Assembly (NCBI GenBank): GCA_023014365.1
Contig: JAEBUN010000003.1
Location: 248,001-312,000 of the forward strand
Direction of reading: 5' to 3'
Source: Lepiota brunneoincarnata
Taxonomy: Eukaryota > Basidiomycota > Agaricomycetes > Agaricales > Agaricaceae
Length of the DNA stretch: 64,000 nucleotides
In this document: piece by piece, positions 1-64,000 of the stretch
Layout of the letters: each line of letters begins with the position of its first letter
Position numbering within the stretch: the stretch's first letter is position 1
Translations under genes and position numbers: made by a program
The notes under the pieces: generated by a model
Told to the model about the DNA's origin: nothing
The model's input: only the letters and a program-made list of their open reading frames with translations
Database searches by the model: none

Positions 1-1
1 C

Positions 2-82
2 AAGGAGCTGCGGATGGAGCACCAGGTTGACAGGCAGCTGCGATACGACGGTATTTGGACCTGGAGACCGGGGTTTGAATGA
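2..82 (+). CDS. C-terminal fragment of an unidentified protein (partial)
   Basis: An open frame enters from the left edge and ends at a TGA at 80-82, giving about 26 residues ending in WTWRPGFE. The composition (charged, Trp-rich end) looks coding, but the fragment is too short to assign a family. It could equally be a chance open frame at the window edge. Confidence 0.25.
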   Translation, partial: KELRMEHQVDRQLRYDGIWTWRPGFE

Positions 83-2528
83 CTGTTGCATGTATTGAGA
101 TGAGACCAAAAATAGGTGGCAGTAGAAATCCAAGAGCAGTAGGGTGGTTGGGTTGGGGGGGTTGTTGCGGATGGTCACGCCAAATTTAGTAATATACCCC
201 ATGAGGGTCGTGGACATTTCGTTGCCCAACTTGGTCTTTTTGGATTGAATAGCTGGGATACAGCTATAGGTAAAATCAAGTTCGGAGGGCCCATGCCTTG
301 CGTGGGTGTGTGTGTGCGCATTAGGAAGGAGTGGGCGGGGGGGGGGGGGGACTAGATCATTAGTAATGACTGGCTATGGGCGGCTGCTTCGCGGAACTGT
401 GCTGCCGATGATGTATTGGTTGCTTTTGGGAGGGATTCGAGGTTGCTTGGAGATAATTTTGGAGACGGCCGGGTTAGTCCGGGGGAGGGAAGGGGCAACC
501 CGTACGGCAGGTTTATACTCGACTGAATGTCTAAATGTTTGTATTGGGATAGATTGTTGTTGATTCTGAAGGTACGAATTTGCAGTGAGGTTTTTTTTGA
601 GGACGTTTGATGACTGAATACGGAATGGATAATTCGGTTCGAGGGAGTTGTGCCGGGAGAGAGAGGAGTGAAGATGAGTATTGATCAAGGAGGAGGTTAT
701 TCCCGTGAGTTGGGTGAAAGAGGGTGTTGAGGGAGGTAAACTGAGGTTCATGATCTAATCTGTCATATTCACGCTGTGCTTCGATTACTGGGTCGGGAAT
801 CAAACACAACCAGATGCGCGTGTCTTGATTATCATTTCGTCCCTTTTGAATCTCCGAACTCCGGCTTTACTTTCCGTCAAGTCGATCTGAGATCTGCGGA
901 AAGGGACTTATGGTCCTCCGGGGTGCACTCCTTTTGCTGCGAGAGATGTTCAACACCCCCCACTTCTCCTGCACCTGCTCACCTATATATTGCATATACA
1001 ATATTCGCTTACTCTAACAATTTACCCCAGTGGGAGATGGTTCGTTTCCTGCCAACAAAATCAATTGTAGGCCGCAAGAGTAGAGTGAGACTTACAACCG
1101 GGGAAATTGACAAGTTGTAAGAGAGGTGCCGGCCTTGCTTGCGTTCTGTCTCCCTTTCATGGAGTGTGAGTACGCCTTCAGTTACTTTGTATGTTAACTT
1201 CCCCCAACGGCGAGTGGAACATGTCGTGTGTTCGGTGCGTCTCTCACTATCTGTCCCCAGCCAGATAGCTTCGAATATCATAGTAAAACCCCAAGAGCCA
1301 ACAATATCGGGGCATGTACACAGAGACCTAAGTATATCCCAAAGCTACTCGTGGACTCCCAACGTCTCAGCGATATTTTTCAAATCAAAACATCAACCCG
1401 AGCTACTGCCGCAATCGTGATGAGAAGAATGATCAAGACCCACAACGACGCTCAAGCAATCCAAAAAAGATGGCCTGCGTTTTGATTGGGCCCACAACGT
1501 CCAATTATCCATCAAGTTGAGAGATCTGATTGGGGGACGGACCAAAGGGACCGAGTGTGGAATTGGGATTGGAGAATACTCAACCTGAGTGAAAAGCTTC
1601 TGCGAAAGCGCTCGATGTCATTTGTGACTTTCCGTCAGGCCTTGTAAGAAAAATGGGTTCGACCACCTCTGCGGGATATGCTGCTTAGCAGGAGAGAGAG
1701 AGGGGCGCCGTCTGAGAGCGTCACTGTGGCGGGTAGGATTTAAATCTGAGTGTTGCAGATCAACCGCACTCATGAGTAACTATATGAAGGCTAGGGGTGA
1801 CCAGCAATATTGATGTTGTGGGTTGGAATATCTTCCAGGTTTGAGCGCCATACTAACCAAAACCTTATGTTCCCACAAGGAGGAAGCCAAACTAGAGGGT
1901 CGTCGTCGAACACAAGAGCTGCTACAACTAACGCGATGAAACTGAGTTCAGCAACGGTTACATAGTTCCTGTGAATTCAAAAAAGGCACGACGAATAGGG
2001 GGTCCCCCAAAAAATTTCCAAAGGTATCCATCTATCACCTGTCATAGGTGGCTCACGTTCATCATTGATTGATCTCCCACTCCGTGTAAGTACCCAAGCA
2101 CAAGTGAATTGGGCAAGTGGCCTTTGGAGACGGTAAAAAATATTGGATCTTATCAATAGTAACTCGAGGTACGATGTCAATCTATCCTCCCGGAGTGCCA
2201 GTGGCGGTATAGATGCAGGGAACAACCGTGTCAGTGCCAAAACATGCCAAATAACCGATATAACTGTCCGGCAGTGGAATAGGATTTGCAGCACACCAAA
2301 AGGCGAGAATGATGAAAACACCAATACGCAAGAAAAAGGACCGTCGGGACGTCCTGTGACACTTTCTTGCACGTCCAAGGATTAAAATGTCCATGCGGGT
2401 CACCTCCTTTCATCTGGAAATCATTCAAGTAAACAAGTACAGAAGTTTCAAGACGGTTTTTATGTACCCCACCCCGATCCAAATGATGCAAGAGGGCCTC
2501 AAGCGGCGGAGAAAACAAACCACGTGGA
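83..2528. other. Sparse region without a confident gene
   Basis: No recognisable family was found in any frame. It holds a 14-base G run at 337-350, a Ser/Pro/Asn-rich open frame on the minus strand at 374-751, and a minus-strand open frame at 2182-2403 containing one hydrophobic stretch (around RIGVFIILAFW). Neither frame could be extended through plausible introns into a known protein. The region may be untranslated or decayed sequence flanking the relic genes to its right. Confidence 0.4.
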
Positions 2529-3485
2529 CTAATCATAGAAGACCAAGTACCTCATCTCAACCGATTCTCGGGGAGGCGAGCCCTCTGGAGCGCTCGGGTC
2601 TTGAAAAGCCGTGTGCGGAGTGAAGACGGCAGTGCTCCCATCTCGAAGACTATCAAAGCTGCAAGCCACACAAACTTGTCATCAGGGTGATGTCCAACCC
2701 ATAACTGTTATCAAGGAAAAACAGACTTTTTAATCAGCAAAAACTCATCTGGTGTCATCCCGCGGAGGTACTTCCACTGGTGTTTGGGATTGTAACGGAC
2801 GGCGGCCAACGACTCCCCGGAGCGTTCTGGGTAGATGCGCACCGCAGGGAAAGTGTCATCCTTGTCGGTACTGCCGCACACACAAAGTGTGAGCGGCCAA
2901 TCATATAGGCTAGATTCCCAAATGGTCTCTACAGGTTGATCGCCTGAAAACGTTTCTTGAGCAGTTCAGGGGCCTCGTCAGGGAGATGGTGATTGACACG
3001 AGCAATGCAGCTGGCTTCAGATATATCGACGTGAGCTCGAAGAGATGGTTGACGCTCCTGTTTGGATTTGTCCACCCCCGGTGACTGGCGCTGGCGATAC
3101 ACTATTGGAAACGTCAGGATATTCTTCCGTGAGGCAGGCGCAAGGAAAGCTCACTATGAGTGAAAAGAAATACACGACTAGCACTAGTCAATTTCTTGAC
3201 GAACTCAGCGCTTTCTGCACAATACTCTTGGAATCTCTCTTCATTTTTAATATCGGCACCGTTCTATAGTTTACTGGGGGCTTTGCAAAACTGGAAACCA
3301 GCATTGTCGAGGGTATAGAGCTGTTCCTTTCCACGAACGTTTTCAATGATAGCCTCGTGCGGTACCCGCACCAAGTTCGTTTCTCCTTGGTTTGATATGT
3401 CATTGACTATCCGGTACGCTCTCTTCCCATCTGGGGGAGGCAGGTAGAAGGTGATTTGAGTAGTGACGGTGTCGGGGGCAGCCAT
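2529..3485 (-). pseudogene. AsaB-like (GA4-desaturase-like/CmcJ-like) oxidoreductase or methyltransferase relic
   Basis: The frame starts at 3485 with TQITFYLPP and DIRGKE/LDTAGFQF-type blocks (here ENVRGKEQLYTLDNAGFQF). It continues through RQPSLRAHVD, HHLPDEAPELLKKRFQAINL, YDWPLTLC, YPERSGESL, NPKHQWKYLRGMTPDEF and, after a likely intron, TAVFTPHTAFQDP and YLVFYD at the stop (2529-2531). This is the block order of the fungal AsaB/CmcJ-like family, found in many secondary-metabolite clusters. Lesions: TAG at 3264-3266; TAG at 2929-2931 where the family has Trp after INL; and a 2-nt frame change near 2901-2909. Two in-frame stops are hard to explain as indel sequencing errors, so I call it a pseudogene. 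It lies beside a P450 on the same strand, suggesting a decayed metabolic pair. Confidence 0.72.
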
Positions 3486-4282
3486 AGGTGTTCAATACTC
3501 TTTCAGGGTTCATTCATGCAGCTCATGGACTATATAACCAATAGCTCGTGCTTAGCGCCCAGTGTTAACGATACCACATCTCGCTCCAATAGTTACGGTC
3601 CATTTTCTTCCTCTCCACCGCACTACTACCCCAGTAGTTTCCAGGAAAAATCTGAGCAATCCAGTAGACCGGGCGGTCCGCAACAAGCACTTAGCGTTAA
3701 TCATTGCCTATCGCAATGATCATGAAATATATATTCAAAGTTGGTGCAGCGCCACTTCCCACTCTACTAACTGCCAATCCCTGCTTCCAGGGTACGTTCT
3801 CATTCATCAAATTTCGCTGCAGAACTGTATAGCAGCGGGTATGGAAGTCTTCAACAAGAGCTTAGCTCAAAACCATCTATCTGGAAAGGCCAAGTGTCTC
3901 GCCGAGACGCGTGCGCCACACCCGATAGGATCAGCCGCTCGCCACTCTGAAGAGGAAGACGCCAGGCGAATGAGTAAGTGGCTGCGTACTGAGAAAGAAT
4001 AAGTTTGATGCTTGGGTCTCGGCGGACACCTATTCTCAAATCAAAGGATGCGAATCCAAAGATGCAGTCTGCAATCAAAGGAGATATTTCGATTCAACCT
4101 CGGTATAATACTAGATACAATTTGTCGGTGGCCTGTTTACAAATCAACGAGGTGGCACTAGAGGATCCTGTCCGGCCGTGGTCAGAGCTCCAGAAGAGCA
4201 ACGTAAGGAACTGTCCAGCAACATATCTGTTATACAAATTCACCATACCGTTCTGAAGACCTTAAGCTAATCTACCCCGGAG
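3486..4282. other. Spacer between the two relic genes
   Basis: No gene was recognised. An open frame of 146 codons on the plus strand (3562-4002) has no hydrophobic or motif structure that I recognise and no convincing intron context. Confidence 0.4.
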
Positions 4283-6301
4283 CTAGAAATCCCGCGGTTT
4301 TACAAAAACGTGAAAGTGGCGCCCTCGATGAACGGGAACAAAATACTCGCGATAACTAATGTTATCGACGCTGTATCGTTTCACATGGTTAGTGCATCAA
4401 TGGCTCAGTGTCCGAGACCGCCACTCACGATGCATTGTCAGGCTTTAACTCCAACTTTCGAACAACGTTGGCGATTGTGAGGTACAGCTCGCACCAAGCC
4501 AAACTATGATATGGACACCATGTGTGTGAGAATCATTCAACGACTAGACAAAGAAACGAGGACTGGAAACTTACTTGATGCCCAAACAACTTCTTGGACC
4601 CTTTGAAAACGCGACGAGATACCTGTCCAGACTCTGGTTCTCTTCCCCCATCCACCGCTCAGGTATGAAATGTTCAGGGTCGGGGAATATCTCGGGGTTG
4701 GAGTGGAGGATCGGCTGCGGCCATTGACACGACCGTCTATATAAAACCAATGAACACAAACAGTCTATCTGTCAGTTCCACATTGTGCAGATCTAATTTC
4801 CGGTGCGTACTCCGGCAGGGATGGACGTCCCTAGAATTTCGGTATCACCGGGGCCGATGATGCGGGGTAGCGGAGTAACGACGCCATGTCCCATGCGAAG
4901 TGATTCCTTGATCACAGCAGTCTGCAGAAGTGGGCCCCTCAGTGTCATGCACCAATACTGGTCGTAGACGGTTGAGATCCTTACTAGATAAGGCAGCTTC
5001 TCCAACTTTTCGTAGCTGATCGATACCTCCTTCTCCGGCCAGATCGGTATTATTTCTTTAAGCATCGCCTCATGGACTTGCGGATTGGCAAGGATGTGGT
5101 ACATTGCTACGGTGCACGCGTTACCGACCGTATCACTCCCCGCAAAGCGCATGTAGAGGGCCTCGTCCAAGAGCCAGTCGCGCGAGATTGGTGGGAGTCG
5201 TTGTTTCTCGATACTTTCCCCTGTTATAGATACCTCGTTGCCGGCACCACTGCCATCAGAGATTTTCTCTCCCGTTCCGGTGTATACATCTTCGTCTCTG
5301 GGATTCAGGAAATGGTGGATAAATGGTCTCATGATCACCACCGCACAAACTCTCCGGGTTCTGCATGATCTCGTCAATCTGTTTTCCCATCATCCGCCGT
5401 TGATCTAGGATACCCTTCGTGCTTGGTTTTAACACCGAGGCGAAGCATTCCGGTACGTTCAGGAGCACTTTTTGGATCAATGGGAAGTGTTTGAATGTCC
5501 AGATCATGGGAAGGGTGTAGTCCATGGCATCAAGGATGGGGTGGCGGAAGTTGGGTGCATCGAGGGCATCAGTGGATCGCGCGAAACAGTAGGTAGTGAT
5601 TATTTCCAGAGAGAGGGAGCGGAAAGCTAGATCAAGGTCGGCTGAGGTGTTAGTGTTGGTGTAAGTGAGAAGACGAGATATGAGGTGATCAATCTGAGAA
5701 GGGGAAGCGGTCAACATCATTCGAGTGGTGGTAGAGTTCAGGATGTACCTTGGTTTGAATTGTATTCTCAAGGTTGAAAATCGCTCTTCGAGAGAAGAAA
5801 GGTCCAATTGCTGTGCGGCGCTGCATCGCTTCATGGTGGTCATGCATTGCAAAGACGGATTTATCAGTTGCGAAGCAGGAATACATTTCAGGCTGTTTGA
5901 TGAAGCGGGTCCCCATCCCGTAAATATCGTTGTAGGCCCTTGGGTCACTGAAGTGAAGCTGGCAGGTGTCAAATAGTTGGTCATGTTATAAGGAGGCGAG
6001 AATGTTGGTGACATGCCTCGTTAGGGCCGACTCTGACTATGGTACCTGAAGAAAGGTGAGTAGGGTTTAGGGGGGGAGGGAAAAAGTACGTACCATATTT
6101 TTTGTGGAGTGGGACAAGATGTTCGGTCCATCCACCGTCCTTGATGATGTCGTAGTACGCTCTGTATAGATTGGTAAGGGCAGCTAACAGCGGGCCAGGG
6201 TACTTGGATATGGGGTGGAAGAACAATGTTTTAACAATATGGGCGGTCAGCAAAAGAAGAGCCAGCGCCGCAACAGGAAAAATCATCGTCGATGGCGCCA
6301 T
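4283..6301 (-). pseudogene. Cytochrome P450 (fungal secondary-metabolism type), frame-disrupted
   Basis: A microsomal P450 of the heme monooxygenase superfamily. From the start at 6301 the order is: N-terminal membrane anchor (FPVAALALLLL), Pro-rich hinge KYPGPL, RVGPNE/LHFSDPRAYNDIY, I-helix AGSDTV, KESLR (ExxR), FIPERW, heme-binding FSKGPRSCLG, and a C-terminal exon ending at 4283. About seven exons with short introns; the second intron has GC-AG ends (GCATGT donor, before the LHFSDP exon). Two single extra bases break the frame: near 5316-5320, just before HHFLNP, and near 4716-4724, after the TVVSM block. The frame is otherwise conserved throughout. Similar one-base insertions occur in essential genes here, so the gene may be functional in the real genome. 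Substrate unknown; the adjacent AsaB-like relic suggests a natural-product pathway. Confidence 0.8.
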
Positions 6302-7364
6302 ATTCGAGAGAAAGAAAGCAGGCAGGTAGTAGAGGCCAAAATCTGCATTTTGTAGGTGTCCTTGGGAAGGTCCTTTCCCAGGCAGAAACGGAAGATGGTT
6401 CAATGCATTGTACTAGATCTGAATTTTGGATTCCATGACGCAGAGGGAACTCATATCCGTAGGAGATCAGTTGTAATTGGTTCGGGATGGCCCTAAGCAT
6501 GGAGGATTGCGCTTGAAACTGTATGTTAGAGTGTCAGTGTAATTCAAACCGGTCGATGAATACGAACCAGATGCATCGTTCATTCAGAGCCGGCGTCGGA
6601 GCACATCTGGTGTAAACGGAGTGATGTCGAATTGACTTGGAGATGAACAGGTGTATGTTTGCATTCCCTTTCCCATCTGACAACAATGTATCGCAGAAAG
6701 TTTTTGCCATTTGCGTTATCAATTTGGGTGGATAAAGGCTAAGGCTATTATAGTGGTTTCTTACATCTGCACCAAATGGTGGGGGGGAATCGGTCATTTT
6801 CCTTATTCCAGCGGAAGCCATAAAGGGCTGGTCCAAAATACCAGAAAGTGCCCGGAGATTCCATTACAGGGGTTCCATTCGTCCTAGTCCAGGAATTCTG
6901 GAGAGTTGCGCATATGCATCGTCTGGTTCATTATCCGGTTCATGAGAAAGAGAAGCGGGGCTCTGGCAGATTTTCTTGTGAAGGATTTATGTGATGGTCC
7001 TGAATGTACCCGAGCCAAGGAGCGCGTAATCCGCATTTGGCAGGTCCGGGCCATCTACTTTGGCTGTCATATACAGTCTATAGCTGAGTGTGAGTGATTT
7101 CAGGCACAGCAGCGGCAATGTGTATCTTCCACACAGTATTTGAATGCGCCAGTAGATGTCCGGTTGGGTTGAGCGAAGCAACAGGCAGAAGCGCTTACAA
7201 ATAAACTGCAGAAAAAAAAAGTTTTTTGAGTTTACATAACCAACATCTGCGCCCCTGATTGACAGTGGAACTCCCAAAGTTGAGTGTGGCTTATCCCTTC
7301 GTTCTCTTATCCCTCACGACATCTCGACAACGACCTTCCACATACACGGACACAGGCGTGTGTA
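6302..7364. other. Intergenic region upstream of the P450
   Basis: Contains the divergent promoters of the P450 (minus) and the vezatin-like gene (plus). A minus-strand open frame at 6987-7277 ends in an ordinary-looking sequence (ADYALLGSGTF) but I could not extend it or match it to a family. Nothing else is supported. Confidence 0.35.
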
Positions 7365-10300
7365 ATGGCTCAGGCGGTGTTCGATGAGCACCCTCTCGAG
7401 CACTACCTCCGAGGTGCGCACACACGATCCGTGGTCACACACTAAGCCTGTTACTCACCCAAATTTTTGGTGATTCTTAGAGGCAGGGGAAACCCAGGAG
7501 CTTATTCCCGGTACTACCCCCGCTTTAGTCCAGGAACTCGAGTCCCTTTCACGTTTCTCTTTCACACATGACGCCGACAACGACACGATAACCGAATTTG
7601 ACTGGGAATGGAGACCACAGCTCCTAATACAAGTTCTTCATGTGAGTCTGGGTTTATGTTGAGAGACAGGGAGCTAGCGTATCGGACGCGTTGGACCAAG
7701 CGCTAACAAACGATTCCTTTCCAGTATCTGGAGACCTTCATCTCTACTGCTCAACTGACAAAAGCGGCAAACCCCTTCGCCGAACGCTTCAAATACAACG
7801 TGATATCATCCTCACTACTCTCCCCGGATCTCAGCTCGCCTCACAGTGGCCGACCAACACCCCCCTCAATACCGGGGAATTTGCCACATAGTCGATCGTC
7901 AAGTCAGGACTCTCAGCATCCGACTGTTCCCACGTCATACTCACCCGGCGAGGCGCAGTACGGGTTGCTGTCAATTCCTGATCCTCGTGTTCTCTGTCCT
8001 GCTTAGCATAGGTTTCACCTCTTTGGCGATATTGACTCTATGGGCCGGTCTTATATGGATTTATTACCTGCGGGTACAAAGCCAGACAACGAAGCTCGAC
8101 CTGACTCCGGTGCGCATTCCTTGTGATTGTCCGTTGTTTGTGTCCTCAATATGTCTCTTTCACAGTGTCTAGATACCCTTGACGAGCTAATATCAGCCAA
8201 CAGTGAGTGGGAAGCTGTCGTGCAAGAAGCTGTCGACATCCTCGAAAAGGACAACCACAGTCCCAATCCTTCCTCTCTTTCACCTATCTCTTCTTCCCTC
8301 CGTGTCGCCCTCCATTCTACTCTCCAAACAACACAAACTCAATGCGACAATGTGCGCCACCTTCTTTCTGCACTCACCTCTCCCTCGGACCTATCTCAGC
8401 TATCCGAGATGTATGCACCTTCGTCCCCCACAAAATCAACGCACTCCCTTCATGATTCTCATTCACTCCCCTCGTCAAATCCCTCCCACCGTCGACTTCG
8501 AACAGCTTCTATCCCATCAGCCGCGACTATTTTTACCGATACCAAACGCATGACCTGGAATGGCCCCCATTCGGGCTTTTCATACGCCAATTCTTCCATG
8601 ACACCTGTAATCAGAAAGCGACAGAGACACCGCTCAGACCTATCATCTCTCCTCCCCAGTCCACCCTCGTTCAGTGCACCCGTCACTCCCGCCCCATCAA
8701 GTCCCCTTGCCCGGTTGCCGGAGAACCCTCCTAAGGAAGCAAGTCTCGAACCTCCTCTCTTTCAGCCCATTATCGCAAGGCGATGACAGCTTTGGCGCTG
8801 CCGCACTCAAGCTCCGGCGTGGACGAGAGAGCAACGGACTCGATGTCCTAGTCTTCCTCACCTTCCCTGCCAAAATCATCTTTTTCTCATGCCCATTCGT
8901 CCAATCTCAGTGCCCACAGAGACACCGGCACCCGTGGCATAGCCTCGCCCTCGTCGCGATTCACATCAATTCACACATCACGACAGCCGCTTTCATCATC
9001 CGGGTTGCATCATGCCTTACAAGCGGCGATGGGAGCGAAGCGGTATTCGTGCGCTCATTTGCTTGCGCTCAGGTTTGAGGAGGAAGAGGAGGATGGGAAC
9101 TATTGGGAGGATGTGAAGAGTGTGATGGAGTTGTTGGCGGGTGCGTTGAGTGATACGAGAGCGAGATTGCAGGAGGCGATGGGGGAGGTTGAGGTGCAAA
9201 AGTTTTGGGATCAGACACCAACGCCTTCTGGGAGCCCAGTTACGAGTCCACACCAGGTTGCTCGTAGGCTGTTTGAGGATAATAGCGTGGGTTTGGAGGT
9301 AGAAGGGGAGGACAGGGAGAAAGAGAAGATGAAGAGGCGGAGGAGGTTGAGTGAGATGGTGGTGTCGTTCGCGCCGATGCCGAGTCATTTGAACAAGTTC
9401 GCTGCACATGTTGGGGCGATTCAAAGTGCACTGGAGGATGCGAGGGGGTATCTGGAGAAGTGTGTTGGTGCGTTGCGGGGCGTGGAGGAGGGGAAGCCAC
9501 CGAATGTTTCGAGTCTGAAGAGAGAGGGGGAAGAGGAGGGTGAACATCCTGCGCTATACGCCTATGAGCGTCTGCGAAGGGAGTTGGGGTTTGCACTGAG
9601 GGAGTGCGAGAGGGGACGTAATCGTCTTCTTGACCTTGTGCGACCGCCCTCGCTGTTTGAAGTGGACGATGAGGACTCGGAGGGCGTTCCGGGGCTGGGA
9701 CATGACTCGTTGAGCGAGGAGTCAGACAAAGCAGATATTTCGTTGCTGCACTCTGAAGATGGCTCGCTTGATGGGAGGAAGAAGGATGGTGTCGGTCTTA
9801 TGAGTGCTGATGAAGGTCCTCGGGATAGTAAAGGCTGCGGCGAGGGTGGTGGAGGTGGTGGTGGTGGTGGTGGCGATGGTGGTGGTGATGGTGCGGTTCT
9901 GAATACGGTGGATGCGGACGATGTGTCGAGACATCTGCTGATGAACACTGATGTCGGACAATTACCGCCTGCGCACAGTGGAATTGAGCAAGTTTTTGAG
10001 GCAGACGCAGGGTTGAATGGGAATGTGACGAGGGAGAAAACCAAGTTGAGCAGGGAAGAGAGGATTCGGCTTGTCAAAGCCAAGAGGGAGAGTATTGCGA
10101 AGGGTGGGTTGGGGATGACGGTCGGAGTTGGGCTGGGTATGGGATTAGAACCGTCCCCGCTTATTGGGGGTGGGGACGAGGAGAGGTGGGGGCCTGGTGG
10201 AGAGGTTGTGCAAGAGCTGAAGGACGTGATTTGGAAAGTTGGAGAGAGGAGAAGGAGGGTGCAGCAATCCCAGTTGGGTGATGATGGACATGGACCACCG

Positions 10301-10549
10301 TCGCCACTGGCTCGGTCGGTGAGTTCAATGTCGTCGTTGGATACACCGGACGTGAAGGCTAGGATTGTTTCTCCGCCACATCGTGTGTCATCGTTGTTGG
10401 CCTTATCCCCTCGTCGTGCGGATTCACAGTCGCGGGCCAGCTTAGGTTCGCCATCGCCGAGTATGAGGACACTGTTTGAGAGCTTGCAGCGTGAGCTGCC
10501 TGCTGTGAGAGATGAAGGGGAGGTGGGCATGCTATCGTCGGACGGTTGA
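7365..10549 (+). CDS. Vezatin/Inp2-like myosin-binding membrane protein (frame-disrupted)
   Basis: Start at 7365 (MAQAVFDEHPLEHYLRG); two short introns follow. The blocks WEWRPQLLIQVLHYLETFI, NPFAERFKYNVISSSLLS, a hydrophobic segment (FLILVFSVLLSIGF to LTLWAGLIWIYYL), CAHLLALRFEE, YWEDVKSVMELL and SFAPMPSHLNKFAAHV match the basidiomycete vezatin-domain proteins. That family is related to yeast Inp2, which links peroxisomes to class V myosin. The C-terminal third is acidic and low-complexity, with a poly-Gly/Asp run and ELKDVIWKVGERRRR near the end. Three +1 frame changes are needed: between about 7,900 and 7,975, near 8,780, and near 8,850. They may be assembly insertions or unrecognised introns. 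Role inferred from family resemblance only. Confidence 0.6.
9845..9893 (+). repeat. GGT/GGA trinucleotide tract encoding a Gly-rich run
   Basis: A (GGT)n-type tract with GGA and GAT interruptions inside the last exon of the vezatin-like gene. It encodes a Gly stretch followed by Asp/Gly and keeps the frame, so it is a coding microsatellite. Confidence 0.85.
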
Positions 10550-10827
10550 TTTATTTATATATATATACCCTTCTATTTCTACCCCTCGCGCTCTTTACTA
10601 GCGCCACACTCGTTTACGAAATTGACGACAAAAAGGTCTTATATTCGTATTTTATTAGCAGTATTTTATTATAATATATCACGTGCGATGTTCCCACGTT
10701 ATCAGAATAGTGCCTGTGTTGTTTTCGTTTTTCTCTCCGTCTTTGTCACGCCCCTCCCCTTCCCTTTCGACGTCCCCACTCGTCCTCCCCAACCCACACT
10801 CTTTTTCTCACTCATTCCTTTTCTCTA

Positions 10828-12288
10828 ATGTCTTTCCAGCATCGTAACCTTGCTCACCGCGTCGCCCACCCTCGCCAGATCCCTGGCCCAGGTGGAGGAC
10901 GCGGTCCTGGAAACGATGGTCCTCCTGGTGGTGGTCCTCCTGGTCCCGGCTCTTCCTCCGCCTCCGCCCAGCCTTCAGAAACCGGTATATATTTGTTTTT
11001 GTGTTTCAAAGTCCTGCTTGATTCTTATCTGCTCCACAGATGACCCTTTTACTAATGGACCTGTCTTCACAAAAGCCTCTTCCACGACAGCCCCTCCTCC
11101 CTCTCCTCCTCCTACGCAGTCTGCCAGGCCCACCACTTCCTCTCAAGTTCCGCCCACTACCACCTCCACCCAAATCCAACCCACTGCCACTCTCACCACA
11201 TCTTCAAGCACTTCCTCATCCACCAGCCTTTCGTCTTCTACCACCTCTATCCTCTCCGTAAGTTCTGCTTTACTTGCCTTGGTTAGTTAACTGAATGTGT
11301 ATCGTCAACAAGACTACCGCCCCTATCAACACCCTCACGGTTCCTGGCCGCGTCGCAACCAGTTCTTTCGCTACCTTGTCTGTCACCTCGATCGCCGGTG
11401 GCTTTCCGACCGAGTCTGCTTCCCCTAGCGCTAGTCCCGACCCGACTTCTGGAGTCAAAGTCGGAACTGTCGTTGGTGCTATTGCTGGTGTCCTTGTTGG
11501 CATCGGTATTCTCGGCCTCCTCGTCTCCTTCATCCTGGTAAGCGACCCTCAATACAAATATTTTCCTCTCTACCGCCCACCAGTTCTGACATTCTTTGTT
11601 TCCTCTCTAGCGCCGCTTGCGCAAGCGCGGACGTCGTGATACCATCATTGGTGACGAGTTCCGTCATCCCGAATTTACTGTCGACAACGATGGTCCCCTC
11701 GAGCCCCCCAACATGACCCAACGTCACCATAGCTTCACGCCCTCTGTTGCTAGTGGCCCGGGTATGGCTGGCTATGGCGCTTTCCAAGGTGCTACTCTTT
11801 ATGATAACGGCGTTCCCGAAGACGCTGCTGGCTATGGTGCCACCGCCAATAGCGCTCCTCTTCGTGAGAGACCCAAATACACTTATGGCCAGGGTCAGGG
11901 TGGGGGGGAGGATGACGCCAGTGAGATCGCTCACGGCGTCTACAGCTCCCAACCTCAACCTCAGGTGTCCTACAATCCCGAGGCATATGGTTCTTATGCT
12001 ACGTACGAAGGTGATCCGAACGCTGCTGCGGGATACCAAAATGCTACTCGACAGTACCAAGGACAGCCCTCGTATGCACAAGGAGGGTATGACGCCCAAT
12101 ATGCACAGTACGATACCTACGTTGTTGCCGATCCCGGATCGTCGGCTACTACCGACAATGCGCCTGCCGTCGGATCATCTACTGCCGGCGCCCACCCGAT
12201 TGCCAGGAACCCAACTTCGACGGCTGGGAACAGGGGACCGAATACACGCAGCGTTGTCCAGGACGATGATGTCTACGGAGGCATCTAA
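10828..12288 (+). CDS. Mucin-like single-pass membrane protein, paralog 1 (C-terminal DVYGGI)
   Basis: Start at 10828 (MSFQHRNLAHRVAHPRQIPG), then a Gly/Pro-rich stretch, a Ser/Thr/Pro-rich segment typical of an O-glycosylated ectodomain, one transmembrane helix (GTVVGAIAGVLVGIGILGLL), a basic stop-transfer cluster (RRLRKRGRR), and a Tyr/Gln/Pro-rich cytoplasmic tail with repeated SYNPEAYGSYATYEG-like blocks, ending in DDDVYGGI at the stop. Introns near 10,986-11,040, 11,257-11,312 and 11,536-11,610. The layout is that of fungal wall-stress sensors (Axl2/SKG6-type transmembrane region), but no cleavable signal peptide is visible. It is convergent with a paralog ending at 14,001 and has a further paralog at 36,004. 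Function unknown; a surface sensor or anchor is an inference. Confidence 0.8.
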
Positions 12289-14000
12289 GTTGATTTGCTG
12301 TGTGGCATGTAATTTGAACCCGTTTATGGATGGATGTTACACTCCTCTTGTTCCTTATTGTTTGTGACCTTCTCGTTTATCTTGCGACCCCCTTCCTACT
12401 GCGCTTGCCTGGTGCCGCCCTTGTTTGCCTTTCTCTCTTGATGATGTTGTTTCATTTCTTGTTGGGGCTAAGGCTAGTCTCCGTGTTCAAACTATCCCGT
12501 TTCATTCTACCAATATTTACACCAACCTGCGCTCGTGATCGCCCCTCTCGTAAACTAGGCAACCACGGGTGTTCATCCCTCGACGACTCCTCCGTGTCTC
12601 CCACTCGACAATCCTTTGCTCTGACCAGGCCTTTTACTTCCTACTGTTACGATGCAACATGACACGAGGGGAAGGGAGGGAAGTCGAGCACTATAAAGCT
12701 GCGCTCCTTTTTGATATTCCATGATACCCCATATATCTGACCACCGCCGCCGTCATCAATACCGCCGAACCTTGTCTTACCCTCGACACGTCCATCACAC
12801 CCGTAGGATATTGTGATATCATGTTCTTTATTTTTTATATCATATCTATTCTTTACCCTTGACCTTGAAAAAAACACGAGCTCTTTTGACCATACCCCTA
12901 CTTGATGCTTTCTCTTCCGAAAGAGTAACATTACTACTAGCTCTTGACTTCTTGGTGATCTTGGTGTTCTTATTTTTATTATTTTCCCCCCCTAATTTCG
13001 AAATGATGTGTGATGATGATGCCAAGAGTGTTTGTGTGTGAGTGAGTTTGACAGCAACCTTGAGTGTGGGTAAAAGGAACTGACAGCGCCGTGAACACTT
13101 GAACTATGATCGAGTATTGTCTCTCTTGGACTATGTTGGCGTGTTGTTGTTCTTTGAGGGGGGAGTTGTGGCGTTGTCGAAAACCAGACCTTGGACGGGT
13201 GTTGTTGATCCACCCACAATGCGCAGCATTGTGAAAGTACTTGGGGGCCTGAAGTCAAGTTATTGATTGCAATGATGAGAAAGACTCAGAGACGCACGAA
13301 CCCCATCATCACTGCGCATGACAGGAGTGCATGAGAGAGCCACAACCCCGCGCTTCACACACAGGAACATCCGACTGCTTGATGCATATCAACAACGAAT
13401 GATAGAGACACACGAATGCTCGGGTGTGCCTACCACGCCCACGCTTGTTTTGTGATGGTAACCATATGCCCAATGAAATTAAAAAAAAGAGGACAAAGAA
13501 CTACTTTAGAAAGCCATAGATTCCAACCTCAATCCCACAAAACAATGAACGACTATTCGCACCTTTTCACCACTGGGTATACACAATAATCCTAAAGGTG
13601 GACAAGACATCGAGCGCATTTTGAACAACAATTTTTTGATAGAAACACAAATGTAAACCTCCGGCCAGGGGACTCGAAACTAACAGATACAATGACCACC
13701 CAGCAGTTAATTCTAAAAATATAAAGCAAAAGGATGGTGGTATGCAGGAAATGGTAAGGATGCTTTGTGGAGGAAGAAGGGGGTATATTCGTTGGAACAG
13801 AAAGAACCGAAGATTTGGATATATACGTTTTCTAGTTAGTTTGCAGAGATATAGGAAATCCGGTTCCCGTAGGAGGCTGCGCCCAGCACACAATAGGCTC
13901 CAGCCTGCAGGTCATGGTCAACCTCCTACGCACCGCGTGGGAGGTGTGGGTGGAAGGGCAAGAAAGGCAGGGAAAGGAGGGAATGGAATGATCGCGTTCG
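12289..14000. other. 1.7-kb spacer between two convergent genes
   Basis: Both flanking genes end here, so the stretch should hold two 3' untranslated regions. AT-rich blocks and poly-A/T runs (12,830-12,990; 13,480) fit this. No coding frame of known family was seen. Confidence 0.5.
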
Positions 14001-16067
14001 TTAGATACCGCCGTAAACATCTTCGGGATCATAAACAGTGTTCGGTCTCTTGCTGTCGTCGGTCCTTCGAGTCAGCAACAAGGCGACGAAGCGTGAGCAG
14101 TGGTGGTAGTAGACTGAGAAGTACCCCTGATCCCCCAGGCCCTGTTCCTGAGCCGCAGCGAAACCTACTCTCCTCAGCAACGGGTGTAGTCACTTCCAAA
14201 ACTGCTCGCCAGCGGGCTAGGCGTGCTAGGGAATCTCTGATCCGACCTAGCATGCAGTCCCATACCACTAACGCCACTGATACCACTGGGGAAGCCGCTA
14301 CCGAGGGGGCTCTTCGCAATATACGAAGAAACAGGAGGATCGTTCCTGTACCTTTATTTCGGGCAAGGTAGGCGGAAGAGATTCGACCCGGTAGCGAGAA
14401 GAGAATGACAACGCGGGAGAAGGTGGTACTGGGAACTCGAGCTCTTCCTGTGAGAGTGAGTCGGTTGAGAACGCGGGAACATGGAGCGTCTGCACATTGA
14501 GCGTTGAAGATGTTGCCGGAGTGGGGGGGTTAGCGGTCCGGGGACTTGAATGGGCCAATTGAGCTGGAGGGAGAGGTCCAGGCACCTCTGGATCAGCGAA
14601 TGGGGATTCCGATACAGTGGTAGTGGAAGGTGCCTGAGGCGGTGGGACGGGAGGCAGATTCTTTTGCTGAGTAACATATAGTTGGGCAGGGGAACTCGAA
14701 CCCGGAGGCGACCCGGAATTTAACCTACGTGAAATCTCCGCGTACTGAGCGGCCTGGAAGGGAGACACACTAGATCGGCTCAGGTCAACGTAGTCGTCAG
14801 CAGGAAGCTGTGTGCTGCTCCGCGTCGTGGGTTGACGCGTCAGGGTGGGATACGGAGCTATTGGAACCTGGCGAGCCATCTCGAGAGCCCCGGCGTAGCC
14901 CTCTACCTCGGCACCAGAGTTATTCGGGGCCTGCATTACCGATATGGGTTGTTCATAAGGGGAAGGCATGGGAGAAACAGGCGAAGTCGGGTTTTGCCTT
15001 GGATAAGTGACATGTGGGATAGACGGTGACTGGGCCGAAATAGCAGTGGGTGGTGGCGAAGTCGAGTTGACAACTCGCCCTGGTGCAAACGAAGGATATT
15101 GACCTTCATAGTGATTGTAAGCGGTTGCGCCATAGTGGGACCCAGTGTATCCCCAAGCAGAGGAAGAAGCGGGGGTTTGTTGTCGCTGATCCATCCCAGA
15201 AGATGGGGGCGGATTGTATCCGTGAGAAATAGTATCTTCGTGGGTGGGAGGATCGTGCAACACAACTGCAGAACGACGAAAATCAACGGCGTTAAACCCT
15301 CCAGCTCCATCCATCTCTCGTTTGCGCGTGCGGCGCTGCTCGTAATTGATTTTATTAGGAAATTGTCGAGAGAGTAATTGCCACTCACAATAAAGAACGC
15401 AACGGCAAACCCAATAGCCGCAAGTGCTATAATGCCCGCACCTATGCCGCCAACAATCGCACCTGCACTGACCCCAGAACTGGGTTGAGAAGAAGCAGAG
15501 GCAACGGCGGCCGCGGACGGGAATGTGGAGCTTGCGGTGGTCAAGAAGACTGACGTTGTCAACGGAATAGTAGTGTGCGCGGGAGCTGTTGACACCTAGA
15601 TCCCATGGTTTGAATACACCATCAAACAAGAGAGCCTGAAGACATACTACTACGGGCGTGGAAGCGGGAGGCAAGATCGGTCGACTGGTAATCGGAGTCA
15701 CCGCGATAGATGTCGTGGGTTCCGGAATAGAGACAGGAGGCGGTGGTATTTCTGGGGTAGTGATTGGAGATGGCGTTATCGGAATGGCAAAGGTGGGCAT
15801 TTCGTTGGTCCTTGTGTGACGACCCCTCCGGTGAGTGGCGGTATCGTCATCACCGCCTGGGACTGAGGTCGTGGCACATAAATTTATTGAATGAATAGAT
15901 CATCTAAAACACCAGGACGTACAGAAAAACGGATTCGAGTCTTCCTCCATACCCGGGAAGACTGCGGTAGGACTGAACCTCTCTTCAAGGACCTGAACCC
16001 TGGTGGGGTTGCGGGGGGTCAGGGCCCTCGCCGCTCGACGATGTCGAAAGGGAGCATGATTGACCAT
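14001..16067 (-). CDS. Mucin-like single-pass membrane protein, paralog 2 (C-terminal DVYGGI)
   Basis: Start at 16067 (MVNHAPFRHRRAARALTPRN), His/Arg-rich like paralogs 1 and 3. Then come Pro/Thr/Ser-rich exons, a transmembrane helix (AGAIVGGIGAGIIALAAIGF), a basic cluster RRTRKRE, FNAVDFRRSAVVLHDP, a long Pro/Ser/Gln-rich tail and the terminus YDPEDVYGGI at 14,001. The last 400 nt need at least one frame change, near 14,190, to connect the Ser/Pro tail to the terminal block; a 40-nt intron at about 14,298-14,337 is possible. Convergent with paralog 1. The block after the helix (FRRSAVVLHD) corresponds to FRQSALMLED in paralog 3, so the two share a juxtamembrane motif. No signal peptide. Function unknown. 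Confidence 0.72.
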
Positions 16068-16379
16068 TGAGAAAAGGAGAGTGGCAAGTAATGAATGTAG
16101 GGAGGACCTGAAGGGTCGGGGAGAGAGCGGAGACGGGCTCTGTCTGGTTCAACGAGATGGTGGACAAAGACAAAGACGGGTGAAAATGATTGCGTTATGT
16201 ACTGTCACGTCACACACATTCAACGTCTCGTCAACATTGCAATATATAATATAATATAGTCTACGGTGCCGTTGGCTCTCTGTTTAAAGTTCATTTTGCG
16301 TTTTGCCTCCATGGAGACAACACGCACGTAACGACGACAGTTGGTTTTTGCTCCTCTGACGTAAGAGTCATTTTTCTTG

Positions 16380-16570
16380 TCTACGTCTAATATTCAGATT
16401 GTGTTTTCAGATTCCAGGGCATCCTTCCAATATCTCTACATAGATCCATCGAGTTTTGTCAAGACGCGTCGAGTTACCCGAATCTATTCCATCAAAACAA
16501 TCCAGCAAAGATTTGAAATTTTTAATAACTTGGTCAAATTGAGTAGTGAGATGTAATGACTCGATCATAT
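16380..16570. repeat. Dispersed duplicate, copy 1 (matches 21,070-21,240)
   Basis: Shares TCTACGTC, GTGTTTTCAGATT, GACGCGTC, ATCTATTCCATCAA and TTGGTCAAATT with 21,070-21,240 in the same order and orientation. On the minus strand both encode a D-G-I-D block near the end of an open frame (16,407-16,769 here), so it may be the end of an unrecognised gene, partly copied into the F-box array. Confidence 0.6.
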
Positions 16571-16789
16571 CGACATGCTGAAGGAGTCCTTTGAACATCA
16601 CGCTGTTCCTACAGTGTTCGGTTGGTAGTCCAGAGATGACAACAGGGAGGAAGCAACCCAAAACTATTGGAGAAATCGAAATCCGTACCCGAAAAAGAAC
16701 CAGACATTGCCCACATTCGGGCTGTAAATCGAGAGATGGAGAGCACACGCAAGAGCTACGAAACCCCAATGCTGAAAGACGATGTCAGT

Positions 16790-16890
16790 ATAAAATCCAT
16801 TGTTCCCCTTGGCGTGTCTCTCTTCTGCGGAAAGCATTGGTGGTGCGCCTGGCCAAGGATGGACTTGACGCCATGATATTGGCCACGGGG
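16790..16890 (+). repeat. Short diverged duplicate (matches 18,716-18,836)
   Basis: GTCTCTCT, GAAAGCA, GCCAAGGATGG/GTCAAGGATGG and CATGAT occur in the same order and spacing at 18,716-18,836. In both copies the plus strand reads KAL-x6-KDGL. It may be a relic exon carried along with the F-box tandem duplications; no family assigned. Confidence 0.4.
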
Positions 16891-17312
16891 TGTGATCTTG
16901 GCATCATCCAGGTATGTCGTCGTAAAATAGCCTTGGGTTCATTACCACCCACGACATCGATTGATTTGCAAGGCTGCTCACATCGGTGTTGGCTTTTCCG
17001 GAGAGGAGGGTTTACAAGCTGTTAATCCTTCGGACTATGCGAGCGCACAAGCATTTGTATATGTTTGATTCCAATCGATATTAGTACTGGAGCATGTCAC
17101 AACGACAATCGGCCGGGGAAAAACCTTGCAAAGGCAAATTTCTCATTACTCGAATATGGGACTTAATTGTCCGCCACCGCAATACAAGACACAAAGAACC
17201 CTGGATACGAGACAGCACGTACACACAAACGCCGTTATGCAGGTAGTTAGCGCTGTTAGATGCCTGTTTGCCACCAAAAGACCCCTCCTGTTTTCACAAA
17301 GTCGCGGAATGC

Positions 17313-18357
17313 CTAGAGTTCTCGACTGACGACCCAGTGTTTCCAATTCCGCCCGAATAATGATCGCCATATTTCCCCCAACTCCCTCTTCGCATCCGCA
17401 CTCACATCTGCCCAGCCTTCGCCCACTTGAGAAATTTCCACAATGTCAAACCGATCTCCTGCCCATATTCCTCTATACAGGTCATGATAATCTGAATAAG
17501 CAATAGCCATGGACGGATCGGAAGACCAGCAAATGCGTGATGTGACAAGACTGCCAAATGACATTCCAGTAACCCATGGTCCGTTAACATGCTTTGGTTT
17601 CAAGGCCAAGACATCGGCTCGGATGTACACCTTCTTCGAGAGATTTCGGAGGACCCAAGGTATATTAGGATCGACGCGAAATTTTAAGTCTTCCGCACTC
17701 GGATACCCCCATGTCCAGAAGTCGCGGGATGGCAGTTTGTACGACCAGATTTCGTGGCGGAAAAAGAAGGAGTTTTCCCATTCGAAGGGTAAGGGACTAC
17801 GCAGGTCGGAAGGGCAGGTTCTAAGAAGAGCATCGTACAAGCTAAGACCCTGACAATTTAGATCTGCGAGCTCGCTTTTCGGTCATCATTCCCTCGGGAG
17901 TGTCCTCGGCATAGTCGCCAATACAAATGAGACGATCGCCTGCCCAAGACCCCTTGACTGAACGGACTTCTGCTTCGTACATTTTCTTGAAGCGAGGAAA
18001 GCCAAGCCTCCAAAAGTACAACGAGGTCGTGCAAAGTGAAAGAACGTCTTCAGGGGTGTCGATCTCATCGAAGATGGCGCAGATGAGTTCGGGAGCAAGA
18101 TCGCATACTCCTGGTCTGTTGGAACTTCAGTCTCGATAACCTTTTTGAAGAAAACCAACTCACTCGGAAGGATTTGCCTTTACAGCCAGTTGATATGGCT
18201 GTCCTTCAAAGGGATCCTTAGGGAACTCAACCTCACCACCACGGAGAAGGAGATCAGTGAGGATTCCAATTTCCCCTGACCCAAACCAAGGGCCAAACTT
18301 GCCACCCCGAATGCATCGACGTTTGTCGACATTGACAAGGCAAAAATATTGACCCAT
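17313..18357 (-). CDS. F-box-like family protein, copy A
   Basis: Start at 18357 (MGQYFCLVNVDK), matching the MGQxFxLFNVDK start of copies B, D and E. Exon 1 ends FPKDPFEGQPYQLAVKANP; a 50-nt intron follows; exon 2 has an F-box-like helix region (CDLAPELICAIFDEIDTPED), then WAGDRLICIGDY, PEGMMTE, PWVLRNLSKKVY, WVTGMSFGSLV, ICWSSDPSM and HDLYRGIWAGDRFDIVE. The family is expanded in Agaricomycetes and thought to act as SCF ubiquitin-ligase adaptors; the substrate is unknown. One extra base at 17,874 (after PEGMMTEK) breaks the frame; the downstream frame then stays open to the stop. First of five tandem copies on this strand. Confidence 0.7.
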
Positions 18358-18715
18358 GCCAATCGCTGGGAAAAGCTGTGGGCGGAACCCATCCACTTTG
18401 TGCGTTTAGGCGTCATTGTTTTTCCCAGGTTCCCGGGCACTCACGTGCCAGGAAAGAACTTTCTACTTCTAGACTTAAGCCGTGGTGGATTCTGTACCAA
18501 CCTTTGACGGACAAACACTACAGCTGATCTCATCGATAGTTTTCCCGTGAGGCCAGAGTTTCTAGATTCCCCAGAAAAAAAAAACCATAACAGGTGTGCT
18601 CCCCGTAGGTGCTGATAATAGTGAAGATCGGGAGGTCCCCGTGTTCGTTATAGGTGGTGCCGCTCTGCTCAAAGTAAGACGTCGACGATCTGGTATGTGC
18701 CGAAACTGGACGTTG

Positions 18716-18836
18716 CCAATTTTTAAGGCTTTCGCGGACAAAGCCATATTGCTCTGCTTGAAGATAGTCTCTCTGTTGCAGAAAGCACTGGCCACGTGCC
18801 TAGTCAAGGATGGTCTCGGACATGATGACACTGGCT
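18716..18836 (+). repeat. Short diverged duplicate (matches 16,790-16,890)
   Basis: Partner of the repeat at 16,790; see the shared words listed there. It sits between F-box copies A and B. Confidence 0.4.
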
Positions 18837-19041
18837 ATTCAGCTCCTGACTATAAGTAAACATATGCGCACACTTTTACCCAATCAGCCGGGGTTAAAAC
18901 ATTACTAGGACAAGGTGATTTTCTATATAATCCTCGTCTATCCAAAAACTTAAAGAATGTGAAAACCGCAGAGTACCATGAAAGCTTCTGTACATATTTG
19001 CTACCAAGAAAATCCTCCTGCTTTCGCAGAGTCCGGAATGC

Positions 19042-19900
19042 CTAGAGTTTTTTCTCGACGACATAGTTTTTCCAATCATTGAATTCCGATTGCCATATTT
19101 CACCCAGCTCCTTCCCTGCACTCGCGCTCACACCTGTCCAATCATCGTCTGCTTCGGAAAACTCCACAATGTCAAACCGATCTCCTGGCCATATTCCCCT
19201 GTGCAGGTCATGATTATCTCCATAGGCCATCGCCATGGAAGAGTCAGAAGACCAGCAGACACGGAATGCGACAAGGCTCCCAAATGGCATTCCGGTGACC
19301 CATGGTCCTTTGACATGCTCCGGTTCCAAGGCCAGGACATCGGCTCGAACGGTAGGGAACTACGCAGATCGCTCGAGCAGGGAATCAGCCAAAGCACTGA
19401 ACGGGTCAGAGTCGGGATAATCTAGGTCCTCGAGCTCCTCCTCTGTCATCATTCCTTCCGGGTATTCCGTGGCATATTCTCCAATACAGACGAGGCGATC
19501 GCCTGCCCAGGTCCCCATGACTGTACGGACTTCTGCTTCATATATTTTCTTGAAGTGAGGAAGGCCGAGCCTCCAAAAGTACAACGAGGTCAAACAAAGT
19601 GAAAAAACGTCTTCAGGGGCGTCGATTTCATCGAAGATGGTGGTGATAAGTTCAGGAGCAAGGTCGCACATTCCTAGTCTTTTTGAACTTCAGTCGGCGC
19701 AATAATCCTTTTTTGGAAAAAGCCAACTTACTCGAAAGGGTTGGTCTTTATAGCTGGCTTATGTGGTTGTCCTTCGAAAGGATCTTTGGGGAACTCAACT
19801 TCACCACCGCGAAGAAGCAGCATTCCCCGAACTTGAGACCTCCCATATCCCCGATCCTCCAGTATTTGTCGACGTTGAAAAAGTAAAAAGATTGACCCAT
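19042..19900 (-). pseudogene. F-box-like family pseudogene, copy B (two internal deletions)
   Basis: Starts at 19900 with MGQSFYFFNVDKYWRI and ends YVVEKKL at 19042. Compared with copy E, exon 1 lacks 34 nt at 19,820/19,821 (between AGCAG and CATTCC), which shifts the frame. Exon 2 lacks about 160 nt at 19,345-19,350, so the DLRSSLP block is joined directly to the RADVLALEPEHV block. The second junction sits on a GTTCGA hexamer that occurs at both ends of the missing segment in the family, as expected for a microhomology-mediated deletion. Everything else, including F-box-like helices and WAGDRLVCIGEY, is preserved, so loss looks recent. Confidence 0.8.
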
Positions 19901-19987
19901 TCTAGTTGGCGGGAACGGATCGGACGCGATTCGTTCGGTTGTCACCTGGGAAAGCGTGTTGGGAAGGACTGGAAGGTCCTAGCCTAG

Positions 19988-20848
19988 TTCAACGGCAGGC
20001 TCTTCAGATCCTGCCAAAGCGCAGCGAGGCAGGCCCGAACTTGTTCCAAGATGAGGAAAGAAGTTTCCTCATCAACAGGATAAGTAAGTTATCGAAGCAC
20101 CAGATGACCCAGCCCATTCGATCCATACGCCAACAAACACCATGCCATGCCATGGCCCGAGTAAAAAAGTTTTTTTCTCGCTCGGATATTCTCCTTGTGC
20201 CCAATCCTCCCAAGTTTTTCGCGCCCACCCACCTACTCCCCAGTGATGTAGTACGGCCACTCGGCATCCGTTTCGGACTGCTCAGTCAGCCCTACCGGTC
20301 GATCAGGCCCTGCGGTTTCTTCCCTCGGACTACCTCTCGGCAAGGCGGCCGCCATTCCCCACTTCCCCTCCCTCTCAGCCCATCTCCCCGTTAGTCACGT
20401 GATAATCAGAAGCTCACGCAATCGCCCACTGATTGTTTGCAACTTCTTACCTAAATAAAATACTCCTACCCTACTTTCACCTGCTACGTACTACGTACGA
20501 AGAATTAGCTTATATCGCCCTCGCTCAGCGAGTGGCTGGCACAATGTCTAGCCCCGACAGGTCGGCAGCATCTAAATAGACCGCTATTAGAATATACTAC
20601 CCTCTCTCCTCTCTCCTCTACGTATAATATATATTGCACATGTGTGTTCCGAGAATGACGATGCCAACGTTACTCTACTTTCCCCCTCCGACGCGGGGTG
20701 AAAACATTACCAGGACAAGATGGTTTTCTCATTTCTTGGATATAAGCCCCGTCCGTTCGATAAGGATGTGAAAACCACCGAGCACCAGATCTCACATACG
20801 CATAAAACGCTTACGTACATACATATCTTTGCTACCGACACAGCCCTC
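19988..20848. other. Spacer in the F-box array
   Basis: No gene recognised. Contains a shared downstream block near 20,697-20,730 (AAAACATTAC-AGGACAAG) that also follows copies B (18,896) and E (22,841), marking a common 3' flank of the family. Confidence 0.45.
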
Positions 20849-21061
20849 CTATCTTCGCAGAGCCGGGAGTGCCCTGAAGCTGTTGCTTGACGACATAGTC
20901 TTTCCAGTCCCCCCCTCAAACCGGTCTCCTGCCCGTATTCCCCTGTGTAGGTCATGATCACTAGAATAAGCCATTCCCATGGACGAGTCAGAGGACCAGC
21001 AGACACGGGATGCGACAAGGCTCCCAAATGACATTCTAGTGACCCATGGTCCTTTGCTCTC
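20849..21061 (-). pseudogene. F-box-like family fragment, copy C
   Basis: Only the C-terminal part is left: GPWVTRMSFGSLVASRVCW, SSDSSM and HDLHRGIRAGDRF. The AGDRF block is then joined to the last residues of the family (around DWKDYVV) by an internal deletion. The 5' side is replaced by the 21,070-21,240 duplicate. No start or F-box region remains. Confidence 0.75.
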
Positions 21062-21069
21062 GGAAGAGG

Positions 21070-21240
21070 CATCTTTCTTCTCTACGTCCGATATTCAGGC
21101 CGTGTTTTCAGATTTCAGAATCTATATATCAATCGAGTTTGTCAGGACGCGTCAAGTCGTCTGGATCTATTCCATCAAGATAGTCTAGCCTACAATTGAA
21201 AATTGCCTAATGACTTGGGTCAAATTAAGTAGTTGATTCC
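21070..21240. repeat. Dispersed duplicate, copy 2 (matches 16,380-16,570)
   Basis: Partner of the repeat at 16,380. It abuts the truncated 5' end of F-box copy C, so it may mark the breakpoint of the rearrangement that removed the rest of that gene. Its minus-strand frame contains stops not present in the other copy. Confidence 0.6.
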
Positions 21241-21589
21241 GAATGGTACGGAAAGCCATCCTAGTACTCTGCGAAAAGACAACAGAGACAACAGAAACAT
21301 GCAGCAACGACAATCGGCTTTTTGATCAGCTCCTGGCTAAACGTCGACCCATGTGTGACACGGGTCGTCTCAACACAACAACGTCCAGTCCGTTGGGGAA
21401 AACCCCCGCAAAGGCGATTGTCTCATTTTCTCAAATATAAAATTTGTTGTGCCGCAATACAGGATACGAAGAACATTGAATACGAGGCAGCACGTACACA
21501 TAAATGCTGTTCTGCAGGTAATTGCGCTAGTAGGTGCAGTGTTTGCCCACCGACAGAACCCCCTCTGTTTCTACAGAGCCGAAGAATGC

Positions 21590-22638
21590 CTAGAGTTCTC
21601 GTTCGACGACACAGTCCTTCCAATTCGGTCCGAATTCTGCCTCGCCATATTTCCCCCAACTCTTTCCTTGCCTCCGCACTCACATCTGTCCAATCATCGC
21701 CCACTTCAGAAATTTCCACAATGTCAAACCGATCTCCTGCCCATACACCTCTATGGAGGTCATGATCATCCTCAGTAGACCGTCTCCATGCTCCGGTCAG
21801 AAGACCAGCAGACACGCGATGTGACAAGGCTCTCAAATGACATTCCAGTGATCCATGGTCCGTCGACGAGCTCTGGTTCCAAGGCCATGACATCGGCCCG
21901 AACGTACACCTTCTTCGACAGATTTCGGAGGACCCAAGGTATTTTAGGATGAATGCAAAATTCTAACCGTTCCGTGTTCGGATCACACCAATCCTCGAGG
22001 TCGCTGGATGGCGATCCGCGGGACCAGGTTTTGAGGCGAAGGAAACGGTAGCTTTCCCATTCGAATGGTAGGTGGCCACGCGATTTGGAAGAGGTAATCT
22101 TAGCGAGAGCGTCGTATAAGCCAAGCTCCTGATAATTTATATCTGCGAGCTCCTTTTCAGTCATCATTCCTTCCGGGTAGTCCTTGGTATGATGCCCAAC
22201 ACAGATGAGACGATCGCCTGCCCAAGACCCCGCGACTAAACGGAGTCGTGCTTCATACATTTTCTTGAAGCGAGGAAAGCCAAGCCTTCCAAAAGTACAA
22301 AGAGGTCAAACAAAGTGAGAAAACATCTTCGGGGGCATCAATCTCATCGAAGATAGGTACAGATGAGTTCGGGAGCAAGGTCGCACATTCCTGGTCTTTC
22401 TGAACTTCAGTAGCAATAACCATTTTGAAGAAAGTCAACTTACTCGAGAGGGTTGGCTTTCATAGCCGGGTCATATGGCTGCCCTTCAAAAGGATCTTTG
22501 GGGAACTCGACTTCACCACCGCGAAGAAGCAGATCGGTAACCATTGTGCCATCTCCAGACCTAAACCATTGCGCGAATTTGCCGCCTCCGATTCTCCGAC
22601 GTTTGTCGATATTGAAAAGGTAGAAAAAATTGGCCCAT
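21590..22638 (-). CDS. F-box-like family protein, copy D (several frame changes)
   Basis: Full-length by homology to copy E: MGQFF start at 22638, F-box-like IFDEIDAPEDVFSLCLTSLY, WAGDRLICVGHH, YPEGMMTEKEL, IPWVLRNLSKKVYVRADV, SSDRSM, HDLHRGVWAGDRFDIVE, and a stop at 21590. At least five single-base insertions interrupt it: in the T-run at 22,625-22,630, near 22,357, near 22,287, near 21,776 and near 21,627. No large deletion or sense-to-stop change was seen. Either it is a pseudogene with an odd lesion spectrum, or the assembly was poorly corrected inside this near-identical repeat. Sequenced transcripts would decide. Confidence 0.6.
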
Positions 22639-22751
22639 GTTAGTGGCGGGAATGAATTGCACGCAATTCGTTCGATTGGCGCGTCGAGTCTCAGCCGGAT
22701 GGGAGGGACTGGAAGGAGCCGAGTTCAAAGGGGTGGCGGACAATGTTCAAA

Positions 22752-22792
22752 TGTGACAGGTCACTCTTGCCATCACACAAGAATCACATCAC
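22752..22792. promoter_or_regulatory. Conserved upstream block of F-box copy D
   Basis: TGTGACAGGTC followed by CATCACACAAGAATCAC, about 115-155 nt upstream of the copy D start. The same two words at nearly the same spacing lie upstream of copy E (24,182-24,222). Shared ancestry explains it, but it is better conserved than its surroundings. Confidence 0.45.
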
Positions 22793-22983
22793 TATTTGAT
22801 CCACACACTTTTACACAACGACTCCCAATCAGCCGGGGTTAAAACATTGACGGGACAAGGTGGTTTTCTATACAATCCCCGTACATCCGATAACTTGAGA
22901 ACGTGAAAACCACATGCGCACGAAAGCTTCTGTACATATTTGCTACCAACCGAACCCTCCTAATTTCGCAGTGTCGGGAATAC

Positions 22984-24042
22984 CTAAAGCTTTTGCTTGA
23001 CGACATCGTCTTTCCAATTCGGTCCGAAATCTGATTGCCATATTTCCCCCAACTCCCTCTTTGCATCCGCGCTCACGTCTGTCCAATCATCGTCTACTTC
23101 GGAAAATTCCACAATGTCAAACCGGTCTCCAGCCCATATTCCCCTATGCAGGTCATGATTACTTGCATAAGCCATCGCCATGCTCCGGTCAGAAGACCAG
23201 CAGACACGAGATGCGACAAGGCTCCCAAATGACATTCCAGTGATCCACGGTCCGTCGACGTGCTCCGGTTCCAAGGCCAAGACATCGGCTCGAACGTACA
23301 CCTTTTTCGACAGATTCCGGAGGACCCAAGGTATTTCATCGTCAATGAGATATTTCAGCCGACGTGAAGTCGGACTTGTCCATTTGGAGAGGCATTTATA
23401 TAGCGTTCTAAGCCCCGGCTCGAGGTCAGGGAATTCGCGCCAGTCCCACTCGTAGGGTAAGGGGCGACGCAAATCGCTCGAGCAGTAATCAGCAAAAGCC
23501 CTGTACGGTTCAAGCTCCGGATAATTCAGGGCCACGAGCTCTTCCTCTGTCATCATTCCTTCCGGGTAGTCGTCGGCATAATCTCCAAGACAGATGAGGC
23601 AGGTCGCCTGCCCAGGACCCCTCGACTGAACGGACTTCTGTTTCATACATTTTCTTGAAGCGAGGAAAGCCGAGCCGCCACAAGTACGAGGAGGTCAAAC
23701 AAAGTGAGAAAACTTCCCCAGGGGTGTCGATCTCATCGAAGATGGTGCAGATGAGTTCGGGAGCAAGATCGCATATTCCTGGTCTCTTTGGACTTCAATC
23801 GGCGCAATAATTATTTTTTGGAAAAAGCCAACTTACTCGAAAGGGTTGGCCTTTATAGCCAGTTTATATGGTTGTCCTTCAAAAGGATCTTTGGGGAACT
23901 TAACTTCACCACCACGAAGGAGCAGATCAGTAAGGATTGTGGCCCCTCCAGAAGGAAACCATTCCCCGAACTTTTCGAGACCTTGCACACCTCCGATCCT
24001 CCGGTATTTGTCGACGTTGAAAAGGTAAAAATTTTGACCCAT
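22984..24042 (-). CDS. F-box-like family protein, copy E (best preserved)
   Basis: Start at 24042 (MGQNFYLFNVDKYRRIGG). Exon 1 encodes FGEWFPSGGATILTDLLLRG and FPKDPFEGQPYKLAIKANPF; a short intron near 23,780-23,838; then the F-box-like region CDLAPELICTIFDEIDTPED, YLWRLGFPRFKKMYE, YADDYPEGMMTEEELVALN, a Trp/Pro-rich middle, IPWVLRNLSKKVYVRADV, WITGMSFGSLVASRVCW, HDLHRGIWAGDRFDIVEF and VKQKL at the stop. About 330 residues. A single extra base at 23,601 inside WAGDRLIC is the only frame problem. Likely a ubiquitin-ligase adaptor by family; the C-terminal domain has no known ligand. Confidence 0.75.
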
Positions 24043-24181
24043 GCTAGTGGCGAGAATGGAATGCGCGCGATACGTTCGATTGTCACCTGCCAAAGCGCGT
24101 TGAGCCCCAGTCGGATGAGAGGGGCTGGGAGAGAGCCTAGTTCAACGGGTGGACAATGTCAAAGTTGAACGTTGAATGTTA

Positions 24182-24222
24182 TGTGACAGGTCGCTGCGTC
24201 CATCACACAAGAATCACGTCAC
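24182..24222. promoter_or_regulatory. Conserved upstream block of F-box copy E
   Basis: TGTGACAGGTC and CATCACACAAGAATCAC, matching the block upstream of copy D. It is about 140-180 nt before the copy E start and on the far side abuts the 3' end of the secreted-protein gene at 24,258. Confidence 0.45.
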
Positions 24223-24257
24223 GTATATTCATATCTACTCTTGCGCAATCACAGTTT

Positions 24258-25824
24258 CTAAGTATCTCTCCTTCCCTGGCCCGGCACTCCAGAAGGCATA
24301 TTTGAATCACTTGAAGTTGTGGTGGACTCCGCAGCCGTCGAGGAAGAGCTCATCGATGGAACTGGCGCTGAAGGGAGCTGGGTGGGAATGACCTCCACCT
24401 TGAGTCCATCCTCACCGGTTGGCGAAGTAATACCCTGTGCCGTTGACGTAGGAGCCGCTGTTTGAGTAGAGAAGGAACCGTCCGTAGTAATTGGAGATGA
24501 TAAAGCCGTCGGCTCTGCAGAGATCGACTTGCTCAACGTCGTGAAGGCTTCCCTGAGAGCAGATGATGATGTAGCAGCATCATTTACAGTCACAGTAACA
24601 GTAACCGTCTTGGTCCCAGCCAACGGTCCTGACGAAGGTTCGAGTTTGGCGGTACCAGACTGGGCTAATGGCTTCCAAATCATCTTGACGCTCTTGTCTC
24701 CTTTATTCTGTGTTTGATCCCCAGCAGTCTGCGACGACGTCTGATTTGACCCGGAATTAGCAACGCTGGAGTCACCACTTCCCCCTTGCCACATGGGCTG
24801 CAGATCTCCACGAGCGGGATCAAAGAGGAACACCTGGCTCAAGTGCGGGTCTGTACCGGCGTCGCCTCGGCAAACCTCCATAGTCATCGGTTGTGGGCCA
24901 CCAGGGTTCGGGTTGTACGAACAGCAATACGCATCAGGATAGTCGGGAAGTAAAGCCTGGAGTGTGATTGGCGTCTGGGATCCAGACTTTGGCGTAGTAG
25001 AGCTTGGCGTCGACCATGTAGAATACTGTTTGGTTGGTGGACGAGACCTCGACGTCGTATACACCCCCCGACCCTTTAGCTATGAATTCACCGTAGATCT
25101 TGTCTTGGCCATCCGCCGCATCCGTACTCTGGAACGTGGAAACGTAAGCATGCGCACCACAAAAACAGGGATACGACCCACCCAAACTTGGACTACCCCT
25201 GGTATACCCTTTGGACTTGGACCATGGGCCATGGTCTCATTTCGACGCTGATAGAGGGGCCGTGTATGACGCGGCGAGCGAGGCTGGAACGTATCACGGC
25301 GAGTTCGAACGTGGTCGCGATCCCCGTTGACGATAACTTTTTCGTAGTCGTGATGGTCGTGATGGTCGTGTTCATGATGACACTTCAAGCGAACGTGATC
25401 CCTGTCCCCATTCACGATCACCTTCCTCGGGCAGTCATCCTCATGTCGTTGTTGCAGTTTGGGTGGGGTCTCGACGGGAACCTCAGGAAGATCAACCAAG
25501 GGCACGGAAGCGGGCCACTCAAAGCGCCTCTGACGTGCATGAACATGACGCTGCACCTATAATCAGCGGCAGAGAGACACGCACTTGTCGCTCCTTCCCC
25601 TTTCCTTTGGGCTCCTTGCGACCTCGCTTGCCAGACTTACGGGGAAGAGGTATCACTGGCTGCTTGACGGTATCCTTCTCTCGCGCAGAGGAATTGACGC
25701 CTGAGTTGATGGACTTGTCCGAGTGACGGCGCTCGACCATCGCGGCGTTGGTAACCAACGGAGTGACGAATGTAAGGGCGCAGAGAGCAGCTAGAAGTGT
25801 GAAACGAGAGGTGAGAGCGACCAT
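24258..25824 (-). CDS. Secreted protein with His-rich segment and Ser/Thr-rich tail
   Basis: Start at 25824; residues 1-27 form a signal peptide (hydrophobic TLLAALCALTFV, Ala before the probable cut). A Lys-rich linker follows, then CPRKVIVNGDRDHVR, a His/Asp segment HHEHDHHDHHDY and a second KVIVNGDRDHVR. The central domain has GPWSKSKG, GSYPCFCGAHAYVSTFQS, YGEFIAKGSGGVYDVEVSS, KLYYAKVWIPDANHTPGF, LPDYPDAYCC and TMEVCRGDAG. The tail is Thr/Ser-rich and shows no GPI-type hydrophobic end. One extra base at 24,951 and another frame change near 25,225 are needed. Cys and Trp blocks suggest an extracellular fold, family not recognised. The His segment could bind metal; this is inference from composition. 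Confidence 0.65.
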
Positions 25825-26605
25825 GACGATAGGCGATCCCAGCTGCTAGTACTAATAGAGAGAGTGCGGTAGTATGTGTAGAAAGCAATAAAGTCGCCAG
25901 GACCGATAACGAGGAAAGCAAGGGAAGGATGAATGTGGTCTCTCGCGTCTCCTGTTTAAAAACACCCCCCGTGTTTTACTTCTGGGTGTTGTCAGCCTCC
26001 CCGTAAAAACTCCTGTTGGGACGGACCAGTCTGGAACAAGCATGTTCAGAGGTACTAGTGACGTCCAGGTTGGATTGCGATTGCGATGTCGGCTATCTTG
26101 ACGTCACTATCCTCCAGGCATTCAGACAACCGGAACCGCTGGATGTGAGAAATAGTTACGCAACCATGTCACGTTACTACGGTACGCGTTGGAAGTCGGC
26201 GACTCAGCGCCGCACCAGCTCCCTGCATGATCGTCGACATGCCTAAGCGCGGCCGTATTCCATGAGTATTCCATGTCGGAGTATGACAATTGTGGGGAAC
26301 TTTTATTTGAAAATGTGGAAATACCGCCAACGAATTTTACCACACGGTGGAGCCGTTCTATTCTATTTTCCGCATTGTCCCTTCAGCCTTCAGTGTAATA
26401 TACCTATATCTAGGTTACCTATATTCCCAGCCCATAGCCATTTGCAACTTTATGTCGGCAGAGATTTCTTCGACCTATCAAAACCAGCTTTGACAGGCCA
26501 CTGACCCCACTCCAGCAGGGGCAATTTTAGCGTCCATATGTTTGTCTTCTATTTCTGTTGTTCCATCTTCCTGCCCCCCTCCCCCCCACGCCACTCTGCG
26601 CTCAC
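25825..26605. other. Divergent promoter region
   Basis: Lies between the start of the secreted-protein gene (minus) and the start of the membrane-protein gene (plus). C-rich tracts near 26,573-26,588. No coding frame recognised. Confidence 0.4.
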
Positions 26606-26630
26606 CGATAGAGCGCTCCCCGCTCTATCG
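26606..26630 (+). promoter_or_regulatory. Perfect 10-bp hairpin in the putative 5' leader of the DUF6533 gene
   Basis: CGATAGAGCG, a 5-nt spacer, then CGCTCTATCG: a perfect inverted repeat ending 32 nt before the ATG at 26663. If transcribed it would form a stable stem close to the start codon; if not, it could be a dimer-binding site. No function is demonstrated. Confidence 0.45.
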
Positions 26631-26662
26631 TACACGAGCTAGAAGCCTCGAACAACCGCCCA

Positions 26663-28059
26663 ATGTCCCTCTTTGATTATATGATTCAGCATACCAACGC
26701 TCTCCAAGACTTGTACGACTGTTTGGACAGCATAACCGACGCTCGTTACGCCATGGTCGCCATGCTGGCACTACAAGTCTACGAATGGCTTGCATTGTAA
26801 GATACCTTCCGAGCCCTCTGTTGATGCAACTCTCTCAAGTCGCCCCGCCAAGGTTGGACAAGGAGATAAACTTGGCAAGTCCCCCCTTCGCTGTCGCTCA
26901 ACTTCTGCCCAGCCATGAACCGCATTGAGCAGATTTACAAGTCTCGTCTGACGAAGATCAATCTCGCGTATTTGCTCTGCAGGTATTATCCTGCCGCCCT
27001 TTGGGTCGTCATCATGTGGGCTATCGTTGGCGATCATCCTACGGATCTATGTCTACGAGTGGTCAAGCCGGTGAATGCGTTGCTGGCTCCATGTGTGAGT
27101 CGTTCATCACGACCAACGAAATCTTGACTAATATCTTCAAGCAATTCATTTCTCAAGGTAACATCCCTCGAGGTCACGCAGCTGACTGCGATTCTCACTC
27201 CTGCATAAGGGATTATGATGATGCGCGCATATGCCTTCACTTCTCGTGACTATCGCGTCCTGGTTCTTTTGGGCATCTGCTACACAGTTCTGGTCGGAAT
27301 TAACATATGGGTCTTCTGCACCAATATATCCATCCCGGAGGAATTATATGCCGTCCTGGGGAAAACCGGCTGCTTTCCGAACTACGGCATCGGCTTCATG
27401 GCACTTCGGATTGGAGTGAGTCCCTCCTTTATGGTTATCTGGCCCCACAGTGACCGATATATTGATATGTGTGTCACAGTACACGATTGTTCGGTGGTCC
27501 CCCCCTGTTTCCAGCGAGGTCACCGAGCTAACTCTTGTCGCAGCTCGCAGCCACATTGATGGATTTTATCTCGTTGAGTGTTGTTCTCGTGGTGAGTCTG
27601 ATCTCGGCCCTGCACCGGCCGCTGCTCAAATGAACATACCTCTTTTAGTACTGCTATAAAAGCCGTGTGAGGGAGGTTTCCCTCGGCCGTTACTTTGTCA
27701 ACCAAGGTGGGGTGCCTGGTGTTCTGATTGTGGTTCACACGGTGCTGACCTTTCCCAGGTTTGATAGCTTTCGCCTTCGTGTGTGTGATCAACGTCATTT
27801 GCGTGGTGACTTACTTCCGGTGAATAGCATCCCTCTCAACCTCGTGGGTGCCGTCGTCACTAATACGGTCGACCGCCGCAGACCACCTAGTTATAGAAGT
27901 GGAATAGGCCTACCAGTGATTCTCGTACTTCCAAATCTCGTCGTGAGTTTCCCGTTTTGTTCATCCTTTACGATTTCCTGATTAGCCATTCTTCAGGCAT
28001 GTCGAGTGTCAGTGACCGCATTGAAAGCTCTGGTCTCCCCATGCAATACTCACAAGTAA
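26663..28059 (+). CDS. DUF6533-family multi-pass membrane protein
   Basis: Start at 26663 (MSLFDYMIQHTNAL). The opening block ARYAMVAMLALQVYEWLALLDKEINL is the DUF6533 signature. After a GC-AG intron (GCAAGT donor just after EINL, acceptor before IYKSRLTK) comes LAYLLCRYYPAALWVV. Further exons give MMMRAYAFTSRDYRVL, GICYTVLVGINIWVFC, GCFPNYGIGFMALRIG, a helix LMDFISLSVVLV, YCYKSRV, GLIAFAFVCVINVICVVTYF and a final LPNLVACRV block. About seven hydrophobic helices are expected. The family is abundant in Agaricomycetes and of unknown function. The last two splice choices (27,823 to 27,888; 27,940 to 27,998) are tentative. Confidence 0.72.
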
Positions 28060-28924
28060 AGCTTTAACAGGATACTACAACTGCGAAACCGCTGTTTGCC
28101 CTCGGATACGGAGCTCTCAAGAAGAAACTCCATAATCATCCGCGAGGCACTCGTAACGCGAGCTGACGCATGGACGATACAGTGATCTGCATACATCCGA
28201 GTGTAGAAATATCCGACCCGCATGGACACGACACATACATTACGCACTCTGCCTATACAATCCTCTCACGCACATTCGTTATTTGTCAATTTATTGTACC
28301 CGTATCCCCCCCCCTTCCCCCACATTCGTTTGTTTTTAAATATCTAATGGCCCGGTAGACACGATTTATTTAGCATGGAATAGATTTAGTTCAAGACAAT
28401 GTGTCCAAGCATACTTGGGTCTGGCTCAAGTCTACACACCTGAATGACCCCGGTCCACGGGATCGCGGATTTTGGGCGTGTCGCCGAATTTTCCTGCAGG
28501 TTCCTATCCTGAAATTCCTAGCGCCACATGATTGATAGATAGCTCGACATCGGCCCAAAAAAGTCCAGTGGTTCAGGATGTGTGCTGGGGGATTATGCTT
28601 TCATGTGTCCCTTCTTTACGTGGGTAACCTTCGAATAGAGAGGACAGGTACTACCGGCTCCCGAGGGCCGTCGATCATGATGTGATGTCAGAGGTCCGCC
28701 GTGTTATTGGCGTTCCTACGACTGGTCTCAGCAGGATCAGTTGATACTTGGACATCTGGACACTATCTGTAAATCCACCGAAGTTCTGCGGGTAATGAGA
28801 ACAAAGCTTTATATATGGATGTGATGTATGATCAATCCCTACCGTCGTCTTAAATCCCCGGCACCCGGCCAGGATAGCGATGAGAGGAACGAGGGAAGGC
28901 CCCCGACCTTTGGAGACTACCGCG
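28060..28924. other. Spacer before the triplicated segment
   Basis: No gene recognised; short open frames only. Confidence 0.4.
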
Positions 28925-30775
28925 TACATAAATATTGGCTGTCGGATTATTTTAGTAAAAGAAATTCCGGCATACGAGGTACTAACTTGTGTTGGTCTTT
29001 GTGCAAGTACACATATAGGGAAGAGGCCCCGAATAGCTGCGTGGGGATATCGCCACCCTCTCATGAATATGGTGTTAGTTACCTTTTCACTCGATGACCG
29101 GTTCGGCTCCTTGCCAAAGCTTCGAATTCCGGCAGCATTGGTGCCCTCGAGCTCAAAGTTTTCGCTCCCCTACGTCTTCGTTTCTAGCACTTTTCGATAA
29201 TCTTTTCTACTCCGCGCTATGTCCTCTTTACCTTTTCTCTTCCGCTTCCATGACTACGATGATTCCATAATACCTCTCCTGCCATCTCCTATGGATATCG
29301 TGAGCGAGGACTTTGGTTCCGAACAAGGAGATCAAGAGTCACCTGCCTCCTGGGTCAAACTCGGCAGGGAGCCCGGGCCACGGCCGGCCCAGGTTGATGT
29401 AACTGTGATCACTGTAGACCACCGCTGTTGGTACATACTTATTACATATCTCATCAATTACTTCATATAGTGACCCGGTGAGTGCAACTTGGTGAGAGCC
29501 CACGAAGGGAGTCAAAGGATATTTCCCTTGTAAGGTAGCAAGGCTCCGAGCATAATTTATTATAGGAGTGTCCCTGCCTTTGCGTAATTTGTGATAGCAC
29601 TGAGTGGCTTGGATTATTTTTTGTGCGCTGAGTTCCGGCCTTCTGGTTATTGTATGTCCCTACCCATGGACACTACCCCGTATCTGAGTTTGATTTTCTC
29701 CCTTCAAACGGACGATCCTTATTACATGAACCTTCGTTACCTCGGCCTAGGTGCTGTTACTGGCTGGCGTCAGTAGGCCGTCCGTAGCTCGACAGTTATA
29801 ATGGCACTAGGATAAACGCAACGATCGGGGTGTTGCTCGAACCCGAATTCGCTTTGTTCCACATTCCTCCTGTCTCCTACTCATGTACGCTGGAAGTCAG
29901 CTATCCCCTATGGGGCTCGTGCATACTGGAACTGATGGAACCGGGAGCCCTCATACGAAAACCTCAAGCGCGGTTGAGATGGGTATAAGAGAGCCCTCAA
30001 GTCTACCACTTTCTTACATTCACAACCCGAAACCCAGACAGACAATGACATCTGCTCAACTCCCTTTTGCTTCCATTCTAGTACCATATCACCCATCTCT
30101 GCAAAGACCAACCGGAGTCTCGAGATTAAAATTGTCAAGTTCTCGAAACAACTTGCTGCGTTTCGCGACCTCAAAACGTTTGCGCCCAACCTTTTCTGTG
30201 CATTTCATCCTTTGGCTATTTTTTTTGTCGAATAAAATCTTACAACTCCCGTTTCCCTCTGAACAGTGGAGGGAAATGAATGGTATTATCTTGGCCCCGT
30301 CCCCACTAGTGACAACGTTCAAGGCCAGGTATGACACTTATTTCCAGACGACCCATCCTGATATTGATCTTCTGGAGTAGCAAGGAGTTATTGTCAAAGC
30401 AAGGGAAGATGGTGCCCTCGCTAAAGTCTTGGATTGGGAGCCTGTGATGAGGGGTATTGAGCCGACGCCTTTTTCCACATGGCGTGGTATTGCGCCTGAC
30501 GGCTATGTTGTCATGGGCGATTTCTTTGTCAATGGTGATGACAAGCCGACGCCTGAGCAGACCGCAGGCATCAAGGGCCGTCCGCAAGGATCTTATCGCC
30601 CAATTGAGAGCACAACGTCTCGTTTGGACTGGAAGGCTGCCGTGGCAAGTTCTGACCCTCTGGGACGTAGTTGCACTTCCCACGATCTTCATCGCGACTG
30701 GAGCCTTTGCCTCCACAGAGGGCACGGATCCTGACAGCGTTGTTGTAAATGTACTTTACTTCAATGCCTAGAGGG
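28925..30775 (+). repeat. Segmental duplication, unit 1
   Basis: Carries a non-coding 5' flank plus Vps62-like copy 1. Shared words with unit 2 in order include ATAAATATTG, TTATTTTAG, TTGGTCTTTGTGCAAGTA, GGGGAAGAGGCCC, CGATGACCGGTTCGGCTCC, CTTTTCGA, TCTTTTCTACTCCGCGCTATG and TTCGTTACCTCGGCCTA. Confidence 0.8.
30045..30771 (+). CDS. Vps62/DUF946-like protein, copy 1 (frame-disrupted)
   Basis: Same three-exon plan as the intact copy at 34,809. Exon 1 starts at 30045 (MTSAQLPFAS) but its signal-peptide region is out of frame with the following SLEIKIVKFSKQL block. Exon 2 has WYYLGPVPTSDNVQGQ. Exon 3 has the family core DWEPVMRGIEPTPFSTWRG, APDGYVVMGDFFV and, after one extra base at 30,573-30,574 (just after TAGI), VRKDLIAQL, LWDVVALPTIFIATGAF and the stop at 30,771. 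The core resembles the Vps62/DUF946 beta-domain. Possibly intact in reality apart from the damaged N-terminus. Confidence 0.62.
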
Positions 30776-31993
30776 CCCGGTGCGTAATGTCGGAACGCAG
30801 TGCCCTTACCTGCGGAATACGGATGTGAATTTGTTGTACAGTACGCTTGTTTGACCGCTTATGACTCTGTTGCTCCATGAAACTGTATTTGCCTCTCGTA
30901 GGAATAGCTTGAATATGTTTTCTTGCTGTTCCTCATATTTTGTCTTGCAACAAGAAGTATTTTGATGTGTATTCTGTTAAAGCCACACCATTACCCAGCC
31001 TAGGGGCCAAACTTCTTGAACCAAGTGACGGAGATTAACATGTGCATAAATATTGCCTGTCGAATTATTTTAGCAAAAGGATTCCCGGCATATGGAGCAC
31101 TAATTTATGTTGGTCTTTGTGCAAGTAGACATGTGGGGAAGAGGCCCAGAATAACTGCGCAGGGATATTGCTACTCTTCCGCGAGTATGATATTATTTTT
31201 TTCACTCGATGACCGGTTCGGCTCCGTGAAAAAAAGGCTTCGAGTTCCGGCAGTTTTGAGGCCCTAAAACTCAACGTTCTTGCTCTCGTAGTTTCCAGTA
31301 CTTTTCGACAATCTTTTCTACTCCGCGCTATGTCCTCCTTACCCTTTCTCTTCCGCTTCAATGACTGTAGTAATTTCGTAGCACCTCTGCTACCATCTCA
31401 TATGAGTATCTACAAAATAAGTGAGCGAAGACTTTGGATCCGAACAAGGAAGTCAGAGTTAACAGCAAGATAATCGGTGTCACCGCCGGGGAGTCCGTAC
31501 CACGCTCGGCCTTAGGTTGGATCACTGTAGGCCAGTCGCATTCCAAGTAAATACCGTTGGTACTTGTTACACATCGCCTCAGTAACTTCATATGGTGAGA
31601 GCTCTCAGGAGTCAACAGGGGTGTGCCCTTTAGATAACATGATTTATCATGGGAATTTGTCTGTGCCGACGCGGTTTGTGATAACACACAGTGATTTGAA
31701 TTCTTCATTTATCCTTCAAACGTACGATCCTCACATGAACTTTCGTTACCTCGGCCTACGCTCTGTTACTGTTTGGCACTTACTGGGCCGTCCGTAATTC
31801 GAGGATTATAACCTTTGTTCCACGCTTCTCCCGTCTCCACGCTAGAAGGAAGCTATTCCCTGTGCAGCTCGTGCGTATTGGAACTGATGGAGCTGGCAGT
31901 CCTCATCCGGAACCTCGAGCGCCGCTGAAATGGGTATAAACGAGCCCCCAAAGTCTGCACTTTCTTTACATTCACAACTCGAAACCCAGACAA

Positions 31994-32688
31994 ACGACAT
32001 CTGCTTAACTCTTCCTTGCCGCGTCCTAGTACCATGTTATCTATCTCTACGAAGATCAACAGGAGTCTCGAGTTTCAATTTCTTGATTTCTTGGATCAAA
32101 TTGCTGCATCCGACGACTACAAAACGTTTGGAACCCCTCCCCCCCCCTTCCTGTGCGTTTAACCCTTTGGCTATTTTTTTCTCAGATAAAATCTCACAAC
32201 TCCTGTTTCCCTCTGGACAGTAATAGAGCTAGGTGGTTGGTATTAGCTTGGTCCCGTCGCCACTAGTGACAACGCTTGATTCCGGGTACGACATTGACTT
32301 CCAGACAACCCATCCTGATATTGATCTTCCAGAGTAGAAAGAATTATTGTCAAGACGGGGAAAGATGCTGCCCTCGCTGGGGTCTTGGATTGGAAACCTG
32401 TGATGACTGGCCTTGAGCCGAAGCCATTTTCCTTATGGCGTGGTATTGCGCCTGATGGTTATGTTGTCATGGGCGATTTCCTCGTCACTGGTGCTGACAA
32501 GCCGACAGCTGAACAGACCGCGGGCACCAGGGCTGTCCGCAAGGATCTTGTCGTCCAAGTGGGAGCTTGTGACCGTCTGGAACTTGCTTGGAATTACCTC
32601 CTCTTTCGTGGAGACTGGAGTTTTTACCTCCGTAGGGGACCCGGTTCCTGTAGACGTTACTGTGAATGTACTTCGCTACAATACCTAG
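31994..32688 (+). pseudogene. Vps62/DUF946-like pseudogene, copy 2
   Basis: The start ATG is ACG at 31994 and the next codons contain a TAA. Exon 2 has TAG in place of the second Tyr of WYY. Exon 3 is well preserved in its core (KPFSLWRGIAPDGYVVMG, TAGTRAVRKDL) but then has a deletion and frame change before VTVWNLLGI, ETGVFTS and the stop at 32,688. Substitution-type damage makes this a true pseudogene rather than an assembly error. Confidence 0.8.
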
Positions 32689-33119
32689 AGAGCTCGATGC
32701 GTGATGTCAAGACGCAGTGCCCTTACCTGCAGAATACGGATGTGGATTTATTGTACGGTATGCTTGTTCGACCGCTTGTAACTCTGTTACGTGATGGTTC
32801 AAGCTATCTGAGAAGAGAAATAACACTATTGGAATATAGGTGGGTGCAAAATGTGAGGACGTGACCTCATTGAAGTCATACAATGGGGAATAGGGTCTGA
32901 AAACATAGATCACTGAAGATCACGACAAACACGTAGATGATGCACAGGAACGAACAAAGGGAAGGAGGGTATAGGAGGAATTGACTTACATAGGATATGA
33001 CACTCAGAGAGTTGGAGATTGTCTGCCGCTGGTTGGCAGCGATGGTACAAGATGGGGGGGTACATCATTTCCCTCTGCTTAAAAAGGTATGGCAATGACA
33101 TCTTGTTTGCTACGCCATT

Positions 33120-33320
33120 CTTCTTAACTCCACGGTAGGGTGCACGATTTGTCTTGGTCGAATATTACCACGGCAGTTTGGGGCAATAGTGAAACAGGTG
33201 GCTCATAGAGAAATCTGGACAGAAGAGGTTTTGAAGATCTTAGGGAAACTGGTAGAGCGCGAAATCTCGAAGGGGAGAGACCACACATTAGGGGGGAGTC
33301 GGAGTGGCCGGTCAAGGATC
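33120..33320 (-). pseudogene. Remnant of the 5' end of a mucin-like paralog
   Basis: Matches 37,550-37,690, which covers the promoter and first exon of mucin-like paralog 3, including CTTGGTCGAATAT, the region around its start codon (GTGGCTCAT versus ATGGCTCAT) and GATAGAACGCGAAAT-like sequence. No further coding sequence of the gene survives in this unit; the 3' flank match begins directly on the other side. Confidence 0.62.
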
Positions 33321-34149
33321 CAGTCAAGCGTGCTTGACCTTTCCCGAGATCGATGCGTGATCGAATTTCATTCTGATAACCCCTTCGAATAATCCGGTCA
33401 AGCCTTCGATCCTTTGTCCACCACCGTTTGGAATCTTACAGTATCTCTTGCAGCTTTTCCTTCGTACTGCATTTTGCAAAAATGTAAGAACTACTTCACA
33501 AAGAGATAAGAAGGCGACTTTTGATCTTTGTTGGTGAGACGCAGTGGCTCCGGTCACTTCCGTTTTCGGCCTAACTTAACAAAAGCAGAGTCGCTCTGCA
33601 CACACACCGGCACACACCTATTTCATATTCTGTGTGCCGGTGTTCCGTCTTTTTTACAACTATACAATTCTTGTCCTCAACACATAAAAAGAATTAGCTT
33701 ACCAACACACCTCAGCGGTTCACGAAACGAGCGTGACGCTGAGTATGTCTACCAATAATCTTGTCAGGATAAGTTGATGAGGTGGGAGCGGCGTACACCG
33801 GATGAGAGAAAGCTGGCGAGGCGGTGTGCATACAAGTTATGTAATTATATTTTTATCTATTTATCCTGAACGCGAGTCAAGCTCGGATTTCCGGAACGAT
33901 TACGACGATGAAAGTCGATCTACGGTCTTCCCACGGTGTGGGACCCGAAAATTGACATATGTCGGGCACTTGATTGACATCAAAACCGGCCCTTGACCAG
34001 ACGGGACGATCCAGGGTTTTCAATTATTTGTTTTTGGTTGGAGCGTTGGGTAGGTGAGGGTATCTGAAATGTTGAATGTATATTAGTCTTTTACTAGTAA
34101 AGAGCGCAACACGGATGGACATATGGGAGGGAAGCCGAATAGATACCAG
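33321..34149. other. Spacer between duplication units 2 and 3
   Basis: No gene recognised. Confidence 0.4.
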
Positions 34150-34808
34150 AGCCGTCGTTCTCTCTCATGAGCATAGCGTTACCGTTCACCCCGATGACCA
34201 GCTCGGGCCTCGATAATCCTTGCTGCCCCGCGTTATGTCCTTCGAGTGCTCCCCCCGTTCAATAAGTGCGGAAATTTTAATGTGTCTCTAACCGGCGTCG
34301 ACCAAAAAGACTTTGATTCCGGTTGACTTGAATGTCAAAGGGGACGGCAAGCCAATCAGAACCACTGCTTCTGGATCAAGCTCGGTATCCCGGGCACGTT
34401 CTAGGAATGAACAGAGGTGCCCACCCCCGAGCCTTTGTACGATGGGGAGTAGGACTTGTTGCGGAAATATTTCTTGTCTCTGTGGGGGTTGTGGTAAACT
34501 ATGATTTGAGTTCCTTTTTTTTTGGTACACGTAACATCAAGTTCCGAATATATTGTATGTCCTACGTATGACACATGTCACCCCAAACTTGGCATGTAAT
34601 AATGCACCAACATTTTGCCAAGGCTAGCGTCATGAGCCAGTGCACTACATATAAGTATTACGCAGTTCATGGGCGCCAGAACTTACGAGATTGGCAACGC
34701 TTATTCGGGACCTCAACGCTTCAAGAGCCGCTGAAAAGGGTATAAAGTAGGGGAAACCCAAGACTACACTCTCCCTACACCCATCGTAACCCGAAACCTC
34801 GATAAATA

Positions 34809-35517
34809 ATGAAACCCGTTCAACTCGCTTTCACTTTGTTCTTGCTCTTCTCCGTTCATGTGACCGCCCAGACTCTCGAGTATCGGTCTGTTCGATTTGG
34901 GAAAAAAATTGTCCAATATCAGGACCTCCAAACGTTTGCACCCGACGTTTCCTGTGCGTGTTGTCCGTTGCCTATTTGAACCAAGGTCTTGCAATTCTTA
35001 TACTTTTCTGAACAGCAGCGGGAAGCGGTTGGTATTATCTTGGCCCTGTCGCTGTTAGTGACAGTGTTCATGAGCAGGTACGGCTTCGACTTTCCTGAAC
35101 CATCCAGATATTGAATGTATGGAGTAGCAAGGACTCATTGTTAAGGCAAACAATGAGGATGCCCTCGCTGAAGTCGTAGATTGGGAACCTGTGTTTCTCG
35201 ACATCGAGGGGCAACATTTTTCCACCTGGCGTGGTATTGCGCCGGATGGCTATGTTGTCATGGGCCACTTCTTCGTTCAAGGTATTGAGAAGCCGACGGC
35301 TGAGCAGACCGCAGGCATCAGGGCCGTCCGCAAGGATCTTACTGCCGAGTTGAAAGTACAACGTCAGATTTGGGCTAAAAGGATTCCGTTTGACGCTGTA
35401 TCGCTGTGGGACGTGGTTGCAGTGCCCCTTATCTTCGTTCCAACCGGGGCGTATGCCTCCACACAGGGCACCGAGCCTGGTGACCTTACGTTGAGCGTAC
35501 TTCGCGTCAATGCTTAG
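34809..35517 (+). CDS. Vps62/DUF946-like secreted protein, copy 3 (intact)
   Basis: Exons 34,809-34,953, 35,016-35,077 and 35,128-35,517 join to 597 nt, 198 residues plus stop, with canonical GT-AG introns. Residues 1-21 are a signal peptide (LAFTLFLLFSVHVTA, cut before Gln). The mature part has WYYLGPVAVSDSV, VDWEPVFLDIEG, the core TWRGIAPDGYVVMGHFFV, KPTAEQTAGIRAVRKDL, SLWDVVAVPLIFVPTGAYAS and a terminus at FRVNA-like LRVNA. The W-R-x-I-A-P-D-G-Y/G block is characteristic of the Vps62/DUF946 family, whose biochemical role is unclear. The signal peptide points to secretion or the vacuole. Faces mucin-like paralog 3 tail to tail. Confidence 0.8.
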
Positions 35518-36003
35518 AGGGTTTGGTGAATAATGTCGGAACGTGCCCTTGCCTGCAGAATAAGAATCATCAATTGTTCTGCATACCTAGGTTACTGTTT
35601 GTGACACTGTTGCTTCGTGATGTTATTCTCGTAGTTCTTGGTCTACCTTCCATAGGCTGTGATTTCTTGCCGTTCTTGTCCTCATTTTCGAAGTGTTTAA
35701 GAATACATTATTTAATCAACCATTGAAGTACATACAGGTGGGTATAAGTACGAGGTTGTAACCTCTTCGGAATTATGGATGTCAAGTCAACATCCACATC
35801 ATGGCCCGCGAGGGATATGCAATAGGGTCTGGAAAAAAAAAACCAGCGAAGCATTGAAGTGGTTAACCCACGAGAAGCAGATGGTGCATAGAAATGAAAG
35901 AATAAAAATCGAACGGTATAAAAAGGGTATGAGGGAACCGGCCCACATAGGGATCGCCCGAGCGGTACAAGTTGCGTTCCCTCCCCTTGAATAAACATTA
36001 TAC

Positions 36004-37609
36004 CTACATCCCACCATATACGTCATCGAGGTTATACACAGTATGGGAAGAAAGAGGGCGTGAAGGTGACATCTTGTCTGCTACAGCGCTTGAGGCGGGT
36101 GCGGAAGGTACGGTCATGACTGGTGACTTTGAGGCAGGGATGGCTGAAGGGGAAGTCGCGGTAGTACTAGAAACTGATACAGCAGCAGTAGGCGCGATTG
36201 CATCGCTTATCACTGTCAGAATGATCGGCTTGACCTTGACATCTGGCTTATAGTTCGAAAATTTGCTCGAAGTCTCGTATGCTGGGGGTGCATCGCCATC
36301 CTGAGTTGACGTCTGCCTCTGTGTCGATGACGGTGCACTCTGATCAGTAGCGGGCACCGAGGCGGATGAGGCGCCAGGAAGTTGGTGAGTAGGCGCCACT
36401 TCAGATGCAGGTGAAGGTAAAGAGGCATAGGGGTTCGGAAGGACTAAGCTGTCCCGCCCGGATGGCGAAGGCTCCTGCTCCTGTGCAGGAGAGGCTGCAG
36501 AATGATCATACGAGTACTGTTGTTGGGGATAATGTGGTTGTGGAGGATACTGAGGTTGTGGAGGATATCCCTTGGTAGGCTCCATAAGGATCATACTGTC
36601 GTTGTCCGTAGGCGCCTACGGGTGGAGGGGGGTATTGCCCATAAGCTGTTTGAGGAGCATAGGAACCAGGAGTGTAAGGGACGCCATAAGCATTCTGGGC
36701 GCCATGTGCAGTGCCATATCGCGCTTGTCCTTGTACATAACGTGCAGCTTCTGGGTGAGTATATTGATCATTTAATTGTGCAGGTGTATTTCGAACATGC
36801 TGCTCGATCCCGGTTGGTGGACGGGGCTTGCCACGCTTCTCAGCCGAATCTTCCAGCATAAGAGCAGACTGGCGGAATTTAGTTGCGTCGAATGCTTCAG
36901 CATGACCCTCCTTCTTTGCACGCACTCGGCGCTGAGGAAGTAGGTCAGAGGTGATAACCCTGATTAGAGAAAAGCTGTACCAAGGATAAGAAGACGGCAG
37001 CTGCGATAACACCCAGGGCTATGAAACCACCCATTATTCCTCCAACGACTGCCCCCGTGCTTACTCCAGAGGATGCCGTGGGTGCTGCTGGCGTAGTGCT
37101 AGCTGCGACACTAATATTAGATGTTGGTGAAGGTAACCTTTGGACGGTCGTGGTAGCTGGGTTCGAGGTGATAGTAGAGGGTGGTAGTGAGGGCTAAAGA
37201 AATTATTAGTTGTTGAGTCGAAGATTCGAGGATAAGGGTGCAGACCGTGGCCGACGTGATCGCAGGTACCACGGTTACGCCTGGCGTGCTTAAGACGGGA
37301 GGCGACGACACTGGCGGGGGAAGGACAACGGGCGGGGGCTCAGAGGAAGCGACAGGTGGCCTTTTTGGAGTGACGGTTGGCTGAACAACTGGAGGCTTTT
37401 GCGTCACTGTAGGCCGCACAGTGGTGGCGACAGGAGGACGAAGGGTGACAGTAGCTACAAAGTAGGTGAGCCATTTGATCGTCATAGAAAGTCGGAGGCT
37501 TGTTCATACGTCGCACGACCGGTGGCCTTCTCCTTGAGGTAGTAGGGCGCACAACTTGCCTTGGTCGAATATCATTACGACGATGTTGGGCATTGTGATG
37601 ATGGCTCAT
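36004..37609 (-). CDS. Mucin-like single-pass membrane protein, paralog 3 (C-terminal DVYGGM)
   Basis: Start at 37609 (MSHHHNAQHRRNDIRPRQ), His/Arg-rich. Then a Pro/Val/Thr-rich ectodomain (KPPVVQPTVTPKRPP), one helix (GAVVGGIMGGFIALGVIAAA), a basic cluster RRVRAKKEG, the block FDATKFRQSALMLED, a Tyr/Gln/Pro-rich tail (YDPYGAYQG, YPPQPQYPPQPHYPQQQYS), and the terminus YNLDDVYGGM at 36,004. One extra base in a CCC run at 36,569-36,571 breaks the frame inside the tail. Same design as paralogs 1 and 2: no cleavable signal peptide, central helix, cytoplasmic tail with the terminal motif. Confidence 0.75.
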
Positions 37610-37760
37610 GAAGAAATCGGACAAAGAGAATTACGAAGCGCCTGTGGAAACTGATAGAACGCGAAATTTTGAACAAGAAAGGACCGTGTGTTTAAGGATC
37701 GGAAATGACGGGATTGTCTTGGGCGGAATGAACGTTAGGGGAGGGAGAGAAGTGGTTTGG

Positions 37761-38234
37761 GAATCAGGTGTGAGCAACGAAAACCCGAAAAAAAACAAGG
37801 ATCACACGCACGACTTGTCGCCATCATTTTCATCCTGATGTTATGTAGCCATCCAACCATGGTTACCAAGCCATGCGGGTGAAAAAACTCTAGTGCAAGG
37901 GATATCCTCTCCTACGCTGGCCGAAGAATGAGCCTCTGTACTTCGTGCTAGTCCACCGCAACCCACGGGTGTGTTTACTCAGGACATCGCACTCTAGTGA
38001 TCTTGATTGTCATTCCTGGAGAAACAACGGGCCATGGGAGCCTACTAACTCTCATTTCGAGGGACTTGGTTCCTGGGGCTTGGGAGTTGCACGCTGAACC
38101 TTGAGCTTGAGCGTTGAACGTTGAACGTTGACGCGTCGAGCCTCGCCTCTGGATGCAGTAGGAACAAACCCGAGCCGGCGGTCCGATATCTCCGATTGTT
38201 TGTTCTGCAAGCCTTTCTTGTGCTCTCCTAGTCC
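37761..38234. other. Promoter region between divergent genes
   Basis: No gene. A short run of near-repeats TTGAGC-TTGAGCGTTGAACGTTGAACGTTG-type lies at 38,098-38,130, just upstream of the thioesterase gene. Confidence 0.4.
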
Positions 38235-39239
38235 ATGTATTTACGCCAGTTACCCATACCCTTTGGGCACCTTTGTACTGCAACAAAGACCCAAATTCGT
38301 TGCAAAACAACATCAATAAGCGTGCGTACTATCCCCTCTCTGGCATTGAATTCGCTTGTAACAGAAACTCTATCACACAGGAGCTACAAGCTGCTTTCCG
38401 GGATCCATCATCACCATATTACATCCCCCCTGGTACGCAAGGGCCAGAGACCCCAGACTCCCCTTCACACAGCTATGGTTTCAACCATGCCGCGCTTAGC
38501 ACTCCGAATCCCCTGATCGATGGGTATGAACAACTCGAAGCGCAGGGTTTTGACCCTAAGTCGTTTTGGGAGCAACGAATCACTTGGGGAGACCACGATG
38601 CAATGCAGTACGTTTTTACCTCGAAGTTCGGACATGGGACCCAGTTAACACTCGCCAGGCACGTCAACAACACTCGCTACGGTGTGCATTCATTCTGATG
38701 ATCAAGGCGGAACAAACTAAACCTAAAGGGCGTCCGTTTGTTAGCACGGTTCTTTGAATCAGTAAGTCCGCTTTCTATAACCCGGGATACCAGGACTCAT
38801 ACGACTGACTGACAAGGGTCGAATCAAATGGATGACTTCTGTAGGGCATGAACTCGGGGGTCCTGAGCAAGCGGCGACTATGCTCAAGGCTCGAGGTCTT
38901 TCGTTCATCCTGAAAGCGATTGAGCTAAGATTCCGACGGCCTGTGACATACCCAGACACTGTAGGTGTTTACCCCATATGTGCCAAGCGTGGAGCTCTTT
39001 TTGATCAGTTCTTTGGGGGCTTTCAGCTCTTGATAGGTTACAAGCCAATCTTACCGATGGAAGGAGAAACGGACAATGCCACCTTCCAAGTAACGGCATC
39101 GGCTTATTCCGTCGGGCAGCGGGCTTTCGTTGCTCATTCCAAAGAATCGTTGGTTTGGTATGATTATGATCGTCTCGAGAAATGCGACCCCGGGGAACGT
39201 GCAAGAGAAGTGGTCTTTGGAAGGTTGAGACAGAGGTAA
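38235..39239 (+). CDS. 4HBT (hot-dog fold) acyl thioesterase-like protein, probably mitochondrial
   Basis: A thioesterase-superfamily protein. The proposed start at 38235 gives an Arg/Lys-containing, acid-free N-terminus like a mitochondrial presequence; the first splice (near 38,322-38,367) is uncertain and may hide a one-base error. Then ITQELQAAFRDPSSPYYIPP, PNPLIDGYEQLEAQGFDPKS, and the hot-dog core HVNNTRY-ARFFES-GRIKWMTSVGHELGGPE split by three short introns. RRPVTYPDT-LLIGYKPIL, TFQVTASAYSVGQRAFVAHS and SLVWYDYDRLEKCDPG follow. The H-V-N-N-x-R-Y block corresponds to the catalytic Asn/Asp helix region of 4HBT enzymes. Substrate unknown. The last intron uses an acceptor at about 39,029. 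Confidence 0.78.
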
Positions 39240-40282
39240 CCTCTCGTTTGTCTTCTTTTATTACCGAACTAGATACCGTGTTCGACTATGTTTATGGATT
39301 GAGGAGCGTCTTCTAGCTGCATAGGCCGGGGTGCCCGAATTGTTACCTGTTGTACCCGACGTCCTGGGTTCTGTTCGCGGGTTCTTTCATGTGGGTGCTC
39401 TACTGGGCGTGGATTTTCTTGATCGCCTGGGAGAACATCAGTGCGCTGATAACGACGGGTTATGTGCTCTACCGCGATGAATCGGAGGCAGTGTCGGGTT
39501 CCCGAAGGATCCGTAATGCCAAAATGCTTCATCTCGAGCTCCACTTGCATCCTCATTTGCTTCTTCCAGATTCCTTTCAGAAATCCTTCGAGGGTTCAAC
39601 GCTAGACAATAGCTGGAGACGACAATGAGGGAGCTACATTATGAATGGGGAAGGTGGAGTTGAGCATGAGGAAGGAAACGCGGCGGGGTCTCCGAGCGTC
39701 TCCCAGACAAGACTAGTTAAATTTCATTGGTACATAAGTCGCAGCGCGTCAGCTAGACGCATGCCCCGTGTAGCGAGAATGCAGCGAAGCGACAAGCCGT
39801 GACCATTGAAAGGAGAGTCGTGTTTTATCCTAAACGTCGTCCAGTCTCGTAGCCTTAATAGTTGCGACAGCTACATGACACCGTAAAATGAGCCTCCTGA
39901 TTCGGAGAGCGTCCGCCAGTTTGTTGTAGCAGTCCTATCGGGGTGATATTTATAACGCTATCATTATCGCCACGCATCAGGAAGTCTCGTTTCTGAGCGC
40001 GGGCGACGGATACGGATATAATGCGGGATTGCGGTCACAAAAACGTTGTGCTCATCAGGTAAACGGAAGCATCAGGAGCCTCCCGTTTGAGCATGTATAC
40101 TGAACAGTGTGTGGGTGGGTGAGACTTCTTGGCCTTGTGCGGATACGAATAACGAAGTTGCGGTTGCGGCTAGTAGTGGCTTGGAGCCCCCGTGGGTCCG
40201 TTTCGAAGGCACTGTATTATTTTTGGGTGGATTTTCCTTGAGTCGGTTGTAATATAATGCTGGACAGATACTGACGCTCGGG
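39240..40282. other. Spacer without a confident gene
   Basis: Open frames on both strands at 39,269-39,628 overlap each other and match nothing I recognise. Nothing else supported. Confidence 0.4.
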
Positions 40283-40666
40283 TTAGGCGGGGTAGATGAC
40301 ATGCTTATCTTTTCGGTGACGGGCTGCGAGCTTCAGGAGCGCGTGTGGTGGGCGCTTGTATCGAAAGATTTGGCCAGATTCGAGACCGATTAGCGACACG
40401 TGGTAATAAATAGCTTGTTTGGAATCGGGGACATTGATCCTGTTCTGTACATACGCAAATGACTCTTTTTTTCCCTGGTTACCTACTACCCCTACGTCCC
40501 AGAAAGACCCCTGTATGCCTGCTGCTTTCCTCCAATCGTCCACAAGTGGCTTTGCACACGGGCTGAATGGACCGTTGGTAAGTTACTTGTCAGCCTTCCC
40601 AGAATGTGAATGTCTGAGCCTAATTTGGTTGTAGTCTTTGTTTTGGTACACCTCCTCAAGTCTCAT
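40283..40666 (-). CDS. Small unrecognised protein
   Basis: From a possible start at 40666 (MRLEEVYQNKDYNQIRL) an intron of uncertain extent leads to an exon with GPFSPCAKPLVDDWRKAAG, QGSFWDVGVVGNQ and ESGQIFRYKRPPHALLKLAA, ending at 40283. Composition and the absence of stops look coding. No family assigned; a longer N-terminus upstream is possible. Confidence 0.4.
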
Positions 40667-41052
40667 AATCTCATGCCAAGGCCAAAACGTTTCCTGGGCA
40701 CCGTCGAAGGATGCAGAAAGCCTGCGATTTTTCTCTTGGTCGGTCTATATATAACGGATAGGGTCGACAGTGATAAGCGCTCCTGTGCTGGCTAGAAGGC
40801 ATAAACTTTGCGACGTTGGAGTCGTAATGGACGGCACTATTAATGATGACCAGTCGGGGCTTGGCTCTCTGTCATGAAATAGTGAATTACTTCATCATCT
40901 GAGATCTTGGCTTTCCAAACTTGACCGCAAGTCTGGTTCCTTTTTATTCGGGCCTCTTACAGGGAACGCGTTGCTGCTTCTGGGTTCAAATTCGCTCTTT
41001 CGCCCTCCTCTCTCTCTCGCCCTCTCTCCCAGCTCTGGTGATTGCGACCCCC

Positions 41053-44000
41053 ATGTCGATCCCTCTCTCCTTCCTCCGTTCTCCCGCCCTCACTAAAGGC
41101 GGGGCGCTTGGCCAACGCGTAGCAGAACAGCTCACGGGGTCATCCGATATCAACTCGCTTTTGGACTGTCTGTGCTCGACACCCAACCCCGCCCTCTTCT
41201 CTTCAGATCTCTCACGGCGGGCTCTCACCCATGAACAACTTCGAGCATTCATCGCCACGTTTGTACTACCCCACTCACCTTCGCGTCCGCCTCTCGGTCC
41301 CAACGATCGTGTGCTCGTTAGTCTCCCCAATGGGCCGATGAAAGCGCTCGTGATGCTTTCGGTGACTTGCTACCATACGTGTGCCCCGGTCAATGCTTCA
41401 TGTACGGCAAGTGAACTCCGAGACGACGCGAAAAGGTTGGGAGCAAAGGTGATCCTCGCTTCTAGCGATTCCGTAGAACGTCTTGGTCTGGAGTCCCTTG
41501 GTGGCTTGGAATGCGAGGTTATCCTCGTCGAACCGCACTCCGAAGGGCCGGCGGGTTTCTTCACTCTCACCTGCCTGAACAAACAGACCATTACTCCGAC
41601 TCACCCTTCTCGCCTGCACGGGTTAGATGATCAATCATTGGTTCTGCAGACCTCGGGAACGAGCGGACGAAAGAAGGTGGTGCCCTATAGTCTATGCGCT
41701 TTGATCGCTGGTGCATGGGTTGTTGTGCACTCCTGGGAGCTGAGGGAGAGCGATGTGAACTGTGAGTAACCATTTCTTGGTGGTCTTGTCCTTCGCTCCG
41801 GCTCAGAGATTTTTATCAGTGAACATGATGCCTCTATTCCACGTTGGAGGCTTTGTTCGAAGTCTGTATGCACCAATACTTTCTGGTGGTAGTGCCATCA
41901 TGTGCAATGGTTTCGACCCTATTGCATTTTGGAACCTTGCCATTCGGTTTAGAGCAACTTGGTAAGATTTGGCGCTCATTTGCGGCATGATCTACGGGAT
42001 TCTTAACGTGATTAGGTATTACGGAGCGCCCACCATTCATCATGCCATTCTATCGTCCAAACCCGGCAACATCGACGCGCGAGACTTGTGCATTCGCATG
42101 ATATGCAACGCGGCAGGCGGACTGCTTCCCTCGTTGGCGATGGATATGAAGAAAACCTTTGCGAATGCGGTCATCCTGCCGTCGTACGGCATGACAGAGT
42201 GCGTCAATTACTTAAACCTTGTATCTCCGCGATGGACTTAGAGCGCTGTTTCTTCCCAGATGTATGCCGATCGCTTCCCCACCGCCGAACTATCAACTCG
42301 ACCGTCCTGGCTGCTCGGGGATTGCTTGTGGCCCAGAAGTCTCTATACGCGACCCCTCGGACCCAGAGCGCGAGCTACCGAGAGGCCGTAACGGTGCTAT
42401 CGCTGTCCGCGGTTTTCCCACCTTCTCTGGTTATGAAATCTCTCCCGATAGGAATGTGCCGCTGGACACGTCTTGCTTCTCGAGTGGGGGATGGTTTGAC
42501 ACGGGTGATATGGGTTATATGGATGCTGACGGGTACGTTCTAATTTAAGAACACGTCGGTTGATCCCTGTCGAGCGGCTAACCGGGTAGATATCTATTCA
42601 TAACGGGTCGGTCGAAGGAGATTATTAATAAGGGCGGAGAGGTGATCTCCCCATTCGAGGTCGAGGAGGCCGTTGTAACTGCGGCTAAGGATCGTGTGAA
42701 GGTTCGTTCCTTCGGTTTGCTTTCTCTTGGCAATTAATCGTCATTTTGATAGGACACCTTGGCATTCGGAGTCCAACACGATGTCTTGCAAGAAGCGATC
42801 GGCGTCGTGATTGTTTGCCAACCTAACAAGCCGAAAATTGGACTGTATCAGCTCCAAGATACTCTCCGGTACGTTTGACACCCCTGCACCGAAAAGTTAC
42901 CAAGCTAGGGTTAACATGATCTCGATAGGGATCACCTCCACCCGTCTAAATGGCCTTCGGTTATTGTGTACATGAGTGATCTCCCTAAGAATAAGTAGGT
43001 CCCTGACTCGCCTTATAATCTATGATATGCAGACCTGATCCTTTTTAGCACCGGTAAAGCCGTTCGTGTAAATTTAGCAAAGCGACTTGGTCTTCCGCAG
43101 TTTCATGATGGAATGTCTGCGGCCCAGCGTCATTTCGAAGCCGAAGTCCCTCCACCTCGGGCATCTCTCTCCGACTCAATTTCGTGTTCACGAATTTCGT
43201 CCTCGACTAAAGCGTTGGAGTCACTTCTAGGTCGAATCGACGAGGTCAAGGATTATATTATCAATATGTCCCCAGATGCTTCCGTTGAGCTCTACATTGG
43301 CGTTGACTCTGATTGCTCCCTCGACTCGGAAGCCTTCAAGGCCATCATTTCGCGTGAGATTGATGGTTATTTGATCCCCGAGACTGTGTACCTCCTCCGC
43401 GGCTCCTTGGCGCGGTTCAAATCTGGCGAGGCCAACTTCGATGAGGCGAGAAGGGACTCTGCTCACATCACGTCGTCCACCATGTCGAGAACGGAACTGC
43501 AGATACGAGACCTAGTGTCAGAGTTGCTAGCACTGGATGCCGCGAACATAAACACTCAGTCGGATTTCTTCCTTCTCGGCGGAAACTCTTTGCTTCTCGG
43601 AAAACTGGCGTACAAGATCCGCAAGGAAACTGGTGTCCACGTGGGAGTTTCTTCTCTCTTCAACAACTGTACCATTGCAGGAATGGCGGCTCTTGTCGAT
43701 GCTGATCTGCCCAAGAACCCGCTACTTTCTCCGAATGAAAAGGACGACAGGCATCGACACTCTGCGGCTACATCTATTACTGCCTTTGGGCTTGAGTACG
43801 ATTACGACCAGGAGTATGAGGTCCTCGAGAAGGCGAAGGCACGCGGCCAAACTCACCCTATCTGTATGATCATACAAGCTATACCCCTCATATTTTTCTA
43901 TCCACTAAAGGCTGCTTTGACATGTGAGTGACCGATAAACATCGTCAAAGTTGGTATCTAAAACAAGTCTATAATCTTAGGGTCACTCCTTTTGTTTATT

Positions 44001-46810
44001 CTGTCCTATATCGCCGAGTTCCTCGAAGGAGGATTCTGGATTAAATTGGGCACCCTCTTAGCTGCTATCGTTGCGTCGAGAGCCGCGATTAGGATCATCT
44101 GTCCGTTGTCTGCAATTGCATTCAAGTGGATCGTTATCGGGCGGTATAAGCCTGGAACGTATCGCATGTAAGTTGTTGCAGGAACGACTGATTGCCGATT
44201 GCCATTCCATTAATTCTTCGGATCAGGTGGTCCATATATTACTTACGTTGCTGGATTGTCGACCAGAGCATCAGGTATTTGTCATTCCTCTCATATTTCC
44301 CCGCTATATTGACACCACCCTCTAAAGGTCTGCTGGCAAAGGTGTTTTCAGCATGCACCCTTCGCTTTCCATTTTCTACTACCGCCTCCTAGGCGCCAAA
44401 GTGGGCAAAAATGTTTATATCGATCCCAAAGCGAAGCTCGGTGAATATGATCTCCTGACCTTGCACGATGGCTGTCGCCTCGACAGATCGCATATCAGAG
44501 GGTTCTGCGTCGAACGAGAGGGATCATTCCGTTTGGATAACGTTGCTATTGGAAGATGCGCCGTCATAAACACTTATACGACGATTGCCCCTGGAGCAGT
44601 GATCCCTGACAGTGCCGTTTATGGGCCCCATTCGTCTTCCCACGATCTTCCCTCTCCAAAGTCCTATGCCGCATATAACCGTACATTGTTTCCGGAACCG
44701 CACTGGGTACTTCAAACCTTCGTCGCATGGCCTCTCATCTCTCTCGTAATCGCCATTGCCCGTGAGTGCTCTTCACTTATTTGGGAATTATAGCGCTCAT
44801 ATAACATAGATATTCCGTGGATGTTCTGTATCTGGCTTATGCTTAAGGAGGTCACAATCGTCACCAGTGGTTTGAATGCGCTGGGAGCAGTGATTTACTG
44901 GTTTGCGGACCCTCGACGCGTCTTATACCACGCTCTTTCTCGAATTGTCAGGGCAATCCTCACCCCGATCCTTCAAATGGTATTGGGGATCGCTCTCAAA
45001 CGTCTCATGGGCCTCAACAAAGAGTATCCATCGGAGAATTTCACTCAACTGATATTGCTGCGACGGTTTATCAACTCGACCCTACTCTCTCAAGAAGCCA
45101 TGCATAGGGCACTCACTATTCTTGGTGTCCACTACGAAATCGTCTCTGTGAGTATCCATCCCCTATGGTTTGTTCTAGATCACCAAGCTGAGCCAACCCT
45201 AGGTTGTGTATCGAGCCATGGGGGCCAAGATTGGGAAACGGATATACTGGCCTGGTTCCTGCATCTATTGCCCAGATCCGGAGCTACTCGAGATTGGGGA
45301 CGACGTTACATTCGGGTCACGCTCAGAGATATTTACAGGTGATCGGCTGGGTTTCAAGAGAGTGGTCATCGGTTCTGGAGGTGAATCTTAACATATTTTC
45401 GGCCTTTTGTCATTTCTAATGGTGATGTAGCGATGATCGCCGACCGTGTCGTGCTACTTCCCGGGGCCCATGTTGGCAGACGAACAGTAATGGGTTCTGG
45501 CGCCCTTGGCAAACGCGATACCGTCTATGAAGATGGCTCGACTTGGATGGGAAATGGTAAGTCCTTTTGTCGGGTTGACGAACCCTGATATTGATTGGGG
45601 GTACAGACAACGGTGAAGCAATCTGTTTCGGGAGAAACGAGAAAGAGTTCGATGATAAGGACGATACCAGTACACCCTTTGGTCGTGCATTCTACCAAGG
45701 AAAGGCCGACTATTGGGTTTATCCTTACCCCTTCGTCCTCGCAATCAACTTGATCGTGACAGCTGTCTCTGCCGCGTACTGGTCGATCAGCGCTGTGACC
45801 GCCGCCCAGATTCTCCGGCACATTCACTTCGAGCTCAACCACACCAACCTTTTCAAGCCGACCTGGTATCGGCTGGCAGTTCTTTATGCTCTCATCGCCG
45901 CTTCCTTCATTATCGTGCTCAACATTCAAGCTATTATAGCCGTTCTCTGGGCTATTGTCACCAAGTGGCTGGTCATCGGCGAACGCCGCGAAGGGCGCTA
46001 TCAATGGGACAAGGCCGATTATTGCCAACGATGGCAATTACACCTGACGTTGTCCCGTATTCTGTACAAAGGGTACGGCACAGGTGGCATCCTTGGCCAC
46101 TTAAACGGGACAGTATACATTGTCTGGTTCTATCGCGCGTTGGGAGCTACTATCGGGAAGAACTGTTCTGTTTTTGCCGGAGGAATAAGTGGGTTGATGA
46201 CGGAGCCTGACCTTTTGGAGGTAAGAATACGCGTCACCCCTATGTCCTTTTGATTCGAACAATCCTCTAGATGGGAGATGATGTCAGCCTCGACGATTGT
46301 TCAGTCGTTGCACACATCAACTCTAGGGGTATCTTTGCCTTGAATAAGCTCAAGATCGGCAATGGTTGCGCTTTGCGCTCAGGCTCGCGGCTTCTCTCAG
46401 GAGCATCAATGGAGGACAATACTATGCTATGCGAACATACGCTCCTCGTTTCCGGTGAGATTGCCGAATCTGGATATGCCTATGCAGGCTGGCCCGCGCA
46501 AAGGCAGAAAAAGGGCGATGGAGATGGGCAGGGTGACGTACCGAACGCCCAGCTTATTTGCCCACTCTGCCGTCAGTTCCCACAACAAGGAGTGGTAACC
46601 GCCTGCGGTCATCTTTTCTGCGATCGGTTCGTACCTCCTATTCTTCGGCCTCCTGACCTCTGACATTCTCATACGTCCCTCCTAAACAATAGGTGCATTA
46701 ATCAAGTGTTGAGAAGTAGACACCGCTGTCCCATTTGTCGCGCCCCATCCCCACCGGCTCAGCTACGTCAAGTGCGGCCATCATTCGCGATCAGTGAACC
46801 TAGCCACTAG
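41053..46810 (+). CDS. Adenylation-carrier protein with Pls-type membrane/hexapeptide region and C-terminal RING finger
   Basis: About 1,620 residues in about 17 exons, with no frame error. Residues 1-550 are an AMP-forming adenylation domain: A3 loop TSGTSGRKK (about 200), FHVGGF, YGMTEC (about 345), [32 protein letters not shown], and A10 lysine in TGKAVRVN. A carrier domain follows with LGGNSLL (about 708), the phosphopantetheine Ser. Then paired membrane helices alternate with three hexapeptide-like domains (GAKVGKNVYIDPKAKLGE; GAKIGKRIYWPG to IGDDVTFGSRSEIF; GATIGKNCSVFAGG to MGDDVSLDDCS). This order (A, T, six helices, three soluble repeats) is that of epsilon-poly-lysine synthetase (Pls) terminal regions. 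The frame runs on, via QRQKKGDGDGQGD, into a C3HC4 RING: CPLC, TACGHLFC, DRC (split by an intron), HRCPIC. Likely a membrane-bound amino-acid or acyl polymer synthetase; substrate unknown. The RING is unexpected. Confidence 0.85.
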
Positions 46811-48767
46811 AAGATGACCGACCTCCCCTTTTCGAAAGGCAACTCGCATGCATTCGTAACATATCCATACCATTGTTCGTAATCAACGTCAGACTACCAT
46901 CTACCCAACTACAACAATTCACATCCCAGATCAAGTCCCCCTATTTTACTATCTCCTTTTATCCCTATCTTGCTCTTTTCTTTCCGCATTGTCTCCTAGA
47001 GATGGACTCGTGTAGATGTGACCTCTAGATCTTCTCTGCGCTTGACCTCCTTTTCTCTCGGGCGTCTTCACTTTTCTTTTCGATCTTTTCCATCCAAGAG
47101 TCCCATTTCCGATATATATGTAACATCAACGTTATTCCACAGTCCTTGTAAGATATACAGACACAAAATCAACATTATGCAAGGAGTCTCCCTATCTAGA
47201 ATGGACCACCCTAAGTTTAGTCCAATAAGGGGCATCCACTATCTAGAGAGCCCAATGATCGTACATGTAGCGAAATAACTTCAAAAACTCGGCACCGGAA
47301 TATTTGAATACGACGGTGGGCTCATGTTGATTGTGTTGGCAGTGTTGAATACAGAACAGATAATGTGCTAATCTGGCCTGTGCGCTACACCACATGATAG
47401 TTCCCCGGACGGGTGGTATCAGAACACCGTGGACGGGTCACAAGTGATGTTTGATGGTAATGAAAGGTTGATATACGGATCCGCGACATCAGGGAGTGGA
47501 TGTCCAAATACAATTCATTGACATACAACGTTTGTAGACGTCCAAGGGTACCCGGGAGTGGTGGGCGCATTTGATGGCTCTGGAGGCTGAGGGATAGCAC
47601 CCTGATCTTGAAACGCGGGGGTGCATAAGAAACGGGGGTCCCACACCCAGGGCCCCGGTGCCCCCGACTCTGGTTAGGGAGCACCCTCGACAGTCGTAAG
47701 GGAAGGTCGTCCGTTGTGGTAGCGAATTATGATTTATCCCTGTGCGCCCGATCCATCCGGTGCGTGGCCAAGAATCCCCGATGTAGAGGTCGCCAACTGG
47801 GGTGGGTATAATGTCCCACTAGTTCTGGTAGAACCATGATGAACGTATATTGTGAAGTTGAGCGGTGGAGCAGTGGTTTGGTGTAAATGAGGGAGCACAG
47901 GCCCTAGAGCTCCGTGCATACTGGTAGTGCAGGTGTGGCAGAATGCGAGTCGGGTCGACGGTCCCGAGACAGAAACGGTGCAGGATGCCAATGGCAGGGT
48001 ACAGAAGAGGGGAGTGATGACTTGAGCCGAGAATCCGCGAGAGGTTGCTCGATGATAGAATAGAGTGCTGGCGGCAGAAATATAGGAGAGGAGCGACTTA
48101 AGCGAGGTCCAGGGGGAAAGGAGGGATGTCCTTCTGAGAGCTGGTGGGTTCCCTTTATATATGCGCTCTCTGTGCTGACCGCTCTTTAAATCGCTACATG
48201 AGAGGGACCGGTGTTTGCGTGAGTAGGGTGGACGTTGTTGGTGGGCAACACCAGTGGAGGGGGTGAACATACACAGTAGTCGATGGCACGCTCATCATTA
48301 CCCGCGAGTCATTTGAACGATAGCTCCCATCAACGTTCTCCTCCATTCCTAATTTCTCTTGCAACCGTAATCCACTTTTCTCGCAGACGACTTAACCCAA
48401 TTTTTTCCCGCCGGATGGCCGATTCTGATTTCGCGGAGTATGGATTTCGTTCTTCTTGCACAACCGCGCTTCGTGTTCTATTTTCACTGCTTTGTCCACC
48501 GGCACCGACTTGCTGGTCCCGCATCCATGTTTGTAGCATAGTATTATTCAGCTTCGAACAGAGGACAGCAAGGGCATCCAAGTATCGGTTGGCTCGTGCT
48601 CGAGCTCAGACTCCAGTTTACCAGACCGTCCGTCACCGCTCCACGTGACCGAGTTCATTTGGTTGTGTTAGGCGATCACTCCCGCATACTTAGGTGAGGA
48701 CGCGTGTCCCCCTTCTCTTACTCTCATATATCTTTGAACCCCCCCCGCCCACCACAAATCCTTCAAA
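46811..48767. other. Intergenic region with a possible unannotated minus-strand gene
   Basis: On the minus strand, 47,540-48,060 holds coding-like blocks (ITPLFCTLPLASCTVSVSG, PPLNFTIYVHHGS, then in another frame PTPVGDLYIGDSWPRTGW). These could be one secreted protein interrupted by a frame change, but no start was fixed and no family recognised. The right part (48,283-48,767) is the CDC48 promoter. Confidence 0.3.
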
Positions 48768-51742
<2,975 letters not shown>

Positions 51743-52787
51743 TATACCAGTCAATGGTCTTTCTAGTCCTGCCTCTGATGTTGTGTACCATATGATAGAC
51801 TGTCTCGCTATTGAAAATGGTGCGAATTACGAAGGTAAATGTATGGAAGTATTACATGATTGTCTGTACCCTATTATGATCTCAAGTCATCATTTGATGA
51901 CTCTACCCTCCATATGTTTTTCAATAGATAGATTGCTCATACCATATCAGTTTCTTCTCATACTTACATGATAATTCACCAGGTGATCCCTATGTCCGAT
52001 TGCCGCAAGTGCACAGAATATGGGAGGTTTTGAGCATGAATTGGGCAAGGCATAATTATCAACATTTCTAGAGTGAAGCAGAGTTGCTTTCTGACCCGAC
52101 CAATTAGATATTTGTGGAAATATTTACCTTCACCAAGAGTGTCCATACCTAGAAGGCCACTTGAGACAACTAAGAGAGGTATATATTAATAAAGCTACTA
52201 CTGGATATTTATATTTATTGAGAAACTGAGAATAATACCTTAGCAGATTCTTGACCATTTCTTTTTATTTCTTGCATACAGCTACATACTCTGAGATATA
52301 AATATCTGACTTGATCAGTATAGTTGAATACTGAATATCGAAAGGCCAGAATTCAGAGCCCTGGGAGCTAAGTTCAACACTCTTCTGTCTATCACTAGCG
52401 AGTCCGGCTATGATGAGTCGACAGTGGTGATAAACACAGATCTCCCCCATCCATTATTTCAAAAAAGACCAGTTCTCGAAAGTGGACATTCTCTCTCATA
52501 TTGATATCACCACCACAAATTTGCATTGGCCTCCCTTGTGGTATACTTCACACCTTTCTTCATGCCAAGCGGAAGCCTTCACGGAGCTCCTTGTAGTCCA
52601 TGTCGTATGCGCTGCCTCACGAGACGTAAGCCATTTCTTCACAGATATTCTTACCACCTTGGGTGCCTAGATCCAGCCATCTCAGAAACAGAGTCGTTCT
52701 GTCCTACCAATCAGATCCCATTAAGGAGAGTCAAGCCTCAAATATGAATCTAATATATTTAACGGCCGACAAGTAAAACTAGCCAGA
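51743..52787. other. AT-rich spacer between convergent CDC48 and DGAT2
   Basis: No gene; AT-rich sequence fits two 3' untranslated regions. Confidence 0.5.
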
Positions 52788-54825
52788 TTAATCTATGATA
52801 CTCAACTCCCTCAGACGAGCTTTAGCAAACTCATCCTTATAGGTGTTCCAAATACTAGATCGTAAAATCAGCCAATAGGTCAATAGAGTGGAAAGAAAGA
52901 AAGGTTCTGCACCGAGTAAGCTCGTCAATATACAGTTTCTGGACCTCCCTGACCTGTTCTAGAGTTGGCTGATCGCGTTGCTTCACTGGAATCGGCTTCC
53001 CAACTGATTGGCGCCAGCCCGCACCGTTAAGCGTGAGTCTCCAAAGAAAAGGTGGGGATGAAATACTCACTAACGACCACAATTCGTCGCCGGATAGGGC
53101 AATAGTCCAAGATTATCTGTCCGAAACCCATTGGGCCAAATTATTCCAACGATAAGCTCAAGAGTGGGGGGATACCGACAGTTCAAGAGTCCACGACCAT
53201 GAAACAGCGGCAAGGTGAAGCCGAAGATGGATTGGAAGTGTTTCTGAAGCGTATACACCGTCGTCCCCTTCTCATTCGGCATCTGTTCGTAGATCTTGGA
53301 CGAGAAAATCAGGACGAGTTCATGCTTCCTTGTACTCAGCCGTGAACGTCACGTACATCATTCTCACCAAAGGAAAAAACGGGTACCAGGTCCGCTCTGA
53401 AAAGCAATACATTAGCGTCTACCAATCCACATATATAGGGGTTTACGTACCCATGTTGAATCGCAACTTTGATGAAACCCAATCTACACAACAAAAGCGT
53501 ACAATTCAGCACTTCGTTTCCAATTGGGACTCTATGATAATGGAAGCCCTACCGTTTACGCAGTGTCAGATCCGCGGTTCCAGGGTGAGCACTTAGACTT
53601 TCTGCGGCTCCTCCCACTACTATCGTGATCGACGATCCTGGGCCAGCCTTGAGGATATTCGCGCATGATTCCTTACTGACACTGCAAATTCCGAGGGCCA
53701 TGAGGATGTCGCGATAAAATGGCATTGTAAAGTTGCTCGTCAATGTCAAGAGATGTGGCGCGATTCCCGGGAATGCCTTTGAGAATCCGGTCGCTGTAGG
53801 AACGCAGAGCGCGGCAAACGGAAAGGAGAAACGGTCGAATCAGAAAACTAGAGACGAATGGGAGAAGAAACTTGCCTTCTGTCGCGAAAGTTACGAACGC
53901 TCCCCTTGAAGGACGATGTCAACCACAACATTGACTCCTCGAAGCGATTCACATACATGCCAATAATTCCCTGTGGGAACCGCACATTTATTCAACTCGC
54001 CGAAACACTCAAGGAAGAACGCTTCCACAAACTAACCATGTGGGTGATACCCGAACACATACGGTCGATCCGGCGGCAAATCCACTTCCTACCAAGTCGC
54101 ATACATGACGTACTGCATCATACGGCCACCAAAGAACAGCAGCACACCTTTAGAAACCTATGTCATGGTGTTGGCCTGATTGATCCGTTTGCTTTTCCAA
54201 AGGAGAGTCACTCACGACACAGGATAATACTCTGCAAAATACTTCCAAAACACGCTTCCTCGTACCCACTGCGAGAGCCTCCCCCCTCTTTCTGGAGCCT
54301 GGTCGATAAAATGGACCCAAATCATATACACGGCGAGGAATGGCCATAGCGGGGGAAACGAACTGTCGTGTGGGATTCATGTAAGACGCAGAGGTAAGAT
54401 GACAAGAAGCAGAGGAGGGGAACATATCCTTCGACACTTACTCTTCACGCGGAAGAGTTGGAGAAGAGGACGCCGGGTAGACACATACCAAAGGAAAAAG
54501 AATGTGCAGCAGGTAATGACAATCATAACGGACCAGGCGGCAACCGCCAAAGTCTGAAGTCGCCTCTTCCTTGGAATCCTTGCTGGGGCGAAGCTAATGG
54601 AATGAGAACGGGCGCATTCCGGGATTTCAGTGGGGAGCGTCGAAAAACCATCAGCTCTGCGTCGAGTCCAGTCACCCCGAGCTGTTTGAGAGAGAGGACG
54701 CACTCGATGCCTGTGTGCAGAGCCGGAGCTTGCGCGAGGTTTGATAGGCGTTCCTTCAAAGAGTTTGCTGACAATTTGTGACTCAACGTCTTGGGGCGCG
54801 CAGGCTTGAGGGACGAGTTGGCCAT
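52788..54825 (-). CDS. DGA1: Diacylglycerol O-acyltransferase, DGAT2/Dga1 type
   Basis: Makes triacylglycerol from diacylglycerol and acyl-CoA at the ER and lipid droplets. Start at 54825 (MANSSLKPARPKTLSHKLS). Then a hydrophobic segment (AAWSVMIVITCCTFFFLW), a second (PLWPFLAVYMIWVHFIDQAP), WKYFAEYYPVS, and the catalytic YHPHG motif in DRPYVFGYHPH, split by an intron from GIIGM. Next GFSKAFPGIAPHLLTLTSNF, MPFYRDILMALGICSVSKE, VVGGAAESLSAHPGTADLT, MPNEKGTTVY, GFTLPLFHGRGLLN, NLGLLPY, GKPIPVKQRDQPTLEQV and WNTYKDEFAKARLREL. The intron after FVTFATE has GC-AG ends (GCAAGT donor). One extra base at about 53,092 breaks the LLPYRRRIV block, probably an assembly error. Confidence 0.9.
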
Positions 54826-54934
54826 GGAGGAAGAGGGAAGTAGTAGGGGTGAACGGTGCCGACTTCCAAATCGGGAGTGAACTTCATTGTAAGTATAATC
54901 TTGTGATTCGCTCCCTCTATTGAGCATACTGTAT

Positions 54935-55863
54935 TTACATCTCCTCGTCCAGATTGATCTCCTCCACAGGGTAATCCCCGACTTTGACCTTTTCTGGACG
55001 CACAAAAACCCCGTAGTTCTGCCGACACTCAAAATACGACTCCCCTTGTACTCTGTTCAACAGTTAGTAATGTTGCCGCGTAGCGATACACCGTCCACTT
55101 ACGATCCATTATTTTTGCCCAAGGGCTCGTCATACTCGACACCCACCCAAATGCCCTTGCTGAACTTGGTCGATACCAACGAAGCGCACGGTCCCACGTT
55201 TGCTCAAGCCCGGTTCTGATGATTCAATCTCACAACGTGCCCCGGTCGGTATATTGATTGCAACAGATGACGTTGCGTCCTCGGGTTCCCCGTTGTTATC
55301 CGCAAACCGTCCTATCTTGTTTCGCTTCTTGTATTCCAGAACGCTGTCTATCACAAATGAGCGATAAGTCCCTGTGACAAAAGGCTTTTTTTTACCTTAC
55401 CTACCTTGGCGCTTTGCATAATCCGCCTCGCTCAGCTCAAACTTTTCCACCTGTGACAAGTCGGATAGTTGTCCAGTGAACGATGCGGAAGGATTGGTGT
55501 CCTCTACCTGGCCGAGGTCAGTAGATCTCATAACGACGAGAAGGCAGTCTTGTACGGTTTACCTTGAGGACCTGCCAATCACGTAGGCCGTAAGACTCGA
55601 GCTTCTCGGAGTTGTCAGACAGTTGAGCAAGGACATTTGGATCGCTGTCTGATTCAAGTAGGAGGATCCTCTGATTTGAGGATGGTATTCCAGTGATGAC
55701 TTGGAGCTTATCCTTTGAGGGAGTATCAATCCATCTGTTGTGATTTTTACACCCCCTAGTATCCATGTCACACCTTTAGCTGTTGAACTGTCCAGTATGG
55801 ATCAATCCGTCGTTCTGAACGCGTGTCTGGAGAAGTAACAAAGATGTTCAGCACGGAAGACAT
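54935..55863 (-). CDS. ALF1: Tubulin-folding cofactor B (CAP-Gly protein)
   Basis: Cytosolic cofactor that captures alpha-tubulin during folding. Start at 55863 (MSSVLNIFVTSPDTRSERR). Ubiquitin-like N domain (YWTVQQLK-DKLQVITGIP, LRDWQVLKV), a linker (FELSEADYAKRQ, SVLEYKKRNKIGRF), then the CAP-Gly domain GARCEIESSEPGLSKRGTVR, STKFSKGIWVGVEYDEPLG, YFECRQNYGVFVRPEKVKVG, and the acidic end EEINLDEEM. The protein is about 245 residues, normal for the family. One extra base at 55,174, just after RFVG, breaks the frame and is probably a base error. The stop is 110 bp from the DGAT2 start on the same strand, so the DGAT2 promoter must overlap this gene's 3' end. Confidence 0.9.
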
Positions 55864-56087
55864 TAAGCTCGCTAACTTGCAACTTGTGCTCAGGCCAGGA
55901 TAAGGAGCCCCTTACACATGCACGTGCCCTGATCTTGGTACTTATCTTATCTTATCAAGCGACACCTGTCAAAATTCCACTGTCACCGTTCAAAGTGTTC
56001 ATCATGCTCGTTGACACGGACTCGAGCAAACTGCCACTGCAGATCTCGGGCGCTCCTGAATGACCGCAGTCCAAAATGCCTGGAACC

Positions 56088-56348
56088 CTAGCCCAAAATC
56101 ACACCCAGAAAAAAAAGAATCCACGCAACCATGGTGGCTGCATAACGCACGATCAGAAGCCAGGTACATACAAATGCCCCCACAATGGTCCATTGCCCCT
56201 CCTCTCCCTGGTCGATAGAATTAATTTCGCACCTTCCCTGATGCCGTAAATTTGACTTCAGGTACGGATACAGGTTCCGCATCTCTTCCAAGACGCCAAC
56301 AACGACAGTCTGCACAAAAATATCCAGCCTATCCCACAACTCCTTCAC
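56088..56348 (-). CDS. Small membrane protein of unknown family
   Basis: 86 residues from an ATG at 56348 (MKELWDRLDIFVQTVVVG), with an amphipathic first part, a polar middle, and a C-terminal hydrophobic hairpin (VGAFVCTWLLIV and ATMVAWILFFLGVILG). An in-frame open stretch lies upstream beyond one stop, so the protein may be longer if that stop comes from a base error. No family recognised. Confidence 0.45.
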   Translation of the reverse strand: MKELWDRLDIFVQTVVVGVLEEMRNLYPYLKSNLRHQGRCEINSIDQGEEGQWTIVGAFVCTWLLIVRYAATMVAWILFFLGVILG

Positions 56349-56894
56349 ATCTTCGAGATGTGCATGACCAAGTCATGCGCCTCCCACACTTGCTGTTCTT
56401 CGCATCCAGCCTCTGCTCGCGGTGCACCCCATCGTATCGCCTCGTATATGCAGATCACCGAACATTTCTTGTCTTACGTCCATAAGGGCAGCTGATACCC
56501 GTAACATGAAATCAGACCGAATTCCCTAGGGACCGAAAGCGGGAGTTGCCCTTAGAAACCACTTCCCTATTCCGTCATATGAAAACAACACTCAAATTTA
56601 CTTAAAGCCCGGGAATCTGCCACAGCATGCCCTCCTTCGAATTCTGATTGTCCTCTGCTTCTGTGTTCCAAGCCGCGTGCGCAGGCAGGAGGTGGGCTCT
56701 TGTCGTATTTTCCCCTCCTCCACCACCCGCCAACCAAACCACTCCTCCGTAGTGTCAAGTGGCATTCGCCGCCTTGGTAACTCTTATTAGTTACCCCGGC
56801 CCTCAGGCTGGTCTTCCCCTTCAGGCGCTTCCGACGTACTGACGCTCCACTTCTCCTCAATACTGGATGTCGGGCGCTGAGTGCTTAACATCGA

Positions 56895-58331
56895 ATGCGG
56901 CCACATTACGTTCCCCCCTCATTGTTTGAGCTGCTGCATTTTACCCTCGTCATAATCCTTGCCCTCTCGACACGATCCGTTGCACAAAGAACGAATTCTG
57001 TGCGCAACCTCACGATACCCTTAGATTCCCCTCAGATCACATACACTCCTTTTCGCTGCGACACAAATGACGCCCAGTCGTCCCCGGGAACATGCAACGG
57101 TGCCTGGTGCGTCCTTAGTGCTCTTGCACCTTACAACCTCTCAATTCTCCTGGCACGCAGGTCGACTCAACGAATAAACGGACATGCAACGACAGCCACG
57201 AGAGGGCCAGACCCGGCAACAGACGAAATCATACCTCAGATGTTCTTCCAGTTTCGCGGTATGTCTATTTTTTGCCGAAGCTTGTACTGTCCTTTGCCTT
57301 CTACACCACGCCTTACACATGCATCATCTATCATTCGTTCTGATACCGAGGCACTACCTCGGGATGATCATCCGTAAACGACATTCCTCTTCACACCATC
57401 ATCGTCTAAAACCTATTCTATTTTGGTCATCAGAAAACCCCAATTTGCACCCTCCACCTTCTAGAAATTCTGCCCATGCATCACCCGTCTCATTTCCGTT
57501 AGTTTGAAAAACTCATTCTGATTTCAGGTTTTGCTTTATTCCTGGAGACATCACAGACATCCAACGCTACCGTCAACATCACAGTAACAACCAATTCGAC
57601 AACTATCTCGGCTGTATTTGACTCGAGTCTCCCCTCGGCCGCGATTCTCAATCTCGTTCAATCATCCACAACCACCTTCTCCCTCACCTTCCTTCCAGAC
57701 GCGGATCCAATCACCTCACCTCGCGAATTCGGGCTCACATCAATGATCATCACCGTCCCAAATGATACGTACGTCCAAGCACAATTTCCTCTGTTGAACA
57801 ACCAACAATTAACATCCCTTTTGCCCTACGATCATCATTATTATCATTGCCTTCATCGCTCAAAGCCTGTCGACGTCATCATTCCTGCCAACCATGACCC
57901 TTCCTCCATCCTCCTCCCCGCCAATCTTTACACCGCCTTCAACAGCACCTTCATCCATACCAACCCCCCTTCCACCAGATCCCAACGCCAATTCCCCATC
58001 TTCTACATCATCCGCCAGAAGAACAAATATAGCTCTCGCTGTGGGAATAACAATTGGTCTAGGGTTGGGTTTGACCGCAGTTGCAGTGGTAGCATATTGC
58101 ATTTGGAAGAAAAAACGTCACCCTAGGTGGGTGAGTGGATTGACTGCTAGTGGTGGTGGTGGTGGTGCTCCTGTTGGTGGTGGTGGTGGTACCAGCGGTA
58201 CCCCTCCTGCCGGCTCTCGCCTTGGTTCTGGTTCTTATGCGAGGTCTAATTCTCGACTTGGAATTGTTGGCTCTCGTCCCGGCTCTCAGCCAAGGTCGGT
58301 ACCACCAGGTTGGAGGGATAATTATATCTAG
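56895..58331 (+). CDS. Single-pass surface protein with SKG6/Axl2-like transmembrane region
   Basis: Start at 56895; signal peptide with core FTLVIILALSTRSVA. The ectodomain has N-glycosylation sites (NLTI, NATVNITV) and blocks CNGAW-STQRINGH, EIIPQMFFQFRG, FALFLETSQTS, VFDSSLPSAAILNLV, FGLTSMIITVPND. Then a Pro/Ser linker, one helix (IALAVGITIGLGLGLTAVAVV) and a basic cluster WKKKRHPR, and a short Gly/Ser-rich tail ending PPGWRDNYI. Introns near 57,108-57,160, 57,260-57,527 and 57,769-57,856 are canonical and keep the frame. Unlike the three DVYGG proteins it has a true signal peptide and lacks their terminal motif. Probably a cell-wall or surface sensor. Confidence 0.78.
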
Positions 58332-58550
58332 GTGGTGGTGATGAGACGGGGGATATGCATGGTATTAGTTTTGGCCTGGCCTGGGATTATTATTTTTTAT
58401 TTTTTATTACCTCGGCAGCCTTCCCCCTCCCCCTTCTGGGATCGGTAATTTTTCCAATATCCATTTCGTAGCCCATATATACCCGTTACGTCCTTCTCTC
58501 TTTCCCAAGTCGGTGTTTTTCGCTGCCTGCCAGAGAATCCCAGGGCCGTT

Positions 58551-58551
<1 letters not shown>

Positions 58552-58586
<35 letters not shown>
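58552..58586 (+). repeat. 35-base poly-C tract
   Basis: An uninterrupted run of 35 C between GTTA and TTGAG, about 220 nt downstream of a stop codon. Its exact length is unlikely to be reliable. Confidence 0.9.
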
Positions 58587-58592
58587 TTGAGT

Positions 58593-58720
58593 GTCCAGGA
58601 CGTTCAGTTGATATAGGGATATTCACTTGGGTTACCTGCAAGCTGAACGTCCGAGACGTTCAGCCGAAATGGGAGTACTCACTCGGGCCGCTCACGGGTG
58701 AAACGTCCGTGACATTCCCC
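58593..58720 (+). repeat. 56-bp tandem repeat, 2.3 units
   Basis: Units at 58,593-58,648 and 58,649-58,704 are exactly 56 bp and share GTCC-x-GACGTTCAG at the start, GGGA-x-TA(T/C)TCACT(T/C)GGG in the middle and TGAAC/GAAAC at the end; a partial third unit starts at 58,705. Each contains ACGTTCAG-type half-sites facing GAACGT at unit joints. It lies immediately after the poly-C run. Confidence 0.8.
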
Positions 58721-60468
58721 GGGGTATGGATTCGTGGGGTTATTTATGGGATGTTTGAATATGTAACGGATCTATTCTATTATTCCCCCCCGCCCGAGTC
58801 CCTTTTTTTTTTTTTCTTTTTTGGGGGTAAATAAAAACGCGTTTGCGTTTGTTCGTCGTGTGTCATAGTAGAGGCTCGGATGGGTATTCTCGAGATTTTG
58901 CGTACAACATTTTTTTCATAGTTGGATTGGGGACCCCTCCCAAGAGTGTAGTTGAATTTTAATTTTGTTGTATACTTGGTGCCCCCCCCCAATGAAGCAT
59001 GTTTCAATGAGAGGGTCCCGATAAATAAATTGGCCATTGGATCGGAACCAACCAGTTTCAGGCTCCGGTATGTAGTAGACCCCCCCCCGTTGTTCTAATA
59101 ATCGCCCGGGGGACTGACGTCCTGCATGCACCCAGGAGATCCTTAATAATGTACATAGTTTCAGCAGACCGCGAGTCGCGTTTGATGCTGTAACCCACGC
59201 TCAGCATCAATGGAATATACTATGATGAAAAGTTCCTCGTCCTCATGTCCTTGAGCTTTTGCTTCGTTCAATAGATTAATGAAAGTGGTGCAAAGAAGGG
59301 GAGGGCGTGGGGGTGGGGGGTAGGCTGTGGACATTCGTTCCTGTGTTAATCAATGACTGCACTGGAGTCTAGATGACATCGATTCAACACCCGACACACA
59401 AACTGGCCAACACCCCCCACCCCCCCTACACTCATGCGGCGTGCCACTGACGGGGCGCTCAGAGCCTCATGTCTCTTACCACGAAGCCGAAAAACCTCGA
59501 GCCCGCCACCTCACCTCTTCCCTCCCACATTAACTATCGAACGGCACACGTGAATGGCAGTCGACAAGAAACTATTGATCTTACAAAGCTATAATGTACA
59601 GTACGTACGTTAGCTGCAGGAACCCCATGTCGTCACTCCACGCACCAAAACCTGAACCCATCCTGCGCGTGTGGCCAGCAGACACTCCGAGTCGGGGAGG
59701 AGAGGAGGGTCGGATGTCATAAAAACCACATTGTCTGCGCCCCGCCGAATGATTTAAACCTCACCCATCAGAGCAGGTTTCCAAAATACCCCGTATGTCA
59801 TCGAACCCCCCCCAATCTTTTTAATTTCGCCTCCAATAATGATCCGTTTCAGCAGGAACAGTGTTGAACGGGTTCTATATAATAAAAAATTCCCACACAC
59901 TGATGTCCCTATCCATTTTTACGCAAGCATCTTGAGAGAAGGTAAAAAAAAAAAAAAACCAAAGCACATCTATATACAATTGCGACAGCAAGGGGGATTG
60001 GGGTTTGTGGGGAATTGACCAAGGGATAGTAGGTACATGACGACGATTGATAATTCGTCCAATCCATGAGGTAAGCGAACGACAAAACTAGCGAACGACA
60101 GAGGACAACAAAGCGAGATGGGTAGTGTGCAAGCCAAACGAGGGAATATTCCAGCTTTTTTTTCGCTGTAAATTTTTTGGGTTTGATTCTAACCCCCCCA
60201 AAATGGCTGGGGACTAAATGAGGGTATCAGCAAGCGAATGATCAGATAAAGGATTGTATGAGAATTGTGATGAGAGAGCGCGGGGGGAAAGGGTATTCGC
60301 AGACAAGGAGGTGAGAGAGAGAATCGGCAAGCGTGGATGAAAAGCACACAAGTCGAAGCAAGAAATAAAAGGTAGCAGGGGTATCTGTTTACAACTGCCC
60401 CTCGTCTATAAACAAATCACCGACGACAAGCATGAGTCTTCCAGACTCGAGAGAGGTATTGGAACGGA
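58721..60468. other. Spacer between two convergent genes
   Basis: No gene recognised. Many short homopolymer runs (T at 58,804; C at 58,982 and 59,410; A at 59,946). Probably includes the 3' untranslated region of the HSF gene. Confidence 0.45.
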
Positions 60469-63175
60469 CTAACGTCCACTTCCGTCCGAAATGACTGAGC
60501 CAATCCCAGTGGCGCCCGCGCCACCAGCCAACGAGTTCACGCCGCCTACCGACGCTGATGCTCCTCCGGCACCAGGTGCTGGCACTCCGCCTGTCTCTCC
60601 ACCAGGACCGCCTGCACCCGCGCCACTATTCGGTCCGCCAGTTGGAGGGACACCGCTGCTTGCGGGGTTCTGTGTACCCCCCATACTCCCCAAACTACTG
60701 AGATTGCCCATGTTCCTCCCAAGGCCCATGCTCATTCCACCTCCAGTGCCGGGTCGTGAAAGTGTCACTAGACCGCTCCCACTTCTCGGTCGACCCCCCA
60801 TCCATCCTGATCCCATGCCTAGAGCACCACCGGGTGAAGAGGTGCCCGCATTGGATGAGCCGTACGAGTAAGGTCCCAAAGGGGCGCTGTCACTTCTCGC
60901 TCGGCTCGCTCTCTTCACCGCACTGACACCAACACCACCCATCCCTCCAACACCGGTCGAAACGTTGATACCGGGCACGCCAAGAAGGGAAGGGGGTGCA
61001 GTTGTGCCAGGTGATGAAACAGAGGACACGTCTCCCGACAAGTGGTGAGGATGATGTCCATATTGTTGGGGATGGGGATGCGAATGTCCGTGTGGGGGTT
61101 GCAAGTGGTGATGATAACCGTTCATGTTCACATTGACCCCCAACCCCATACCGGCCATCCCTCCTTCGTCTGCCGATATCCTCTGTCGCTTGACGCCTGC
61201 GATTCCCCTAGTGTTTGAAGTCGGCACACCATTCACGCCTCCAGGCCCTGAGCCAGTGGTGTTCTCATCTTCATAAACACCCTCCATATTCGAGGGTGAG
61301 GGAGGTGTCGTAGTCTCCCCCGTTTCAGCAACGCGTGAAGCTGAACTCCCAGAGGCTTGGCCACCTGAGCCAAACGAGACATGTTGGAAACTATGCTGTC
61401 GTGAGAGGGACGGATGTGGATGGTGCTGATGAGAATGGGGAAAGTCGGCGCTAGTGGGACTGGAGCTCGGGCTTTGGATAGAATGCAATGACTGGTTAAA
61501 GTTGATGGATAGGGGTGGTGGGTACCTGGCGGTGCCTGATGTGGGGGAGGTGATATAGATATTGGGAGACTCGTTTGTGTTCGAGGCGGGATCCGAAAAA
61601 ATATCGGCCGGGAATGGTGGAACTGGATATTATCAACACAGGGCAGGGACGAATGCGGTGAAGGCAGGACTAACCACTTCCGGGGAAGCCCTTCTGGACA
61701 ACGTCCCAGAGTCTGTTGATTACACCAACTAGTTTCTCAACCTTTTTTCTCTCGAGGCTTAGCTGCTCCCACATCCTTCTATTTTCATCCCTCATCGCTC
61801 CCAGCTGTGCCGCCACCTGATCGGAACCGTCAGTGGCATGAAGTAAAAGAAAAAAAAAGTAATCATAGATTGACCTCTCCAGGTAGCTCGACACGGTGCT
61901 TGACGCCTGGATCGGGTTCGAGCGCTTTTCTTTTGATCTCATCGAGCAGATCCGGCCGACCGCGCAGGAACTTGTGATGAGAAAATTCCCAAGTTTGCGC
62001 ATCGGTCGAAGTCCGCTGGGCGCGAGGGGTCTAGAATGGAGATGAGTACAAGTAAGGAAGCGATTAGTGTAGAGAGAAGACCCCACCCTGTTGATTTTGT
62101 GAAAGCCATACATGTTCAACTGACGTACAAAACTGGAAAACTAGCGCTGGTTAGCCAGGACGGCATACGAGAGGCACCCGAAGGGGGGCGGGGGGCGGCT
62201 CACATTGTTGTGTTTGAAATGGGAGCCGAGGATGCTCCTGCTGAACTCGCCGACATTGGAGACAACGAAGGAGGTGCCGAGTTCGGTCCAAGCAATGAAA
62301 TGGGCGGATTTGGAGTCGTTGATCATCCTGGAGTGATGAGGATCAGGGGTGGGTTCTGAGAACTCGGCAGAAAAAGAGAGAGAGAGAAAGAAAAAGAAGG
62401 TTGGCAGGAGATGTCATCCTCGAGAAGTGACATAGACCGGCAAAAGAAGACATATCCATGGAGAAAGAAACACTCACTGATAGAGCTTAGTGACGAAGTT
62501 GTTGGTCGCCATCGGCTTGCCAAGGATGCTCATGCTGCCTGCCATTCCCAAAGGGACGCCACCTGCGGAGGAGCCCGAGACGCCTGGGGTGCGGGCAGAG
62601 TCCTGGATGGCACCTGGGGTGCTTGAGCCGCCAAAGGAGAGCCCGTCCTCTGTGCCACTATTGCTGCTGCTGCCATCGATGGGGCTGCGCATCTCGTGGT
62701 CCTCAGAAGAGGTCGAGAGATCGAGGGGGACGGTGCTGGCGGAAGCAGCTGAGGATGGGGCAGGAGGAGAGTCATCATACATAGACTCTTCTACCTGGAC
62801 AAGAGTTGTGCTCGCAGAGGCAGAGGAGGAGCGTTTGCGGGGAAGTGGGAGGTTGAGAAGGGGAGGAGGCTGGGCAGCTGAGGAGGTTGTTGAAGAGGGC
62901 GGAGGGGGCTGGGGGGTTGTGCCAGCTTCTGTTGAGGGGCGGGAGGAAGAGCTGGGGGTTGTGTGGGGATGTGCAGGGGTGCGTTCGTCGAAGCCATTCT
63001 GGTGGTCGAAATTAAATTGGGAATGGTGAAGCTGGTGGTGGTAGGGGGAGAGGGGGGTGGCTGGGGAGAGGTTTGTCGGAGAGGTGACTGAGAGAGAGGA
63101 GAGGTTGAGGTTGAGGTTGATGTTCTGGGGATAGTTGTCCCAGGAGGAGGAGTGCGGGTGGTGGTAAGAGTCCAT
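60469..63175 (-). CDS. HSF-type transcription factor
   Basis: Binds heat-shock elements as a trimer in the nucleus. Start at 63175 (MDSYHHPHSSSWDNYPQN). A long Ser/Thr/Pro-rich N-terminal region of about 225 residues precedes the DNA-binding domain, which is split by three introns: NNFVTKLYQ, MINDSKSAHFIAWTELG, SFVVSNVGEFSRSILGSHFK, FSSFVRQLNMYGFHKINR. After TWEFSHHKFLRGRPDLLDEI (the HSF wing region) comes a heptad coiled coil (ENRRMWEQLSLERKKVEKLV, INRLWDVV) for trimerisation. A Gly/Ser/His-rich tail of about 390 residues contains KRQRISADEGG and a His-rich stretch and ends SVISDGSGR at 60,469. No frame problems. The wing/core resembles Hsf1 and Sfl1-type fungal factors; I cannot decide which. 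Confidence 0.88.
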
Positions 63176-64000
63176 AGTGGAAATGGCAGACAGAACGACT
63201 CCATTTCTTATCCCATCTCAGATCCAATAACCACGTAAACACCGTCCACACCGCCAAACACCCCCTCCTCGGCCCGTAAAAAAAGAAAAAAGGAAAAAAA
63301 AAACAACACTAAATCCCTTTATTATAGCACATGTACTAACTCTCTACCCGTCGCCGCTCGCTGCCTGACAACAGCAACCAGCTCTCCAGTCCAGACACCT
63401 CGACTAGTCACGCCCAGTCCCTGCTCAGATGTCCAGTTGCCAGTCTCTCCCTTCTGGCTTTTAGTGCGGCCACCACCACATTCCCCAAGCCGCAAGCGCA
63501 CCCATCATGCCCCAAACACTCTATGTCCGAGCCTACCTCTGATCTTCAGGATAAACTTGATAGACGACGCGACAAGCCCATCACGGGCCCATGCCTCCAC
63601 GCGAGCATGCAGTGCCCAGATAAATTAATTTGTTTCCTTGGCATCCACCTCGTTGTTTCAGCAGTCATGCCTCCGATTTGAAGAACAGTACACTCAACAC
63701 TTGTGCTGCATTAAAGATCGCATAGCCGCATGACAAACACTCGACGTGGGATAGTTTCCGACGTGCCACGCTTTCGACACACTCTGAGAACACAGATCAG
63801 CTCCCTATGCCATATTAATCCCATTGAAGCCCACCAACATCCAGTCGTCGTCTCAACTAGTGCCACACTACGCACCCTCTCCAAATCTCAACCCCAATCT
63901 ATTATACGTACCCGACCCCCACCGACGCCCTTCCTTCCCCCTTTCAAAACCGCTGCCAGTGTCACTCTCCGCCGCTGACATCGCAGATTGCCATTCACCT
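63176..64000. other. Upstream region of the HSF gene
   Basis: Promoter and 5' leader of the HSF gene (A-rich tract at 63,279-63,305). Short plus-strand open frames further right are C/S/T-rich and unassigned. Confidence 0.4.

What the first reader, a model, noticed from the sequence alone, without database searches (positions are those of the whole stretch)
41053..46810. Pls-like synthetase fused to a C-terminal RING finger
Seen: an adenylation domain, a carrier domain with LGGNSLL, six-helix/three hexapeptide-repeat region, then, in the same open frame and across a spliced intron, a C3HC4 RING (CPLC, ACGHLFC, RC, CPIC). Known: the A-T-membrane-repeat order is that of epsilon-poly-lysine synthetases, whose product chains are built by the membrane-attached repeats. 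RINGs are E2-binding ubiquitin ligase modules and are not a known part of these enzymes. Inference: the enzyme may ubiquitinate itself or neighbours, tying isopeptide-polymer synthesis to protein turnover, or the RING may serve only as a zinc-stabilised scaffold.
Basis: partly seen in the sequence, partly recalled or inferred. Interest (0 to 1): 0.85.

Follow-up and report, generated by a model that had tools for sequence, protein, structure and literature searches.

The report
Mushroom membrane synthase with RING tail
A mushroom gene encodes one large membrane enzyme, built to activate a small acid, load it on a carrier arm and pass it on, that ends in a RING finger, the kind of module that normally tags proteins with ubiquitin; related enzymes in many other mushrooms carry the same tail, so the fusion looks real, but what the tail does is untested.

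Summary
The + strand gene 41053-46810 splices into one 1624-aa frame (17 exons): AMP-binding, carrier (GGNS), membrane domain with three hexapeptide regions, then a C3HC4 RING split by the last intron. The RING's first half shares an exon with the third hexapeptide region; a second copy in the same genome keeps the RING, the intron position and phase, and constraint like that of the catalytic parts. A full RING sits at this place in 60 of 137 sequences, from 20 named genera plus the window; 18 have half or decayed RINGs, 19 a coiled-coil-like tail. 'Epsilon-poly-lysine synthetase' is only partly right: the terminal domain is laid out like Pls/PosA but scores 188 bits against a 423-bit cut-off, and the A domain is of acyl-CoA-ligase type, nearest oxalyl-CoA synthetase. 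I favour a membrane acyl synthase with a built-in C-terminal RING of RNF4/BRE1 kind that recruits an E2, most likely for its own turnover. Fusion and conservation are shown; ubiquitin transfer is inferred; the cationic linchpin, present in both copies here, is missing in 55 of 60. Six directed paper searches found no description.

The parts
41053..46810 (+). Whole coding region, 17 exons, 1624 aa, stop TAG 46808-46810
   Evidence: Hand-built splice model, all 16 introns GT-AG and 48-66 bp, open throughout; closest listed relative P0001 (Macrolepiota fuliginosa, 1629 aa) is 79% identical over 100% of residues 800-1624
41293..43085 (+). Adenylation domain of the acyl-CoA-ligase type (residues 81-546)
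   Evidence: Pfam AMP-binding 1.4e-35; best solved relatives oxalyl-CoA synthetases 6qjz, 5ie0, 8aff
41831..41851 (+). A4 motif PLFHVGG (residues 241-247), in place of the NRPS FDxS motif (the latter recalled)
   Evidence: found in 126 of 137 sequences
43500..43697 (+). Carrier (thiolation) domain with attachment serine S714 in GGNS (43587-43589)
   Evidence: Pfam PP-binding 6.5e-11; position; the same part of the model of P0043 matches NRPS PCP structures
43845..46492 (+). Membrane terminal domain: three hydrophobic clusters (43857-44144, 44701-45000, 45717-45986, introns included) and three hexapeptide regions (44377-44640, 45206-45552, 46131-46495)
   Evidence: Hydropathy and motif mapping; TIGR02353 188.1 bits in 3 stretches; AlphaFold2 model of relative P0043 with six long helices and three beta-helices, mean pLDDT 81.8; hexapeptide acyltransferase matches
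46499..46552 (+). Variable, charged linker (residues 1544-1561)
   Evidence: 13-48 aa and 31% mean pairwise identity in 60 sequences; 22% identity to the second copy; block pLDDT 60 and 38 at the matching place in the model of P0043
46559..46626 (+). First part of the RING (ligands CPLC, CGHLFC), in the same exon as the end of the third hexapeptide region
46627..46692 (+). Last intron (66 bp), splitting the RING within the codon before the sixth ligand; if retained it leads to a stop after 11 further codons
   Evidence: same codon and phase in the second copy (68 bp); read-through; nine database proteins end at this place
46693..46738 (+). Second part of the RING (C, CPIC)
46739..46807 (+). 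Linchpin Arg (residue 1602) and C-terminal tail with PSF
   Evidence: Aromatic residue 15-17 after the last ligand in 56 of 60; profile alignment reaches into the tails of RNF4 and BRE1

Best explanation
It is a conserved mushroom family of membrane-embedded acyl synthases, many of them with a fused C-terminal RING. Shown by sequence: one frame with adenylation, carrier, membrane/triple-beta-helix and RING parts, the RING constrained like the rest. Inferred: the A domain adenylates a carboxylic acid that is not a canonical alpha-amino acid, loads it on the carrier arm, and the triple beta-helix core on the membrane surface transfers or polymerises it. Inferred from three helix hairpins in the model of a relative: A, carrier, beta-helices and RING all face one side, presumably the cytosol, where E2 enzymes are. 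Most likely the RING works as a small, probably dimerising E2-recruiting module of the RNF4/BRE1 kind that ubiquitinates the synthase itself or its close partners, so that the enzyme's amount at the membrane is set by its own tail. Members without a cationic linchpin would do this weakly or need a partner.
For: In-frame fusion and splice model; five Pfam RING models over cut-off; RING models match all 25 RING-plus-tail pieces scanned (the window's and 24 of the other 59). The second copy in the same genome, 67% identical over residues 519-1418, keeps the RING, the intron place and phase and the linchpin Arg; NG86 dN/dS: RING 0.09, large A-domain exon 0.10, linker 0.57. Full RING in 60 of 137 sequences, 20 named genera plus the window. 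I, L, M or V two after the first ligand in 55 of 60, Pro after the seventh in 56 of 60. The RING profile matches RNF4 and BRE1 into their C-terminal tails; Bre1 is called a dimeric RING E3 in the abstract of PMC10081246 (listing). A domain acyl-CoA-ligase-like. The beta-helix core matches serine and sugar acetyltransferases.
Against: The linchpin is Arg or Lys in only 5 of 60, against 11 of 15 other distinct RINGs read in this genome. 77 of 137 sequences have no full RING by the same test (18 half or decayed, 19 coiled-coil-like, 40 neither), so it is not needed for the chemistry everywhere; none of the 16 new proteins of the second search has one. No ubiquitination, dimerisation, substrate or transcript evidence. 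dS is near saturation (about 2 for RING and A-domain exon) and the RING is only 43 codons.
Confidence: 0.52

Rival explanations
1. The RING is a zinc-stabilised oligomerisation or tethering module without ubiquitin ligase activity; the C-terminal slot of this enzyme holds whatever dimerises it (RING in one group, coiled coil in another).
For: After the conserved GWPA end, 19 of 137 sequences have a coiled-coil-like tail (by regular expression; mostly polypore and Gloeophyllales relatives) in place of the RING. Linchpin not R or K in 55 of 60. The tail resembles the strand of dimeric RINGs.
Against: E2-contact positions stay conserved in 55 and 56 of 60, and this protein and the second copy have the Arg linchpin. 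A non-cationic linchpin does not abolish activity as such: XIAP has Tyr and is active (PMC12326332, passages).
Confidence: 0.3
2. The RING is an active E3 whose targets are other membrane or metabolic proteins, with the synthase serving as its membrane anchor or sensor.
For: Peroxin-10, a membrane RING E3 (recalled), is among the matched solved RINGs, and the nearest other RING-plus-tail in this genome looks like PEX12 (identification recalled).
Against: The catalytic motifs of the synthase are kept (TSGTSG[KR]KK in 119, GGNS in 128 of 137), so it is not a mere anchor; no substrate-binding part other than the enzyme itself is visible.
Confidence: 0.13
3. Artefact: two adjacent genes joined by the splice model, or the RING lost from the real transcript.
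For: No RNA data; nine database proteins end at the exon before the RING's last part.
Against: RING half and hexapeptide part share an exon without a stop; second copy with the same structure and RING dN/dS near 0.1; 60 of 137 sequences with full RING.
Confidence: 0.02

Closest known systems
Pls/PosA family (epsilon-poly-lysine and delta-poly-ornithine synthetases, TIGR02353)
   Same: Order A - T - six membrane helices with three beta-helix regions (model of relative P0043; PMC10522769 section 13)
   Different: Scores 188.1 bits against a 423.1 cut-off, six relatives 158.9-184.1; acyl-CoA-ligase-type A domain; extra C-terminal RING; that paper gives its main fungal clusters as under 1500 residues (passage)
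Epls, fungal epsilon-poly-lysine synthetase of Epichloe festucae (PMC7179176, passages)
   Same: Fungal, A-T-C1-C2-C3 with membrane segments
   Different: Lysine pocket stated as conserved there; homologues said to be found in a few Ascomycota; no RING in the architecture as described in the passages seen
Oxalyl-CoA synthetase (PDB 6qjz, 5ie0, 8aff)
   Same: Best solved relative of the A domain (5e-54)
   Different: Stand-alone enzyme (recalled); the PLFHVHG motif reads PLFHVGG here
C-terminal dimeric RING E3s RNF4 and BRE1
   Same: Profile of 25 RING tails matches RNF4 (5.6e-21 for a double-RING chain; 39.6 bits for one RING) and BRE1 (6e-12, 48.2 bits), reaching into their tails
   Different: Those are nuclear or chromatin E3s (recalled), not fused to a biosynthetic enzyme
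Hexapeptide acetyltransferases (serine, maltose, galactoside)
   Different: Soluble and CoA-dependent (recalled), no carrier or membrane part

Membership tests
Pls/PosA (TIGR02353) | Terminal-domain model over its curated cut-off (423.1 bits) | tested here: not met
   188.1 bits, E 2.5e-55; six relatives 158.9-184.1 bits
Pls/PosA (TIGR02353) | A-T followed by six membrane helices with three beta-helix regions | tested here: met
   A-T by Pfam; three hydrophobic clusters and three hexapeptide regions in the window protein; six helices and three beta-helices in the model of relative P0043
Pls/PosA (TIGR02353) | Alpha-amino-binding Asp in the A domain (Asp217 of PosA; passage) | tested here: inconclusive
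   A4 reads PLFHVGG and aligns with acyl-CoA ligases; no direct alignment to PosA was made; the equivalence of that His to the Asp is recalled
Pls/PosA (TIGR02353) | Makes an isopeptide homopolymer | not testable with these tools
   -
RING-type E3 ubiquitin ligase | C3HC4 ligands in RING spacing | tested here: met
   Five Pfam RING models over cut-off; ligands at 1564, 1567, 1579, 1581, 1584, 1587, 1598, 1601
RING-type E3 ubiquitin ligase | Hydrophobic residue two after the first ligand and Pro after the seventh (E2 contact, recalled) | tested here: met
   Leu and Pro here; I/L/M/V in 55 and Pro in 56 of 60
RING-type E3 ubiquitin ligase | Cationic linchpin directly after the last ligand (common, not universal: PMC12326332) | tested here: met
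   Arg in the window protein and the second copy; but R or K in only 5 of 60 sequences, the window's included
RING-type E3 ubiquitin ligase | E2 binding and ubiquitin transfer | not testable with these tools
   -
C-terminal dimeric RINGs (RNF4/BRE1 kind) | RING near the C-terminus followed by a short hydrophobic tail | tested here: met
   At most 24 residues after the last ligand in 57 of 60, aromatic at +15 to +17 in 56 of 60; profile aligned into RNF4 and BRE1 tails
C-terminal dimeric RINGs (RNF4/BRE1 kind) | Dimerisation | not tested
   -
Oxalyl-CoA synthetase | Oxalate pocket | tested here: inconclusive
   Overall best match, but PLFHVHG is PLFHVGG and RSCSASLAP is NAAGGLLPS here; pocket residues were not looked up

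The most novel reading that the evidence does not exclude
A family of biosynthetic adenylation-carrier enzymes with a built-in ubiquitin ligase: the membrane synthase controls its own lifetime (or tags its product or partners) through a C-terminal RING, and splicing of the terminal intron that cuts the RING in two, at the same codon and phase in both copies here, decides whether a given molecule carries a working ligase.
Probability: 0.3. Interest if true: 0.8.

Novelty: new variant of a known kind. Interest (0 to 1): 0.56.

Why it matters
If the RING is active, an NRPS-like/acyl-ligase synthase would carry its own turnover signal in one chain, which would make turnover control of a mushroom metabolite directly testable by one zinc-ligand mutation. 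The synthase family is widespread (648 and 991 database hits at E <= 1e-10, of which the best 120 each were listed), yet its substrate and product are unknown. Six searches of the held papers aimed at such a fusion or family and one on fungal poly-lysine synthetases turned up no description of it in what I saw. The RING is also under-annotated: nine protein models stop at the place where the last intron lies in the two copies read here.

Tried and rejected
Adjacent-gene artefact: rejected. A true Pls making poly-lysine: not supported. An oxalate-specific A domain: best match only; motif differs. A search by the RING alone of an Athelia relative gave 3 proteins of 48 candidates, all Athelia, so the spread of the RING beyond the listed sequences is unknown. 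All 59 full RINGs besides the window's come from the first search's list; the 16 new proteins of the second search have none. A scan of prokaryote genomes with the terminal-domain alignment confirmed no relative (290 pattern matches). Neighbour genes: 30 of the 55 open frames of 150 aa or more were scanned; one thioesterase-like and two AAA frames, nothing decisive. Origin of the RING: RNF4, BRE1, COP1, RING2 and peroxin types all match; no donor is singled out. The fold searches list no solved Pls-type terminal domain in the rows shown; this is no evidence of absence. Tail classes are by regular expression: some 'none' rows (P0004, P0005) show a broken RING start, one (P0136) looks like a coiled coil, and the tail of P0133 was not found properly, so class counts are approximate. 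YN00 failed for RING, tail and linker; those values are NG86. Papers (2) and two of the three were seen as listings only.
Full report
What is there. The + strand region 41053-46810 carries one gene. A splice model with 16 GT-AG introns of 48-66 bp gives one open frame of 1624 residues. Pfam finds AMP-binding (81-403), PP-binding (685-750), Hexapep (1215-1245) and five RING models (within 1562-1604), all over their cut-offs; AMP-binding_C stays just below its own. TIGR02353, the Pls/PosA terminal domain, matches with 188.1 bits in three stretches, the best at 809-1007. The RING's first five ligands lie in exon 16 together with the third hexapeptide region; the last three lie in exon 17, after the intron 46627-46692.

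The RING belongs to the protein. The window's genome (55.6 Mb, 95 contigs, unnamed; the closest listed database relatives are from Macrolepiota, Agaricus and Leucoagaricus) holds a second copy on contig C18, 67% identical over residues 519-1418. I read its DNA: the RING is in frame, the last intron (68 bp) is at the same codon and phase, and the linchpin Arg is kept. Between the two copies dN/dS (NG86) is 0.10 for the large A-domain exon, 0.04 for the third hexapeptide region, 0.09 for the RING (43 codons, 70% identical), 0.23 for the tail after it and 0.57 for the 18-codon linker. dS is near saturation, so these are rough; but the RING is as constrained as the catalytic parts and the linker is not.

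Relatives. Two protein searches gave 648 and 991 hits at E <= 1e-10, each listing its best 120; together 136 distinct proteins, from mushroom-forming fungi wherever a source names the organism (class assignment recalled). With the window protein, 60 of 137 have a full RING after the conserved GWPA end of the hexapeptide domain, 18 a half or decayed RING, 19 a coiled-coil-like tail and 40 neither (classes by regular expression). All 59 full RINGs besides the window's come from the first list; the 16 proteins that only the second search listed have none. The full-RING set covers 20 named genera besides the window, mostly Agaricales, plus Athelia and Taiwanofungus (orders recalled). Nine of the 18 halves end one or two residues after the fifth ligand of the RING, where the intron lies in the two copies that I could read as DNA: most simply, their gene models miss the last short exon. 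On a FastTree tree of the core of 121 sequences, RING-bearing and RING-less members interleave, with RING-less Mycena paralogues, decaying RINGs in Lentinula, and a clade of polypores, Gloeophyllales and Jaapia with coiled-coil-like or no tails. The tree is rooted by midpoint, so gains and losses cannot be told apart with certainty; an old RING with repeated losses is my preferred reading. The genes beside RING-less members could not be examined.

What the RING looks like. Across the 60, the linker is 13-48 residues with 31% mean pairwise identity, against 79% for the 150 residues before it and 58% for the RING. E2-facing positions (recalled) are kept: I, L, M or V two after the first ligand in 55 of 60, Pro after the seventh in 56 of 60. 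The residue directly after the last ligand, the linchpin, is Arg in 4 and Lys in 1 of 60. Of 15 distinct other RINGs that I could read in this genome, 11 have Arg or Lys (whose raw print counts 14 of 18 with some loci twice; collapsed by me; three of the four exceptions look like RBR-type RINGs, recalled). Arg is the usual but not universal linchpin, and changing it in RNF38 ranges from minor reduction to abolition of ubiquitination (PMC12326332, abstract and passages). The window protein and its second copy have Arg. An aromatic residue 15-17 after the last ligand is found in 56 of 60, and a profile of 25 RING tails (the window's and 24 others) matches RNF4 and BRE1 into their C-terminal tails; both are dimeric E3s (Bre1: listing of PMC10081246; RNF4 recalled).

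What the enzyme looks like. The A domain matches oxalyl-CoA synthetases best in the PDB (5e-54) and a fatty-acid-CoA ligase model best in NCBIfam, in the window protein and in six relatives. Its A4 motif is PLFHVGG, in 126 of 137. ATP-binding (TSGTSG[KR]KK, 119 of 137) and carrier (GGNS, 128 of 137) motifs are kept, so it looks active. Hydropathy shows three hydrophobic clusters after the carrier. An AlphaFold2 model of P0043 (1102 residues: the very end of the A domain, carrier, terminal domain, RING; 46 sequences; mean pLDDT 81.8, pTM 0.73) shows six long helices, three beta-helices, a low-confidence linker and a RING with block pLDDT of about 74-90. This is the arrangement described from models of the PosA terminal domain, where three beta-helices pack as one domain above six membrane helices (PMC10522769 section 13). 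The best structural matches are hexapeptide acetyltransferases and NRPS carrier domains. TIGR02353 stays far below its cut-off in the window protein and six relatives (188.1 and 158.9-184.1 against 423.1 bits). So it is laid out like a Pls but should not be filed as one.

How it may work. Inferred: activation of a carboxylic acid, loading on the carrier arm, transfer by the membrane-bound beta-helix core. With three helix hairpins the A, carrier, beta-helix and RING parts all end on one side, presumably the cytosol. A C-terminal RING there could bring an E2 to the enzyme itself; self-ubiquitination and turnover is the simplest consequence. The main rival is a zinc-bound dimerisation module, supported by the rare cationic linchpin and by the coiled-coil-like tails at the same junction in other lineages.

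Novelty. Six searches of the held papers aimed at such a fusion or family gave 0, 0, 0, 0, 2 and 3 papers, and one on fungal poly-lysine synthetases gave 7; in what I saw of them the fusion is not described. Three further searches were on oxalyl-CoA synthetase, the linchpin and Bre1. Most subscription papers are not held. Seen as passages: PMC10522769 (with section 13 whole), PMC7179176, PMC2823734 and PMC12326332; the others as listings. The architecture can be seen in database domain lists, so the sequences are public.

Noticed in passing
window 38781-39236 (+): Open frame with a thioesterase-like 4HBT_2 match (8.3e-6), about 1.8 kb upstream of the synthase on the same strand; could act on carrier-bound acids, or be unrelated.
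   Followed up: no
window 49574-50820 (+): Two open frames with AAA ATPase matches and an AAA lid, possibly one tandem AAA ATPase downstream of the synthase.
   Followed up: no
L001 (own genome C18:523000-530600): Second copy of the RING-tailed synthase on the minus strand, with the same last intron.
   Followed up: yes
own genome C14:2172322-2172483 (L047): The nearest other RING-plus-tail found in this genome looks like the C-terminal RING of PEX12 (identification recalled).
   Followed up: partly
own genome C1/C66 and C9/C26: Pairs of RING hits with identical scores on different contigs, which may be duplicated or allelic contigs.
   Followed up: no
P0060, P0065, P0007 (Lentinula, Crucibulum): RINGs that have lost zinc ligands while the synthase part is kept.
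   Followed up: partly
polypore and Gloeophyllum relatives such as P0092, P0105: A charged coiled-coil-like tail in place of the RING at the same junction.
   Followed up: partly
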